Shown in pieces: positions 1 to 64,000 of a DNA stretch of 64,000 bases (the first letter of the stretch is position 1; each line of letters starts with the position of its first letter). The notes beneath the pieces were generated by a model. That model saw nothing but the letters and a program-made list of their open reading frames with translations. It was not told the DNA's origin and did no database searches. This DNA is from Stenotrophomonas acidaminiphila. Lineage in GTDB: Bacteria; Pseudomonadota; Gammaproteobacteria; Xanthomonadales; Xanthomonadaceae. The position numbers and the translations under genes were made by a program. The stretch covers positions 790,501 through 854,500 of the forward strand of contig CP019797.1 in NCBI GenBank assembly GCA_002951995.1, given 5' to 3'.

Positions 1-49
1 CCGCTTTGCTACGATCCCCGGCGTATTCCACTGCGCATCGGGGACGGGC

Positions 50-1204
50 ATGGCCGTTGAGGTACGGGTGTTGAAGGAAGCCGCGGCGGGCGAGCGGCGC
101 GTGGCGGCCACGCCGGAAACGGTGAAGAAGCTGCTGGCGGCCGGGGCGAAGGTGCAGGTGCAGGCCGGTGCCGGGTTGGCCGCCGGGTTCACCGACCAGG
201 CCTACCGCGACGCCGGCGCGCAGATCGACGAGGCCGTGGACGCCGCCGACCTGGTGCTGTGCGTGCAGGCGCCGTCGTCGCAGCTGATCGGGCAGCTCAA
301 GCCCGGTGCGGTGCTGGTCGGCACCCTGCAGCCGCAGGCCGATGCCGCGCGTGCCGCCGCGCTGCAGGCGCGGCAGCTGCTGGCGTTCCCGCTGGAACGG
401 CTGCCGCGCACCACCCGCGCGCAGGCCATGGACGTGCTCAGCTCGCAGGCCGGCATGGCCGGCTACAAGGCCACCCTGATCGCCGCGCAGCTGGCGCCGC
501 GCTTCTTCCCGATGCTGACCACCGCTGCCGGCACCATCCGCCCGTCGAAGGTACTGGTGGTCGGCGCCGGCGTGGCCGGCCTGCAGGCGATCGCCACCGC
601 CCGGCGCCTGGGCGCGCAGGTGGAGGGCTTCGACGTGCGCCCGGAAACCCGCGAACAGATCGAGTCGCTGGGTGGCAGGTTCCTGGACCTGGGGGTCAGC
701 GCCGCCGGCGAGGGCGGCTACGCGCGCCCGCTCACCGATGCCGAGCGCGCCGAGCAGCAGCGGCGCCTGGCCGAGCACCTCAAGGGCGTGGACGTGGTGA
801 TCTGCACCGCCGCCGTGCCCGGCCGCCCGGCACCGAAGATCGTCACCGCGGCGATGGTCGCGGGGATGCGCCCGGGCAGCGTGATCGTCGACCTGGCCGC
901 CGAAACCGGCGGCAACTGCGAGGCGACGCGGCCGGGCGAAACCCTCGACGTGGGCGGGGTGACCGTGGCCGGCCCGCTCGACCTGGCCAGCATGGGCGCC
1001 ATCCACGCCAGCGAGATGTACGCGCGCAACGTGCTCAATTTCGTCTCGTTGTTCCTCAAGGATGGCGCGCTGGCCTTCGACTGGAACGACGAACTGCTGG
1101 CCAGGACCGTGTGGCCCGAGCGCCCGGCCGCGGGGAGATCCCGCCGGTATGAAGCTGCACACTGGGGTTGTCGTCGCGTGGTTGGCGGCAAGCGGCCCGG
1201 GTAG
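50..1204 (+). CDS. pntAA: NAD(P) transhydrogenase subunit alpha 1 (NAD-binding domain I)
   Basis: This is the soluble NAD(H)-binding subunit of the proton-translocating transhydrogenase, which uses the proton gradient to make NADPH from NADH at the inner membrane. The N-terminus VRVLKEAAAGERRVAATPE is typical of the alanine dehydrogenase/PNT family, and a Rossmann motif VVGAGVAGLQA lies near residues 170-180. The ATG follows GGGGACGGG. The frame as read runs 56 bases into the next gene and ends in a basic tail (about residues 362-384) that looks unlike the family. Adding one G to the GGGG at 1132-1135 would end the protein at the TGA at 1150-1152 and give an ATGA overlap with the next start, so the true C-terminus is uncertain. 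The partner subunits lie 2 kb downstream at 3205-5435. Confidence 0.93.
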   Translation: MAVEVRVLKEAAAGERRVAATPETVKKLLAAGAKVQVQAGAGLAAGFTDQAYRDAGAQIDEAVDAADLVLCVQAPSSQLIGQLKPGAVLVGTLQPQADAARAAALQARQLLAFPLERLPRTTRAQAMDVLSSQAGMAGYKATLIAAQLAPRFFPMLTTAAGTIRPSKVLVVGAGVAGLQAIATARRLGAQVEGFDVRPETREQIESLGGRFLDLGVSAAGEGGYARPLTDAERAEQQRRLAEHLKGVDVVICTAAVPGRPAPKIVTAAMVAGMRPGSVIVDLAAETGGNCEATRPGETLDVGGVTVAGPLDLASMGAIHASEMYARNVLNFVSLFLKDGALAFDWNDELLARTVWPERPAAGRSRRYEAAHWGCRRVVGGKRPG

Positions 1205-1574
1205 TGGGCCTGCCTTCGCCGACGAACCGTTACGGATTGCGTACCGGCACTTGGCCGAAAGCCCGGAAAAATATGCGGGCAGGCATGTGCAGGTGCCGGC
1301 CTGTGTCGCGACGGCCATGCACCATGGTGTCTATCTGTATGACTGCGATGATTCGCATGTGCGGATCATTACGCTGGCAGGCCCTCCCGTGATTCTGGAA
1401 GAGCTGTTCGGCACGCGTGACGTGTTGCGGGCGCGGCGGGCGGCGGCCACGGTTTCGGGCGTGTTCGAGTGGCGGCCCGAGGCGCCGCCGCAATGCTGTG
1501 CGGACAACCGCGTCCTGCTGCATGCCGACTCGGTATCCGGGGTGACACGGCTGCCGCCTCTGTCAAATGAATGA
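1149..1574 (+). CDS. hypothetical exported protein
   Basis: I do not recognise this 141-residue protein. Its first 24 residues (MKLHTGVVVAWLAASGPGSG then PAFA-DE) look like a Sec signal peptide, so it is probably periplasmic. The mature part has a short compact domain with RIAYRHLAESPEKYAGRHVQV and a paired cysteine CC near the C-terminus. I chose the ATG at 1149 because it begins the signal peptide; a longer in-frame start at 1062 would only add sequence overlapping pntAA. It follows pntAA closely and is probably co-transcribed. Base composition is slightly more AT-rich than in its neighbours, which could mean later acquisition, but that impression is by eye. Confidence 0.6.
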   Translation: MKLHTGVVVAWLAASGPGSGPAFADEPLRIAYRHLAESPEKYAGRHVQVPACVATAMHHGVYLYDCDDSHVRIITLAGPPVILEELFGTRDVLRARRAAATVSGVFEWRPEAPPQCCADNRVLLHADSVSGVTRLPPLSNE

Positions 1575-1758
1575 TGGCACGCGGGTTGGGCTGAACAAGA
1601 AAGCCCGACATTGTCCTGCGGATTTCCACGGTGCCGGGCCGTGTAGCGCTCAGCCCGTCCGCGCGCTCCATCAAGCACCATGGCATGACGCGGACCTGTC
1701 CGGATGGGCGCGCGCCGGTAACCGCAGGGGCGCCGGCCGTGGTGCTTGCCGCCCCCCT

Positions 1759-2172
1759 TCAATCGGCCGGATTGGCCTCCAGCCACTGCCGGCGCTGTTC
1801 CGGCGTCATCCGGTGCCACTGCTCGCGCAGTTGCTGGCGCTGGGCCTTGTCCAGGGTGCGCATCTTCGCGAACAGGGCGCGGGCCTCGCGCTGCTGCTGC
1901 GGCGACATGTTCTGGAAGCGGTGCATGCCGCGGCGCGCCTGCGAGCGCTGCTCGGGGCTCATCTGCTGCCAGCCGCGGGCATGCTCGTACATGCGCTGGC
2001 GGTGCTCGGGCGAGGCGTTCCAGCGGTCGCGCATCGGCGCGATCAGGGTTTCGCGCTGGGCCGGGGTGAGCTGCTCCCACTCGGGCAGCGACGGCTGCGA
2101 CGGCTGGGAGAATGCCGGCGCGGCGACGGCCAGCAACAGTGGCAGCAGGCAAAGGCGGATGTTCATGATCAT
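1759..2172 (-). CDS. DUF3106-type exported protein
   Basis: This is a 137-residue protein with an N-terminal signal peptide (MIMNIRLCLLPLLLAVAAPA, cut near FSQ) followed by a helical, Gln/Arg/Met-rich region with repeated motifs of the type LTPAQRE, MSPEQRS, MSPQQQRE and MTPEQRRQW. That pattern is characteristic of DUF3106 proteins, which are periplasmic and of unknown function. The chosen ATG at 2172 overlaps the stop of the upstream anti-sigma gene as TGATG, implying translational coupling; an alternative ATG lies at 2166. In other proteobacteria DUF3106 genes also follow an ECF sigma factor and a small membrane anti-sigma gene, so this is the third gene of a conserved module. Confidence 0.75.
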   Translation of the reverse strand: MIMNIRLCLLPLLLAVAAPAFSQPSQPSLPEWEQLTPAQRETLIAPMRDRWNASPEHRQRMYEHARGWQQMSPEQRSQARRGMHRFQNMSPQQQREARALFAKMRTLDKAQRQQLREQWHRMTPEQRRQWLEANPAD

Positions 2173-2534
2173 CACTCCATCGCCACCGCGTCCGAACCGA
2201 GCCACAGGTACAGCTCCGGGCTTTCGTCGAACAGCAGGGCATCATCGGACAGGTCGGTGGCGGGGTCGGCCGCCACGCTGGGAGGCAGTACCGGCGCGGT
2301 GCGGTTGAACTGCACCGCCACCGTCACCGCCAGTACCGCCGAGCAGGCGGTGGCCAGCCACCAGCCGCGGCGACGCCACGGCGAGGCGCCGGCGTCGGCG
2401 CCGGCGGTGGCGTGCCGGCGCGCCTGGCGCAGGCGTGCCAGCGTAGCGGCGGAAACCGCGCCTTCGGCATGCTGTTGCAGCTGCCGCAGCGAGCGGTCGA
2501 AGTCGTCGTTGCGGGATGTGGGCAGGCGGTTCAC
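2172..2534 (-). CDS. probable membrane anti-sigma factor (DUF3619-like)
   Basis: This 120-residue protein has a cytoplasmic, helical N-terminus (DFDRSLRQLQQHAEGAVSAA), one transmembrane segment near residues 57-76 (WWLATACSAVLAVTVAV) and a short acidic periplasmic tail. It starts with GTG overlapping the sigma factor stop (GTGA), so it is translationally coupled to the sigma gene. Position and topology fit an anti-sigma factor that holds the ECF sigma at the membrane. I see no zinc-binding HxxxCxxC motif of the classical ZAS type, so the assignment rests on context and on resemblance to the DUF3619 proteins found in sigma/DUF3619/DUF3106 modules. Confidence 0.65.
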   Translation of the reverse strand: MNRLPTSRNDDFDRSLRQLQQHAEGAVSAATLARLRQARRHATAGADAGASPWRRRGWWLATACSAVLAVTVAVQFNRTAPVLPPSVAADPATDLSDDALLFDESPELYLWLGSDAVAME

Positions 2535-3100
2535 CGCGTGGCCTCCAGTTGTTTCTGCAATGCGTCGCGCGCGCGCGACAGATGGGTTTTCACCGAACCT
2601 TCCGAGCAGCCCATGATCCGGGCGGTGGTCGCCACGTCCAGCTCCTGCAGCACGCGCAGGCCGAACGCCTCGCGCTGGCGTGCCGGCAATTGCCGCAATG
2701 CCTGCACCAGCCGCGCGTAATCCTCGCGCTGCTCATGTTCCTGCGCCGGCCCCGGGCGGTCGTCGGCCCAGTCGATCGGGCCGTCCTCGTCCTGCGCCGG
2801 CGCCCAGAACTTCAGCCGGAAGCCGCGTCGGCGCTGCAGGTCGATGATGCGCCGGCGCAGTATGCTCCAGAACAGCGGCGTCCATTCCTCGGCCGGGTGG
2901 TCGCGGTAGCCGAGCATCCGTTCCATCGCGTCCTGCACCGCGTCCAGCGCATCGTCGCGCTGGCGCAGGCCGGCCTCGGCGAAGCGGAACGCACGCGGCC
3001 CGACGCCGGCCAGGAAGGCGTCCAGCGAGGCGGGGGCGGCAACGGGCGTCAGCGGCGGCGGGGTCACCAGCACAGGGTAGCGTTCCGGGGGTTCTGGCAT
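2531..3100 (-). CDS. ECF-type RNA polymerase sigma factor
   Basis: A 189-residue sigma-70 family protein. Region 2 spans roughly residues 28-95 (DDALDAVQDAMERML, with LFWSILRRRIIDLQRRRG) and region 4 spans roughly 137-185 (LPARQREAFGLRVLQELDVA, a helix-turn-helix ending in GSVKTHLSRARDAL). It should direct RNA polymerase to a small regulon, probably including its own operon. I chose the ATG at 3100; an upstream in-frame start at 3205 would overlap the divergent pntAB start and adds unconserved-looking sequence. It heads the sigma / anti-sigma / DUF3106 operon, whose genes overlap by a few bases. It is divergent from pntAB with about 104 bases between starts, room for both promoters. Confidence 0.85.
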   Translation of the reverse strand: MPEPPERYPVLVTPPPLTPVAAPASLDAFLAGVGPRAFRFAEAGLRQRDDALDAVQDAMERMLGYRDHPAEEWTPLFWSILRRRIIDLQRRRGFRLKFWAPAQDEDGPIDWADDRPGPAQEHEQREDYARLVQALRQLPARQREAFGLRVLQELDVATTARIMGCSEGSVKTHLSRARDALQKQLEATR

Positions 3101-3204
3101 CGATAACGCGCGGCGGGCGGATCGGTTGACGGCAACGGTCGCGCCGGCGTTCATCGCATGGTTATGATGCGGGACGGGCAGTTCCGGCCTCGGAGAGGGC
3201 AGCA

Positions 3205-3507
3205 ATGAACGACGGGTTCGTGGCGTTGTACATCTTCATGCTGGCGGCCATCGCCGGCCACGTGATCATCTCGCGGGTGCCGGTGATCCTGCACACCCCG
3301 CTGATGTCCGGTTCCAACTTCATCCACGGCATCGTGCTGATCGGGGCGATGGTGGTGCTGGGCCATGCCGATACCACGCTGGAGAAGGCCATCGGCTTCA
3401 TCGCCGTCGCCCTGGGCGCGGGCAACGCCGCCGGCGGCTACGTCGTCACCGAGCGCATGCTGGAGATGTTCAAGAGCTCCAGGGCGGCGCAAGGGCCGGG
3501 CAAGTGA
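3205..3507 (+). CDS. pntAB: NAD(P) transhydrogenase subunit alpha 2 (membrane)
   Basis: This 100-residue membrane subunit forms part of the proton channel (domain II) of the transhydrogenase. It shows three hydrophobic segments: VALYIFMLAAIAGHVIISRV, NFIHGIVLIGAMVVLGHA and AIGFIAVALGAGNAAGGYVV, with the conserved N-F-x-H-G-I pattern and the GNAAGGYVVTERML terminus of the family. The stop overlaps the GTG of the next gene as GTGA. A TATGAT at 3163-3168 could be its -10 box, but no convincing -35 is visible. It is separated from pntAA by the reverse-oriented sigma module, so it probably has its own promoter. Confidence 0.93.
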   Translation: MNDGFVALYIFMLAAIAGHVIISRVPVILHTPLMSGSNFIHGIVLIGAMVVLGHADTTLEKAIGFIAVALGAGNAAGGYVVTERMLEMFKSSRAAQGPGK

Positions 3508-4000
3508 GCGCACGGGTAGCCCCGCCGCCGGCGCGGCGGATCGAGGTGCGGCAGCTGTTCCAGTGGCTCAGCTACCTGCAGTATCCGGCGCTGCTGGTCG
3601 CGCTCGGCCATGCCGCGCTGCCCCTGTTCAGGGGCCTGGATGGCCTGCTCGATGCCTTCAACAACGCCCTGCTGTATGCCGGCGTCGGCATCGGCCTGTC
3701 TTCGCTGCAGGACCCGACCCGCACCAGAACCGGCTCTCGCGCCGGGTCTGGGAGGACCCGCGCAAGGGCGGCTGGATGCTCTGGCTGCTGACCGCCGAGG
3801 CGCTGCTGCCGATCGTGCTGGGGCTGGTGGGCGCGGCGCTGGCGGACACCGCGGCGTTGTCGCAGCTGTCGCTGGGGCTGGTGGCGTTCGGGCTGGGCAT
3901 GATCGGGCTGCTGAAGACCGCGATCGAGATGCGCGAGCATCACCGCCGCGATCGTCACGCCGGCATTGTGGAAACCCGGGTTCAGGAGGAAGCGGCATGA
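3504..4000 (+). CDS. unknown membrane protein within the pnt operon (frameshifted as read)
   Basis: I do not recognise a named family. The reading frame opens with GTG at 3504, overlapping the pntAB stop (GTGA), breaks at CC 3724-3725 and continues one base over to a stop at 4000 that overlaps pntB (ATGA). Adding one C gives a continuous 165-residue protein reading ...SLQDPTRTQNRLSRRVWEDP.... It has four predicted membrane segments: LSYLQYPALLVALGHAALPL, NALLYAGVGIGLSSL, WLLTAEALLPIVLGLVGAAL and LSLGLVAFGLGMIGLLKTAI. The double stop-start overlap means it is translated together with pntAB and pntB, so it may be an accessory or assembly factor of the transhydrogenase. That role is inference. 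Confidence 0.72.
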
Positions 4001-5435
4001 GCATGGCGTTGCTGGTCAAGGCGAGTTACCTGGTGGCCGCCACCTTGTTCCTGCTGGGCCTGCAGCGCATGGCCTCGCCCAGGACCGCGCGCAGCGGCAT
4101 CCACTGGGCGGGCGTGGGCATGCTGCTGGCCACCGTCGCCACGTTCTTCCTGCCGGGGCTGCACAACATCGCGCTGATCCTGGTGGCGCTGGTGCTGGGC
4201 ACCGCGCTGGCCTGGGTGTCGGCCAGGAAGGTCGCCATCACCGACATGCCGCAGATGGTGGCGCTGTACAACGGCATGGGCGGCGGCTCGGCCGCGGCCA
4301 TCGGCGCGGTGGAACTGCTGCGTTTCGCCGACGTCGCCGGCCGCGACACCAGCCACTGGAGCGCGGAAGCCATCGCCGCGCTCGCGGCACGGCAGCCGTC
4401 GGCCACGGTGCTGGCCCTGGCGGTGGTCGGCGCGGCCATCGGCGCGGTGTCGCTGTCCGGTTCGGTCATCGCCTGGGCCAAGCTCGACGGCCGCCTGGAC
4501 AAGCGCGTCACCTTCCCCGGGCAGCAGGCGTTCAACCTGCTGGTGGCCGTGGCGATGGTGGCGCTGGGGTGTGGGCGGCGCTGAGCCTGCAGCCGCTGGC
4601 GATCATCGCCTTCTTCGTGGCGGCGCTGGCGCTGGGCGTGCTGATGACCCTGCCCATCGGCGGCGCCGACATGCCGGTGGTGATCTCGCTGTACAACGCC
4701 TTCACCGGGCTGGCGGTGTCCTTCGAAGGCTACGTGCTGGGCAACGAGGCGCTGATCATCGCCGGCATGATGGTCGGCGCGGCCGGCATCCTGCTGACGC
4801 GGCTGATGGCCAAGGCGATGAACCGGCCGATCAGCGGCGTGCTGTTCTCCAACTTCGGCGGTGGCGGGCAGGGCGCGGCGGAAATCAGCGGCAGCCAGAA
4901 GCCGATCGAGGCCGCCGACGTGGCGGCGATGATGGCCTTCGCCGAGCGGGTGGTGATCGTGCCCGGCTACGGCATGGCGGTGGCCCAGGCCCAGCACAAG
5001 ATATGGGAGCTGGCGCAGCGGCTGATCGAACGCGGGGTCAAGGTGAAGTTCGCCATCCACCCGGTCGCCGGGCGCATGCCCGGGCACATGAACGTGCTGC
5101 TGGCCGAGGCCGGCGTGCCCTACGACCTGATCGCGGACATGGACGACATCAATCCCGAGTTCGCCAGCACCGATGTATCGCTGGTGATCGGCGCCAACGA
5201 CGTGGTCAACCCGGTGGCGAAGACCGACCCGTCCAGCCCGATCTACGGCATGCCGATCCTGGACGTGGTCAGCAGCCGCAACACCATCGTCATCAAGCGC
5301 GGCAAGGGCACCGGCTTCGCCGGCATCGAGAACGCGCTGTTCTATGCCGACAACACGCGCATGCTGTACGGCGATGGCGCCGAGATGGCGGGCGCGCTGG
5401 TCAGTGAGCTCAAGGCGCTGGACGGCGGGCATTGA
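3997..5435 (+). CDS. pntB: NAD(P) transhydrogenase subunit beta (frameshifted as read)
   Basis: The beta subunit carries membrane helices of domain II and the NADP(H)-binding domain III. The first part (3997 to about 4569) has the membrane helices with ITDMPQMVALYNGMGGGSAA; the second part, one frame over, has further helices and domain III motifs GYGMAVAQAQHKIWE, GANDVVNPVAKTDPSSPIYG and KRGKGTGFAGIENALFY. The break is at GGGG 4566-4569: adding one G restores VALGVWAALSLQ and a 479-residue protein, the usual family length. The start overlaps the preceding stop as ATGA. A REP array begins 46 bases after the stop. The break is most likely a sequencing error, since every other part of the protein is intact. 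Confidence 0.93.
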
Positions 5436-5480
5436 GGCAGTGCCGGCCGCTAGCCGGCAATCTCGCATATCTGGAACCCC

Positions 5481-5803
5481 GTAGATGCGGGGCTTGCCCC
5501 GCATGAAGTCTTGCCGATGAAGCCCCGTGCCGGGCAAGCCCGGCACCTACGGCGCGATCCGAATCCGGCAAACCCGCGTTTCTGTAGATGCGGGGCATGC
5601 CCCGCATGAATCCTTGCCGGTGAAGCCGCGTGCCGGGCAAGCCCGGCACCTACGGCGTGATCCGGCAACCCCCGCGCTTCCGTAGATGCGGGGCTTGCCC
5701 CGCATGAATCCTGCCCGGTGAAGCCCCGTGCCGGGCAAGCCCGGCACCTACGGACGCGATCCGGCAACCCCGCGTTTCTGTAGATGCGGGGCTTGCCCCG
5801 CAT
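5481..5803. repeat. tandem array of GTAG-type REP pairs (3.5 units)
   Basis: Units begin with GTAG at 5481, 5584, 5682 and 5780, a period of about 98-103 bases. Each full unit is an inverted pair: a GTAGATGCGGGGC palindrome, a spacer of about 23 bases, then a TGCCGGGCAAGCCCGGCA palindrome ending in CTAC (ends 5550, 5653, 5751). The fourth unit has only the first palindrome (5780-5803). Such GTAG-ended elements are known in Stenotrophomonas as SMAG-type REPs. The array fills the space between convergent pntB and the minus-strand gene at 5844. Confidence 0.93.
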
Positions 5804-5843
5804 GAATCCTGCCCGGCACCTGCGCGGCACCGGGCAGTTCAAT

Positions 5844-6287
5844 TCAGCGCGCCAGCCACCATGCCACCGCCAACCCGGCCAGCAGCCACAGGATCTCGGT
5901 GGTGCCGTTGGCCAGTCCGATCAGGGTCCAGGCCAGGTGCGGGCCCAGGCGCAGCGCCGATTCCCAGGGCGCCAGGCCCATCGGGCCGCCGATATAGGCC
6001 GCGGCGATGCCCCAGTTGGCGGCCAGCGCGATCAACAGCGTGGCCAGCATCGCCAGCGCGATCCGGGTCCTGCCGGCGGCCAGCGTGCCCAGGCGCAACA
6101 TCCAGGCGGCCTCTGCGGCCGCGGCGACCGCCATCCAGCCGGCCTGCGAGCCGGTGGCCAGTGCGACCATCAGCCAGGCGATGGCCAGGGTGGCGCTGCC
6201 CAGCAGCAACAGCAGGGGCCAGAGCCAATGCTGGGGGCGGCCGGGCGGGCGTGGGGCAGGTGGCATGGGCATTTCCGAAAAGGTCAC
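5844..6287 (-). CDS. hypothetical membrane protein, four helices
   Basis: A 147-residue protein with no recognised domain. After a proline-rich N-terminus it shows four hydrophobic stretches: LWPLLLLLGSATLAIAWLMV, GWMAVAAAAEAAWMLRLGTL, IALAMLATLLIALAANWGIA and EILWLLAGLAVAWWLA. It is therefore an integral inner-membrane protein. A second possible start (MPMPPAP) lies five codons in. It is convergent with pntB across the REP array and divergent from sufT with about 86 bases between starts. Nothing in its context suggests a function. Confidence 0.65.
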   Translation of the reverse strand: MTFSEMPMPPAPRPPGRPQHWLWPLLLLLGSATLAIAWLMVALATGSQAGWMAVAAAAEAAWMLRLGTLAAGRTRIALAMLATLLIALAANWGIAAAYIGGPMGLAPWESALRLGPHLAWTLIGLANGTTEILWLLAGLAVAWWLAR

Positions 6288-6373
6288 GCAGCATAGCCCT
6301 TCAGCGGCCGGCGCGCCCAGTCGGCTAAAATGGCCGTCTTGCGGGTAGCGTCCGCGTCCCCATATCGATCCAC

Positions 6374-6924
6374 ATGTACTCCCGCAGCAGCGAACCCGTC
6401 CATTTCGAACGCGATTGCCCGGCCGTCATGGTGCCCCAGGGCGACAGCGTGACCCTGCCGGCCGGCAGCTACGGCTACATCACCCAGGCGCTGGGGGCAG
6501 CTACACCGTGTTCGTCGAAGGCAACCTGTTCCGCATCGCCGGCAAGGACGGTGATGCCATCGGCAAGGAGCCGCCGCCGGGGCTGGAACTGCCCGAGGGC
6601 GCCGGCGACGAGGACGTGGAAAAGCTGGTATGGGAGCAGCTGCGGACCTGTTTCGACCCGGAAATCCCGTTCAACATCGTCGATCTCGGGCTCATCTACG
6701 AGGTCGACATCAAGCACCTGGACGCTGGCCGGCGCGAAGTGGACGTGCGCATGACCCTCACCGCGCCCGGCTGCGGCATGGGCGAGATCCTGGTCGACGA
6801 CGTGCGCAGCAAGCTGGAGATGATCCCGACCGTGGCCGCCGCCGACGTCGAACTGGTGTTCGACCCGCCGTGGGGCAAGCACATGATGTCCGAGGCGGCA
6901 CGGCTCGAAACGGGCATGCTGTAA
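6374..6924 (+). CDS. sufT: putative Fe-S cluster assembly protein SufT (frameshifted as read)
   Basis: SufT proteins (MIP18/DUF59 family) help maturation of iron-sulfur proteins. The N-terminal part (6374 to about 6497) reads ERDCPAVMVPQGDSVTLPAG and YITQALG, the SufT-specific extension; the frame then shifts by one at the GGGGG at 6493-6497. Adding one G gives ...YITQALGGSYTVFVEGNLFRIAG..., a 183-residue protein of normal family length. The C-terminal DUF59 domain has DPEIPFNIVDLGLIYEV and the conserved cysteine in TAPGCGMGEIL. The window's first suf-type gene stands alone here, between a membrane protein and ilvE. A TAAAAT at 6326-6331 is a possible -10 box. Confidence 0.88.
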
Positions 6925-6990
6925 GGTGTCCCACGCGCTGGCCCGGGTGCGGGCCGGCTTCAAAACCCGCAATCTGGAAGGAAACATCCG

Positions 6991-8088
6991 GTGTCCCAGT
7001 CTCTGAGCTTCCACGTCACCCGTTCGGACCACCCGCGCAGCGCCGCCGAGCGCGCCAAGATCCTGGAGAAGCCGGGTTTCGGCCTGCACTTCACCGACCA
7101 CATGGTGGCCGTGCGCTGGGACAAGGACACCGGCTGGCATGACGCGGCGGTGATGCCGTACGGCCCGATCGCGCTGGATCCGGCCGCGGCGGTGCTGCAC
7201 TACGGGCAGGAGATCTTCGAGGGCATCAAGGCCTACCGCCATGCCGACGGGTCGGTGTGGACGTTCCGTCCCGAGGCCAACGGCCGCCGCCTGCAGCGGT
7301 CGGCCGCGCGCCTGGCGCTGCCCGAGCTGCCGGTGGAAATCTTCGTCGAGTCGCTGAAGCAGATGATCGCGGTGGACAAGGACTGGGTGTCCGGCGCCGA
7401 CGAGGCCAGCCTGTACTTCCGCCCGTTCATGATCGGCGACGAGGCGTTCCTTGGCGTGCGCGGCGCGCACAAGGCCAGCTACTACGTGATCGCCAGCCCG
7501 GCCGGCCCGTACTTCGCCAAGGGCGTGGCGCCGGTGGCGATCTGGCTGTCCACCGACTACGCGCGTGCGGCCAAGGGCGGCACCGGCGCGGCCAAGTGCG
7601 GCGGCAACTACGCCGCGTCGCTGCTGCCGCAGCAGCAGGCACAGGCGCAGGGCTGCTCGCAGGTGCTGTTCCTCGACCCGGTCGAGGGCAAGTACCTGGA
7701 AGAGCTGGGTGGCATGAACGTGTTCCTGGTCTACGGCAAGGAAAACAGGCTGGTCACCCCGGCGCTGTCGGGCTCGATCCTGGAAGGCATCACCCGCGAA
7801 TCCATCCTGCAGCTGGCGCGCGACCGCGGCATGACCGTGGAAGAGCGCAAGGTGTCCATCGATGAGTGGAAGCAGGGCGTGGCGTCGGGTGACATCACCG
7901 AGGTGTTCGCCTGCGGCACCGCCGCGGTCATCACCCCGATCGGCCAGCTCAAGGGCGAGGGCTTCACCGTCGGCAACCTGGACGCGCCGGCCGGCGAGGT
8001 GACCATGTCGCTGCGCAAGGAGCTGACCGACATCCAGTACGGCCGCCTGCCCGACCGCCACGGCTGGCTGGTGCGCCTGGACGGCTGA
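6991..8088 (+). CDS. ilvE: branched-chain amino acid aminotransferase
   Basis: This PLP enzyme transfers the amino group between glutamate and the 2-keto acids of leucine, isoleucine and valine, the last step of their synthesis. The 365-residue protein resembles the longer, eukaryote-like BCAT group: it has GPIALDPAAAVLHYGQEIFE, YFRPFMIG and the PLP-lysine motif AAKCGGNYAAS (Lys202), followed by EELGGMNVF and the substrate-loop sequence CGTAAVITPIG. The start is GTG, preceded by AAGGAAA about 9 bases upstream. A clear hairpin terminator follows 24 bases after the stop. It faces the convergent ybaK gene. Confidence 0.96.
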   Translation: MSQSLSFHVTRSDHPRSAAERAKILEKPGFGLHFTDHMVAVRWDKDTGWHDAAVMPYGPIALDPAAAVLHYGQEIFEGIKAYRHADGSVWTFRPEANGRRLQRSAARLALPELPVEIFVESLKQMIAVDKDWVSGADEASLYFRPFMIGDEAFLGVRGAHKASYYVIASPAGPYFAKGVAPVAIWLSTDYARAAKGGTGAAKCGGNYAASLLPQQQAQAQGCSQVLFLDPVEGKYLEELGGMNVFLVYGKENRLVTPALSGSILEGITRESILQLARDRGMTVEERKVSIDEWKQGVASGDITEVFACGTAAVITPIGQLKGEGFTVGNLDAPAGEVTMSLRKELTDIQYGRLPDRHGWLVRLDG

Positions 8089-8112
8089 GTCCCCGGGCCA
8101 GGCCGCAGACGG

Positions 8113-8137
8113 AAAGCCCCGCGCAAGCGGGGCTTTT
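8113..8137 (+). terminator. rho-independent terminator of ilvE
   Basis: The sequence AAAGCCCCGC-GCAA-GCGGGGCTTTT forms a 10-bp stem with a four-base loop and ends in a short T run. It lies just after the ilvE stop and, being flanked by A and T runs, may work in both directions for the convergent gene at 8299. From here to 8298 I see no gene, only a run of ten G at 8220-8229. Confidence 0.85.
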
Positions 8138-8298
8138 CATATTAAGTGGCCACCGTTCCTGCCGCGCCGGCTGCCTGGCGTGGCGGTGCCGTTGCCCGCG
8201 CGCGTCCGGCAGGTGTTGCGGGGGGGGGGCGCCGTCGTGTGTGCGGTTGCGGGTTCAGGCGGGCCGCCGCGGGTGCCGCGCCCGCGGCAGCGGCGCGG

Positions 8299-8775
8299 TC
8301 ATTCTTCGCACAGGTCGGCGCAGCGTGCCTGCAGCACGCGCTGCGCGTCGTCCGGGGCGATGTCCAGCAGCAGTCCGCGCTGGCCGGCGTTGATCCAGAT
8401 GCGGGCGTGCCGCAGCGCGGCGCTGGCGAACAGCACGACGGCCGGGCGCTGCTGCGCGAACGGGCTGATGCCGCCGACCTTGTAGCCGCTGCGGCGCTCG
8501 GCCTCGGCCACTTCCATCATCTGCGCGTGCTTGCCGCCACAGGCGGCGGCAAGCTTCTTCAGCGACAACCGCTGGTCGCACGGGATCACCGCGACCACCG
8601 GCTGCCTGTCCACCCACGCCATCAGCGTCTTGAACACCAGTTCCGGCGCGATGCCCAGCGCCTGCGCGGCGGCCATGCCCTTGCTGTCCACCTCGGCGGC
8701 GTAATCGTAGGCATGCAGTCCGTGGGCGACCCCGGCCTTGTCCAGCGCGGCGGTGGCGCGGGTACCGCGGGCCAC
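8299..8775 (-). CDS. ybaK: Cys-tRNA(Pro)/aminoacyl-tRNA deacylase, YbaK/EbsC family
   Basis: A 158-residue YbaK/ProX-domain protein that hydrolyses mischarged Cys-tRNA(Pro), acting as a trans-editing factor beside prolyl-tRNA synthetase. Family signatures are GMAAAQALGIAPELVFKTLM, the conserved lysine in LSLKKLAAA, GYKVGGISPF and WINAGQRGLLL. The start is GTG at 8775, directly abutting the stop of the upstream asparaginase-like gene with no gap, so the two are probably translated as a pair. It is convergent with ilvE. Confidence 0.9.
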   Translation of the reverse strand: MARGTRATAALDKAGVAHGLHAYDYAAEVDSKGMAAAQALGIAPELVFKTLMAWVDRQPVVAVIPCDQRLSLKKLAAACGGKHAQMMEVAEAERRSGYKVGGISPFAQQRPAVVLFASAALRHARIWINAGQRGLLLDIAPDDAQRVLQARCADLCEE

Positions 8776-9264
8776 TCAGAGCGACTCGAAACGGTTGGCC
8801 TCGACGTTCTTGCGCACCTTGTCCGGGTTCCAGACGCGGCCGTTCATGGCGATGTAGACGCCTTCGGGCAGCGACTGCACCGCGCCGATCGCGCAGCCGA
8901 TGTTGAACTCGGCGTCCGAGCCGCGGAAGCGCGCCGGGCTGAGCGCGCCGGTCATCACGATGGTCTTGCCGGGGATGGTCTTGAGCACCTTGCCGGTGGC
9001 CACCATCGAATCGGTGCCGTGGGTGACCAGCACGTGGCGGGTGGGCTGGGCGGCGATGGTGGCGCGGATCAGTTCGCGGTCGGCGTCGGTGATGTGCAGC
9101 GAATCCTTGCGCAGGATCGGGATGACGTTGAAGCGGAAGGTCACGCCCAGTTCGCGCAGGATCATGCCGATCTGCGGATCGCCGATCTGGTAGTCGGACT
9201 TGTCGTCGAAATAGATCTTGTCGATCGTGCCACCGGTGGTGACGATCAGGAGGTCTTCCATCAT
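8776..9264 (-). CDS. single-domain asparaginase-like protein
   Basis: This 162-residue protein matches only the N-terminal domain of L-asparaginases (about 330 residues in the usual enzyme). It still has the residues known to matter for catalysis: the nucleophile-loop TTGGTIDKIY (Thr13), the THGTDSM motif (Thr84, Asp85) and a lysine in RVWNPDKVRK near residues 149-152. I chose the ATG at 9264 (a second at 9261); the frame stays open upstream to 9819 but that part is shadow sequence of wrbA. Short proteins of this kind exist in related bacteria, so it is probably a real family and not a truncated gene. Whether it hydrolyses asparagine, or something else, cannot be told from sequence. It abuts ybaK. 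Confidence 0.82.
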   Translation of the reverse strand: MMEDLLIVTTGGTIDKIYFDDKSDYQIGDPQIGMILRELGVTFRFNVIPILRKDSLHITDADRELIRATIAAQPTRHVLVTHGTDSMVATGKVLKTIPGKTIVMTGALSPARFRGSDAEFNIGCAIGAVQSLPEGVYIAMNGRVWNPDKVRKNVEANRFESL

Positions 9265-9371
9265 GGCGGTGAATCCAAACGGTGATGGTGCAAATGATAA
9301 GCCGCGCCGCGGACCGGGTCCGCCCGCATGGGGTTTTTGCCGGCAGTCCCCGTGCGGGGCGGGCCCCGCCT

Positions 9372-10318
<947 letters not shown>

Positions 10319-10383
10319 TCATCACACGGGAGGCGGCAGTATCGGCGATGCGGGCCGCGCTTTGCATCGGGTACCCTTGCCGA

Positions 10384-11658
10384 ATGGAACCCCTGGATTC
10401 GCTCAATCTATGGATGGAACGGGTCCGTGACAGCGGGCGCCGGGCCAGTTTCGCCCGTTTCCTGTGGCACCGTTTCCTCGACGACCGCCTGTTCGAGGCG
10501 GCCGGCGCGCTGGCCTACACCACCGTGTTCGCGCTGGTGCCGCTGGCGATCGTGGTGTTCGGGGTGCTGTCGGCGTTCCCCATGTTCGACCGCTGGAGCG
10601 AGGCGCTCAGCGATTACGTGTTCTCCAATTTCGTGCCCTCGGCCGCGCGCGCGGCCGAGGGCTACCTGCGGCAGTTCTCGGCCAGCGTCGGCCAGCTCAC
10701 CGCGGCCGGCTTCATCGCGCTGGTGGCGTCGCTGCTGATCACCCTCAACAGCATCGAGCAGATCTTCAACCGCATCTGGCGGGTGGCCTCGGCGCGGCCG
10801 CGGTTGACCCGCTTCCTGGTGTACTGGACCGTGCTGACCCTGGGCGCGATGCTCGCGGCGGCCTCGCTGGCGGTGTCGGCCAAGGTGTTCGCGCTGCCGC
10901 TGTTCGGCACTGTCGAGGGCCGCTGGCTGGCCGACCTGGCGCTGCGCCTGGCGCCGGTGCTGATCGAGTTCGCCTGCGTGATGCTGGTCTACCGGGTGGT
11001 CCCGCACCACACCGTGAAGTGGCGCCATGCCATCCCCGGCGCCCTGCTGGCGGTGGTGATGCTGGAACTGGTGAAGTGGGGCATGGGCCTGTACCTGGGC
11101 AGCTTCCAGTCCTACCAGAAGCTGTACGGCACGGTGGCGTTCGTGCCGATCCTGCTGCTGTGGATCTACCTGGGCTGGGTGTCGGTGCTGCTGGGCGCCT
11201 CGCTGGCGTCGTCGATCGCCGCGTTCCGCTACCAGCCGGTCGCCCTGCGCCTGCCGCAGGGCTGCGAGCTGTACGGCCTGCTGCGCCTGCTCGGGCGCTT
11301 CCGCGAGGCGCGCGCGCAGGGGCGTGGGCTGGACGAAGAGGAACTGCTGGCGCTGGAGCCGATGCTCACCGATTCGCTGCTGCAGGAACTGCTGTGCCAG
11401 ATGGAGGCGATCAACCTGCTGCGGCGCGACGAACGCGGCCAGTGGCTGCTGGCGCGCGACCTGGACGGCATCACTCTGCGCGAGCTGTACGAGAGCTCGC
11501 AGCTGCGCATTCCGATCGCCGAGGAATACCTGCCGTTCCGCGAGGACGCGCTGGGCCAGGCGGCCTGCCGCGCGCTGGACGAACTGCGCGTGCCGCTGCG
11601 CGAGCTGCTCAAGCGCCGCGTCGGCGACATCTATGCCATTACCGGAGACGAACGATGA
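10384..11658 (+). CDS. YihY family inner-membrane protein
   Basis: A 424-residue protein of the YihY (formerly BrkB/RNase BN-like) family. The membrane core has about six helices, including ALAYTTVFALVPLAIVVFGV, AAGFIALVASLLITLNSIEQ, VLIEFACVMLVYRVVPHH and VPILLLWIYLGWVSVLLGAS. A long cytoplasmic C-terminal region (from about residue 290) resembles a winged-helix fold with EEELLALEPMLTDSLLQEL. The molecular function of YihY is not established; the old RNase BN name is known to be wrong. The ATG at 10384 begins the conserved region; an earlier in-frame start at 10348 seems less likely. Its stop overlaps the next gene as ATGA. Confidence 0.88.
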   Translation: MEPLDSLNLWMERVRDSGRRASFARFLWHRFLDDRLFEAAGALAYTTVFALVPLAIVVFGVLSAFPMFDRWSEALSDYVFSNFVPSAARAAEGYLRQFSASVGQLTAAGFIALVASLLITLNSIEQIFNRIWRVASARPRLTRFLVYWTVLTLGAMLAAASLAVSAKVFALPLFGTVEGRWLADLALRLAPVLIEFACVMLVYRVVPHHTVKWRHAIPGALLAVVMLELVKWGMGLYLGSFQSYQKLYGTVAFVPILLLWIYLGWVSVLLGASLASSIAAFRYQPVALRLPQGCELYGLLRLLGRFREARAQGRGLDEEELLALEPMLTDSLLQELLCQMEAINLLRRDERGQWLLARDLDGITLRELYESSQLRIPIAEEYLPFREDALGQAACRALDELRVPLRELLKRRVGDIYAITGDER

Positions 11659-12245
11659 CCCGATTGCTTCCCTTCGCGCTGCTGGCGCTGGCATTGGCCG
11701 GCTGCAGCGCGCCCGACGCCGGTGCGCCCGCCGGGGCCGGGACCCAGAGCCAGCCCGCGGCCGCGCCTGCGTCGAAGCCGGCCGAAGCGCCTGCCGCCGG
11801 CGCCAACCCGGGCGTGGTGGCACAGACCGCGGCACTGCCGCGGCTGCAGGCCAGGACCGTGGCCGGCGAGGACTACGACCTGGCCGGCCATCGCGGGAAA
11901 TGGGTGGTGGTCAACTTCTGGGCGACCTGGTGCGCGCCGTGCCTGCAGGAAATGCCGGAACTGTCGGCGCTGCACGCCATGCGCGACAACGTCGAGGTGG
12001 TCGGCCTGGCCTACGAGGACATCGAGCCGGACGACATGCGCGCCTTCTTGGAGAAGCACCCGGTGGCCTATCCGATCGTCATCCTCGACCCGTACGACCC
12101 GCCGCAGGACTTCGCCACGCCGCGCGGTCTGCCCATGACCTACCTGATCGCGCCCGATGGCAAGGTCGCCCACCAGTTCCTGGGCCCGGTCGATGCCGGC
12201 AAGATCGAGCAGGCCATCGTCGAGGCTGGCGGCAAGGTGGGCTGA
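11655..12245 (+). CDS. TlpA-like thioredoxin-fold lipoprotein
   Basis: A 196-residue thiol-disulfide protein. The signal peptide ends in a lipobox LALAGC (Cys18), so it should be lipid-anchored. An Ala/Pro-rich linker (residues about 20-58) leads to an AhpC/TSA-TlpA domain with the active-site motif WATWCAPC and the cis-proline region RGLPMTYLIAPDG. Such proteins reduce disulfides in the periplasm, for example in cytochrome c maturation; the precise partner is unknown here. It overlaps yihY by ATGA and is followed by a REP array shared with convergent ppk2. Confidence 0.87.
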   Translation: MTRLLPFALLALALAGCSAPDAGAPAGAGTQSQPAAAPASKPAEAPAAGANPGVVAQTAALPRLQARTVAGEDYDLAGHRGKWVVVNFWATWCAPCLQEMPELSALHAMRDNVEVVGLAYEDIEPDDMRAFLEKHPVAYPIVILDPYDPPQDFATPRGLPMTYLIAPDGKVAHQFLGPVDAGKIEQAIVEAGGKVG

Positions 12246-12288
12246 AACCCCGCCGCCTGCCGCGCGGCGCATGCCCGGCGTGACCCCC

Positions 12289-12667
12289 ATGCGGGGCAAG
12301 CCCCGCATCTACGGAAAGCGGTTGCGGACCATGTAGGTGCCGGGCTCGCCCGGCACAGCCTTCCCCGACGCCCCCCATGCGGAGCAAGCCCCGCATCCAC
12401 GCAAGGCGGTTGCGGGCCATGTAGGTGCCGGGCTCGCCCGGCACACGCTTTCCCGCCACGCCTCAATACGGGGCAAGCCCCGCATCCACCCAAGGCGGCT
12501 GCGGACCATGTAGGTGCCGGGCTCGCCCGGCACACGCTTTCCCGCCACGCCCCCATGCGGGGCAAGCCCCGCATCCACCCAAGGCGGCTGCGGACCATGT
12601 AGGTGCCGGGCTCGCCCGGCACACGCTTTCCCGCCACGCCCCCATGCGGGGCAAGCCCCGCATCTAC
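12289..12667. repeat. tandem array of GTAG-type REP pairs (4.5 units)
   Basis: A single palindrome (12289-12312, ending CTAC) is followed by four paired units that start with GTAG at 12333, 12421, 12510 and 12599, a period of 88-89 bases. Each unit has GTAGGTGCCGGGCTCGCCCG, a spacer of about 25 bases, then ATGCGGGGCAAGCCCCGCAT. On the opposite strand this is the same pair type as at 5481. Three of the units end in CCAC instead of CTAC, and the last supplies the stop codon of ppk2. The array lies between convergent genes. Confidence 0.93.
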
Positions 12668-13443
12668 GTCGCGGGGTAGGGCGGCAGCGGCTTCACCATG
12701 CCGTACTTTTCCTTCTTCGGCTCGTCCGGCAGCGGCGGCAGGTCGATCAGCGCCTCGTCCAGGCGTGTTTCCGGCAGGCGGTCGAGCAGGTCGCGGATCA
12801 GGGTCAGGCGGCCGCGCTTCTGGTCGTTGAAATCCACCAGCGTCCACGGCGCATGGTGGGTATGGGTCGCCTCGAGCATGGCTTCGCGGGCATGGGTGTA
12901 GGCGTCGTACTCCACCCGCGAGCGGAGGTCCACCGGCGACAGCTTCCAGCCCTTGAGCGGGTTCTCGCGACGCTCGGCGAAGCGCTTTTCCTGCTGCGCC
13001 TGGTCCACGCACAGCCAGTACTTGAACAGCAGGATGCCGTCATCCACCAGCAGCCGCTCGAACACCGGTGCCTGGGTGAGGAACGCCTGGTACTGGGCGT
13101 CGGTGCAATAGCCCATGACCTTTTCCACGCCGGCGCGGTTGTACCAGCTGCGGTCCATCAGCACGATCTCGCCAGCCGCCGGCAGATGCGCCACATGGCG
13201 CTGGAAGTACCACTGCGTGCGCTCGCGGTCGGTCGGCTTGGGCAGGGCGACGACGCGGCACTGGCGCGGGTTCAGGTGGCGCGCGATGTCCTGGATGGCG
13301 CCGCCCTTGCCGGCGGTGTCGCGGCCCTCGAACAGCACCAGCAGGCGCTGGCCCGAGTGCTGCACCCAGCGCGCCATCGCGGTCAGTTCCAGTTGCATGG
13401 GCTCCAGCAACTGTTCGTACTGCTTGCGCTTGAGCTTGTCCAC
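12664..13443 (-). CDS. ppk2: polyphosphate kinase 2 family protein
   Basis: PPK2 enzymes use polyphosphate to phosphorylate nucleoside diphosphates (or monophosphates). The 259-residue protein has the Walker A loop FEGRDTAGKGG (residues 38-48), the Walker B-like MDRSWYNRAGVEKVMG around residue 96-110, and the lid region KRFAERRENPLKGWKLS. Its single-domain size fits class I. I chose the GTG at 13443, which follows GGGAGACC at a normal distance; the frame remains open further upstream without a plausible start. The TAG stop is formed by the GTAG end of a REP palindrome. Confidence 0.92.
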   Translation of the reverse strand: MDKLKRKQYEQLLEPMQLELTAMARWVQHSGQRLLVLFEGRDTAGKGGAIQDIARHLNPRQCRVVALPKPTDRERTQWYFQRHVAHLPAAGEIVLMDRSWYNRAGVEKVMGYCTDAQYQAFLTQAPVFERLLVDDGILLFKYWLCVDQAQQEKRFAERRENPLKGWKLSPVDLRSRVEYDAYTHAREAMLEATHTHHAPWTLVDFNDQKRGRLTLIRDLLDRLPETRLDEALIDLPPLPDEPKKEKYGMVKPLPPYPAT

Positions 13444-13654
13444 GGCGGTCTCCCTGTCCCGAAGCGCGAGCCTAGCGCAGCCGGGGCACGGTGAACCAGT
13501 CGGGCGGTCCTCGCGGCAACGACGGGTTGCCGGGCCCGCGGCGGAGCGCCCGGTGCCTTCCGGCCGCCGACCGGCTTTTCCCCGCGCATCGGTTTTCATG
13601 TAGTTTTGCCGCAGCGCCGGGCGTGGTGCCCGGCAATGGATCAGGAGCGGTGCG

Positions 13655-14794
13655 ATGGGGCTTGTCCAGGCAGCAAAGGGTGCGATCGGCGGCGTGCTGG
13701 CCGACCAGTGGAAGGACTTTTTCACGGTGCCGGACGGCCTGCCGGCGACGGCGGCGCTGTTCGCCGCGGTGCCGCGCGGGACCAATGCCGGCCGTGGTTC
13801 CAACACCGGCGCCTCGTCCAACATCATCAGCAACGGCTCGAAGATCGTCGTGCCCGAGGGCTACGGCCTGCTGCTGTTCCAGGACGGCGCCATCACCGGC
13901 TTCGTCGCCGAGCCGGGCGGTTACGAGTGGCGTTCGGACGATCCGAACTCGCAGTCGATCTTCGCCGGCGACGGCCTGGTCAGCACCTTCATCAAGCAGA
14001 GCTGGGAGCGCTTCAAGTTCGGCGGCCAGCCGGGTGCGCAGCAGGCGGCGTTCTTCGTCTCGCTCAAGGAACTGCCGGACAACCGCTTCGGCACCCAGTC
14101 CGAGATCTACTGGGACGACGGCTTCCTCAACACCCAGGTCGGCGCGGTCACGCGCGGCTCGTACACGCTGAAGATCGTCGACCCGATCCTGTTCGTGAAG
14201 AACTTCGTGCCGGCCAGTTACCTGCGCCCCGGCCAGGTGTTCGATTTCACTGACCTGGACAACGCCGCCGCCAGCCAGCTGTTCAACGAAGTGGTCGGCT
14301 CGCTCGCGCCGGCGTTCAGCCTGTACACGAACGATCCGGCCAAGGGCAACCGCATCACCAAACTGCAGCAGGACTCGATCGGCTTCGCGCAGAGCCTGTC
14401 GGCGGCGGTCGAGCAGGCTTACCACTGGCAGTCCGACCGCGGCCTGGCCATCGTCAAGACCGCCATCGTCTCGATCGAGTACGACGCCAACACCCGCGAG
14501 CTGCTCAAGACCGTGCAGCGCGCCGACGCGCTGTCCGGCGCGCGCGGCAATTCCAACCTGCAGGCCAGCGTCGCCCAGGGCATCCAGGCGGCCGGCGAGA
14601 ACGGCGGTGCGGCCGGCCTGGTCGGCGTCGGCATGGCCTCGGGCATGTTCGGCGTCGGCGGCATGCAGCAGCCGGTTGGGCCGGCGGCCGACGATCCGGT
14701 GGCCAGGCTGAAGAAGGCCAAGGAAATGCTGGATCTGGGGCTGATCACCCAGGCCGACTACGACGCGCTGAAAGCCAAGGCGCTGGGCCTGTAA
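13655..14794 (+). CDS. SPFH-domain protein with C-terminal SHOCT motif
   Basis: A 379-residue protein of the YdjI/YqiK-like virion-core SPFH group. The N-terminus (MGLVQAAKGAIGGVLADQWK) is typical; SSNIISNGSKIVVPEGYGLL leads into an SPFH (band 7) domain at about residues 55-250, followed by a glycine-rich linker and a SHOCT oligomerisation motif at 347-379 (DPVARLKKAKEMLDLGLITQ). No transmembrane segment is visible, so membrane contact probably depends on partners. SPFH proteins scaffold membrane microdomains; the Bacillus relative YdjI works with YdjG and YdjH to bind PspA to the membrane. Two co-directional genes follow, at 21 bases and then overlapping, making an operon. The ATG has GGAGCGG upstream. 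Confidence 0.85.
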   Translation: MGLVQAAKGAIGGVLADQWKDFFTVPDGLPATAALFAAVPRGTNAGRGSNTGASSNIISNGSKIVVPEGYGLLLFQDGAITGFVAEPGGYEWRSDDPNSQSIFAGDGLVSTFIKQSWERFKFGGQPGAQQAAFFVSLKELPDNRFGTQSEIYWDDGFLNTQVGAVTRGSYTLKIVDPILFVKNFVPASYLRPGQVFDFTDLDNAAASQLFNEVVGSLAPAFSLYTNDPAKGNRITKLQQDSIGFAQSLSAAVEQAYHWQSDRGLAIVKTAIVSIEYDANTRELLKTVQRADALSGARGNSNLQASVAQGIQAAGENGGAAGLVGVGMASGMFGVGGMQQPVGPAADDPVARLKKAKEMLDLGLITQADYDALKAKALGL

Positions 14795-14815
14795 CCGGCA
14801 GGACCCACGACGCCC

Positions 14816-16165
14816 ATGTCCGATCCCCGTAACGGCCCACCGCCGCTGCCCGGGTCCGCCGCCGCGCCGCCGCCCTTGCCGGCGGCGACGCTGGACGGGC
14901 CCGGCTCGCCGCGTGACGTGCCGCCGCCGCCCGGCGGTTTCCCGCTGGAGACCGCCGATCTGCCCCAGGCCATCCGCGACGAGGTCGAGGCGCCCGATCC
15001 GCTGGCCATCGATACCTCCGCCACCGAGCTGAAGGACGGCCTCAACCGCTGCCCCAAATGCGGTGCCACCGACATCCGCCCGCGGGCCGGCAGCGACGTG
15101 CTGGTGTGCCTGTACTGCCGCCACGAGTGGCATGGCGCGCGGGTGGAAGAGGCGTTCGGGCTGGGCGAGGCCATCGACCAGCTGCGCGGTACCGTCATCG
15201 CCTCCGGTGCGCGCGACATCGACGCCGATGCCGCGGTATTGATGACCTTCAAATGCAGCGGCTGCGGCGCCGAGGTCACCGTCAACACCCAGAGCAGCAT
15301 GACTGCGCGCTGCCACTGGTGCCGGCATGTGTTCGGCGTCAACGAGCAGATCGCCAACGGCGCGGTGCCCGACGCGCTGCTGCCGTTCCACATAAGGAAG
15401 GACGACGCGGTCGCGCGCATCCGCCAGTTCGTGGACAAGCGCCGCCTGTTCGCGCTCAAGGCGTTCAAGGAGCAGTTCACCCCGGAGAACGTGGTCGGCG
15501 TCTACCTGCCGTACATGATCGTCGACGGCAATGTCAGCGCGGCGGTGGCCGGCAGGGGCGAGATCAAGACCCGCGAGTACACCCGCGGCACCGAGAAGAA
15601 CCGGCAGACCTATTACGACGCCGACGTCTACCAGGTGGAGCGGCAGGTGGATTTCACCGTCGACGACCTGCCGCTGGAATCGTCCGCCGGGCGCGGCAAC
15701 CTGGACACGCGCACCAATACCAACAACATCATCAACGCCATCCTGCCGTTCGACACCAAGAACGCGCTGAAGTGGAATGCCTCCTACCTGGCCGGCTACA
15801 CCTCGGAAAAGCGCGACCTGGACGTGGAGAAGCTGCGCCCGCGGCTGGAGGACCAGCTGCTGTCGATCGCGCGTGCGCAGGTGCACCGCTCGGTAGCGCG
15901 CTACGACCGCGGCGTGCGCTGGGAGCAGGAGCAGCTGGAGGTCCACGGCACCCGCTGGGTATCGATGTACCTGCCGGTGTGGCTGTACTCCTACCACCAG
16001 CCCGGCAGCAACGGCGGCATGCTGCACTACATCGCGGTCAACGGCCGCACCGGCGAGACCATGGGCAGCGTGCCCGTGCAGCAGTGGAAACTGCTGCTGG
16101 CCGCGCTCACCGCCGGCACGATCATCGAAGCCCTCGCAATCGCATTCCTGGTGGCTGCCTCATGA
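14816..16165 (+). CDS. double zinc-ribbon protein with C-terminal membrane anchor
   Basis: A 449-residue protein with a Pro/Ala-rich N-terminus (1-60), a TFIIB-type zinc ribbon with cysteines 79, 82, 98 and 101 (CPKCGA ... CLYC), and a second four-cysteine ribbon with cysteines 147, 150, 166 and 169 (CSGCGAE ... CHWC). A long soluble region of unknown fold follows, then one hydrophobic helix at about 425-447. The architecture resembles YdjG of Bacillus subtilis, which anchors an SPFH protein at the membrane. It lies 21 bases after the SPFH gene and overlaps the next gene as ATGA. The family has no established enzymatic activity. Confidence 0.82.
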   Translation: MSDPRNGPPPLPGSAAAPPPLPAATLDGPGSPRDVPPPPGGFPLETADLPQAIRDEVEAPDPLAIDTSATELKDGLNRCPKCGATDIRPRAGSDVLVCLYCRHEWHGARVEEAFGLGEAIDQLRGTVIASGARDIDADAAVLMTFKCSGCGAEVTVNTQSSMTARCHWCRHVFGVNEQIANGAVPDALLPFHIRKDDAVARIRQFVDKRRLFALKAFKEQFTPENVVGVYLPYMIVDGNVSAAVAGRGEIKTREYTRGTEKNRQTYYDADVYQVERQVDFTVDDLPLESSAGRGNLDTRTNTNNIINAILPFDTKNALKWNASYLAGYTSEKRDLDVEKLRPRLEDQLLSIARAQVHRSVARYDRGVRWEQEQLEVHGTRWVSMYLPVWLYSYHQPGSNGGMLHYIAVNGRTGETMGSVPVQQWKLLLAALTAGTIIEALAIAFLVAAS

Positions 16166-16410
16166 GCGACGACAGTGGACTCTGGTTGCTGGCCGCAGGC
16201 CCGGCCGGCGCGACCGCGTTGTACTGGGCCCTGTACCGGTACTACCGCAATACCGACAAATCGCATGGCTTCGAGCACGAGACCGAGATCGTGGCCAAGC
16301 CGGTGACCGGCTCGGAGCGCAAGGTCGGCGAGGTGAAGGGCACCCAGCAGCGCCGTATCGACGGCGACAACGTCGGCGATTACCGGCGCCGGGTGAAACG
16401 CCTGCGCTGA
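16162..16410 (+). CDS. small single-helix membrane protein, third gene of the SPFH operon
   Basis: An 82-residue protein with one membrane helix near residues 7-27 (WLLAAGPAGATALYWALYRY) and a charged cytoplasmic tail rich in Lys and Arg (ending YRRRVKRLR). It starts with ATG overlapping the upstream stop (ATGA), so it is coupled to the zinc-ribbon gene. I do not recognise its family. By position and size it may be a cofactor of the zinc-ribbon/SPFH complex. It ends 59 bases before a REP pair shared with the convergent OGT-like gene. Confidence 0.7.
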   Translation: MSDDSGLWLLAAGPAGATALYWALYRYYRNTDKSHGFEHETEIVAKPVTGSERKVGEVKGTQQRRIDGDNVGDYRRRVKRLR

Positions 16411-16468
16411 GCCTCCGCGCGTGGGTGCGGGGCCCGCATGGCGCATCGCCTGCGCTGGATCCCCACCC

Positions 16469-16537
16469 GTAGGTGCAGGGCTTGCCCTGCACGGGCTCTC
16501 GCGGCCATGCCCCGTGCGGGGCAAGCCCCGCACCTAC
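16469..16537. repeat. GTAG-type REP pair
   Basis: An inverted pair: GTAGGTGCAGGGCTTGCCCT at the left, a spacer with CTCTCGCGGCCATGCCC, and GTGCGGGGCAAGCCCCGCAC ending in CTAC at 16534-16537. It lies between convergent genes. The reverse complement of its right end, GTAG, contains the TAG stop codon of the minus-strand gene at 16534. Confidence 0.9.
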
Positions 16538-18237
16538 GGGCGTTGTCGCAGATCCTTCAACAGCGCGGCGAAATCACGCGCGAAGCCGGCCATGTCGAAC
16601 AGGCCGGCATCGCGGCGGGCCGCGGCCAGGCGTTGGCGCAGGCCGGCCAGCGCGGCCGGGTCGTTGCCCAGCCGGATCGCAGTGGCGACGAAGGCCGCAT
16701 CGTCGGCGGCGTTCATCTCGTCCAGCCCAAGGTGGTGGTTGAGGCTGCCGGCCACGCGCGCGGCGAAGGTGTGGCCGGGCGTGGTCAACACCGGGCAACC
16801 GGCCCACAGCGCGTCGGAGGCGGTGGTGTGGGCGTTGTAGGGATGGGTGTCGAGGAACAGGTCGGCATGCCGGTAGCGTGCCAGGTAGTGCGGGTGCGGC
16901 AGCTTGGGCATGAACACCAGGCGCGACGGATCGATGCCCTGCCGCTGCGCGACCTCGCGCAGGCGCTGGTCGGCCAGGCCCGGCCCCGACAGCAGCCACA
17001 GCACGCTGCCGGGGACCCCACGCAGCACCTCCAGCAGGCGCGCGACGCTGCGCGGGTTGAGCTTGTAGCTGTTGTTGAAGCAGCAGAACACGACGCCGCC
17101 GCCGTTGCCGTCGCGCCCGGGCAGGCCGCAGTCGCCGCGCGGCGGTGGCGCCTCGACCACGCGGGTGTTGTCCGAGGGCTGGAACGCGCGCGGCAGCCGC
17201 AGCACCTTTTCGCTGAACGCCGGCTCCAGTGCCGGCGGCAACACGAACGCGTCGGCCAGCACGTAATCGATCCACGGCGCGCCCGAGGTGCCGGGGTAGG
17301 CCAGCCAGTTGACCTGCAGCGGCGCCGGCCGCATCGCCAGCACTTCCGGGGTGCCGCCGCCACCCCAGCCGCGCAGGTCGAACAGCACGTCGATGCCGGC
17401 CTCGCGGATACGCGCGGCGATGGCCGCGTGCGGCATGCCATCGACCGCGTGCAGGGTGTGGGCCGCCGCCAGCAGGCGCTGGCGGATGCGGCTGCCGTCG
17501 TCGCCGTTGAGCGCGAACAGATGTACCTGCAGCCCGGCGTCGGTGCGCAGCTGCTCGAACAGCGCCACGGTCAGCAGCCCGGTGGGGTGCGCGCCGAAGC
17601 CATTGGAAAGGAAGCCCACCCGCAGCGGGCCGTCGGTGCGCAACTGCGCCGGTGGCAGCCGCGGGGTGGACGCGGCGATCACCTGTGCGCGCTGGCGGGC
17701 ACAGGCCAGCTGCTCGGCGGCGCTGGCGTCCTCGCTGAGGAAGGCGAACGGCTCCACCGCCGGGTTGCCCTGCGCCACCGCGCCGCGCACCTGCTGCGAC
17801 AGCGCCTCCAGCCCGCGCCAGTCGCACAGCCGCCGTTGCCAGTTCAGGCGCTGCGCGGCCACATAGGGCTCGTCCGGGAGCAGTGCATGGGCGCGGCGAT
17901 AGGCATCGGCGGCGGCCTCGGGCTGGCCGGCGTCCTCCAGCGCATGGCCCAGCCACAGCGCGATGCCGGGGTGCCCGGGAACCTGTCGCGAGGCGTGGCG
18001 CAGCAGGTTGGCCGCCTCCTCGTGGCGGCCCTGCATCCAGCGCGCGCGTCCCAGCCGGGCCAATGCTTCGGGGTGGTCATGGCGCAACTGCAGCGCGCGC
18101 TGCGCGGCGCGTTCGCCGGCGGCCACGTCGCCGGCGCCCAGCTCGGCGTCGGCCAGCATCACCCAGGCGATGAAGTCGGCCGGCTGGCGCTGTACCGCGC
18201 TGCGCAGGTGCTGGCGTTCGTCGTGCGGGACATTCAT
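16534..18237 (-). CDS. O-GlcNAc transferase-like TPR glycosyltransferase (SPINDLY family)
   Basis: A 567-residue protein nearly the same length as the Xanthomonas campestris OGT homologue of known structure. Residues 1 to about 135 are tetratricopeptide repeats; the rest is a two-lobed GT41 catalytic region. Visible key residues are His217 in SNGFGAHPTG, matching the conserved catalytic-site histidine of the family, and Lys392 in FNNSYKLNPRS, matching the lysine that contacts the UDP phosphate. HTTASDALWAGCPVLTTPG is the sugar-nucleotide loop. The natural substrate and donor of bacterial members are not firmly known. I chose the ATG at 18237; an open frame continues upstream to 18648 but is shadow of prfA. 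Downstream of prfA it takes the place that prmC has in E. coli. The stop comes from a REP element. Confidence 0.9.
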   Translation of the reverse strand: MNVPHDERQHLRSAVQRQPADFIAWVMLADAELGAGDVAAGERAAQRALQLRHDHPEALARLGRARWMQGRHEEAANLLRHASRQVPGHPGIALWLGHALEDAGQPEAAADAYRRAHALLPDEPYVAAQRLNWQRRLCDWRGLEALSQQVRGAVAQGNPAVEPFAFLSEDASAAEQLACARQRAQVIAASTPRLPPAQLRTDGPLRVGFLSNGFGAHPTGLLTVALFEQLRTDAGLQVHLFALNGDDGSRIRQRLLAAAHTLHAVDGMPHAAIAARIREAGIDVLFDLRGWGGGGTPEVLAMRPAPLQVNWLAYPGTSGAPWIDYVLADAFVLPPALEPAFSEKVLRLPRAFQPSDNTRVVEAPPPRGDCGLPGRDGNGGGVVFCCFNNSYKLNPRSVARLLEVLRGVPGSVLWLLSGPGLADQRLREVAQRQGIDPSRLVFMPKLPHPHYLARYRHADLFLDTHPYNAHTTASDALWAGCPVLTTPGHTFAARVAGSLNHHLGLDEMNAADDAAFVATAIRLGNDPAALAGLRQRLAAARRDAGLFDMAGFARDFAALLKDLRQRP

Positions 18238-18329
18238 GCGGTGGCGGAACCCTCTGCTGCGATGTGCCGATTGTGCGGGCGTGGTCGTGCATCTGCCGCG
18301 GGACGGCCGACAGTGACGACGCGCGGACC

Positions 18330-19415
18330 TCAGGTGCCCTCGGACAGGCGCGCCAGTTCGTCCACCTGGTGCTCGTGCAGCAGGCGGCCGACCAGCGCGT
18401 CCAGGTCGCCTTCGATCACGTTGGGCAGGTCGTACAGGGTCAGGCCCTCGACCCGGTGGTCGGTGATCCGGCCCTGCGGGAAGTTGTAGGTGCGGATGCG
18501 CTGGCTGCGGTCGCCGCTGCCGACCTGCAGGCGCCGCGATTCGGCCTGCGCGGCCGCCTGCCGGCTGCGCTCGGCGTCCAGCAGCTGCGCCTTGAGCCGC
18601 TTCATCGCCTTGTCGCGGTTGGCGTGCTGGCTGCGCTCGGTCTGGCACTCGACCACCACCCCGGTCGGCACGTGGGTGATGCGGATCGCCGATTCGGTCT
18701 TGTTGACGTGCTGGCCGCCGGCGCCGGACGAGCGGAAGGTGTCCACCTTCAGGTCGGCCGGATTGATGGCGATGTCCTCGACGTCGTCGGCCTCGGGAAT
18801 GATCGCCACGGTGGCCGCGGAGGTGTGGATGCGCCCCTGCGACTCGGTGGCCGGCACGCGCTGCACGCGGTGGGTGCCGGATTCGAACTTCAGCTTCGAG
18901 TACGCGCCGCGGCCGACCACGCGGGCCACGATCTCCTTGTAGCCGCCATGTTCGCCGGGGTTGTCCGATTCGATCTCGACCTTCCAGCCCTGGCGTTCGG
19001 CATAGCGGGCGTACATGCGGAACAGGTCGCCGGCGAAGATCGCCGCCTCGTCGCCGCCGGTGCCGGCGCGCACCTCCAGGAACAGGTTGCCTTCGTCGCG
19101 CGGGTCGCGCGGCACCAGCAGCAGCGCCAGTTCCTCGTCCAGCGCCTGCAGGCGCGCCTGCGCCGCGGCGATCTCCTCTTCGGCCAGCTCGCGCAGTTCG
19201 GGGTCGGCGCGCATCGCCTCAGCCGAGGCCAGGTCGGCGCGGGCGCGGCTTTCGGCGGCCAGCGCACTGGCCACCGGCTCGAGCTGGGCGAATTCGCGCG
19301 AGAGATCGCGGAAGCGCGTGTTGTCGGCGACCACGTCCGGGTCGGCAAGCAGGCGTTCCAGTTCTTCACGGCGCTCGGCCAGGGCCAGCAGCTTACGGCG
19401 CAGGGTCGGCGTCAT
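18330..19415 (-). CDS. prfA: peptide chain release factor 1
   Basis: RF1 recognises UAA and UAG stop codons and triggers release of the finished protein. The 361-residue protein has the GGQ catalytic motif in [18 protein letters not shown] and the codon-recognition tripeptide PAT in [15 protein letters not shown]. The chosen ATG at 19415 lies inside the 3' end of hemA (23-base overlap), as in other proteobacteria, so the two are co-transcribed and probably coupled. The OGT-like gene follows 92 bases later in the same direction. Confidence 0.97.
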
Positions 19416-20676
19416 CGGTCCTCGCAATGGGGTGTCGATACCCGGGCACGGCCGGGAACAGGCGCTCGGCGGCACGGGTCAGGTCGGCGTCGCCTTCCAG
19501 CGCGGCCTGCCGCAGCGCGGCGGTAGGGGGGTGCAGCAGGCGGTTGGTCAGCCCGTGCGCGAGCTGCTCGAGCACCTCGTCGGCGGACTTGCCGTGGGCC
19601 AGTTGCTGCCGTGCCTTGTCCAGCAGTTCGGCGCGGGTGGCCTCGCCGAACGCGCGCAGCTGCTTGAGCGGCGCCTGCAGGTGGGTGGCGCGCAGGTTCT
19701 CCATGTAGCGGGAGACCTGCAGGTCGATGATCGCCTCCGCCTCGGCGGCGGCCTCGCGGCGGCTGCGGCGGTTCTCCTCCACGGCGCGCTCCATGTCGTC
19801 GACCGTGTACAGGTAGGCGTCGGCCAGCTCGCCCACGCCGGGTTCGATGTCGCGCGGCACCGCCAGGTCGAACAACAACATCGGCTTGTGCCTGCGCGCG
19901 CGCAGCGCGGCGGCAACCTGCCGCTGCAGGATCACCGGTTCGCGTGCGGCGGTGGCCGAAAACACCACGTCGGCCTCGGCCAGGTGGCGTTCCAGTTCGG
20001 TCAGCGGCAGCGCCACGCCGCCATGGCGGCTGGCCAGCTCCTGCGCGTGGGCGAGGGTACGGTTGGCGATCAGCAGCCGCTTCACCCGCGCTTCGCCCAG
20101 ATGCTTGGCGGCCAGCTCGATGGTCTCGCCGGCACCGACCAGCAGCACCACCGAGTCCTCCAGCCGGGCAAACGAATCCTGCGCCAGCCGCACCGCGGTC
20201 GACGCCACTGAAATGGGGTTGGCGCCGACCCGGGTGTCGGTGCGGGCGCGCTTGGCCACCGAGAACGTCTGCTGGAACAGCCGGTCCAGGTGCTGGCCGA
20301 TGGCGCCGTTGTCGCGCGCCAGCGCCCAGGCGTCCTTCACCTGGCCCAGGATCTGCGGCTCGCCCAGCACCATCGAATCCAGCCCGGTGGCGACGCGGAA
20401 CAGGTGGCGCACGGCGGCGTCGTCGCGGTGCTCGTACAGATACCCCTGCAGGTCGCCGGCATGGCTTTCCAGCCAGTGCGACAGGTGCCGGCCGTCATCG
20501 GCCACGGCATACAGTTCGGTGCGGTTGCAGGTGGACAGCAGCACCGCCTCGGCCAGTTGCGGCGATTGCCGCAGCGACGCCATCGCGCGCGCCAGCGCAT
20601 CGCCGCCGAAGGCCGCGCGTTCGCGCAGCTCCACCGGCGCGGTCTGATGGTTCAGTCCGAGCACCCACAGGGTCAT
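19393..20676 (-). CDS. hemA: glutamyl-tRNA reductase
   Basis: HemA reduces glutamyl-tRNA to glutamate-1-semialdehyde, the first committed step of heme synthesis in the C5 pathway. The 427-residue protein has the catalytic cysteine Cys50 in [22 protein letters not shown], an NADPH-binding region [18 protein letters not shown] and the C-terminal dimerisation helices. It begins an operon with prfA. The divergent TPR gene starts 68 bases away, so two promoters share that gap. Confidence 0.97.
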
Positions 20677-20744
20677 TCTGTTCAGTTGCTTGCGATAAGC
20701 TGCTGGCTGTTGATGGCCGCCATTTTACGGCCCGATTGCCGCAG

Positions 20745-22429
20745 ATGCCCATTTCCAGACCAACCCGGCTCACCCGTATAGGCAGCGTTGCGCTGCTGCT
20801 CCTGTCGTCGGCGCCCCTGCTGGCGGCCCCGCCACCGGCGGACCGTGCCCAGGCCGCGTCGCTGACGCCGGTGCTGGCGGGGAGTTCTCCCTGCAGGCGG
20901 GCAAGCTTGCCGACGCCGCGCGCTGGTACCTGCAGGCCGCGCGTGAGCACGCCGGCGATGTCGGCCTGGCCGAACGCGCCACCCGCATCGCCATGCTCGC
21001 CGACGACGAGGCCGGCGCCGCCGAAGCGCTGGCGCTGTGGGCGCAGCGCGCCCCCGGCGCGCTGGCGGTACGCGGTACCCGGGCGTCGCTGGCGCTGCGC
21101 CAGGGCGACACCCGGCTGGCGCGCAAGGAACTGCTGGCGGTGCTGCGTTCGCGCGAACCGCGGGCATGGCGGTATGCGGTATTGGCGCTGGCCACGGGCG
21201 GCCGCGACCCGGCGGCGCCGGCGACGGTGCTGGACCAACTGGTCGACGCCAACGCCATTCCCGACGATCTCGAGGCCTGGCAGGAGTTCGGCCGCCTGGC
21301 GCTGCGGATGGACCGCCCGGAGCTGGCGCGGCGCATGGTCGGCGAGGTGGTCAGGCGCTTCCCCGACGAACCGCGGGTGGCCCTGCTGCATGCGTCCCAG
21401 CTCAACCAGGCCGGCAGGAAGGACGAGGCGCTGGCGCTGTTGAAGGGCGTCGAGCCCAAGGCCGCCGGCGACGACGAGCTGCGCAACGCGCTGGCCTTCG
21501 CCTACGACGCCTTCGGCGAGCCCGGCGCGGCCGAACGGGTGCTCTCCGCCGGCACCCAGGACGTGCAGACCTGGGGCATGCGCGCCTCGCTGCTGGCCAA
21601 GCAGAAAGACGATGCCGCGCTGCTGGCGCTGTACCAGGACATCGCCGCCAGGGCCGGCAAGCCGGATCCGGACCAGCGCCTGCTGCTGGGCCGGATCGCC
21701 GAGTACCTCAAGCGCTATCGCGAAGCCGTGGACTGGTACCACGGCGTGCCCGGTGGCCCGCAGCGCAGCGAGGCGCGGCTGCGTGCGGTCAATGCGCTGC
21801 ACGAGCTGGGCGAGAAGGCGCAGGCGGCCGACGAGGTCCATGCCATCCAGGCCGATGCCTCGGTGGACGACGACGTGCGCCGCGATGCCTACCTGCTCGA
21901 AGCCGAGCTGCAGCAGCGCGACGAACGCAACGACGCCGAGGTCGGCATCCTCACCCGCGGCCTTGCCGCCTACCCGGACGACAGCGCGCTGCTGTATGCG
22001 CGGGCACTGGCCTGGGAGCGGCGCGACGACATTCCGCGCGCCGAGGCTGACCTGCGCAAGATCCTGGTCGCCGAGCCGGAGAACGTGGCCGCGCTCAATG
22101 CGCTGGGCTACACCCTGGCCGACCGCACCGGGCGCTACCAGGAGGCGTTGGAGCTGATCGACCGCGCACGCGTGGCCGAGCCGGACAACGCGGCCATCGT
22201 CGACAGCTATGGCTGGGTCCTGTACCGGCTGGGGCGCAGGGAGGAGGCGCTGGTGCAGCTGCGCCGGGCATGGAGCCTGAACAAGGACCCGGAGATCGCC
22301 GCGCACGTCGGCGAGGTGCTGTGGGTGCTCGGGCAGAAGGACGAGGCGCGGCGCTTCTTCGACGAGGCGCGCAGGCTGGATCCGGACAACCGCGCACTGC
22401 AGCGCGCGGTCGAGGCGCTTGGCGTATGA
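20745..22429 (+). CDS. exported tetratricopeptide-repeat protein (frameshifted as read)
   Basis: The gene starts at ATG 20745 with a signal peptide ([20 protein letters not shown]). The frame breaks at GGGG 20879-20882; one added G gives ...[22 protein letters not shown]..., and the rest continues to the stop at 22429 for a 561-residue protein. It is made of many TPR units, for example [33 protein letters not shown] helices and, near the end, [20 protein letters not shown] and [23 protein letters not shown] proteins mediate protein contacts; related proteins beside lolB are thought to be periplasmic or outer-membrane associated. The stop overlaps lolB as ATGA. The break is probably a sequencing error. 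Confidence 0.85.
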
Positions 22430-23076
22430 CGGCAATGACGTGGCGCTGGATGGTGGTGCCGTTGCTGGCCGGCGCGCTGGCCGGCTGCGGGTCGCTGGCG
22501 ACGCGGCAGCCGGCGCCGTCCACGCCGGTGCATTCGACCATCGAGCCGGCCGTGGAAACGGCGCGGCTGGCCGTGCTCGATACCGTCCCGGCGTGGTCGT
22601 TCCAGGGCCGGGTCGCGATCAGCAAGGGTCGCAACGGCGGCAACGGCCGCATCGACTGGCAGCAGCGCGGCGACGCCTACCAGGTGAGCCTGGCCGCGCC
22701 GGTGACGCGCCAGAGCTGGCAGCTGAGCGGCGGTGCCGGGCAGGTGGTGCGGCTGGACGGGCTGGAGGGCGGTCCGCGCAGTGGTGCCGAGGCCGGCGAG
22801 CTGCTGCGGCAGGCCACCGGCTGGGACATCCCGGTGGCGCAGCTGGCGGCCTGGGTGCGCGGCATGCGCGCCGCCGACGCCGCGGCACCCACCTACCTGG
22901 GCTACGACGCCGCGGGATTGCCGCGGGTCCTGGAGCAGGGTGGCTGGCGGATCGATTATCTCGACTGGTACCCGCAGGACGCCGGGCGGCCGGCGCTGCC
23001 GCGCCGCATCGAGGCGGTCAATGGCGACGCCAAGGTGCGGCTGATCGTGGATGAATGGAGCATGGGCGGGCAATGA
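22426..23076 (+). CDS. lolB: outer-membrane lipoprotein receptor LolB
   Basis: LolB takes lipoproteins from the periplasmic carrier LolA and inserts them in the inner leaflet of the outer membrane. The 216-residue protein has a signal peptide with lipobox LAGALAGC, the start of the LolB half-barrel [12 protein letters not shown], and the family pattern [20 protein letters not shown]. The ATG overlaps the preceding stop and its own stop overlaps ispE, both as ATGA. An upstream in-frame start at 22270 would lie inside the TPR gene and was rejected. Gene order lolB-ispE-prs is common to many gammaproteobacteria. Confidence 0.94.
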
Positions 23077-23954
23077 ACACGGTTGTCGACGCGGCCGGCT
23101 GGTCGTACTGGCCGGCGCCGGCCAAGCTGAACCTGTTCCTGCGGATCACCGGCCGCCGGCCAGACGGCTATCACGAACTGCAGACCGTGTTCCGCCTGCT
23201 GGACTGGGGCGATCGCATCGGTCTGCGCCTGCGCGGCGACGGCCAGGTCCGCCGCGAGGGAGGCTCCGTTCCCGGCGTGGCCGAGGCCGACGACCTGGTG
23301 GTGCGTGCCGCGATTGCGCTGAAAGAGGCCGCCAACTGCGCCCAAGGCGTTGATATCAGCGTCGAAAAGCACATTCCGGCCGGTGGTGGCTTCGGCGGTG
23401 GCTCGTCCGACGCGGCGACCGTGCTGGTCGTACTCAACGCGTTGTGGGGCACCGGCCTGGGCGAGGAGGCGCTGGCGGCGCTGGGGCTGCGCCTGGGTGC
23501 GGACGTGCCGGTGTTCGTGCGTGGGCGCAACGCCTGGGCCGAAGGCGTCGGCGAGCGGCTGCGGCCGCTGGACCTGCCTCCGGCCTGGTACCTGCTGGTC
23601 GACCCGGGCGTGCATGTGCCCACCGCCGACCTGTTCCGTTCACCGGATTTGACGCGGGATGCCGCGCCCGCGAAAATAGCGGACTTCGCTTCCGGGACCG
23701 ACCTCGGGAATGCGTTCGAGCCGGTGCTGCGATGCCGGGAGCCCGCCGTCGATGCGGTGTTCCAGGCGCTTTCGCGCGTCGGCCGGGCACGGCTCACGGG
23801 GTCGGGAAGCGGTTGTTTCGTCGAGTTCGCCACGCGCGCTGCCGCCGAGCACGCCCGGGCGGAGTTGCCGGAGCGGCTGCGGGCATGGGTGGTTGCGGGC
23901 GCAGCGCGCTCGCCACTGCTCGATGCACTGGAAGCGATAGCAGTGAAGGATTGA
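23073..23954 (+). CDS. ispE: 4-diphosphocytidyl-2-C-methyl-D-erythritol kinase
   Basis: IspE phosphorylates CDP-methylerythritol in the MEP pathway of isoprenoid synthesis. The 293-residue GHMP kinase shows [20 protein letters not shown] at the N-terminus, the ATP loop [16 protein letters not shown] near residues 102-117, and the C-terminal motif [12 protein letters not shown]. The ATG at 23073 overlaps the lolB stop (ATGA). A tRNA-Gln gene starts three bases after the stop, so the two are probably on one transcript that is then processed. Confidence 0.96.
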
Positions 23955-23957
23955 TGC

Positions 23958-24034
23958 AGGGGCGTCGCCAAGAGGCCCAAGGCACCAGGTTTTGATCCTG
24001 GCATTCGTAGGTTCGAATCCTACCGCCCCTGCCA
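23958..24034 (+). tRNA. tRNA-Gln (anticodon TTG)
   Basis: A complete 77-base cloverleaf. The acceptor stem AGGGGCG pairs with CGCCCCT, the anticodon loop contains TTG (glutamine, CAA/CAG), the T arm has GGTTCGAATCC, and CCA is encoded at the 3' end. It sits between ispE and prs, a position seen in many gammaproteobacteria. The 133 bases to prs contain no gene. Confidence 0.96.
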
Positions 24035-24167
24035 CTGCCCGGGTTTTCCCGTGGCAGCCCGCACGTTGCCGTGCGGGGAAGCAAAGCGCTGGCCGCGGAT
24101 GCCGGACGCTGCCGCCACAGGATGTTCCCCCGCTCCCGCTCTTTCGCCGCCGCCCGAGAAAGCCCAC

Positions 24168-25127
24168 ATGCAAGACGCCCAGAACCTGCTGGTTTTTTCC
24201 GGCAATGCCAACAAACCCCTTGCGCAGAGCATCTGCAAGGAGCTGGGCGTGCAGCCGGGCAAGGCGCTGGTCTCCAAGTTCTCCGACGGCGAAGTGCAGG
24301 TCGAGATCCAGGAGAACGTGCGCAAGCAGGACGTGTTCGTGGTGCAGCCGACCTGCGCGCCGAGCGCCGAGAACCTGATGGAGCTGCTGGTGATCATCGA
24401 CGCGCTCAAGCGCGCGAGCGCCGCCTCCGTCACTGCGGTGGTGCCGTACTTCGGCTACGCCCGCCAGGATCGCCGCATGCGCTCCTCGCGCGTGCCGATC
24501 ACCGCCAAGGTCGCCGCCAAGATGTTCTCGGCCGTGCATACCGACCAGATCCTCACGGTCGACCTGCACGCCGACCAGATCCAGGGCTTCTTCGACATGC
24601 CCGTGGACAACGTGTACGCCTCGCCGCTGCTGCTGGCCGACATCTGGCGCGCCTACGGCACCGACAACCTGATCGTGGTCAGCCCGGACGTCGGCGGCGT
24701 GGTGCGCGCTCGCGCGGTGGCCAAGCGCCTGGACGACGCCGACCTGGCGATCATCGACAAGCGCCGGCCGCGCGCCAACGTCGCCACGGTGATGAACATC
24801 ATCGGCGACGTCGAAGGCAAGACCTGCGTGATGGTCGACGACATCGTCGACACCGCCGGCACCCTGTGCGCCGCCGCCGCCGCGCTGAAGGCGCGCGGCG
24901 CGGTCAAGGTCGCCGCGTACTGCACCCACGCCGTGCTCTCGGGCCCGGCGGTGGACAACCTGAACAACTCCCAGCTCGACGAGCTGGTGGTGACCGACAC
25001 CATCCCGTTGTCCGACGTGGCCCGTGTCTGCACCAAGATCCGCCAGATCAGCGTGGCCGAGATGCTGGCCGAGACGATGCGCCGCATCGCCTTCGGCGAA
25101 TCGGTCAGCTCGATGTACGTGGATTGA
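24168..25127 (+). CDS. prs: ribose-phosphate pyrophosphokinase
   Basis: Prs makes PRPP from ribose-5-phosphate and ATP for nucleotide, histidine and tryptophan synthesis. The 319-residue protein has the ATP flap region [12 protein letters not shown], the metal site [12 protein letters not shown] and the PRPP-binding loop [13 protein letters not shown] at residues 221-233. I chose the ATG at 24168, which gives the usual family length; the open frame upstream covers the tRNA gap only. rplY follows 107 bases later. Confidence 0.97.
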
Positions 25128-25197
25128 AGCATCCCGGTTCCCGGCGCCGTGCCGGGACCGGCAGCGGCATCCCTGGTCGCGGGGGTGCCTTCATTAC

Positions 25198-25213
25198 GCA
25201 CCGCATGCGGTGC
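25198..25213. promoter_or_regulatory. perfect 16-bp palindrome upstream of rplY
   Basis: GCACCGCATGCGGTGC is a perfect 16-base palindrome 21 bases before the rplY start. It could be a protein-binding site or a short RNA hairpin next to the ribosome-binding site. No regulator is known to me for it. Confidence 0.4.
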
Positions 25214-25234
25214 AACAACCAAGAGTAGTCAACA

Positions 25235-25837
25235 ATGGCAAAGTCCCACGAAATCAAAGTCGCCCGTCGCGACGTGCAGGGCAAGGGTGCGAGCCGCCGC
25301 CTGCGTCACGCCGGCCTGGTGCCGGGCATCGTCTATGGCGGTGACCGCGAGCCGGCGATGGTCGAGTTCAACCACAACGAAATCTGGCTGGCCCAGCAGA
25401 ACGAGTGGTTCTACTCCTCGATCATCGACCTGAACCTCGATGGCAGCATCTACAAGGTGCTGCTGCGCGACATGCAGCGCCACCCGTACAAGCAGCTGGT
25501 CATGCACCTGGACTTCCAGCGCGTGAACGAGAATGAAGTGCTCAACGCCACCGTGCCGCTGCACTTCATCAACGAGGAGATCTCCCCGGCCGGCAAGACC
25601 GCCGACGTGCTGGTCACCCACGAGCTGAAGGAAGTGCACATCGCCTGCCTGCCGAAGGACCTGCCGCAGTCGATCGAAGTCGACCTGGCGAACCTGACCG
25701 CCGGCGACATCATCTACCTGTCGCAGCTGAAGCTGCCGGCGGGCGTGGAAATCCCGGCGCTGAAGCTGGGCAAGGACCACGACGACGCCGTGGTCATCGC
25801 CAAGGCGCCGAGCGCTGCCGAGGAAGCCGCCGAGTAA
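25235..25837 (+). CDS. rplY: 50S ribosomal protein L25 (Ctc form)
   Basis: L25 binds 5S rRNA. At 200 residues this is the long form with a C-terminal Ctc/TL5 domain, as opposed to the 94-residue E. coli protein. The N-terminal 5S-binding region reads GKGASRRLRHAGLVPGIVYG, and the C-terminal domain includes DLPQSIEVDLANLTAGDIIY. It lies between prs and pth, a typical arrangement. A perfect 15-bp inverted repeat follows directly after the stop. Confidence 0.96.
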   Translation: MAKSHEIKVARRDVQGKGASRRLRHAGLVPGIVYGGDREPAMVEFNHNEIWLAQQNEWFYSSIIDLNLDGSIYKVLLRDMQRHPYKQLVMHLDFQRVNENEVLNATVPLHFINEEISPAGKTADVLVTHELKEVHIACLPKDLPQSIEVDLANLTAGDIIYLSQLKLPAGVEIPALKLGKDHDDAVVIAKAPSAAEEAAE

Positions 25838-25843
25838 TCGGCC

Positions 25844-25876
25844 GGCTGCGTCCGCCCGCAACGGGCGGACGCAGCC
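25844..25876 (+). terminator. perfect 15-bp stem-loop between rplY and pth
   Basis: GGCTGCGTCCGCCCG, a CAA loop and CGGGCGGACGCAGCC form a perfect 15-bp stem 6 bases after the rplY stop and 12 bases before the pth start. There is no T run, so it is not a classical terminator. It may protect the rplY 3' end, act as a processing site, or limit pth expression. Confidence 0.6.
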
Positions 25877-25888
25877 AACGGTGGACGC

Positions 25889-26470
25889 ATGACTGGCTTG
25901 CGCTTGATCGTCGGTCTGGGCAATCCCGGAACCGAACACGCCCGGACCCGGCACAACGCCGGGTTTCATTTCGTTGAGGCCCTGGCCGAACGGGCGGGCG
26001 CGCGCTGGGCGCTCGACGCCAAGCTGTTCGGCGAAGTGGCCAGGGTCGACATCGGCGGCCAGCCGGTATGGCTGCTCAAGCCCGCCACCTTCATGAACCT
26101 GTCCGGCAAGTCGGTGACGGCCGCGCAGCGGTTCTGGAAGATCGAGCCGGAACAGACCCTGCTCGCGCACGACGAGCTGGACCTGCCGCCGGGCACGGCG
26201 CGCCTGAAGTTCGATGGCGGCCACGGTGGCCAGAACGGCCTGCGCGACACCATCCGCCTGCTCGGGCATGGCCGGTTCCACCGCCTGCGCGTCGGCATCG
26301 GCCACCCGGGCCACAAGGACCGCGTGGTGCCGTGGGTGCTGGGCCGTCCGTCGAAGGACGACGAAGTGCTGATCGCGCGCGCCATCGACGACGCCATCGA
26401 CGTGCTGCCGCTGGCGGTCGCCGGCGACTTCAACGAGGCCATGAAGCGCCTGCACACGGGCAAGCCGTGA
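25889..26470 (+). CDS. pth: peptidyl-tRNA hydrolase
   Basis: Pth frees tRNA from peptidyl-tRNAs that drop off the ribosome. The 193-residue protein has [20 protein letters not shown] with the catalytic histidine His22, FMNLSGKSV, and [20 protein letters not shown], all hallmarks of the family. It follows rplY across a strong hairpin and precedes ychF by 76 bases, the common order in gammaproteobacteria. Confidence 0.97.
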
Positions 26471-26473
26471 TTG

Positions 26474-26520
26474 CGGCCTGCGCTTTCGCGGACCCCGGCG
26501 TCCGTGGAGAGCGCAGGCCG
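26474..26520 (+). other. nested inverted repeat between pth and ychF
   Basis: CGGCCTGCGCT (26474-26484) is matched by AGCGCAGGCCG (26510-26520), an 11-bp perfect outer stem, and inside it CGGAC and GTCCG form a second stem. The structure fills most of the pth-ychF gap and ends 26 bases before the ychF start. It may be an mRNA processing or stability element. Confidence 0.55.
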
Positions 26521-26546
26521 GAATCCCGAATCCTGGAGTTTGTTGC

Positions 26547-27638
26547 ATGGGTATCAAATGCGGCATCGTCGGCCTGCCCAACGTCGGCAAGTCGACCCTG
26601 TTCAATGCGCTGACCAAGGCGGGCATCGCCGCGGCCAATTTCCCGTTCTGCACGATCGAGCCGAACACCGGCATCGTGCCGGTGCCGGATCCGCGGCTCG
26701 AGGCGCTGGCGGCCATCGTCAAGCCGGAGCGGGTGATCCCCACCACTATGGAGTTCGTGGACATCGCCGGGCTGGTCGCCGGCGCATCCAAGGGTGAGGG
26801 TCTGGGCAACAAGTTCCTGGCCCACATCCGCGAGACCGACGCCATCGCCCACGTGGTGCGCTGCTTCGAGGACGGCAACGTCATCCACGTCGCCAACAAG
26901 GTCGACCCGATCGCCGATATCGAAACCATCGATACCGAGCTGGCGCTGGCCGACCTGGAATCGGTGCTGAAGGCGCTGGACCGCGCCAACCGCGCGGCCA
27001 AGGCCAACGACAAGGAAGCGCTGGCGCGCAAGCCGGTGCTCGAGAAGCTGGCCGCGGCGCTCGACCAGGGCCGCTCGGCGCGCTCGGCCGGGCTCGATGC
27101 CGAGGAGAAGGCGCTGGTCCGCGACATGTTCCTGATCACGCTCAAGCCGCTGATGTACATCGCCAACGTCGCCGAGGACGGGTTCGAGAACAACCCGCAC
27201 CTGGACGCGGTGCGCGCCCGTGCCGAGGCCGAGGGCGCCGAGGTGGTGCCGGTATGTGCGGCGATCGAGGAAGAACTGGCGCAGCTGGACGACGCCGACC
27301 GCGACGAGTTCCTCAAGGACCTCGGCCTGGAAGAGCCGGGCCTGAACCGGGTGATCCGCGCCGGTTACAAACTGCTGGGCCTGCAGACCTATTTCACCGC
27401 CGGCGTGAAGGAAGTCCGCGCCTGGCAGCTGCGCGCCGGCTCCACCGCGCCGCAGGCCGCCGGCGTGATCCATACCGATTTCGAGCGTGGCTTCATCCGC
27501 GCCGAGACCATCGGCTACGACGACTTCATCACCCTCAAGGGCGAGCAGGGCGCCAAGGAAGCCGGCCGGCTGCGCCTGGAAGGCAAGGACTACATCGTCA
27601 AGGAAGGCGATGTGCTGCACTTCCGCTTCAACGTCTGA
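26547..27638 (+). CDS. ychF: redox-regulated ATPase YchF/OLA1
   Basis: YchF is an ancient Obg-related P-loop protein that prefers ATP and binds ribosomes, linked to stress response. The 363-residue protein, the same length as in E. coli, has the Walker A loop [14 protein letters not shown], the switch region [20 protein letters not shown], and the C-terminal TGS domain ([17 protein letters not shown] and [12 protein letters not shown]). It is the last gene of the lolB-ychF series and is followed by a hairpin at 27661. Confidence 0.97.
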
Positions 27639-27660
27639 TCCGCGGCGCACCGCCCGGAAC

Positions 27661-27689
27661 GCGAAGGCCCCGCAATGCGGGGCCTTCGC
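27661..27689 (+). terminator. hairpin terminator after ychF
   Basis: GCGAAGGCCCCGC-AAT-GCGGGGCCTTCGC is a perfect 13-bp stem with a three-base loop 22 bases after the ychF stop. The T run is weak (ATAT follows), so efficiency is uncertain. Confidence 0.7.
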
Positions 27690-27883
27690 ATATGTGGCCC
27701 GCGCCGGACGTCGTCACGGCGCCCGCCGCCCTGGACAAAAATGCGCCAGAGTGCGCGCCGTCCTTGCAGCACCGGCGCGCGTCAGGGTTTTCCACAGGCT
27801 TTTCCCTGCCTTCTGCACATGCGCTGTGGAGAACCCGGCAGGGCCCGGGTGGCATCGACGGGGCGGGGTGCCCAGGCGCGGAA

Positions 27884-27916
27884 AACGACAAGGCCCGCGA
27901 TGCGGGCCTTGTCGTT
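27884..27916 (-). terminator. terminator of the TonB-dependent receptor gene
   Basis: AACGACAAGGCCCGC, a GAT loop and GCGGGCCTTGTCGTT form a perfect 15-bp stem. Read on the minus strand it follows the receptor stop at 27936 and is trailed by TTTTC, as expected of a rho-independent terminator. Between it and the ychF hairpin (27690-27883) there is no gene, but two near-consensus DnaA boxes are present. Confidence 0.8.
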
Positions 27917-27935
27917 GTTGCGAGGAGCGGGCGTA

Positions 27936-30731
27936 TTACAGCGGCTTGCCGCCCAGCTTCCAGGTGACCTGCACGAAGTAGCTGCGGCCCGTGCTGTCGA
28001 ACCAGGCGGTGTCGTAGTACGGGTAGTTGGCCCAGGTCGGGTCCTTCGGCGGCATCTTGTCGAACAGGTTGTTGACCGACAGCGACACCCGCAGATGATC
28101 GCTGATGTCGTAGCGCGCGCCGGCGTTGAAGCGCCAGGTGGCCTGGGTCCAGGCGTCGTCGTCGTAGTTCGGGACGCGGCCCAGATAGTTGCCGAACAGG
28201 CTGGCGCCCCACGCCCCCTTGTCCCAGTTCACGCCCACGTTCGCCTTGGCCCGCGGCAGCGCGGGGCTGAAGGTCTCGTAGTGCAGCATGTCCTCGGACG
28301 CGTCGCCCGGGTAGCGCTGGAAGGTGTGGTCCTTGACCCAGGTGTAGTTGCCGTTGATGCGGAAATCGCCGGCCCGGGTCTGCAGCCGGTAGCTGGCGGC
28401 GACGTCGATGCCGGAGGTTTCCTCCTTGGCGATGTTGATCGGCGCGAAGCGCACGCTGCTGATGTCGCCATCGGCATCGCGGATCACCCGGGCAAGCGCG
28501 TCCTGGCAGGTCGGCGAATTGATGTCCACGGCCACGCCGGCGTCGGTCTTGCCGAGGCGGCAGTTGGCCTCGGTGATGCGCAGCCGCTCGCGGTCCTGCA
28601 CCTGGACCTGGTTCATGACCTTGATCTGGTAGTAGTCCACCGCCAGGTCGAGGCCGTCCAGCGGTGACCAGACGAAGCCGGCCGAGAACGACTTGCTGGT
28701 CTCCACGCCCAGCTCGATGTTGCCCTTGTAGACGTCGAAGGTGCTCACGTCCCAGCTGCCATCGTCGTAGCAGTCACCGTCGCTGAAGCCCGGCTCCTCG
28801 CTGCGGCACTGGTAGTAGTCGGTGGCGTAGCGGGTGCGGTAGTAGTCGTCGCCGGCGAACAGGTAGTGCATGTCCGGCGCGCGGAAGCCGGTGCCATAGG
28901 AGCTGCGCACCAGCAGGGTGTCGAGCGGGCGCCATTCCAGGCCCGCGCTGTAGGTGAACTTGCCCGGGTGCTTGCCGCCGTAGCTGTAGCGGTCGTAGCG
29001 TCCGGCCAGGCTGGCCTGCAGGGTGGACAGCACCGGGATGCGCAGTTCGCCCGCGGCACTCCAGTGGTTGCGGCTGCCGCTGCCGTCGCCGTAGCGCGGA
29101 CCGGTGTAGGCGTCCTCGGTCAGGGCCAGCGGATCGGGGTTGATGCGGTAGGACTGGCGGCCATACTCGATCGCACCGGCAAAGCCCACGTCGCCGGCCG
29201 GCAGCGAGAACAGCGCGGTGTTGTCGGCGGTGAAGCTGACGTTGTCGTTCTTGGCCACCGGGCGGAACGTGGACATGGCCGCGATGGAGGCGAACTCGGC
29301 CGGCGTCAGCGGGGTGAACAGGCGCGTCGGGTCCGGGTTGTAGATCGCGTAGCCGCTGTCGGTGTAGCCCAGTCGCTCGCCCAGGAAGAAACGGTTGGCG
29401 GCGTCGGCCTTGATCCGCGGCATCTCTACGTCGGCCTTGTACTGCGAATGGTTCCAGGCCGCTTCCCAGTTCCACGCCTCGGCGAAGATGCCCTTGAGGC
29501 CGGTGGTCACCGCCAGCGTCTTCTGGGTGGTGGTGTTCATGCGGTTGCGCAGCCCGCCGATCTCTTCCGGCGAGAACTGCCGCGACCAGATCTCGCGGCT
29601 GTCGGTGGCGGCGTTGTAGAACACCTTGTTGCGGTAGTTGTTGGTCGACGCCGGGTCGTGGAACTCCCAGCCCATGACGTCGCTGACGACGTCGTTGCCG
29701 TTGGTGCCGGTCAGCAGGCGCACCGTCTGGTGGCCGGCCTGCAGGTCGGCGAACCACGACAGCTCGTCGTTGAAGCGGTATTCGAACGAACCGTAGGCGT
29801 TGATGCCCTTGCGCTCGTTCTGGATCGTGCGGTACGCGATGGCCCGCTCACTGCCGCAGTAGGGCTCGCCGAAGCGGTCCTCGGCCAGGTGGGTGGTGCC
29901 GTCGTTCAGCCCCGACAGCGCCTTGCAGCCATCGGCGGGCGCGATGTTGACGTCGTCTTCCCAGTTGGTGATCTGGGCGATCAGGCGCGGCAGGCGGCGG
30001 CGCTCGGTCGGCGCGTCCAGGGTGGAATCCTGCACGTTGCGCTGGGTACCCCACAGCGGGCGCTTGTTGAGCAGCTCCATGCCGACGATGCCGCTGAAAT
30101 TGCCATGCTCGAAGCCGGTGGTGAGGGTCAGGTCATGCGATTCGCCACCGCCGCGGCTGGTGTCGCCATAGCGGTAATCGATGGTGGTGCCGTCGGTGGA
30201 CTTCTTCAGGATGAAGTTGATCACGCCGGCCATCGCGTCCGAGCCGTAGACCGCCGATGCGCTGCCGGTCAGCACCTCGATGCGGTCGATCATGCCCAGC
30301 GGGATGTTGCCGATGTCGGTGAAGTTGCTCCTGCCGTTGAGCGGCAGCGGGAAATCGGCGATGCGGCGGCCGTTGATCAGCACCAGGGTGTGGTTGGGGC
30401 CGAGGCCGCGCAGGTCGACCGCCTGCGCGCCGGGCGTCGACTGTGCGCCGGTGGTGTTCTGCTGGCCCTGCACGGTGCCGCTGTTCTGGCTGAGCGAACG
30501 CAGGACGTCGGGGACGGAGGTGAAACCGGCCGACTGGATCTGCTCGGCGGTCACCACGGTGACCGGGGCGGGGCCTTCCACCTGCGCGCGCGGGATGCGC
30601 GAACCGGTGACCTGCACGGTATCCAGTTGCTTGGTTTGATCGTTGTCGGTGCTCTGGGCCAAGGCCGTTGCGGAGGCGGCCATGCCAAGCAGGGCCAACT
30701 GGATCGAACACACCATTGCGTGTTTGCGCAT
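27936..30731 (-). CDS. TonB-dependent receptor
   Basis: A 931-residue outer-membrane transporter. It has a signal peptide (1-26, ending ALAQ), a TonB-box-like segment DTVQVTG at 37-43, a plug domain with VTVVTAEQIQSAG, VDLRGLGPNHTLVLINGRRI and VYGSDAMAGVINFIL, and a beta-barrel of about 700 residues rich in aromatic strands. The last residues are VTWKLGGKPL, without the usual terminal aromatic residue. Such receptors import large or scarce nutrients using the proton gradient. The substrate cannot be read from sequence, but the gene is divergent from a cyanophycinase and an isoaspartyl peptidase, which suggests aspartyl peptides. It has its own terminator at 27884-27916. Confidence 0.93.
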   Translation of the reverse strand: MRKHAMVCSIQLALLGMAASATALAQSTDNDQTKQLDTVQVTGSRIPRAQVEGPAPVTVVTAEQIQSAGFTSVPDVLRSLSQNSGTVQGQQNTTGAQSTPGAQAVDLRGLGPNHTLVLINGRRIADFPLPLNGRSNFTDIGNIPLGMIDRIEVLTGSASAVYGSDAMAGVINFILKKSTDGTTIDYRYGDTSRGGGESHDLTLTTGFEHGNFSGIVGMELLNKRPLWGTQRNVQDSTLDAPTERRRLPRLIAQITNWEDDVNIAPADGCKALSGLNDGTTHLAEDRFGEPYCGSERAIAYRTIQNERKGINAYGSFEYRFNDELSWFADLQAGHQTVRLLTGTNGNDVVSDVMGWEFHDPASTNNYRNKVFYNAATDSREIWSRQFSPEEIGGLRNRMNTTTQKTLAVTTGLKGIFAEAWNWEAAWNHSQYKADVEMPRIKADAANRFFLGERLGYTDSGYAIYNPDPTRLFTPLTPAEFASIAAMSTFRPVAKNDNVSFTADNTALFSLPAGDVGFAGAIEYGRQSYRINPDPLALTEDAYTGPRYGDGSGSRNHWSAAGELRIPVLSTLQASLAGRYDRYSYGGKHPGKFTYSAGLEWRPLDTLLVRSSYGTGFRAPDMHYLFAGDDYYRTRYATDYYQCRSEEPGFSDGDCYDDGSWDVSTFDVYKGNIELGVETSKSFSAGFVWSPLDGLDLAVDYYQIKVMNQVQVQDRERLRITEANCRLGKTDAGVAVDINSPTCQDALARVIRDADGDISSVRFAPINIAKEETSGIDVAASYRLQTRAGDFRINGNYTWVKDHTFQRYPGDASEDMLHYETFSPALPRAKANVGVNWDKGAWGASLFGNYLGRVPNYDDDAWTQATWRFNAGARYDISDHLRVSLSVNNLFDKMPPKDPTWANYPYYDTAWFDSTGRSYFVQVTWKLGGKPL

Positions 30732-30844
30732 GAATCAGGTCTCTGCTGAAAGTGTTCCGGAAAGTGTCTGGCCGGCCCGCGCAAGCGCCGGGAGCCCCGG
30801 CAAACGTGAATGGGGCGTGATCATCTAACACCTTTTTTACACGC

Positions 30845-30873
30845 TTGACCACTGCCGGAAAGTCTGGCATTAC
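30845..30873 (+). promoter_or_regulatory. possible promoter of the cyanophycinase gene
   Basis: TTGACC at 30845-30850 matches five of six bases of a -35 box. Seventeen bases later CATTAC (30868-30873) is a weak -10 box. The gene starts 37 bases downstream. The AT-rich CCTTTTTT stretch just upstream could assist polymerase. Confidence 0.4.
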
Positions 30874-30876
30874 GGT

Positions 30877-30892
30877 ATGGAAGCGATTACAT
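30877..30892. promoter_or_regulatory. LacI-family-type operator candidate
   Basis: ATGGAAGCGATTACAT is a near palindrome (12 of 16 positions symmetric) with the core AAGCGATT, which fits the AANCGNTT core bound by LacI/GalR-family repressors. It lies just after the possible -10 box and 18 bases before the cyanophycinase start, a place where a bound repressor would block transcription. No LacI-type gene is in the window. Confidence 0.4.
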
Positions 30893-30910
30893 GATGGTCT
30901 GGAGGGCGGT

Positions 30911-31932
30911 ATGAGGCGGATGGTGTCCCGATGCGGGCGGTTGGCCCTGGTGCTGGTGGCGCTCGGCATGGCCGGCGGCGCGGTTGCCGCGGGGAGCAGG
31001 GGGCTGTCGGATCCGGGCTACCGCTATTACGAAGTGGGCGACCTGGACGCCGAGCGGCCCGGCCAGACCCAGGCGGCGATGATGCTGATGGGCGGCGGCG
31101 ACTGGGTTCCCGAAGCCTTCCACTGGTGGGTCGAGCGCGCCGGCAACGGCCGCGTGGTGATCCTGCGCGCCTCCGGCGACGACAACCTGCAGAACGAGCT
31201 GTACTACGACATCGGCGGGGTCACCTCGGTGCAGACCCTGGTGTTCGACAGCCGCAAGGCCGCCGACGACCCGGCGGTGCTGCGGGTGGTGCGCGGCGCC
31301 GACGCCATCTTCATCGCCGGCGGCGACCAGTCCCGCTACATCCGCTTCTGGAAGGGGACCGAGCTGAACCAGGCCCTCAACGAGCACGTCGCCGCGGGCA
31401 AGCCGATCGGTGGCACCAGCGCCGGGCTGGCGATCCTCGGGGGTACAGCTATGGCGCGCTGGACGGTGGCAGCGTCAACTCGCCCACCGCGCTGAGCGAC
31501 CCGATGGGCAGCAAGGTCACCATGGACCAGGACTTCCTGACCATGCCCTATCTTTCCAACGTGGTCACCGACACCCATTTCGCCAAGCGCGAGCGCCTGG
31601 GCCGGCTGATCGTGTTCGTCGCCCGCGCCGCCCAGGAGAAGGGGCAGGACGACATCGTCGGCATCGGCGTGGATGAAGACACCGCGCTGTGCGTCGAGGC
31701 CGATGGCCGCGGCCGCGTCTACTCGCTCGACGACGGCTATGCCTGGCTGGTGATGCCGCACCGCACCGCCGACCGCCTGAGCAGCGGCGAATCGCTGGAA
31801 TTCAGCTCCATCCCGGTGACCGGGGTGGGCGCCGGCAGCCGCCTGCACCTGGACGGGTTCACCGTCGACAACCCGGCCTTCACCGCCGTCGCCAACGTGG
31901 TCGATGGCGAACTGGAGCTGCAGCCGGACTGA
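30911..31932 (+). CDS. secreted cyanophycinase, peptidase S51 family (frameshifted as read)
   Basis: Cyanophycinases cut the storage polymer multi-L-arginyl-poly-aspartate into beta-Asp-Arg dipeptides. A signal peptide (residues 1-27, LALVLVALGMAGGAVAA) implies export. Family motifs are AMMLMGGGDWVPEAF, FIAGGDQSRYIRFWKGT and the nucleophile loop GGTSAGLAILGG with Ser170. The frame shifts at GGGGG 31439-31443; adding one G gives LAILGGYSYGALDGGS and a 340-residue protein that continues DQDFLTMPYLSNVVTDTHF. The histidine in TDTHFAKRERLGR is the usual catalytic partner region. The gene is followed by an isoaspartyl peptidase that could split the dipeptides. The break is probably a sequencing error. 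Confidence 0.88.
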
Positions 31933-31960
31933 TGCCTGCGCGCGCAGCCCGGATGGACGT

Positions 31961-31988
31961 GGAAGGGGCTTCGGCCCCTTCCCGCGTT
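31961..31988 (+). terminator. UUCG-loop hairpin after the cyanophycinase gene
   Basis: GGAAGGGGC-TTCG-GCCCCTTCC forms a 9-bp stem closed by the very stable UUCG tetraloop, followed by CGCGTTTC. It begins 28 bases after the stop. It could end the cyanophycinase transcript or attenuate reading into the peptidase gene. Confidence 0.65.
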
Positions 31989-32086
31989 TCAGGGGGGGGC
32001 GTGGATGGCAGCGGCCGTGGCGACAGCGTCTGTTCAGACCCATGAAGGCGTGCCTAGAATCGGGCACCTTTCCTGAGTGAAGAAAC

Positions 32087-33106
32087 ATGAAGCTGACTTC
32101 CGCGGTATTGCTGGGCCTGGCGTCGTTGTCTTCCGTGTCGGCGGTGGCCGCGCCGGCCTCCCCCCTGCTGGTGATCCACGGTGGCGCCGGCGTGGAGCGC
32201 CAGGACCTCAACCCGGAGGAAGTGCGCGCGGCGCGCGCCGCGCTGGAGGCGGCGCTGCGCAAGGGGCACGAGGCGCTGGCGGCCGGCAAGCCGGCGATGG
32301 ATGCGGTCACCGCCGCGATCACCGTGCTGGAGAACGACCCGACCTTCAATGCCGGTCGTGGCGCGGTCTTCACCCATGACGGCAAGAACGAGCTCGATGC
32401 CTCGCTGATGGACGGCGCCACCCTGCGCGCGGGCGCGGTGGCGGGCGTGCACACCGTCAAGAACCCGATCCTGCTGGCGCGCGCGGTGATGGAGCATTCG
32501 CCGCACGTCATGATGATCGGGCAGGGCGCGGAGATGTTCGCCGCCGAGCAGAAGATCGAGCAGGTGGATCCGTCCTACTTCCGCACCGAGAAGCGCTGGC
32601 AGCAGCTGCAGCGCGCGCTGAAGGAAGAGGCCGCCGGGCAGGCGCACGCCGACCTGGAGACGGCCAAGCATTTCGGTACCGTCGGCGCGGTCGCGCTCGA
32701 CGCGCAGGGCAAGCTGGCCGCGGGCACCTCCACCGGCGGCATGACCAACAAGCGCTACGGGCGCGTGGGCGACTCCCCGATCATCGGCGCCGGCACCTAT
32801 GCCAGCGACAGCTGCGCGGTGTCGGGTACCGGCTGGGGCGAGTTCTACATCCGCCTGGCCGCGGCCCACGAGATCTGCTCGCGCATGAAGTACCTCGGCG
32901 AAACCCCGGCCCAGGCCGGCGACGAGGTCATCGTCAAGCGCCTGCCGGCGATGGGCGGCGATGGTGGCGCGATCGTGCTGTCGGCCGACGGCAAGGCGGC
33001 TACGCCGTTCAACACCGAGGGCATGTACCGCGGCTGGATCGGTGCCGACGGCGTGCCGCACGTGGCGATTTTCGCCGACGAGAAGCTGAAGATGCCGGGC
33101 GAGTGA
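32087..33106 (+). CDS. exported isoaspartyl peptidase/L-asparaginase (Ntn hydrolase)
   Basis: This plant-type asparaginase family enzyme hydrolyses beta-aspartyl dipeptides and asparagine. The 339-residue precursor has a signal peptide (LTSAVLLGLASLSSVSAVAA) and the family start LLVIHGGAGVER. Self-cleavage should occur before Thr198 in KHFGTVGAVALD, making Thr198 the N-terminal nucleophile of the beta chain; TSTGGMTNKRYGRVGDSPII and GTGWGEFYIR follow as in the family. Downstream of a cyanophycinase it fits the second step of cyanophycin breakdown, releasing aspartate and arginine in the periplasm. A GAAATTTTC inverted repeat and the tRNA-tuf promoter follow it. Confidence 0.93.
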   Translation: MKLTSAVLLGLASLSSVSAVAAPASPLLVIHGGAGVERQDLNPEEVRAARAALEAALRKGHEALAAGKPAMDAVTAAITVLENDPTFNAGRGAVFTHDGKNELDASLMDGATLRAGAVAGVHTVKNPILLARAVMEHSPHVMMIGQGAEMFAAEQKIEQVDPSYFRTEKRWQQLQRALKEEAAGQAHADLETAKHFGTVGAVALDAQGKLAAGTSTGGMTNKRYGRVGDSPIIGAGTYASDSCAVSGTGWGEFYIRLAAAHEICSRMKYLGETPAQAGDEVIVKRLPAMGGDGGAIVLSADGKAATPFNTEGMYRGWIGADGVPHVAIFADEKLKMPGE

Positions 33107-33128
33107 GCGGGTCGCGCTGCCGGTGACG

Positions 33129-33186
33129 GAAATTTTCGCGGAATGTGAAAATTTCTGTTGACAGCATCGCGGGCCATCACCAGAAT
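33129..33186 (+). promoter_or_regulatory. promoter of the tRNA-Tyr-Gly-Thr-tuf operon with AT-rich inverted repeat
   Basis: A consensus -35 box TTGACA (33158-33163) and CAGAAT (33181-33186) are spaced by 17 bases, followed by a GC-rich discriminator AGCGGGCTC typical of stringently controlled promoters. Just upstream, GAAATTTTC (33129-33137) and GAAAATTTC (33147-33155) form a perfect 9-bp inverted repeat of AT-rich sequence. It sits where an UP element would be and could also end the preceding peptidase transcript. Confidence 0.8.
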
Positions 33187-33243
33187 AGCGGGCTCTCCCA
33201 CCCCTGACCGGTTAGGCCAAGGTCATCAGAAAAGGGGTGGAGC

Positions 33244-33329
33244 GGAGGGATACCCAAGCGGCCAACGGGGGCAGACTGTAAATCTGCTGGCTTACGCCTT
33301 CGGTGGTTCGAATCCACCTCCCTCCACCA
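33244..33329 (+). tRNA. tRNA-Tyr (anticodon GTA)
   Basis: A complete class II tRNA of 86 bases with a long variable arm (CTGGCTTACGCCTTCGG region). The acceptor stem GGAGGGA pairs with TCCCTCC, the anticodon GTA is at 33278-33280, the T arm has GGTTCGAATCC, and CCA is encoded. It is the first of three tRNAs ahead of tuf, the same arrangement as in the E. coli tufB operon. Confidence 0.97.
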
Positions 33330-33356
33330 GTTTCATGTTGTGGCTGTTTTCCCGGT

Positions 33357-33430
<74 letters not shown>

Positions 33431-33467
33431 TTGAACGAAATTGAAAACATGTCATAATACAAAACTC

Positions 33468-33543
33468 GCTCACGTAGCTCAGTCGGTAGAGCACCTCCTT
33501 GGTAAGGAGGAGGTCGAAGGTTCGATTCCTTTCGTGAGCACCA
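33468..33543 (+). tRNA. tRNA-Thr (anticodon GGT)
   Basis: A complete 76-base tRNA. The acceptor stem GCTCACG pairs with CGTGAGC, the anticodon GGT is at 33501-33503, the T arm has GGTTCGATTCC, and CCA is encoded. The tuf start lies 47 bases downstream. Confidence 0.97.
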
Positions 33544-33590
33544 TCTTGCTCAAAGCGCCATAACCAACCAGTTACCGAGAAGAAGCAGCC

Positions 33591-34781
33591 ATGTCCAAGG
33601 GTAAGTTCGAGCGTACCAAGCCGCACGTCAACGTCGGCACCATCGGCCACGTCGACCATGGCAAGACCACGCTGACCGCCGCGCTGACCAAGATCGGTGC
33701 CGAGCGTTTCGGTGGCGAGTTCAAGGACTACTCCTCGATCGACGCCGCGCCGGAAGAGAAGGCGCGTGGCATCACGATCTCGACCGCGCACGTCGAGTAT
33801 GAATCCGCGACCCGCCACTACGCCCACGTGGACTGCCCGGGCCACGCCGACTACGTGAAGAACATGATCACCGGTGCGGCGCAGATGGACGGCGCGATCC
33901 TGGTGTGCTCGGCCGCCGACGGCCCGATGCCGCAGACCCGCGAGCACATCCTGCTGTCGCGCCAGGTTGGCGTGCCGTACATCGTCGTGTTCCTGAACAA
34001 GGCCGACATGGTGGACGACGCCGAGCTGCTGGAACTGGTCGAGATGGAAGTGCGCGAGCTGCTGAGCAAGTACGACTTCCCGGGCGATGACACCCCGATC
34101 GTGCACGGTTCGGCCCGTCTGGCGCTGGAAGGCGACCAGAGCGACATCGGCGTGCCGGCGATCCTGAAGCTGGTCGATGCCCTCGACAGCTGGATCCCGA
34201 CCCCGGAGCGCGACATCGACAAGCCGTTCCTGATGCCGGTGGAAGACGTGTTCTCGATCTCGGGCCGCGGCACCGTGGTGACCGGCCGTATCGAGCGCGG
34301 CATCATCAAGGTGGGTGACGAAATCGAAATCGTCGGCATCCGTCCGACCCAGAAGACCACCGTCACCGGCGTGGAAATGTTCCGCAAGCTGCTGGACCAG
34401 GGCCAGGCGGGCGACAACGCGGGCCTGCTGCTGCGCGGCACCAAGCGTGACGACGTGGAGCGCGGCCAGGTGCTGGCCAAGCCGGGTTCGATCACCCCGC
34501 ACACCGAGTTCGAAGCCGAGGTGTACGTGCTGTCCAAGGACGAAGGTGGCCGTCACACCCCGTTCTTCAAGGGCTACCGTCCGCAGTTCTACTTCCGTAC
34601 CACCGACATCACCGGCGCCGTGCAGCTGCCGGAAGGCGTCGAGATGGTGATGCCGGGCGACAACGTGAAGATGTCGGTCACGCTGATCAACCCGGTGGCG
34701 ATGGACGAAGGCCTGCGCTTCGCCATCCGCGAAGGCGGCCGCACCGTCGGTGCTGGCGTCGTCGCCAAGATCACCAAGTAA
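33591..34781 (+). CDS. tuf: elongation factor Tu (first copy)
   Basis: EF-Tu delivers aminoacyl-tRNA to the ribosome with GTP. The 396-residue protein has the P loop GHVDHGKT (19-26), [25 protein letters not shown] and NKAD guanine-binding motifs, followed by beta-barrel domains 2 and 3. Its protein sequence appears identical to the second copy at 50914, while the DNA differs at about eight synonymous positions seen by eye. It forms one operon with tRNA-Tyr, tRNA-Gly and tRNA-Thr and is followed by tRNA-Trp, secE and nusG. Confidence 0.98.
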
Positions 34782-34888
34782 GCCTGCAGTACCCGGCGGT
34801 AGTTGAGTCTGCCGCTGGTACGCGAATGGCGGGCCGGGAACCTCGGTCCGCCTTCGCCGTCTAAGGGACGTGAAACAAGCCAAGTCAT

Positions 34889-34964
<76 letters not shown>

Positions 34965-35011
34965 CTTGCCACCTATCCAGTGACCTTGGTCGCGCCCGCA
35001 GCAAGAGTCGG

Positions 35012-35419
35012 ATGAACAGCAAGATCGAGCATTCCAAGAGCGCCGCCTCCGGTGGCGATATGGTCAAGTACGTTGGCGCCGCCCTGCTGGTGCTGGCGGG
35101 CTTGTTCGTCTGGTTCTGGTTCTCCACTCCGGCGCGCGCGGTGCAGCTCGGTGCCTGGTCGGGTCAGCTGCGTGCGCTGGCCGTGGTCGTCGGCCTGGTC
35201 GCCGGCGGCGCGTTGTTCATGCTCACCGCCAAGGGCCACCAGGTCCGCGAATTCCTTTCCGAGTCCCGGTTCGAGCTGCGCAAGGTCGTATGGCCGACCC
35301 GCCAGGAAGCCATCCGCATGACCTGGGTGGTGATCGTGGTCGTGATCGTGCTGAGCCTGCTGCTGGGTGGCTTCGACTTCGTGATCCAGAAGCTGACCCA
35401 GTGGTTCCTGGGGCGTTGA
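35012..35419 (+). CDS. secE: preprotein translocase subunit SecE
   Basis: SecE is the essential clamp of the SecYEG channel. The 135-residue protein has three hydrophobic segments, as in the E. coli type: [38 protein letters not shown] and the conserved C-terminal helix [20 protein letters not shown]. Between them lies the family motif [21 protein letters not shown] chose the ATG at 35012; an earlier in-frame ATG at 34904 is inside tRNA-Trp. nusG follows after 10 bases. Confidence 0.95.
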
Positions 35420-35429
35420 GGAGATAACA

Positions 35430-35990
35430 GTGAAACGTTGGTACGTCGTCCATGCCTATTCGGGCTTCGAGAAGTCGGTTGCCCAGGCTCTGCGTGACCG
35501 CATCGCCCGCGAGGGCATGGAGGAGCGTTTCGGCGACGTCCTGGTTCCGACCGAGGAAGTGGTGGAAATGCGCTCCGGCCAGAAGCGCCGTTCCGAGCGC
35601 AAGTTCTTCCCGGGTTACGTGCTGGTCCAGATCGAGACCCACGAGGAAGCCGGCATTCCGCGCATCGACAACGAAAGCTGGCACCTGGTCAAGGAAACCC
35701 CGAAGGTGCTGGGCTTCATCGGCGGCACCGCCGACCGCCCGCTGCCGATCCGTGACGACGAAGCCGCTGCCATCCTGGATCGCGTCCAGGAAGGCGTCGA
35801 GAAGCCGCGCCCGAAGGTGCTGTTCGAACCGGGCCAGATGGTCCGTGTCATCGACGGTCCGTTCAACGACTTCAATGGCGTGGTCGAGGAAGTCAACTAC
35901 GAGAAGAGCCGCCTGCGCGTGTCGGTGCTGATCTTTGGTCGCGCCACCCCGGTCGAGCTCGAGTTCGGCCAGGTCGAAAAGGCGGTCTGA
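35430..35990 (+). CDS. nusG: transcription termination/antitermination factor NusG
   Basis: NusG binds RNA polymerase and links it to Rho and the ribosome. The 186-residue protein begins [20 protein letters not shown] (NGN domain), has the [11 protein letters not shown] motif, and ends with a KOW domain [19 protein letters not shown]. The start codon is GTG with GAGGAGA upstream. It is paired with secE as in most bacteria. Confidence 0.97.
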
Positions 35991-36028
35991 ACCGTGCCGC
36001 CAGCCTGTTCAGGTTGGCGGCATAAAAA

Positions 36029-36038
36029 CTGCTAGAAT
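36029..36038 (+). promoter_or_regulatory. possible extended -10 promoter for rplKA
   Basis: CTGCTAGAAT contains TGC directly before TAGAAT (36033-36038), an extended -10 element, followed by a GC-rich discriminator TGCCGGCTCCC. No good -35 is visible. It would give a leader of about 150 bases before rplK. A GGCGG/CCGCC inverted repeat precedes it. Confidence 0.45.
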
Positions 36039-36191
36039 TGCCGGCTCCCTGAAAGGGGCTGAGATCAAAGGCCGCCGCGAGGTGGCCTTTGCCGCGATTC
36101 CAAGATTTCAAAACGCGATGCCGGGACGCGTGATTCCCGGTCCGATGGGGAGCCTGTTGTCGCAAGGCGCTAGCACCCGGAGAGCACTCAA

Positions 36192-36620
36192 ATGGCAAAG
36201 AAAGTTGTCGGTTACATCAAGCTGCAGGTGAAGGCCGGTCAGGCCAACCCCTCGCCGCCGGTCGGTCCTGCGCTGGGTCAGCGCGGCCTGAACATCATGG
36301 AGTTCTGCAAGGCGTTCAATGCCGCCACGCAGAAGCTGGAGCCGGGTATCCCGGTGCCGGTGATCATCACGGCCTACTCGGACCGTACCTTCACCTTCAT
36401 CACCAAGAGCACCCCGGCCACCGTGCTGCTCAAGAAGGCGGCGGGCATCACCTCCGGCTCCAAGCGCCCGAACACCGACAAGGTGGGCAAGGTCACCCGC
36501 AAGCAGCTTGAAGAAATCTGCAAGGCGAAGGAGCCGGACCTGACGGCTGCCGACCTGGACGCCGCCGTGCGTACGATCGCGGGCTCGGCCCGTTCCATGG
36601 GCCTGGTGGTGGAGGGTTAA
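36192..36620 (+). CDS. rplK: 50S ribosomal protein L11
   Basis: L11 forms the GTPase-associated centre with 23S rRNA and is needed for RelA activation. The 142-residue protein has the standard features: [20 protein letters not shown], the proline-rich [20 protein letters not shown], and the C-terminal rRNA-binding domain with [16 protein letters not shown] and [14 protein letters not shown]. rplA follows after four bases. Confidence 0.98.
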
Positions 36621-36624
36621 TCAG

Positions 36625-37323
36625 ATGGCACAGACCAAGCGTGAGAAGGCCATCAAGGCCGCCGTCGTCCCGGGCAAGAGCTACGCCTTCGAGGACGCGA
36701 TCAACATCCTGAAGACCGCCACCAAGGCCAAGTTCGTCGAGTCGATCGACGTCGCCGTGCGCCTGGGCGTGGACGCGAAGAAGTCCGACCAGCAGGTGCG
36801 CGGTTCGACCGTGCTGCCGGCCGGTACCGGCAAGTCGGTGCGCGTGGCGGTGTTCGCCCCGGCCGGTGCCAAGGCTGACGAAGCCCTGGCCGCTGGCGCC
36901 GAAGCCGTCGGCATGGACGACCTGGCCGAGAAGATGCAGGCCGGCGACCTGAATTACGACGTGGTCATCGCGACCCCGGACGCCATGCGCGTCGTCGGCA
37001 AGCTGGGCACCGTGCTGGGCCCGCGCGGCCTGATGCCGAACCCGAAGGTCGGCACCGTTTCCCCGAACCCGGGCGAAGCCGTGAAGAACGCCAAGTCGGG
37101 CCAGGTGCGTTACCGCACCGACAAGGCCGGCATCATCCACTGCACCATCGGCAAGGCCAGCTTCGACAACGCCGCGCTGCAGTCGAACCTGCAGGCGCTG
37201 CTGCTGGACCTGATCAAGGCCAAGCCGGCCACCTCGAAGGGCACCTACCTGCAGAAGGTTTCGGTCAGCTCGACGATGGGCCCGGGCGTCACCGTCGACC
37301 AGTCGTCGCTGACTCTGAAGTAA
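36625..37323 (+). CDS. rplA: 50S ribosomal protein L1
   Basis: L1 forms the mobile L1 stalk and in E. coli represses translation of the L11-L1 mRNA. The 232-residue protein has the characteristic [20 protein letters not shown], the conserved [15 protein letters not shown] and a C-terminal [19 protein letters not shown]. The start lies four bases after rplK with a good ribosome-binding site overlap, so the pair is likely coupled. A long leader for rplJ follows. Confidence 0.98.
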
Positions 37324-37706
37324 TCGTTTCAAGCGGCCGCGGCGCCTCGGTGCCGTGGCCGTGACATTTGAAGGCATCGCGGGCAGTGCATCGTCCGCGG
37401 TAGCCGTCAAAGACCGCAGGCGCGGTCAGCGCATACCGGCGACGGGCAGGGAAGCTCGATCTGGCAAGGAGTCGCCGCCGGCATAGCGGGATCGCTTAAT
37501 CGATTCCCCGGAATCACCCTGCGTAGATGGTGCCCTTCTGGAGTTTTTCTGGTTCACGCACGTCTGGGTTTCCCAGGTTGGCCCACTCCAGGTCTAGAAC
37601 GGCCCACCCCCGGAGCATCATCCCGATGTTCCCGGCGTCCAGGACGGATGCCGCACAGGACCGCACACGGCAGGAGCCGTAAGCGGAGTTCAATTGGAGG
37701 AGTGCA
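37324..37706 (+). promoter_or_regulatory. rplJ leader region (L10 autoregulatory leader candidate)
   Basis: These 383 bases between rplA and rplJ hold no gene. Leaders of this length here usually fold into the structure bound by L10(L12)4 to repress rplJL translation. The last part, around CACACGGCAGGAGCCGTAAG and GGAGTTCAATTGGAGGAG, contains a CGGC/GCCG stem close to the rplJ ribosome-binding site. I recognise the position and length; I could not match the fold base by base. Confidence 0.5.
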
Positions 37707-38240
37707 ATGGCTCTCAATCTGTCCCAGAAGCAAGAAGTAGTCGCCGAACTGGCAGACGTCGCCGCCAAGGCCCACTCCTTGATCGCAGCCGAATACGCTG
37801 GCACCACGGTCGCCCAGATGACCGCGATGCGCAAGCAGGCCCGCGAAACCGGCGTTTTCTTGAAGGTTGTCAAGAACACGCTGGCCGCGCGCGCCGTCGA
37901 AGGCACCGATTTCGCAGTCGCTAAGGACCAGATGGTCGGTCCGCTGCTGTATGCGTTTTCGCTCGAGGAGCCCGGCGCCGCCGGTCGCCTGATCAAGGAA
38001 GCAGCCAAGGGCAACGACAAGCTGAAGGCGAAGGTCGTGGCGATCGGTGGGGAAATCTTCCCGGCCAGCCACGTCGACGTGCTGGCATCGCTGCCGACCC
38101 GTGATCAGGCCCTGGCCATGCTGGCCCGCGTCCTGACCGAGCCGGTCACCATGTTCGCGCGCGCCGTCAAGGCTGTTGGTGAGAAGCAGAACGGTGGTGC
38201 GGCTGTCGAAGCTGCCGAGCCGGCCGCTGAAACCGCCTGA
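37707..38240 (+). CDS. rplJ: 50S ribosomal protein L10
   Basis: L10 anchors the L7/L12 dimers on the ribosome stalk. The 177-residue protein starts [20 protein letters not shown], contains [16 protein letters not shown] and ends in an Ala/Glu-rich helix that binds L7/L12. GGAGGAG lies 7 bases before the start. It is downstream of the probable L10 leader and forms an operon with rplL, rpoB and rpoC. Confidence 0.97.
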
Positions 38241-38303
38241 GTTCGACGTTTCCGTGGTTCTGAATAGAACCTCAATCCAGAATATTTTCCAAAGGTAATC
38301 AAA

Positions 38304-38672
38304 ATGTCCCTTACCAACGAACAGATCGTCGACGCCATCGCCGAGAAGTCCCTGATGGAAGTGATGGAGCTGGTCAAGGCCATCGAAGACAAGTTCGGCG
38401 TTTCCGCCGCCGCCCCGGTCATGGCCGTCGCCGCTGCCGGCCCGGCCGCTGCCGTCGAAGAGCAGACCGAGTTCAACGTCATCCTGAAGGATGCCGGCGC
38501 CAAGAAGGTCGAAGTCATCAAGGCCGTGCGCGCCATCACCGGCCTGGGCCTGAAGGAAGCGAAGGATCTGGCCGAGGCCGGTGGCGTCGTGAAGGAAGGC
38601 GCTTCGAAGGAAGACGCCGAGAAGTTCAAGAAGGAACTGGAAGCCGCCGGCGCCACCGTCGAGCTGAAGTAA
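38304..38672 (+). CDS. rplL: 50S ribosomal protein L7/L12
   Basis: L7/L12 is the stalk protein that recruits translation GTPases. The 122-residue acidic protein has an N-terminal dimerisation domain ([20 protein letters not shown]), an Ala/Val-rich hinge ([20 protein letters not shown]) and the conserved C-terminal domain with [20 protein letters not shown]. It is 63 bases after rplJ. Confidence 0.98.
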
Positions 38673-38719
38673 GCAGTTCCCTTGCGTCGCCATCGAATCA
38701 CGGCGATGCAGCCAGGGCT

Positions 38720-38736
38720 GGGGGCCTAAAGCCCCC
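38720..38736 (+). terminator. attenuator-like hairpin between rplL and rpoB
   Basis: GGGGGC-CTAAA-GCCCCC is a 6-bp GC stem with a five-base loop, 47 bases after rplL and followed by CGGCCTTTGG. Partial termination at this point is known in E. coli, where it makes ribosomal stalk proteins more abundant than polymerase subunits. The T run here is short. Confidence 0.5.
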
Positions 38737-38750
38737 GGCCTTTGGTCGTT

Positions 38751-38773
38751 GTAGAGCCGGGCATGCCCGGTGC
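38751..38773. repeat. single REP-like GTAG palindrome
   Basis: GTAGAGCCGGGCATGCCCGG begins with GTAG and has a CCGGGCATGCCCGG palindrome, similar in form to the REP elements elsewhere in the window but without a paired partner. It lies in the rplL-rpoB gap. Confidence 0.6.
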
Positions 38774-38858
38774 GGTGAAAAGCCCAACACGGGCTGCGTT
38801 CCAACCCCGGCCGGCCCGCGCATCGCGCGGCGGGCAGGGCGGCAGGCAGACGAGTTGG

Positions 38859-38917
38859 CAGTTGGAAGTAGCGGGAGAAGGCGTGCTGGTGCCGGCAATA
38901 CCAGCGACTTCCAACTG
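38859..38917 (+). other. nested stem in the rplL-rpoB gap, candidate RNase III site
   Basis: CAGTTGGAAGT (38859-38869) is exactly complementary to ACTTCCAACTG (38907-38917), and inside it CTGGT (38886-38890) pairs with ACCAG (38900-38904). The result is a long stem with an internal arm, 64 bases before rpoB. E. coli mRNA is cut by RNase III in the same intergenic region. The role here is inference. Confidence 0.55.
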
Positions 38918-38980
38918 ACAATTTAAAAGTTCCCTTCCGGGTCGTGGACGCACGGCCCGCACAACAAGGTGGAAGATCCC

Positions 38981-43174
<4,194 letters not shown>

Positions 43175-43183
43175 TCGAGCAGG

Positions 43184-43211
43184 CGCCGCCGCAGTGATGC
43201 GGCGGCGCCGC
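43184..43211 (+). other. 12-bp GNRA-loop hairpin between rpoB and rpoC
   Basis: GGCGCCGCCGCA, GTGA and TGCGGCGGCGCC form a perfect 12-bp stem closed by a GUGA tetraloop of the stable GNRA class, 9 bases after the rpoB stop. No T run follows, so it is not a terminator. It may protect the rpoB 3' end or separate the two translation units. Confidence 0.6.
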
Positions 43212-43264
43212 CGGCAGCGCCCTGACAGCCCATCGACACAGCATTCCTCCTTTCGGAGAACACC

Positions 43265-47488
<4,224 letters not shown>

Positions 47489-47619
47489 GGTAGGTCCGGC
47501 CATTGGCCGGGCGCTTTGAAGAACCGCCGGTCCGCCCGGGCCGGTGGTTCAACCTGAACGGGGTACATGGAGGCCCCCTGTAACGGCCCGGGATCAGGGC
47601 TGGCCTGGAAGGGACGCGT

Positions 47620-47649
47620 TTGACTGCGTTCTGGACGGGTTGCTACAAT
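47620..47649 (+). promoter_or_regulatory. strong promoter of the str (rpsL) operon
   Basis: TTGACT (47620-47625) and TACAAT (47644-47649) each match five of six consensus bases, with an 18-base spacer, and TGC before TACAAT makes an extended -10. The transcript would start about 80 bases before rpsL. The rpoC-rpsL gap is 249 bases and holds no gene. Confidence 0.8.
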
Positions 47650-47737
47650 CGTCTGTCTCGGCAGGCCTGAATTTCGGGCCTGCTTTCCATTTTCCGCATC
47701 TGGCCGTTTTTGCGGCCCCAATCAGAAGAACCTACTG

Positions 47738-48111
47738 ATGGCGACGATCAACCAGCTGGTCCGCAAGCCGCGGCAAGCGACCACCTACAAGAGTGCCTCG
47801 CCGGCGCTCGACAAGTGCCCGCAGCGCCGTGGCGTCTGCACCCGTGTCTACACCACCACCCGAAGAAGCCGAACTCGGCTCTGCGCAAGGTTGCCAAGGT
47901 CCGCCTGACCAACCAGGAAGAGGTCATTTCCTACATCGGTGGTGAAGGCCACAACCTGCAGGAGCACTCCGTGGTCCTGATCCGCGGCGGTCGCGTCAAG
48001 GACCTGCCGGGTGTGCGTTACCACACCGTTCGCGGCTCGCTCGACGCCGCCGGCGTCGCCAAGCGTCGCCAGGCCCGTTCCAAGTACGGCGCCAAGCGTC
48101 CGAAGGCCTAA
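47738..48111 (+). CDS. rpsL: 30S ribosomal protein S12 (frameshifted as read)
   Basis: S12 controls decoding accuracy at the A site. The gene starts [20 protein letters not shown] and the frame breaks in VYTTT at the CCC 47859-47861; one added C gives [20 protein letters not shown] and a 124-residue protein, exactly the normal length. Lys43 and Lys88, where streptomycin-resistance changes occur, are both wild type. Since S12 is essential and present once in the str operon, the break must be a sequence error. rpsG follows after 12 bases. Confidence 0.96.
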
Positions 48112-48123
48112 GGAGAGAGCACT

Positions 48124-48591
48124 ATGTCGCGTAAGGGTAATACTCCGCAGCGTTCCGTCCTGCCCGATCCGAAGCACGGAAGCGAAACCATCGCCCGCTT
48201 CATCAACATGGTCATGCAGAGCGGCAAGAAGTCGGTCGCCGAGAAGATCGTGTACGGCGCCATGGACGTGATCGGCGAAAAGAATCCGAATGCCATCGAG
48301 CTGGTGCAGAAGGCGCTGGACAACGTGGCCCCGGCCGTCGAAGTGAAGTCCCGCCGTGTCGGCGGCGCCACCTACCAGGTGCCGGTCGAAGTGCGCGCCT
48401 CGCGCAAGATGGCGCTGGCCATGCGCTGGCTGATCGAGTCGGCCCGCAAGCGCGGTGAGAACTCGATGCCGCGCAAGCTGGCCGCCGAGCTGCTGGACGC
48501 CTCGGAAAACCGTGGCGGCGCCATCAAGAAGCGTGAAGAAACCCACCGCATGGCGGAAGCGAACAAGGCGTTCGCGCACTACCGCTGGTGA
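48124..48591 (+). CDS. rpsG: 30S ribosomal protein S7
   Basis: S7 starts assembly of the 30S head and, in E. coli, represses the str operon. The 155-residue protein starts [20 protein letters not shown] and contains [20 protein letters not shown] and the C-terminal [19 protein letters not shown]. It is the second gene of the str operon, with two hairpins in the gap before fusA. Confidence 0.98.
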
Positions 48592-48617
48592 GTTTGAAGG
48601 CCTTGTGAACACAGGCC

Positions 48618-48640
48618 GGTGACACCATCTGGGTGTCACC
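48618..48640 (+). other. hairpin in the rpsG-fusA gap
   Basis: GGTGACACC-ATCTG-GGTGTCACC forms a perfect 9-bp stem. A second small hairpin GCCGCC-GAAA-GGCGGC with a GNRA loop lies at 48674-48689. The 139-base gap has no gene. In E. coli the rpsL-rpsG gap, not this one, holds the S7 control site. Confidence 0.5.
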
Positions 48641-48730
48641 TCGCGGTGACAGAATCGCCGCGTCAACCCGAAGGCCGCCGAAAGGCGGCGTTCGGCCATT
48701 CCGAAATCCGAAAAATCTGAGAGGCTCCCC

Positions 48731-50859
48731 GTGGCCCGCACCACTCCCATCGAGCGTTACCGCAACTTCGGCATCATGGCCCACATCGATGCCGGCAAGA
48801 CCACCACGTCCGAGCGCATCCTGTTCTACACCGGCAAGAGCCACAAGCTGGGTGAGGTGCACGATGGCGCCGCCACCATGGACTGGATGGAGCAGGAGCA
48901 GGAGCGTGGCATCACGATCCAGTCCGCTGCCACCACCGCGTTCTGGAAGGGCATGGACAAGTCCATGCCGGAGCACCGCTTCAACATCATCGATACCCCG
49001 GGCACGTCGACTTCACCATCGAAGTCGAGCGTTCGCTGCGCGTGCTCGACGGCGCGGTGTTCGTGCTGTGCGCCGTCGGTGGCGTGCAGCCGCAGTCCGA
49101 GACCGTGTGGCGCCAGGCCAACAAGTACCACGTGCCGCGCATCGCGTTCGTCAACAAGATGGACCGCACCGGCGCCAACTTCTTCAAGGTCCGTGACCAG
49201 CTGAAGGCCCGCCTGGGCGCCGTGCCGGTGCCGATGCAGATCCCGGTGGGTGCCGAGGACAACTTCCAGGGCGTGGTCGACCTGGTGAAGATGAAGGCCA
49301 TCGCGTGGGACGAGAAGTCCCAGGGCATGAGCTTCGAGTACCGCGACATCCCGGCTGAGCTGCAGGCCCAGGCCGAGGAAGCGCGCGCGTTCATGGTCGA
49401 GTCGGCCGCCGAAGCCAGCGAAGAGCTGATGGAGAAGTACCTGGGCGGCGAGGAGCTGACCGAGGACGAGATCTACAACGCCCTGCGTATCCGTACGCTG
49501 GCGACCGAGATCGTGCCGATGTTCTGCGGCTCGGCGTTCAAGAACAAGGGCGTGCAGGCCATGCTCGACGGCGTCATCAAGCTGCTGCCGTCGCCGGTCG
49601 ACGTGCCGGCGGTCAAGGGCACCGACATCGACGACGAGAGCAAGGAAATGTCGCGCGAATCCAGCGACAAGGCCCCGTTCTCGGCGCTGGCGTTCAAGAT
49701 CATGACCGACCCGTTCGTGGGTTCGCTGACCTTCTTCCGCGTCTACTCGGGCGTGCTGAACGCCGGCGACCAGGTGCTGAACTCGGTGCGCAACAAGAAG
49801 GAGCGCATCGGCCGCGTGCTGCAGATGCACTCCAACAACCGCGAAGAGATCAAGGAAGTGCTGGCCGGCGACATCGCCGCGGCGGTGGGCCTGAAGGACG
49901 TCACCACCGGTGACACCCTGTGCGCCATCGACGCCCCGATCGTCCTGGAGCGCATGGCGTTCCCGGAGCCGGTGATCTCCATGGCGGTCGAGCCGAAGAC
50001 CAAGTCCGACCAGGAAAAGATGGGCATGGCCCTGGGCCGTCTGGCGCAGGAAGACCCGTCGTTCCGCGTCAAGACCGACGAAGAGTCGGGCCAGACGATC
50101 ATCTCGGGCATGGGCGAGCTGCACCTGGACATCATCGTCGACCGCCTGAAGCGCGAGTTCAACGTCGAAGCCAACGTCGGCAAGCCGCAGGTCGCGTACC
50201 GCGAGACCATCCAGGCCGCGGACGTGAAGTCGGACTACAAGCACGCCAAGCAGTCCGGTGGTAAGGGCCAGTACGGTCACGTCGTGATCGAAATGTCCCC
50301 GATCACCGCCGCCGACCGCGAGAAGCACGGCGCCGACATCAAGGACGACTTCCTGTTCCTGAACGAGATCACCGGTGGCGTGATTCCGAAGGAATTCATC
50401 CCGTCGGTCGAGAAGGGCCTGCGCGAGACCATCACCAGCGGCCCGCTGGCCGGCTTCCCGGTGGTGGACGTGAAGGTCAAGCTGGTGTTCGGTTCGTACC
50501 ACGACGTCGACTCCTCGGAAATGGCGTTCAAGCTGGCCGCCTCGATGGCGTTCAAGCAGGGCTTCGCCAAGGCCAAGCCGGTGCTGCTGGAGCCGATCAT
50601 GAAGGTCGAGATCGTGACCCCGGAGGACTACCAGGGCGACGTGATGGGCGACGTGAGCCGTCGCCGCGGCGTGCTGCAGGGTTCGGACACCAGCGTTTCG
50701 GGCGTTGTCATCAATGCGATGATCCCGCTGGGCGAAATGTTCGGTTACGCCACCCAGCTGCGTTCGATGACCCAGGGTCGCGCCACGTTCTCGATGGAGT
50801 TCGACCACTACGAGCCGGCGCCGAACAACATCGCCGAAACCGTCATCAAGAAGGCCTGA
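48731..50859 (+). CDS. fusA: elongation factor G (frameshifted as read)
   Basis: EF-G drives ribosomal translocation with GTP. The gene begins with GTG at 48731 (GAGAGGCT upstream) and reads [20 protein letters not shown] with the P loop AHIDAGKTT. The frame breaks at the single C at 49003: one added C turns DTPGTSTSP into [20 protein letters not shown], the universal G3 motif, and the rest continues to 50859 for a 709-residue protein. NKMDRTGAN is the guanine motif and the later part includes [17 protein letters not shown] is essential, so the break is a sequence error. tuf follows 54 bases later. Confidence 0.96.
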
Positions 50860-50913
50860 GCCCGCGGGGCTCAGGTTCTCCACACAACTTTCAGCTAATC
50901 AAGGAATATCAAA

Positions 50914-52104
<1,191 letters not shown>

Positions 52105-52136
52105 TCGCGTTTTCCCCGTTCGCGGGAGCGTCGGAC

Positions 52137-52164
52137 AAGGGCGGCCTCCGGGCCGCCCTTTTTT
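52137..52164 (+). terminator. strong rho-independent terminator of the str operon
   Basis: AAGGGCGGCC-TCCG-GGCCGCCCTT is a 10-bp GC-rich stem followed by an unbroken TTTT (six T in all with the stem end). It closes the str operon, so the S10 operon at 58945 is not read from this promoter. The remaining 200 bases to the LysR gene show no gene, only a run of eight G at 52207-52214. Confidence 0.92.
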
Positions 52165-52365
52165 GTTGCCGCTAGGGGAAGGCAGTCCTTCGGGGCGCCG
52201 GCAAGCGGGGGGGGCGGAAATCGCTCTCGGCGGTTCCTGGTCGCCGTCTTCCGGGCAAGCGGTTCTCCTGGGCGTCGTTGCTGCGGGTATCCGGCGCACG
52301 CTTCCGGCGAGGCCATTGCAGCCGTCAACGGTGACCGGCCGGGATGACAGGGGCGGACGGAAGCG

Positions 52366-53268
52366 TCAGCCGTCGAACGGATCCGCGCCCAGCGTTTCGA
52401 CCACGTGGTCGACGAAGCAGGTGATCCGCGCGGCCAGCGCGGTGTTGCGGTAGTAGACCGCGTTGACCGGCTGGCGCACGTCCAGCGTCTGCGCCGGGAA
52501 CAGCGGCACCAGCCGGCCCTGCTCGCGGTCCGTGCGGGTCATGAAGTCGGACAGGCAGACGATGCCCTGGCCGGCCAGGGCCAGATGGCGCAGCGTCTCG
52601 CCGCTGGAGGCGGCGATCGTCGGCTGGATGCGCACGACGTTGCCGGCCGCATCGCGCAGCGGCCACTCGTTGAGCGTTTCGGGCTGGGTGAAGCCCAGCA
52701 GGGAATGCCGGGCCAGGTCGCCGGGGTCGGCCGGCACGCCGTGGCGTTCGAGATAGGCGGGGCTGGCCAGCACCCGTACACGGCTGCCGCCCAGCGGGCG
52801 GGCGTGCAGGGTGGAGTCCTTCAGGGTGCCGATGCGGAACGCCACGTCGGTGCGCTTCTCGATCAGGTCGACGATGCCCTCGTTCGAATTCAGTTCCAAC
52901 TCGACCTCCGGGTAGCGCTCGCTGAAGCCGGCGACCAGCGGCACCAGCACGTGCAGCATGAAGGGCGTGGCCGCGTCGACCCGCAGTCGCCCCGCCGGGC
53001 GCATGCGCCTGGCGGCCATCTGCTCCTCGGCTTCGTCCACCGACGCGAGGATGGCGCGTGCGTGCTGCAGGAAGGTGGCACCTTCCTCGGTCAGCTCCAG
53101 GCGCCGCGTCGTGCGCCGCAGCAGGGTGGTGTGCAGCTTTTCCTCCAGCCGCCCGAGCGCACGGCTGGTGGCCGAGATCGTCAGCCCCAGCAGTTCCGAC
53201 GCGGCGGTGATCGACCCGGCGTCCACCACGGCCACGAACGCCTGCAGTTCATCGAGGGTGGTCTTCAT
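52366..53268 (-). CDS. LysR family transcriptional regulator
   Basis: A 300-residue LysR-type regulator. The N-terminal winged helix-turn-helix reads LDELQAFVAVVDAGSITAAS and SRALGRLEEKLHTTLLRRTT, followed by a linker helix and a co-inducer-binding domain from about residue 90 (GRLRVDAATPFMLHVLVPLV). It is divergent from an MFS exporter with 75 bases between starts and probably controls it and the downstream reductase. The inducer is unknown. Confidence 0.93.
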   Translation of the reverse strand: MKTTLDELQAFVAVVDAGSITAASELLGLTISATSRALGRLEEKLHTTLLRRTTRRLELTEEGATFLQHARAILASVDEAEEQMAARRMRPAGRLRVDAATPFMLHVLVPLVAGFSERYPEVELELNSNEGIVDLIEKRTDVAFRIGTLKDSTLHARPLGGSRVRVLASPAYLERHGVPADPGDLARHSLLGFTQPETLNEWPLRDAAGNVVRIQPTIAASSGETLRHLALAGQGIVCLSDFMTRTDREQGRLVPLFPAQTLDVRQPVNAVYYRNTALAARITCFVDHVVETLGADPFDG

Positions 53269-53279
53269 TGTTGATCCTG

Positions 53280-53291
53280 ATTCAAATGAAT
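53280..53291. promoter_or_regulatory. possible LysR operator in the divergent promoter
   Basis: ATTCA-AA-TGAAT is a perfect inverted repeat with five-base arms in an unusually AT-rich stretch between the divergent LysR and MFS starts. It is a natural place for the LysR protein to bind, and lies 11 bases from the LysR start. The site is short, so support is modest. Confidence 0.4.
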
Positions 53292-53343
53292 TTGGTCAAT
53301 ACAGGGATTAATCTGCAAATATTAGCCCGACACACTGCGCGCC

Positions 53344-54507
53344 ATGAAATCTTCCAACGCCCTGTTCGCCCTCGCCATCGGTGCCTTCGCCATCGGCACC
53401 ACCGAATTCACCCCGATGGGACTGCTGCCCGTGATCGCCGATGGCGTGCAGGTCGGCATTCCCACCGCCGGCATGCTGGTCTCCGCCTACGCGATCGGCG
53501 TCATGGCCGGTGCGCCGTTGATGACCCTGCTGTTCAGCCGCTTCGGCAAGCGCGCGGCGCTGATGTGGCTGATGGTGCTGTTCACCGTCGGCAACCTGCT
53601 GTCCGCCTCCGCGCCGGGCTACACGACCCTGCTGCTGTCGCGCCTGGTCACCAGCCTCAACCACGGCGCGTTCTTCGGCATCGGCGCGGTGGTTGCCGCC
53701 AGCGTCGTGCCGAAGGACAGGCAGGCTAGCGCCATCGCCACCATGTTCATGGGCCTGACCATCGCCAACATCGGTGGCGTGCCGGCCGCGACCTGGATCG
53801 GCCAGCAGGTAGGTTGGCGACTGGCCTTCGGCGGTACTGCCGTGCTGGGCCTGGTCACCATCGCCGCCCTGTGGCTGGCGCTGCCCAAGGGCGAGCCCGG
53901 TACGCGCCCGGATGTGCGCCGCGAACTGAAGGTGCTGGCCCGCCCCGAGGTGCTGCTGGCCATGGGTACCACGGTGCTCGGCGCCGGCGCGATGTTCGCG
54001 CTCTATACCTATGTGGCGCCGGTGCTGGCCGAGATCACCCATGCCAGTCCGGGCTTCGTGGCCTTCGCGCTGGTGCTGATCGGCATCGGCTTCACGCTGG
54101 GCAACAGCATCGGCGGCCGCCTGGCCGACTGGTCGCTGGACGGCGCGACCAAGCTGATCCTCGGTGCACTCGCGCTGGTCATGGCGGTGCTGCCGTTGGT
54201 GATGACCACCCATGTCGGCGCCGCCATCGGCCTGGTGGTCTGGGGCGCAGCCGCCTTCGGCATCGTGCCGCCGGTGCAGATGCGGGTGATGCAGGCCGCC
54301 GCCCAGGCGCCCGGCCTGGCCTCGTCGGTCAACGTGGGTGCGTTCAACCTCGGCAACGCGGTGGGGGCGGCCCTCGGTGGCGCCGTCATCGGCCAGGGGC
54401 TGGGCTACGCCGCCGTGCCGCTGGCCGGCGCCGCGCTGGCAGCGGGCGGCCTGGGCCTGGTGTGGCTGGGCAATGCCGGCCGCCGCCGGGTGGTACAGGG
54501 CGCCTGA
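53344..54507 (+). CDS. MFS transporter, YdhP/AraJ-like efflux family
   Basis: A 387-residue major facilitator superfamily protein with about twelve membrane helices. The N-terminus FALAIGAFAIGTTEFTPMGL and VSAYAIGVMAGAPLMTLLFS, followed by the loop RFGKRAALM, match the drug and arabinose efflux (DHA1) group that includes YdhP and AraJ. The exported compound is unknown. It is divergent from a LysR regulator and is followed after 57 bases by an aldo/keto reductase, so the three probably form one responsive unit. Confidence 0.92.
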   Translation: MKSSNALFALAIGAFAIGTTEFTPMGLLPVIADGVQVGIPTAGMLVSAYAIGVMAGAPLMTLLFSRFGKRAALMWLMVLFTVGNLLSASAPGYTTLLLSRLVTSLNHGAFFGIGAVVAASVVPKDRQASAIATMFMGLTIANIGGVPAATWIGQQVGWRLAFGGTAVLGLVTIAALWLALPKGEPGTRPDVRRELKVLARPEVLLAMGTTVLGAGAMFALYTYVAPVLAEITHASPGFVAFALVLIGIGFTLGNSIGGRLADWSLDGATKLILGALALVMAVLPLVMTTHVGAAIGLVVWGAAAFGIVPPVQMRVMQAAAQAPGLASSVNVGAFNLGNAVGAALGGAVIGQGLGYAAVPLAGAALAAGGLGLVWLGNAGRRRVVQGA

Positions 54508-54564
54508 CCGGCTGGTCAGGCGCGCGCGGACAGCCTCCATTTCCTTTCCTGCAGGAGTCATTCC

Positions 54565-55368
54565 ATGAGCATTCCTTCCTTTGGTCTCGGCACTTTCCGC
54601 CTCACCGGCCAGACCGTCATCGATTCGGTGAAGTCCGCGCTCGAGCTGGGCTACCGCGCCATCGACACCGCGCAGATCTACGGCAACGAGACCGACATCG
54701 GCCAGGCCATCGCCGAAAGCGGTGTGCCGCGTGCGGACCTGTTCCTCACCACCAAGATCTGGGTGGACAACTACGCCGCCGACAAGCTGATCCCGAGCCT
54801 GCGCGAGAGCCTGGACAGGCTGCGCACCGACCATGTCGACCTGGCCCTGATCCACTGGCCGGCGCCCGGTAATGGCGTCGAGCTGGCCGACTGCATGGCC
54901 GCGCTGGCCGAAGCCAAGAGGCTGGGCCTGACCCGCCAGATCGGCGTGTCCAACTTCAACATCGAACTGACCCGGCAGGCCATCGCCGCCGTCGGCGCGG
55001 GCGAAATCGCCACCAACCAGATCGAACTCAGTCCCTACCTGCAGAACGGCAGGCTCACCGCGTTCCTGAAGGAACAGGGCATCGCCGTCACCTCCTACAT
55101 GACCCTGGCCTACGGCAAGGTGCTCAAGGATCCGGTGCTGGCCGGGATCGCCGCCAGGCACGGCGCCACCGTGGCGCAGGTCGCCCTGGCCTGGGCGGTG
55201 CAGCTGGGCTATGCGGTGATTCCGTCCTCGACCCGCCGCGAGAACCTAGCCAGCAACCTGCTCGCCCGTGACCTGGAACTGGACGCCGAAGACATGGCGC
55301 GCATCGCCGCGCTCGAGCGCAATGGCCGCGAAGTCAACCCGGAAGGTCTGGCGCCGGCCTGGGACTGA
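54565..55368 (+). CDS. dkgB: aldo/keto reductase, DkgB-like
   Basis: A 267-residue NADPH-dependent reductase that in E. coli (DkgB/YafB) reduces 2,5-diketo-gluconate, methylglyoxal and other aldehydes. The catalytic tetrad is visible: Asp in [12 protein letters not shown], Tyr in the same motif, Lys in LTTKIWVDN and His in [10 protein letters not shown]. The cofactor region includes [15 protein letters not shown] and [16 protein letters not shown]. It follows the MFS gene and may remove the same toxic compound that the exporter expels; that link is inference. Confidence 0.9.
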
Positions 55369-55812
55369 GCGACAGCGGTCTGGCCGCCGGGGCCGCATCC
55401 GTAACGCCGGCTTGTGGGATGGCGGCTGTCTGGCGCCTCGGGCTGGTGCTGCATGCCGGATCATGGCGTCCGCCGGACGGATTTTCGTGCGCTGGCGATG
55501 TGGGGCGCGCTGCGGTGATGCGGCGCAGGTGCCCCAGGGGTCCAGGCTGATGGCCGGTGCCATCGGCTCTCCGGCGTTCTCCTGGGACGCACTCGACCAG
55601 TATTGCAAGCCAGGGGCCGCCTCGCGCGGTCCCATGGCGTTTGCGGATGGCGGAAAACGCTCGTTGCCCCGCTCTTGTATCCATGGGCTGCGCATGCGCG
55701 CACACCGGCCATGACACCGCCATGACCTTCGCTACGTGAAGCGGGGTGGCGGATGCGCCTAAGGTGTGTGATGGCCGTGCCACCGGCAGGAAAAACGCGA
55801 GGAGAAAACGGG
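55369..55812. other. 444-base gap without a recognisable gene
   Basis: Short frames occur on both strands but none has a convincing start, family motif or codon pattern. No tRNA, REP element or strong terminator is visible. The last 30 bases hold the GAGGAGAAAACGGG ribosome-binding site of the peptidase gene; its promoter should lie here but I could not pick it out. Confidence 0.5.
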
Positions 55813-58545
55813 ATGTTGCGAATGACGGGACAGGGGCGGCGCCGGGCGCTTGCAGTGGCGCTGGCGGCGTTCGCGGCGGTGGCGCAGGCGGCGGTGCCGG
55901 CACCGAAGGAGCACTTCGGCTTCACCATCGGCGATGACTACATGCTCGCCAACTACACCCAGACCGAAGCCTATTTCCGGAAGGTCGCGGCCACGTCGGA
56001 CCGCTTCCGGCTGGTGGAGCTGGGCAGGACGTCGGAAGGGCGCCCGCAGCTGATGCTGATCGCTTCGGCGCCGGCCAACCTGGCGCGCCTCGACGAGTAC
56101 CGCGCCATCTCCGAGCGACTGGCGCGGGCACGCGACGACGCTGCGGTCGCGCGCGGGCTGGCGGAGCAGGGCAAGGCGGTGGTGTGGATCGACGGTGGCC
56201 TGCATGCCAACGAAACGGTCGGTGCGCACCAGCTGATCGAGACCGTGTGGCAGCTGGCCAGCCGCGACGATGCCGAGACCCGTCGGATCCTCGACGACAC
56301 CATCATCCTGCTGGTCCACGCCAACCCGGACGGGCAGGAGCTTTATTCGGACTGGTACATGCGCGAGCCGGTGCCGGCCAGGCGCGTGCTCGACAAGCCG
56401 CCGCGCCTGTACCAGAAGTACGCCGGCCACGACAACAACCGTGATTTCTACATGGCCGCGCTGCAGGAGACGCGCAACCTCAACCTGGCCATGTACACGC
56501 GCTGGTACCCGCAGATCGTCTACAACCACCACCAGACCTCGCCCAAGGGCACGGTCATCGTCATCCCGCCCTACCGCGATCCCTACAACTACAACATCGA
56601 CGCGATGATCCCGGTCGGGCTGGAAGCGCTGGGCTCGGCGATGAACCTGCGTTACCTGCAGGAGGGCAAGCCCGGCGCGGTGTCCAAGGGGGGCAGCGTG
56701 TATTCCACCTGGTGGAATGGCGGCCTGCGCACCATGCCGTACTTCCACAACATGCTCGGCGTGCTGACCGAGATCACCGGCAACCCGACGCCGATGCAGA
56801 TCCCGTTCCTGCCCGAGCGGCAGCTGCCGGACAGCAACCTGCCGGCACCGGTGCCGGCGCAGACCTGGCATTTCCGCCAGTCCATCGACTACAGCCTGAC
56901 CGCCAACTGGGCATTGCTGGACTATGCCTCGCGCAATCGCGAGCAGCTGCTGTGGAACATCTACCGCATGGGCCGCAACGCCATCGAGCGCGGCAGCCGC
57001 GACACCTGGACCCCGCGCCCGAGTGCGCTGGCCGCCGCCCGCGTCGCGGCCGGCAAGGACGGCAAGCCTGCCGCGGAGCTTGATGCCGCCCAGGTCGACG
57101 CGCTGCTGCGCAGTCCGGACCAGCGGGATCCGCGCGGCTACATCATTCCGGCCGACCAGGCGGACTTCCCGACCGCGACGGCCTTCGTCAATGCGCTGCA
57201 GCTGGCGGGCGTGGAGGTGTCGCGCGCCAGCCGGCCGTTCGCGGTGGCCGGCCGCCGGTACCCGGCCGGCTCGTTCGTGGTCCGGGCCGACCAGGCCTTC
57301 CGGCCACACGTGCTGGACATGTTCGAGCCGCAGGACCATCCACATGACTTCGAGTGCGAGGGCGGTCCGCCGATCGCGCCCTACGACTCGGCCGGCTGGA
57401 CGCTGGCCTTCCAGATGGGCGTGGCCTTCGACCGCGTGCTGGAGGGCTTCGACGGCCCCTTCGAGGCGCTGCCGGCCGGGCAGCTGCAGGTGCCGGCCGA
57501 TGTGCCGGTGCCGGGTTCGGCCAATGGCTACCTGCTCGATGCGCGTGCCAACAACAGCGTGATCGCGGTCAATCGCCTGCTGAAGGCGGGCGTGCCGGTG
57601 CGGCGCCTGCAGGACCGCGACGGCGCCTTCTTCGTGCCGGTGGCCGCGCCCGAGGTGCTGACCACCGCCCTGCGCGGGACCGGGGTGCGGGCGCTTGCCG
57701 CCGACCGGCGCGTCACTGGCGGCGTGCCGGTGAAGGCGCCGCGGATCGCGCTGTGGGACCACTACGGCGGCTCCATGGTGTCCGGTTGGACCCGGCTGGT
57801 CCTGGACAGCTTCGGCTTCGACTATGAGGTGGTGTACCCGCGGCAGATCCTCGACGGCGACCTGCGCAGCCGGTTCGACGTGCTGATCCTGCCCAGTGGC
57901 GCGCTGCCGCTGCCGGCGGAGCTGGCGGTCGAGGGCCGGGCCGGTCGCGCCCCGGCCTCGCCGGATCCGGCCACCCTCCCGGCCGAGTTCCACCCGCTGC
58001 TGGGCGAGCTGCAGGGCGAGGCCGCGGTCGCGGCACTGCGCCGTTTCCTGCAGGCGGGCGGCCATGTCGTGGCGACCGGCTCGTCCAGCGGGCTGGCGCT
58101 GCAGTTGGGCCTGCCGCTGCGCAGCCACCTGCAGGTGGCCGGCGCCGATGGCCAGCCCAGGGCCCTGAGCCAGCGCGAGTACTACATCCCCGGCAGCGTG
58201 CTGCAGGTGGCGGTGGACAAGTCGCGCGCACTCAACTGGGGGCTGCCGCCGCGGCTGGACGTGTACTTCTCCGACGGCCGCTGGGACAATGCCCCGGTGT
58301 TCGACCTGCCGGCCGACCGCGCCGACATCCGTCCGCTGCTGCGCTTCGATACGGCCACCCCGCTGCGCAGCGGCTGGGCCTGGGGCCAGGAGTACCTGCA
58401 GGGCGGGGTGCTGGCCGCCGAGGCCGACGTCGGCGCCGGGCGCCTGACCTTCTTCGGCACGGACATCACCTTCCGCGCGCAGGCCCACGGCTCGTTCAAG
58501 CTGCTGTTCAACAGCCTGCTGCAGACCGCGGCAGACCCGCAATGA
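55813..58545 (+). CDS. exported M14 family zinc metallopeptidase with C-terminal amidotransferase-like domain
   Basis: A 910-residue protein. A signal peptide (RRRALAVALAAFAAVAQAAV) is followed by a zinc carboxypeptidase-like domain (about 30-360) with zinc ligands in GGLHANETVGAHQLIE and the third histidine in VYNHHQTSPKG. A middle region of unclear fold leads to a C-terminal part (from about residue 655, RIALWDHYGGSMVSGWTRLV and FDVLILPSG) that resembles a class I glutamine amidotransferase-like fold, probably without activity. It should act in the periplasm on peptides. I chose the ATG at 55813, 9 bases after GAGGAG. It lies alone between dkgB and the S10 operon. Confidence 0.88.
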   Translation: MLRMTGQGRRRALAVALAAFAAVAQAAVPAPKEHFGFTIGDDYMLANYTQTEAYFRKVAATSDRFRLVELGRTSEGRPQLMLIASAPANLARLDEYRAISERLARARDDAAVARGLAEQGKAVVWIDGGLHANETVGAHQLIETVWQLASRDDAETRRILDDTIILLVHANPDGQELYSDWYMREPVPARRVLDKPPRLYQKYAGHDNNRDFYMAALQETRNLNLAMYTRWYPQIVYNHHQTSPKGTVIVIPPYRDPYNYNIDAMIPVGLEALGSAMNLRYLQEGKPGAVSKGGSVYSTWWNGGLRTMPYFHNMLGVLTEITGNPTPMQIPFLPERQLPDSNLPAPVPAQTWHFRQSIDYSLTANWALLDYASRNREQLLWNIYRMGRNAIERGSRDTWTPRPSALAAARVAAGKDGKPAAELDAAQVDALLRSPDQRDPRGYIIPADQADFPTATAFVNALQLAGVEVSRASRPFAVAGRRYPAGSFVVRADQAFRPHVLDMFEPQDHPHDFECEGGPPIAPYDSAGWTLAFQMGVAFDRVLEGFDGPFEALPAGQLQVPADVPVPGSANGYLLDARANNSVIAVNRLLKAGVPVRRLQDRDGAFFVPVAAPEVLTTALRGTGVRALAADRRVTGGVPVKAPRIALWDHYGGSMVSGWTRLVLDSFGFDYEVVYPRQILDGDLRSRFDVLILPSGALPLPAELAVEGRAGRAPASPDPATLPAEFHPLLGELQGEAAVAALRRFLQAGGHVVATGSSSGLALQLGLPLRSHLQVAGADGQPRALSQREYYIPGSVLQVAVDKSRALNWGLPPRLDVYFSDGRWDNAPVFDLPADRADIRPLLRFDTATPLRSGWAWGQEYLQGGVLAAEADVGAGRLTFFGTDITFRAQAHGSFKLLFNSLLQTAADPQ

Positions 58546-58944
58546 GGCGTCGGGGCCGGCCTGGCCCCCGCCGCCGCCGGCCAAGCATGGCCGGCAGCTG
58601 AAGCGCAAGGGGTGCGGCGCCCCCGGGACTTGCAAAGCCCCGGGAATGCTGACAGAATGCACGACCACTCGCGGGGCTCATGCTTGCATGGGCGCCGCAA
58701 CCAGCGAAATGAAGGGCAGGACGCGCTTCGTATTCGCCAGACTAAGGACAGGTCGCGTGGGTCGCTCCAGGGCATCGGGGCGCTTTCTGCGCGTTTGTTT
58801 GCGTCTGGGGCGGGCCGGGAAACCGGGCCGCCTTGCTGTTTTGAAGGGATTCGCGCGCCGGCCGGGTGGTGTGGCCGCGCATTCATGGGGTCCGGTACAC
58901 AAGAGGCCGGGCCTGTCGCTCTTTAGACCTATAGGAACACCGTC
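58546..58944 (+). promoter_or_regulatory. leader and promoter region of the S10 operon
   Basis: These 399 bases hold no recognised gene. Near the start, CCCGGG-ACTTGCAAAGC-CCCGGG (58622-58644) is a hairpin that may end the peptidase transcript. The S10 promoter and any L4-responsive leader should lie in the rest, where a GGGCCGGGAAACCGGGCC segment near 58812-58829 can fold, but I cannot name a promoter with confidence. CTATAGGAACACC precedes rpsJ. Confidence 0.45.
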
Positions 58945-59256
58945 ATGGCGGACCAAAAGATCCGGATTCGGCTGAAGGCGTTCGATCATCGCTTGATCGA
59001 CCGCTCGGCCAGCGAGATCGTTGAAACGGCCAAGCGGACCGGCGCGCAAGTGCGTGGCCCGATCCCGCTGCCGACCAAGATCGAACGTTACACCGTTCTG
59101 GTTTCCCCGCACGTCGACAAGGACGCGCGTGACCAGTACGAAACCCGCACGCACAAGCGCGTGCTCGACATCGTCGACCCCAACGACAAGACCGTGGACG
59201 CGCTGATGAAGCTCGAACTGGCTGCCGGCGTCGACGTTCAGATCAAGCTGACCTGA
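58945..59256 (+). CDS. rpsJ: 30S ribosomal protein S10
   Basis: S10 is a 30S head protein that also serves as NusE in antitermination. The 103-residue protein reads [20 protein letters not shown] at the start and contains [20 protein letters not shown] and [12 protein letters not shown]. It is the first gene of the S10 operon and is separated from the str operon by four unrelated genes. Confidence 0.98.
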
Positions 59257-59267
59257 GGACTGCGACC

Positions 59268-59918
59268 ATGACGAAGAAGTATTCGTTGGGCTTCGTGGGC
59301 CGCAAGGCCGGCATGAGCCGCGTTTTCACCGAAGACGGCCAGTCCATCCCGGTGACCCTGATCGAAGCCACCCCGAACCGCATCGCGCAGGTCAAGACTG
59401 TCGAGACCGACGGCTACAGCGCCGTGCAGGTGACCGTTGGCGCCCGTCGCGCCGCCCTGGTGAACAAGCCGGAAGCCGGCCACTTCGCCAAGGCCAAGGT
59501 CGAAGCCGGCCGTGGCCTGTGGGAATTCCGCGTCGAGGACGCCCAGATCGGCGATTACGCCGTCGGTGGCGAAGTCAAGGCGGACATCTTTGCCGTTGGC
59601 CAGAAGGTCGACGTCCAGGGTGTCACCAAGGGCAAGGGCTTCCAGGGCACCATCAAGCGCTACAACTTCACCATGGGCGACGCCACCCACGGTAACTCGC
59701 TGTCGCATCGCGCGCCGGGTTCGTTGGGCCAGCGCCAGACCCCGGGTCGCGTTTTCCCGGGCAAGAAGATGGCCGGCCACATGGGTGCCGTGCAGCAGAG
59801 CACGCAGAACCTGGAAGTGGTCAAGGTCGACGTCGAGCGTGGTCTGATTGCCGTCCGTGGTGCCGTTCCGGGCGCTGCCGGTGGCGACGTGATCGTGCGT
59901 CCGGCGAGCAAGGCATAA
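59268..59918 (+). CDS. rplC: 50S ribosomal protein L3
   Basis: L3 binds early to 23S rRNA and reaches toward the peptidyl transferase centre. The 216-residue protein has [20 protein letters not shown] near the start and the conserved tip [20 protein letters not shown] followed by GKKMAGHMG. It starts 11 bases after rpsJ. Confidence 0.98.
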
Positions 59919-59930
59919 GGAGAGATGACG

Positions 59931-60536
59931 ATGGAACTCGTTATCACGGGTAGCAACAACAAGGTCTCGGTCTCCGAAGCCGTGTTCGGTCGCGATTTCA
60001 GCGAGGATCTGGTCCACCAGGTCGTCGTTGCCTACCGCAACGCCGCTCGCGCCGGTACCAAGGCACAGAAGACGCGCTCTGAAGTGGCCGGCACCACCAA
60101 GAAGTCGAAGAAGCAGAAGGGTGGTGGCGCTCGCCACGGTGCCCTGACCGCTCCGATCTTCGTCGGCGGTGGCGTCACCTTCGCGGCCAAGCCGCGCAGC
60201 TTCGAGCAGAAGGTCAACCGCAAGCAGTACCGCGCCGCCATGTGCGCCATCCTGTCCGAGCTGAACCGCCAGGGCCGCCTGACCATCGTCGAGTCCTTCG
60301 ACGTGGAAGCGACCAGCACCAAGGGTCTGATCGGCAAGCTGGCTGGCCTGGAAGTGGGCAAGCGTCCGCTGATCGTCACCGAAGAGGCGTCCGAGCATCT
60401 GTACCTGTCGGCCCGCAACCTGCCCTACGTGCAGGTGCGTGACGTGCAGGGCCTGGATCCGGTCGCGCTGGTGGGTGCCGACACGGTCGTCATCACCGCC
60501 GATGCGGTCAAGAAGGTCGAGGAGTGGCTGGCATGA
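59931..60536 (+). CDS. rplD: 50S ribosomal protein L4
   Basis: L4 lines the exit tunnel and in E. coli represses the S10 operon. The 201-residue protein has the tunnel loop region [20 protein letters not shown] and [20 protein letters not shown]. Two ATGs exist at 59925 and 59931; I chose 59931 because AAGGAGAG then lies at normal distance. The stop overlaps rplW as ATGA. Confidence 0.97.
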
Positions 60537-60832
60537 GCAGCAACGAAAAAATCTTCAGCGTGCTGCGCGCTCCGCGAGTCTCCGAAAAGACCGCGCGCCT
60601 GCAGGAACTCTCCAACCAGTACGTCTTCGAAGTCTCGAACGAAGCAACCAAGGCCGATGTGAAGGCCGCGGTCGAGCAGCTGTTCGACGTCAAGGTCGAG
60701 GCCGTCAACGTGGTCAACGTCAAGGGCAAGAGCAAGTCCTTCCGTAACCGCGCTGGCCGTCGCGGCGATTGGCGCAAGGCGTACGTGCGTCTGGCCGATG
60801 GCCAGTCCATCGATGTAACGGCCAAGGCCTGA
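60533..60832 (+). CDS. rplW: 50S ribosomal protein L23
   Basis: L23 sits at the tunnel exit and is the docking site for trigger factor and SRP. The 99-residue protein contains [40 protein letters not shown] and [16 protein letters not shown]. The ATG at 60533 overlaps the rplD stop (ATGA); an in-frame ATG nine bases upstream was rejected. Confidence 0.97.
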
Positions 60833-60842
60833 GGTACATCCC

Positions 60843-61670
60843 ATGCCATTGATGAAATTCAAGCCCACCTCCGCAGGCCGTCGTTCGGCCCTGCGCGTGG
60901 TCACGCCCGATCTGCACAAGGGCGCACCGCACGCGGCGCTGGTGGAGTCGCAGAGCAAGTCCGGTGGTCGCAACCACCATGGCCGCATCACCACCCGTCA
61001 CGTGGGCGGTGGCCACAAGCAGCACTACCGCATCATCGACTTCAAGCGCAACAAGGAAGGCATTCCGGCGCGCGTGGAACGCATCGAATACGATCCGAAC
61101 CGCACCGCCCACATCGCCCTGCTGTGCTACGTCGACGGTGAGCGCCGCTACATCATCGCCCCGAAGGGCCTGAAGGCGGGTGACCAGGTCATCTCCGGCG
61201 CGCATGCGCCGATCAAGACCGGCAACACCCTGCCGCTGCGCAACATCCCGGTCGGTACCACCATCCACGGCATCGAGCTGAAGCCGGGCAAGGGCGCCCA
61301 GATCGCCCGCGCCGCCGGTGCTTCGGTGCAGCTGGTGGCTCGCGAAGGCATCTACGCCACCCTGCGCCTGCGCTCGGGTGAAATGCGCAAGGTGCCGGTC
61401 GAGTGCCGCGCCACCATCGGTGAAGTCGGCAACGACGAGCACAACCTGGAGAAGCTGGGCAAGGCCGGCGCCAAGCGTTGGCGCGGTGTCCGCCCGACCG
61501 TCCGCGGTGCCGCCATGAACCCGGTGGACCACCCGCACGGTGGTGGTGAGGCCAAGGCCGGCCAGGGTAACCCGCATCCGGTCACCCCGTGGGGTGTCCC
61601 GACCAAGGGTTACAAGACGCGCCATAACAAGCGCACCCAGCAGTTCATCGTCCGCGATCGTAGGGGCTAA
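60843..61670 (+). CDS. rplB: 50S ribosomal protein L2
   Basis: L2 is a core 23S-binding protein near the peptidyl transferase centre. The 275-residue protein has [20 protein letters not shown] near the start and the highly conserved [20 protein letters not shown] and GGEAKAG region, including the histidine of the HPHGGG motif. It lies 10 bases after rplW. Confidence 0.98.
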
Positions 61671-61676
61671 TCGACC

Positions 61677-61946
61677 ATGGCACGTTCACTCAAGAAGGGC
61701 CCGTTCGTCGATCACCACCTCGTCAAGAAGGTGGAGGCCGCTGCGGGCAGCAAGAAGCCGATCAAGACCTGGTCGCGCCGTTCGATGATCCTGCCGGAAA
61801 TGGTAGGCATCACCATCGCCGTGCATAACGGCAAGAACCACGTACCGGTTCTCGTCAACGAGAACATGGTCGGCCACAAGCTCGGCGAATTCGCCATCAC
61901 CCGGACCTTCAAGGGTCACGGTGCTGACAAGAAGTCGGGCAAGTAA
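61677..61946 (+). CDS. rpsS: 30S ribosomal protein S19
   Basis: S19 binds the head of the 30S with S13. The 89-residue protein begins [20 protein letters not shown] and contains [20 protein letters not shown] and [16 protein letters not shown]. It starts six bases after rplB. Confidence 0.98.
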
Positions 61947-61958
61947 GGAGAGATGACG

Positions 61959-62294
61959 ATGGAAGCGAAAGCAATCCTGCGCACCGCGCGCATCTCCCCG
62001 CAGAAGGCCCGTCTGGTCGCTGACCAGGTGCGCGGCCTTCCGGCCGAGCGTGCGGTCAATCTGCTGAAGTTCTCGGACAAGAAGGCCGCCGCCCTCATCA
62101 AGAAGGTGGTGGAGTCGGCCATCGCGAACGCCGAGAACAACCAGGGCGCCGACGTCGATGAGCTGAAGGTCAAGACCATCATGGTTGATGAAGGTCCGAG
62201 CCTGAAGCGCTTCATGGCCCGCGCCAAGGGCCGCGGCACGCGCATTCTCAAGCGCACCAGCCACATCACCGTGGTCGTGGGCGAGGGCAAATAA
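61959..62294 (+). CDS. rplV: 50S ribosomal protein L22
   Basis: L22 contributes a hairpin to the exit tunnel, where some macrolide-resistance changes map. The 111-residue protein starts [20 protein letters not shown] and has the loop region [21 protein letters not shown] chose the ATG at 61959, with AAGGAGAG at normal distance; a second ATG lies six bases upstream. rpsC follows after two bases. Confidence 0.97.
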
Positions 62295-62296
62295 CG

Positions 62297-63031
62297 ATGG
62301 GTCACAAAGTTCATCCGATTGGTATCCGCCTGGGCATCGCCAAGGACTGGAACTCCAAGTGGTACGCCAACAAGGCCGAGTTCGCCAGCTACCTGGCGGC
62401 CGACCTGAAGGTCCGCGAGATGCTTCGCAAGAAGCTGGCGCAGGCCGGTATCTCCAAGATCCTGATCGAGCGTCCGGCCAAGACCGCGCGCGTGACGATC
62501 CACACCGCCCGCCCGGGCGTGGTGATCGGCAAGCGTGGTGAGGACATCGAGAAGCTGCGCAAGGAAGTGAGCGAAGTGATGGGCGTCCCGGCGCACATCA
62601 ACGTCACCGAAGTGCGCAAGCCGGAGCTGGACGCGCAGCTGGTCGCCGAGTCGATCGCGCAGCAGCTGGAGCGTCGCATCATGTTCCGCCGCGCGATGAA
62701 GCGTGCGGTCGGCAACGCGATGCGCCTGGGTGCCCTGGGCATCAAGGTCAACGTGGCTGGCCGCTTGAACGGCGCTGAAATCGCCCGTTCGGAGTGGTAC
62801 CGCGAAGGCCGCGTGCCGCTGCACACCCTCCGCGCCGACATCGACTACGGTTTCGCTGAGGCCAGCACCACCTACGGCATCATCGGCATCAAGGTCTGGA
62901 TCTACAAGGGCGAGGTCTTCGATTTCTCCCAGGTTGGCCAGGAAAAGCAGGACGACAGCCCGCGCAGCGATCGCAATGATCGTGGCGACCGTGCCGACCG
63001 TCCGTCGCGCCCGGCTCGTGAAGCGAGGTAA
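62297..63031 (+). CDS. rpsC: 30S ribosomal protein S3
   Basis: S3 guards the mRNA entry channel with S4 and S5. The 244-residue protein begins [20 protein letters not shown], has the KH motif [20 protein letters not shown], and the conserved [20 protein letters not shown]. Its C-terminus is longer than in E. coli and ends in a charged Asp/Arg-rich tail ([20 protein letters not shown]), common in this bacterial group. Confidence 0.98.
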
Positions 63032-63036
63032 CGGCA

Positions 63037-63450
63037 ATGTTGCAACCCAAGCGAACCAAATACCGCAAGATGTTCAAGGGCCGCAACGACGGCCTGAGCT
63101 GGAGCGCCAATGCCGTCAGCTTCGGTGAGTACGGCCTGAAGGCCACCGCTCACGGCCAGCTGACCGCGCGCCAGATCGAAGCGGCCCGTCGTTCGATCAG
63201 CCGTTACGTCAAGCGTGGCGGCAAGATGTGGATCCGCGTTTTCCCGGACAAGCCCATCACCAAGAAGCCCATCGAAGTCCGAATGGGTGCCGGTAAGGGT
63301 GGCGTGGAGTACTGGGTCGCCCAGATCCAGCCGGGCCGCATGATCTATGAAATCGAGGGTGTTTCCGAGGAAGTGGCGCGCGAGGCGTTCCGCCTGGCGT
63401 CGGCCAAGCTCTCGGTCACCACTACTTTCGTGACCCGGACGGTGCGCTGA
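63037..63450 (+). CDS. rplP: 50S ribosomal protein L16
   Basis: L16 helps position aminoacyl-tRNA at the A site. The 137-residue protein begins [20 protein letters not shown] and has [20 protein letters not shown] and [20 protein letters not shown]. The arginine in the [15 protein letters not shown] segment is where a known hydroxylation occurs in E. coli. Its stop overlaps rpmC as TGATG. Confidence 0.98.
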
Positions 63451-63635
63451 TGGACATCAAACAACTCCGCGAGAAGTCGGCTGACGAACTGAAGGCCCAC
63501 CTGGTCGACCTGCGCAAGGAGCAGTTCTCGCTCCGCATGCAGGCCGCCACCGGCCAGCTGCCGAAGACCCACGAAACCCGCCGGGTGCGCCGCGAGATCG
63601 CTCGCGTCAAGCACCTGATCGGCAGCACGAAGTAA
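63450..63635 (+). CDS. rpmC: 50S ribosomal protein L29
   Basis: L29 is a small helical protein near the tunnel exit. The 61-residue protein begins [20 protein letters not shown] and contains [16 protein letters not shown] and [14 protein letters not shown], as in the family. Its ATG shares a base with the rplP stop (TGATG). Confidence 0.97.
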
Positions 63636-63646
63636 GGATGGCTGCG

Positions 63647-63916
63647 ATGAGCGAAAATACTGAAAGCAAGACGCTGCGCACGGTCGAAGGTCGTGTCGTC
63701 AGCAACAAGATGGACAAGACGGTCACCGTGTTGGTGGAGCGCCAGGTCAAGCACGCCCTGTACGGCAAGTACATCAAGCGCTCGACCAAGCTGCACGCTC
63801 ACGACGCCGAGAACACCTGCAACGAAGGTGATTTCGTGCGTGTGACCGAGATTGCGCCGCTGTCCAAGACCAAGAACTGGCGGGTGGTGGAAATCATCAC
63901 CCGCGCAGCGAAATAA
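63647..63916 (+). CDS. rpsQ: 30S ribosomal protein S17
   Basis: S17 is a primary 16S-binding protein. The 89-residue protein contains [40 protein letters not shown] and [20 protein letters not shown]. Two ATGs lie at 63638 and 63647; I chose the second, with TAAGGATGG at normal spacing. Confidence 0.96.
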
Positions 63917-63928
63917 GGAGCCTGAATC

Positions 63929-64000
63929 ATGATTCAGATGCAGAGCTACCTCGACGTCGCTGACAACTCCGGTGCCAAGGAAGTGATGTGCATCAAGGTG
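63929..64000 (+). CDS. rplN: 50S ribosomal protein L14, N-terminal part (runs off the window)
   Basis: Only the first 24 codons are present, reading MIQMQSYLDVADNSGAKEVM and CIKV, the typical start of L14. AAGGAG lies 9 bases upstream. The rest of the S10/spc gene series presumably continues beyond the window edge. Confidence 0.95.
   Translation, partial: MIQMQSYLDVADNSGAKEVMCIKV

Follow-up and report, generated by a model that had tools for sequence, protein, structure and literature searches.

We analyzed a locus of three genes, here called P1, P2, and P3, that lies in a 64,000-nucleotide stretch of the Stenotrophomonas acidaminiphila genome (the window, the whole stretch analyzed, in whose positions all coordinates are given). 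The genes are co-directional on the + strand, with a gap of 21 bases between P1 and P2 and an overlap of 4 bases between P2 and P3, and the coordinates, strand, and spacing given in the initial annotation all hold. Two genes on the − strand flank them: the preceding one encodes a polyphosphate kinase 2 and the following one a TPR/glycosyltransferase 41 protein. Codon scoring called P1, P2, and P3 all as genes, and their dN/dS ratios were 0.10, 0.11, and 0.34, respectively (one relative compared, L085). These low ratios, together with the co-occurrence of all three in other genomes, argue that P1-P2-P3 is more than a chance arrangement. The features of the locus are as follows.

13599..13604, + strand: TGTAGT, -10-like box of the P1 leader (relatives' consensus TATAGT), aligned in 35 leaders; putative promoter element
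13616..13634, + strand: GCCGGGC-GTGGT-GCCCGGC, palindrome or hairpin of the P1 leader, lying after the -10-like box and before the ribosome binding site
13643..13647, + strand: AGGAG, likely P1 ribosome binding site, read from the sequence
13655..14794, + strand: P1, SPFH/Band 7 protein of 379 aa, YdjI-like, with a SHOCT-like tail and no clear membrane helix
13826..14554, + strand: SPFH region of P1 (about residues 58-300; structure matches 51-301, Band_7_1 match 55-186)
14705..14785, + strand: SHOCT-like tail of P1 (residues 351-377; PF09851 below cut-off; helix pair in a low-confidence model)
14816..16165, + strand: P2, double zinc-ribbon membrane protein of 449 aa, YdjG family
15050..15118, + strand: first zinc ribbon of P2 (C79, C82, C98, C101), from cysteine positions and alignment
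15254..15322, + strand: second zinc ribbon of P2 (C147, C150, C166, C169), from cysteine positions and alignment
15368..16075, + strand: central domain of P2 common to YdjG (about residues 185-420), from invariant positions
16091..16153, + strand: predicted C-terminal membrane helix of P2 (about residues 426-446), from hydropathy; model helix 423-448, low confidence
16162..16410, + strand: P3, small single-helix protein of 82 aa
16177..16233, + strand: weak predicted membrane helix of P3 (residues 6-24), hydropathy mean 1.22

The three encoded proteins

We compared P1 with known families by sequence and by structure model. Pfam Band_7_1 scored 23.8 against a cut-off of 24 on the protein (hmmscan) and 25.5 including neighbours in the genome scan. 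The AlphaFold model of P1 was of low confidence (pLDDT 46.9); it had 33 PDB matches at E ≤ 0.001, comprising 31 SPFH-protein entries and 2 of the major vault protein, and the structures matched include HflKC, prohibitin, and stomatin. An Enterococcus SPFH protein scored 144.9 bits with P1 and 84.6 bits with YdjI. With the SPFH fold supported by this sequence intermediate and by the structure matches, these comparisons indicate that P1 is homologous to Bacillus YdjI. Relatives of P1 were numerous, 7862 of the 8000 scored candidates passing E 0.001 (the best 120 were listed). P1 had been described as an SPFH protein with a SHOCT tail and no membrane helix; its SPFH domain and the absence of a helix stood, no 19-residue hydropathy window having a mean above 1.41, and the SHOCT match came out only under the cut-off (PF09851, 22.9 bits against 27). 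The whole P1 sequence holds zero cysteines, and hence no C-terminal zinc ribbon as in YdjI.

P2 has exactly eight cysteines, at 79/82/98/101 and 147/150/166/169, precisely the positions first given for its two four-cysteine ribbons, and the C-terminal helix described with them is seen in the hydropathy profile (best 19-residue mean 2.17, at residue 428). Across 28 aligned members of the family, six cysteines were invariant (all four of the second ribbon plus C98 and C101), and C79 and C82 were conserved at 90% or more. In the central domain, P185, P190, F191, G228, P232, D237, P311, G327, P387, W389, Y393, N409, G413, G417, and P420 were invariant in the same 28 sequences. The AlphaFold model of P2 was poor (pLDDT 53.1) and gave no PDB match at E ≤ 0.001. 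BLASTP aligned P2 with Bacillus YdjG at 94.4 bits (E 7e-26, 21% identity over 371 columns), and the alignment covers both ribbons, the central domain, and the C-terminal helix. Loci of the pspA-ydjGHI type were located in seven Bacillus species other than B. subtilis, with a search pattern derived from a published primer; their YdjG (341 aa) has two four-cysteine ribbons, central motifs like those of P2, and a C-terminal helix, and the cysteines of Bacillus spizizenii YdjG (7/10/25/28 and 56/59/74/77) align with those of P2. On this sequence evidence, P2 is homologous to YdjG and is a YdjG-family protein. The proposal that P1 and P2 are counterparts of YdjI and YdjG is thus backed by homology from BLASTP, the alignments, and the Enterococcus intermediate. 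Conversely, the second ribbon and central domain, once thought novel, are family features, because YdjG carries both, in our own comparison and in an excerpt of PMC11237479, which describes two ribbons, then a YpeB-related NTF2-like domain, then a helix. Among 7997 scored candidates, 6304 passed E 0.001 as P2 relatives; within the best 120, which were listed, the best named relative is from Stenotrophomonas acidaminiphila (94% identity).

Many P2 relatives among the matches listed carry the NCBI name TFIIB-type zinc ribbon protein, and the ribbon domain of YdjG is stated to bind DNA in the portion consulted of PMC9239133. P2 could therefore be read as part of a membrane-tethered regulator, its TFIIB-like ribbons binding nucleic acid under the control of P1. 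However, P2 has a C-terminal membrane anchor, the Pfam scan matched no other DNA-binding domain, and YdjG is needed for membrane recruitment in B. subtilis (PMC8581546, excerpt); we consider such a regulator very unlikely.

As first described, P3 is a short single-helix protein: its 82 aa contain a single hydrophobic stretch, a weak one (best mean 1.22, at residue 6), and zero cysteines. The helix is followed by a conserved YRYYRNTDKSHxFExET, and 25 positions were invariant in 21 sequences, including the YRNTDKS stretch past the helix. This region past the helix includes a basic stretch, which would point to a cytosolic tail. Equating this third protein with YdjH was not borne out. YdjH is a TPM-domain protein (PF04536 at 5.6e-21); the Pfam scan of P3 gave no match and hence no TPM domain, and P3 has no sequence similarity to YdjH. 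By eye, the tail of P3 resembles the cytosolic tails of TPM proteins. When 22 P3 sequences were compared with 7 YdjH tails by hhalign, however, the probability was 0.2% and only 7 columns aligned, and we rejected the reading of P3 as the tail of YdjH. The S. acidaminiphila genome also has two TPM-domain genes elsewhere, far from the locus, from which a YdjH-like part could come; this counts against a simple replacement of YdjH by P3.

Linkage, neighborhoods, and the P1 leader

We investigated how far the three genes stay together in relatives. Orthologues of P1 and P2 share the same 38 of the 149 genomes of the family, and P3 is present in all 38. P3 also occurs in 5 further family genomes that have P1 and P2 only in pieces or not at all; in the genomes sampled, it was seen only with P1-P2 or remnants of them. 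Orthologue identity was at least 82% for P1 (broken in G474) and at least 72% for P2; 16 further P2 hits were not counted as orthologues: 11 were distant relatives of full-length type, 4 were short weak matches, and 1 was a piece. In the phylum sample, the same 6 of 398 genomes held all three orthologues, and the other matches there were 5 weak ones to P1, 2 to P3, and 39 distant ones to P2. The survey of relatives' neighborhoods thus bears out that the three genes keep together. Of the 39 orthologue loci, 24 were read over larger regions, 23 of them from the family and one from the order. At 23 of the 24, P2 was accompanied by a same-strand SPFH gene and P3; at the 24th (L099), P2 and P3 were missed by the gene caller and placed there by searches. 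In the gene calls, P2 overlaps P3 at 21 of the 23 loci. The P1-P2 gaps were not used as evidence, since the gene caller misplaces some starts and thereby yields long gaps. In three genomes of one genus (L104-L106), two related genes are inserted between P1 and P2, and the two of these six genes that were scanned are AIM24 by Pfam.

The triad may also exist outside Xanthomonadales, because an unplaced contig of 72% GC (MT835641, locus L136; filed as Bacteriophage sp., label unverified) appears to carry P1 (60% identity), P2 (444 bits), and a P3-like frame with YRYYRNRDKRHEFEKKT. Its leader is, by eye, not conserved.

The flanking gene clusters are mostly unlike, with any cluster common to only 39 of 276 locus pairs; some loci may descend from one place, given the clusters that such pairs do have in common. 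The commonest flanking cluster, a methyltransferase family gene, occurs at 6 of 24 loci. These neighborhoods bear on two other readings of the module. It could be a chaperone that assembles particular inner-membrane complexes or controls their quality, much like prohibitin or HflKC, with P3 as the substrate-facing subunit. The matches of the P1 model to HflKC, prohibitin, and stomatin are consistent with this, as is the chaperone-like assembly role proposed for Band 7 and TPM partners in an excerpt of PMC11237479, but no flanking cluster exceeds 6 of 24 loci, so that no client is marked (the neighbours being mostly without family assignment), and we regard this reading as rather unlikely. The patchy presence (38 of 149 genomes), the mostly differing neighbours, and the remnants in five more genomes would also fit an accessory system, e.g., of anti-phage defence. 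Against this, PADLOC gave a single weak match (E 0.011), IMG/VR held one relative among 20 pattern matches, and two further scans found none; an accessory system of this kind seems extremely improbable.

The leader of P1 has a recurrent order in relatives: a TATAGT-like box about 50 bases before the P1 start, then a palindrome, then a ribosome binding site. We compared 35 P1 leaders from 34 of the 39 carriers; four carriers were absent, L054 was not located, and L114 (a duplicate) and L136 (another source) were excluded. With its context, the leader palindrome folds at -16.7 kcal/mol. Over the 35 leaders, 80.9% of the 267 cells of an eight-pair stem pair, compared with 26.7-58.8% when the partner is slid by 1-3 columns. 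Stem cells changed on both sides numbered 19, compared with 3-7 after sliding and a mean of 8.6 in shuffles, 0 of 500 of which were as high. Example stems are GGCCGGTA-GCG-TACCGGCC (L056), CAGGCA-TGG-TGCCTG (L004), and ATGGGTA-CGG-TACCCAT (L034). Counting against the palindrome as a hairpin, RNAalifold on the same leader alignment kept four pairs with a covariation term of -0.07. The stem pairs with a double change numbered 4, which is no more than in the controls: 323 of 500 shuffles reached this count, and slides gave up to 5. The palindrome is missing from L048; L053, L107, and some other leaders either fold poorly or take a different fold, and the mean z of the leader folds against simple shuffles was -1.2. 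The leader sequence is itself partly conserved, so that an RNA hairpin and a DNA dyad operator are both possible; from these alignments, we favour the hairpin. A scan of the P1 leader with the sigma-70 consensus passed no -35/-10 pair. A SigmaE-type promoter upstream of P1 was considered and rejected, as its best matches in 24 leaders were scattered and weak (6-9 of 11 positions); we prefer the aligned TATAGT-like box instead.

PspA and the proposed function

The absence of a pspA gene next to the locus, noted at the outset, holds. A search of the S. acidaminiphila genome with PF04012 gave no match, the same search being positive in 9 of 14 control genomes, and PspA was found in none of the 6 genomes of the genus sampled, S. 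acidaminiphila included. The initial annotation expected a client that was different or encoded elsewhere; since the whole genome lacks a recognisable PspA family gene, any client would have to be something other than a recognisable PspA. The genome also has four further Band 7 genes. Across the family, PF04012 matched in 55 of 149 genomes. A PspA family gene accompanies P1-P2-P3 in 18 of 38 carriers, compared with 37 of 111 other genomes (Fisher p 0.17), and the 20 PspA-free carriers are S. acidaminiphila and 19 others. The P1-P2-P3 type thus does not require PspA and shows no clear association with it. Family genomes with the distant YdjG type, conversely, had PspA in 8 of 11 cases, compared with 47 of 138 others (Fisher p 0.019, uncorrected for kinship), and this enrichment suggests that the distant type may still work with PspA.

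These counts bear on the reading that the module serves a PspA/ESCRT-III-like client, either one whose divergence hides it from Pfam here or one that other species encode elsewhere. YdjI does recruit PspA in B. subtilis (PMC8581546, excerpt), and PspA family proteins occur in those 18 carriers and 8 distant-type genomes; nevertheless, the missing PF04012 match in this genome, the empty genus sample, and the insignificant enrichment in carriers make such a client quite unlikely.

The explanation we prefer, and hold to be rather probable, is that P1-P2-P3 is a PspA-independent SPFH scaffold of the YdjI/YdjG type that is tethered at the inner membrane and probably acts in envelope stress. P1 would form SPFH oligomers at the cytosolic face of the inner membrane. 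Lacking a membrane anchor itself, P1 would be held there by the tail-anchored P2 and probably also by P3 as a second anchor; for P2, this is also expected from the homology to YdjI/YdjG. The ribbons and central domain of P2 would form the docking platform, and the SHOCT-like tail of P1 would aid assembly or docking. Under envelope stress, the scaffold would then organise the membrane or its protein complexes, or keep them stable. In this explanation, how the proteins interact and are oriented in the membrane, their part in stress, and what the leader palindrome does are inferred. Points that weigh against it are the studied function of YdjI in recruiting PspA, the PspA family protein in 18 of 38 carriers, the additional TPM-domain and Band 7 genes of this genome, the varied partners of distant relatives, and the poor quality of both AlphaFold models. 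Where PspA is absent, there is a reasonable likelihood that the scaffold itself is the working part or has another client. More tentatively, and with somewhat less than even expectation, the scaffold may be self-sufficient without PspA, P3 having replaced YdjH, and may carry its own promoter and an expression-setting leader hairpin to any place in a genome.

Comparison with known systems

The closest studied system is that of B. subtilis, for which the available excerpt of PMC8581546 reports that YdjI is predicted to have no membrane helix, that the foci of YdjI and PspA depend on YdjG and YdjH, that YdjH contacts YdjI and PspA in two-hybrid tests, and that loss of YdjI alters membrane fluidity; the role of YdjI studied there is the recruitment of PspA. 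Compared through the seven other Bacillus species, pspA-ydjGHI is alike in having a helix-less SPFH protein and a two-ribbon YdjG-family protein with the same central domain and C-terminal helix. It differs in gene order, and here the operon has no pspA and the genome no recognisable one. Furthermore, YdjI ends in a zinc ribbon, whereas P1 has a SHOCT-like tail instead; P2 has an extra proline-rich N-terminus relative to YdjG; and the third part is P3 here but the TPM protein YdjH there.

The Enterococcus gallinarum plasmid pK205-4a-A (NZ_CP116511) has the order SPFH - YdjG-like - TPM, and P3 would accordingly occupy the place of YdjH. Its SPFH protein is of the P1 type with a similar N-terminus, and no PspA is annotated in the 11 kb read. 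However, its third gene encodes a TPM-domain protein of 268 aa, and its SPFH protein ends in zinc ribbons.

More distant relatives of P2 have a same-strand SPFH gene at 25 of 29 loci, directly adjacent at 20. Their other partners comprise a TelA cluster (10 loci), XpaC-like genes (7), and DUF2927 (8), as assigned from one Pfam-scanned member each, and all TelA loci are in one family of another class. As these neighbours vary, the partners of the distant relatives vary too. Neither PspA nor TPM was found at the 29 loci by phmmer with the Bacillus proteins (stretches up to about 6 kb on each side). In the XpaC-like - TelA - DUF2927 - SPFH - YdjG operon (family f55, another class), the SPFH gene likewise adjoins or lies near the YdjG-family gene, but the partners are TelA and XpaC-like proteins and there is no P3; the one SPFH protein scanned (L071) is of the YdjI type with a GYF_2 tail. 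In the family of S. acidaminiphila, none of the 11 genomes with a distant YdjG-family gene has P1-P2-P3 (hypergeometric p 0.034, uncorrected for kinship).

YdjI, YdjG, and YdjH are treated, in the excerpts consulted of the literature on them, as the membrane platform of PspA. Such a platform in species without a recognisable PspA would separate the function of the SPFH platform from that of PspA, and the PspA-free version would let one test for a platform function of its own, with P3 and the leader as handles. Set against a limited literature search, the apparently new elements are the occurrence of the module without a recognisable PspA in this genome and 19 more carriers, the protein P3, the conserved element in the leader, and the neighbourhoods with TelA and AIM24 genes.

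Repeats, remnants and TPM genes

Two repeat features flank the operon of P1 (SPFH protein), P2 (YdjG-family double zinc-ribbon protein) and P3 (small single-helix protein):
12284-12667, four G+C-rich, REP-like copies spaced 88-89 nt apart, downstream of the polyphosphate kinase 2 gene
16466-16540, a further inverted repeat, 3' of P3

In two searched genomes, an N-terminal piece of P1 and most of P3 were matched at overlapping positions (G458, contig C1:2605422-2605729; G510, contig C1:198926-199233), as would result from a deletion of the operon's central part. Additionally, the genome of the strain itself carries two adjacent matches to TPM, the domain of the Bacillus partner YdjH, away from the P1-P2-P3 locus (G000, C1:2903870-2905056).

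SPFH genes in other arrangements

In three genomes of a single genus (loci L104, L105 and L106), P1 and P2 are separated by two genes, both belonging to one cluster; the two inserted genes scanned encode an AIM24 domain and an N-terminal CxxC. A TIR-domain gene lies on the opposite strand, about 4 kb or less from the SPFH-YdjG pair, in two Vibrio plasmid records (L140 and L147). In Monoglobus (L163:3999-6251), a TIM44-like gene adjoins a P1-type SPFH gene, and YdjG was not annotated within the stretch read. P0121, a P1 relative of 623 aa whose summed score exceeds those of the next relatives, may be either a tandem SPFH protein or the product of a misassembly.

Distant pairs beside TelA

XpaC-like, TelA (toxic anion resistance) and DUF2927 genes, in sets complete to varying degrees, were found upstream of the SPFH-YdjG pair at ten loci, all from one family of another class:
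L065, L066, L069, L071, L072, L073, L076, L078, L081, L082

This linkage to SPFH-YdjG could shed light on the role of TelA.
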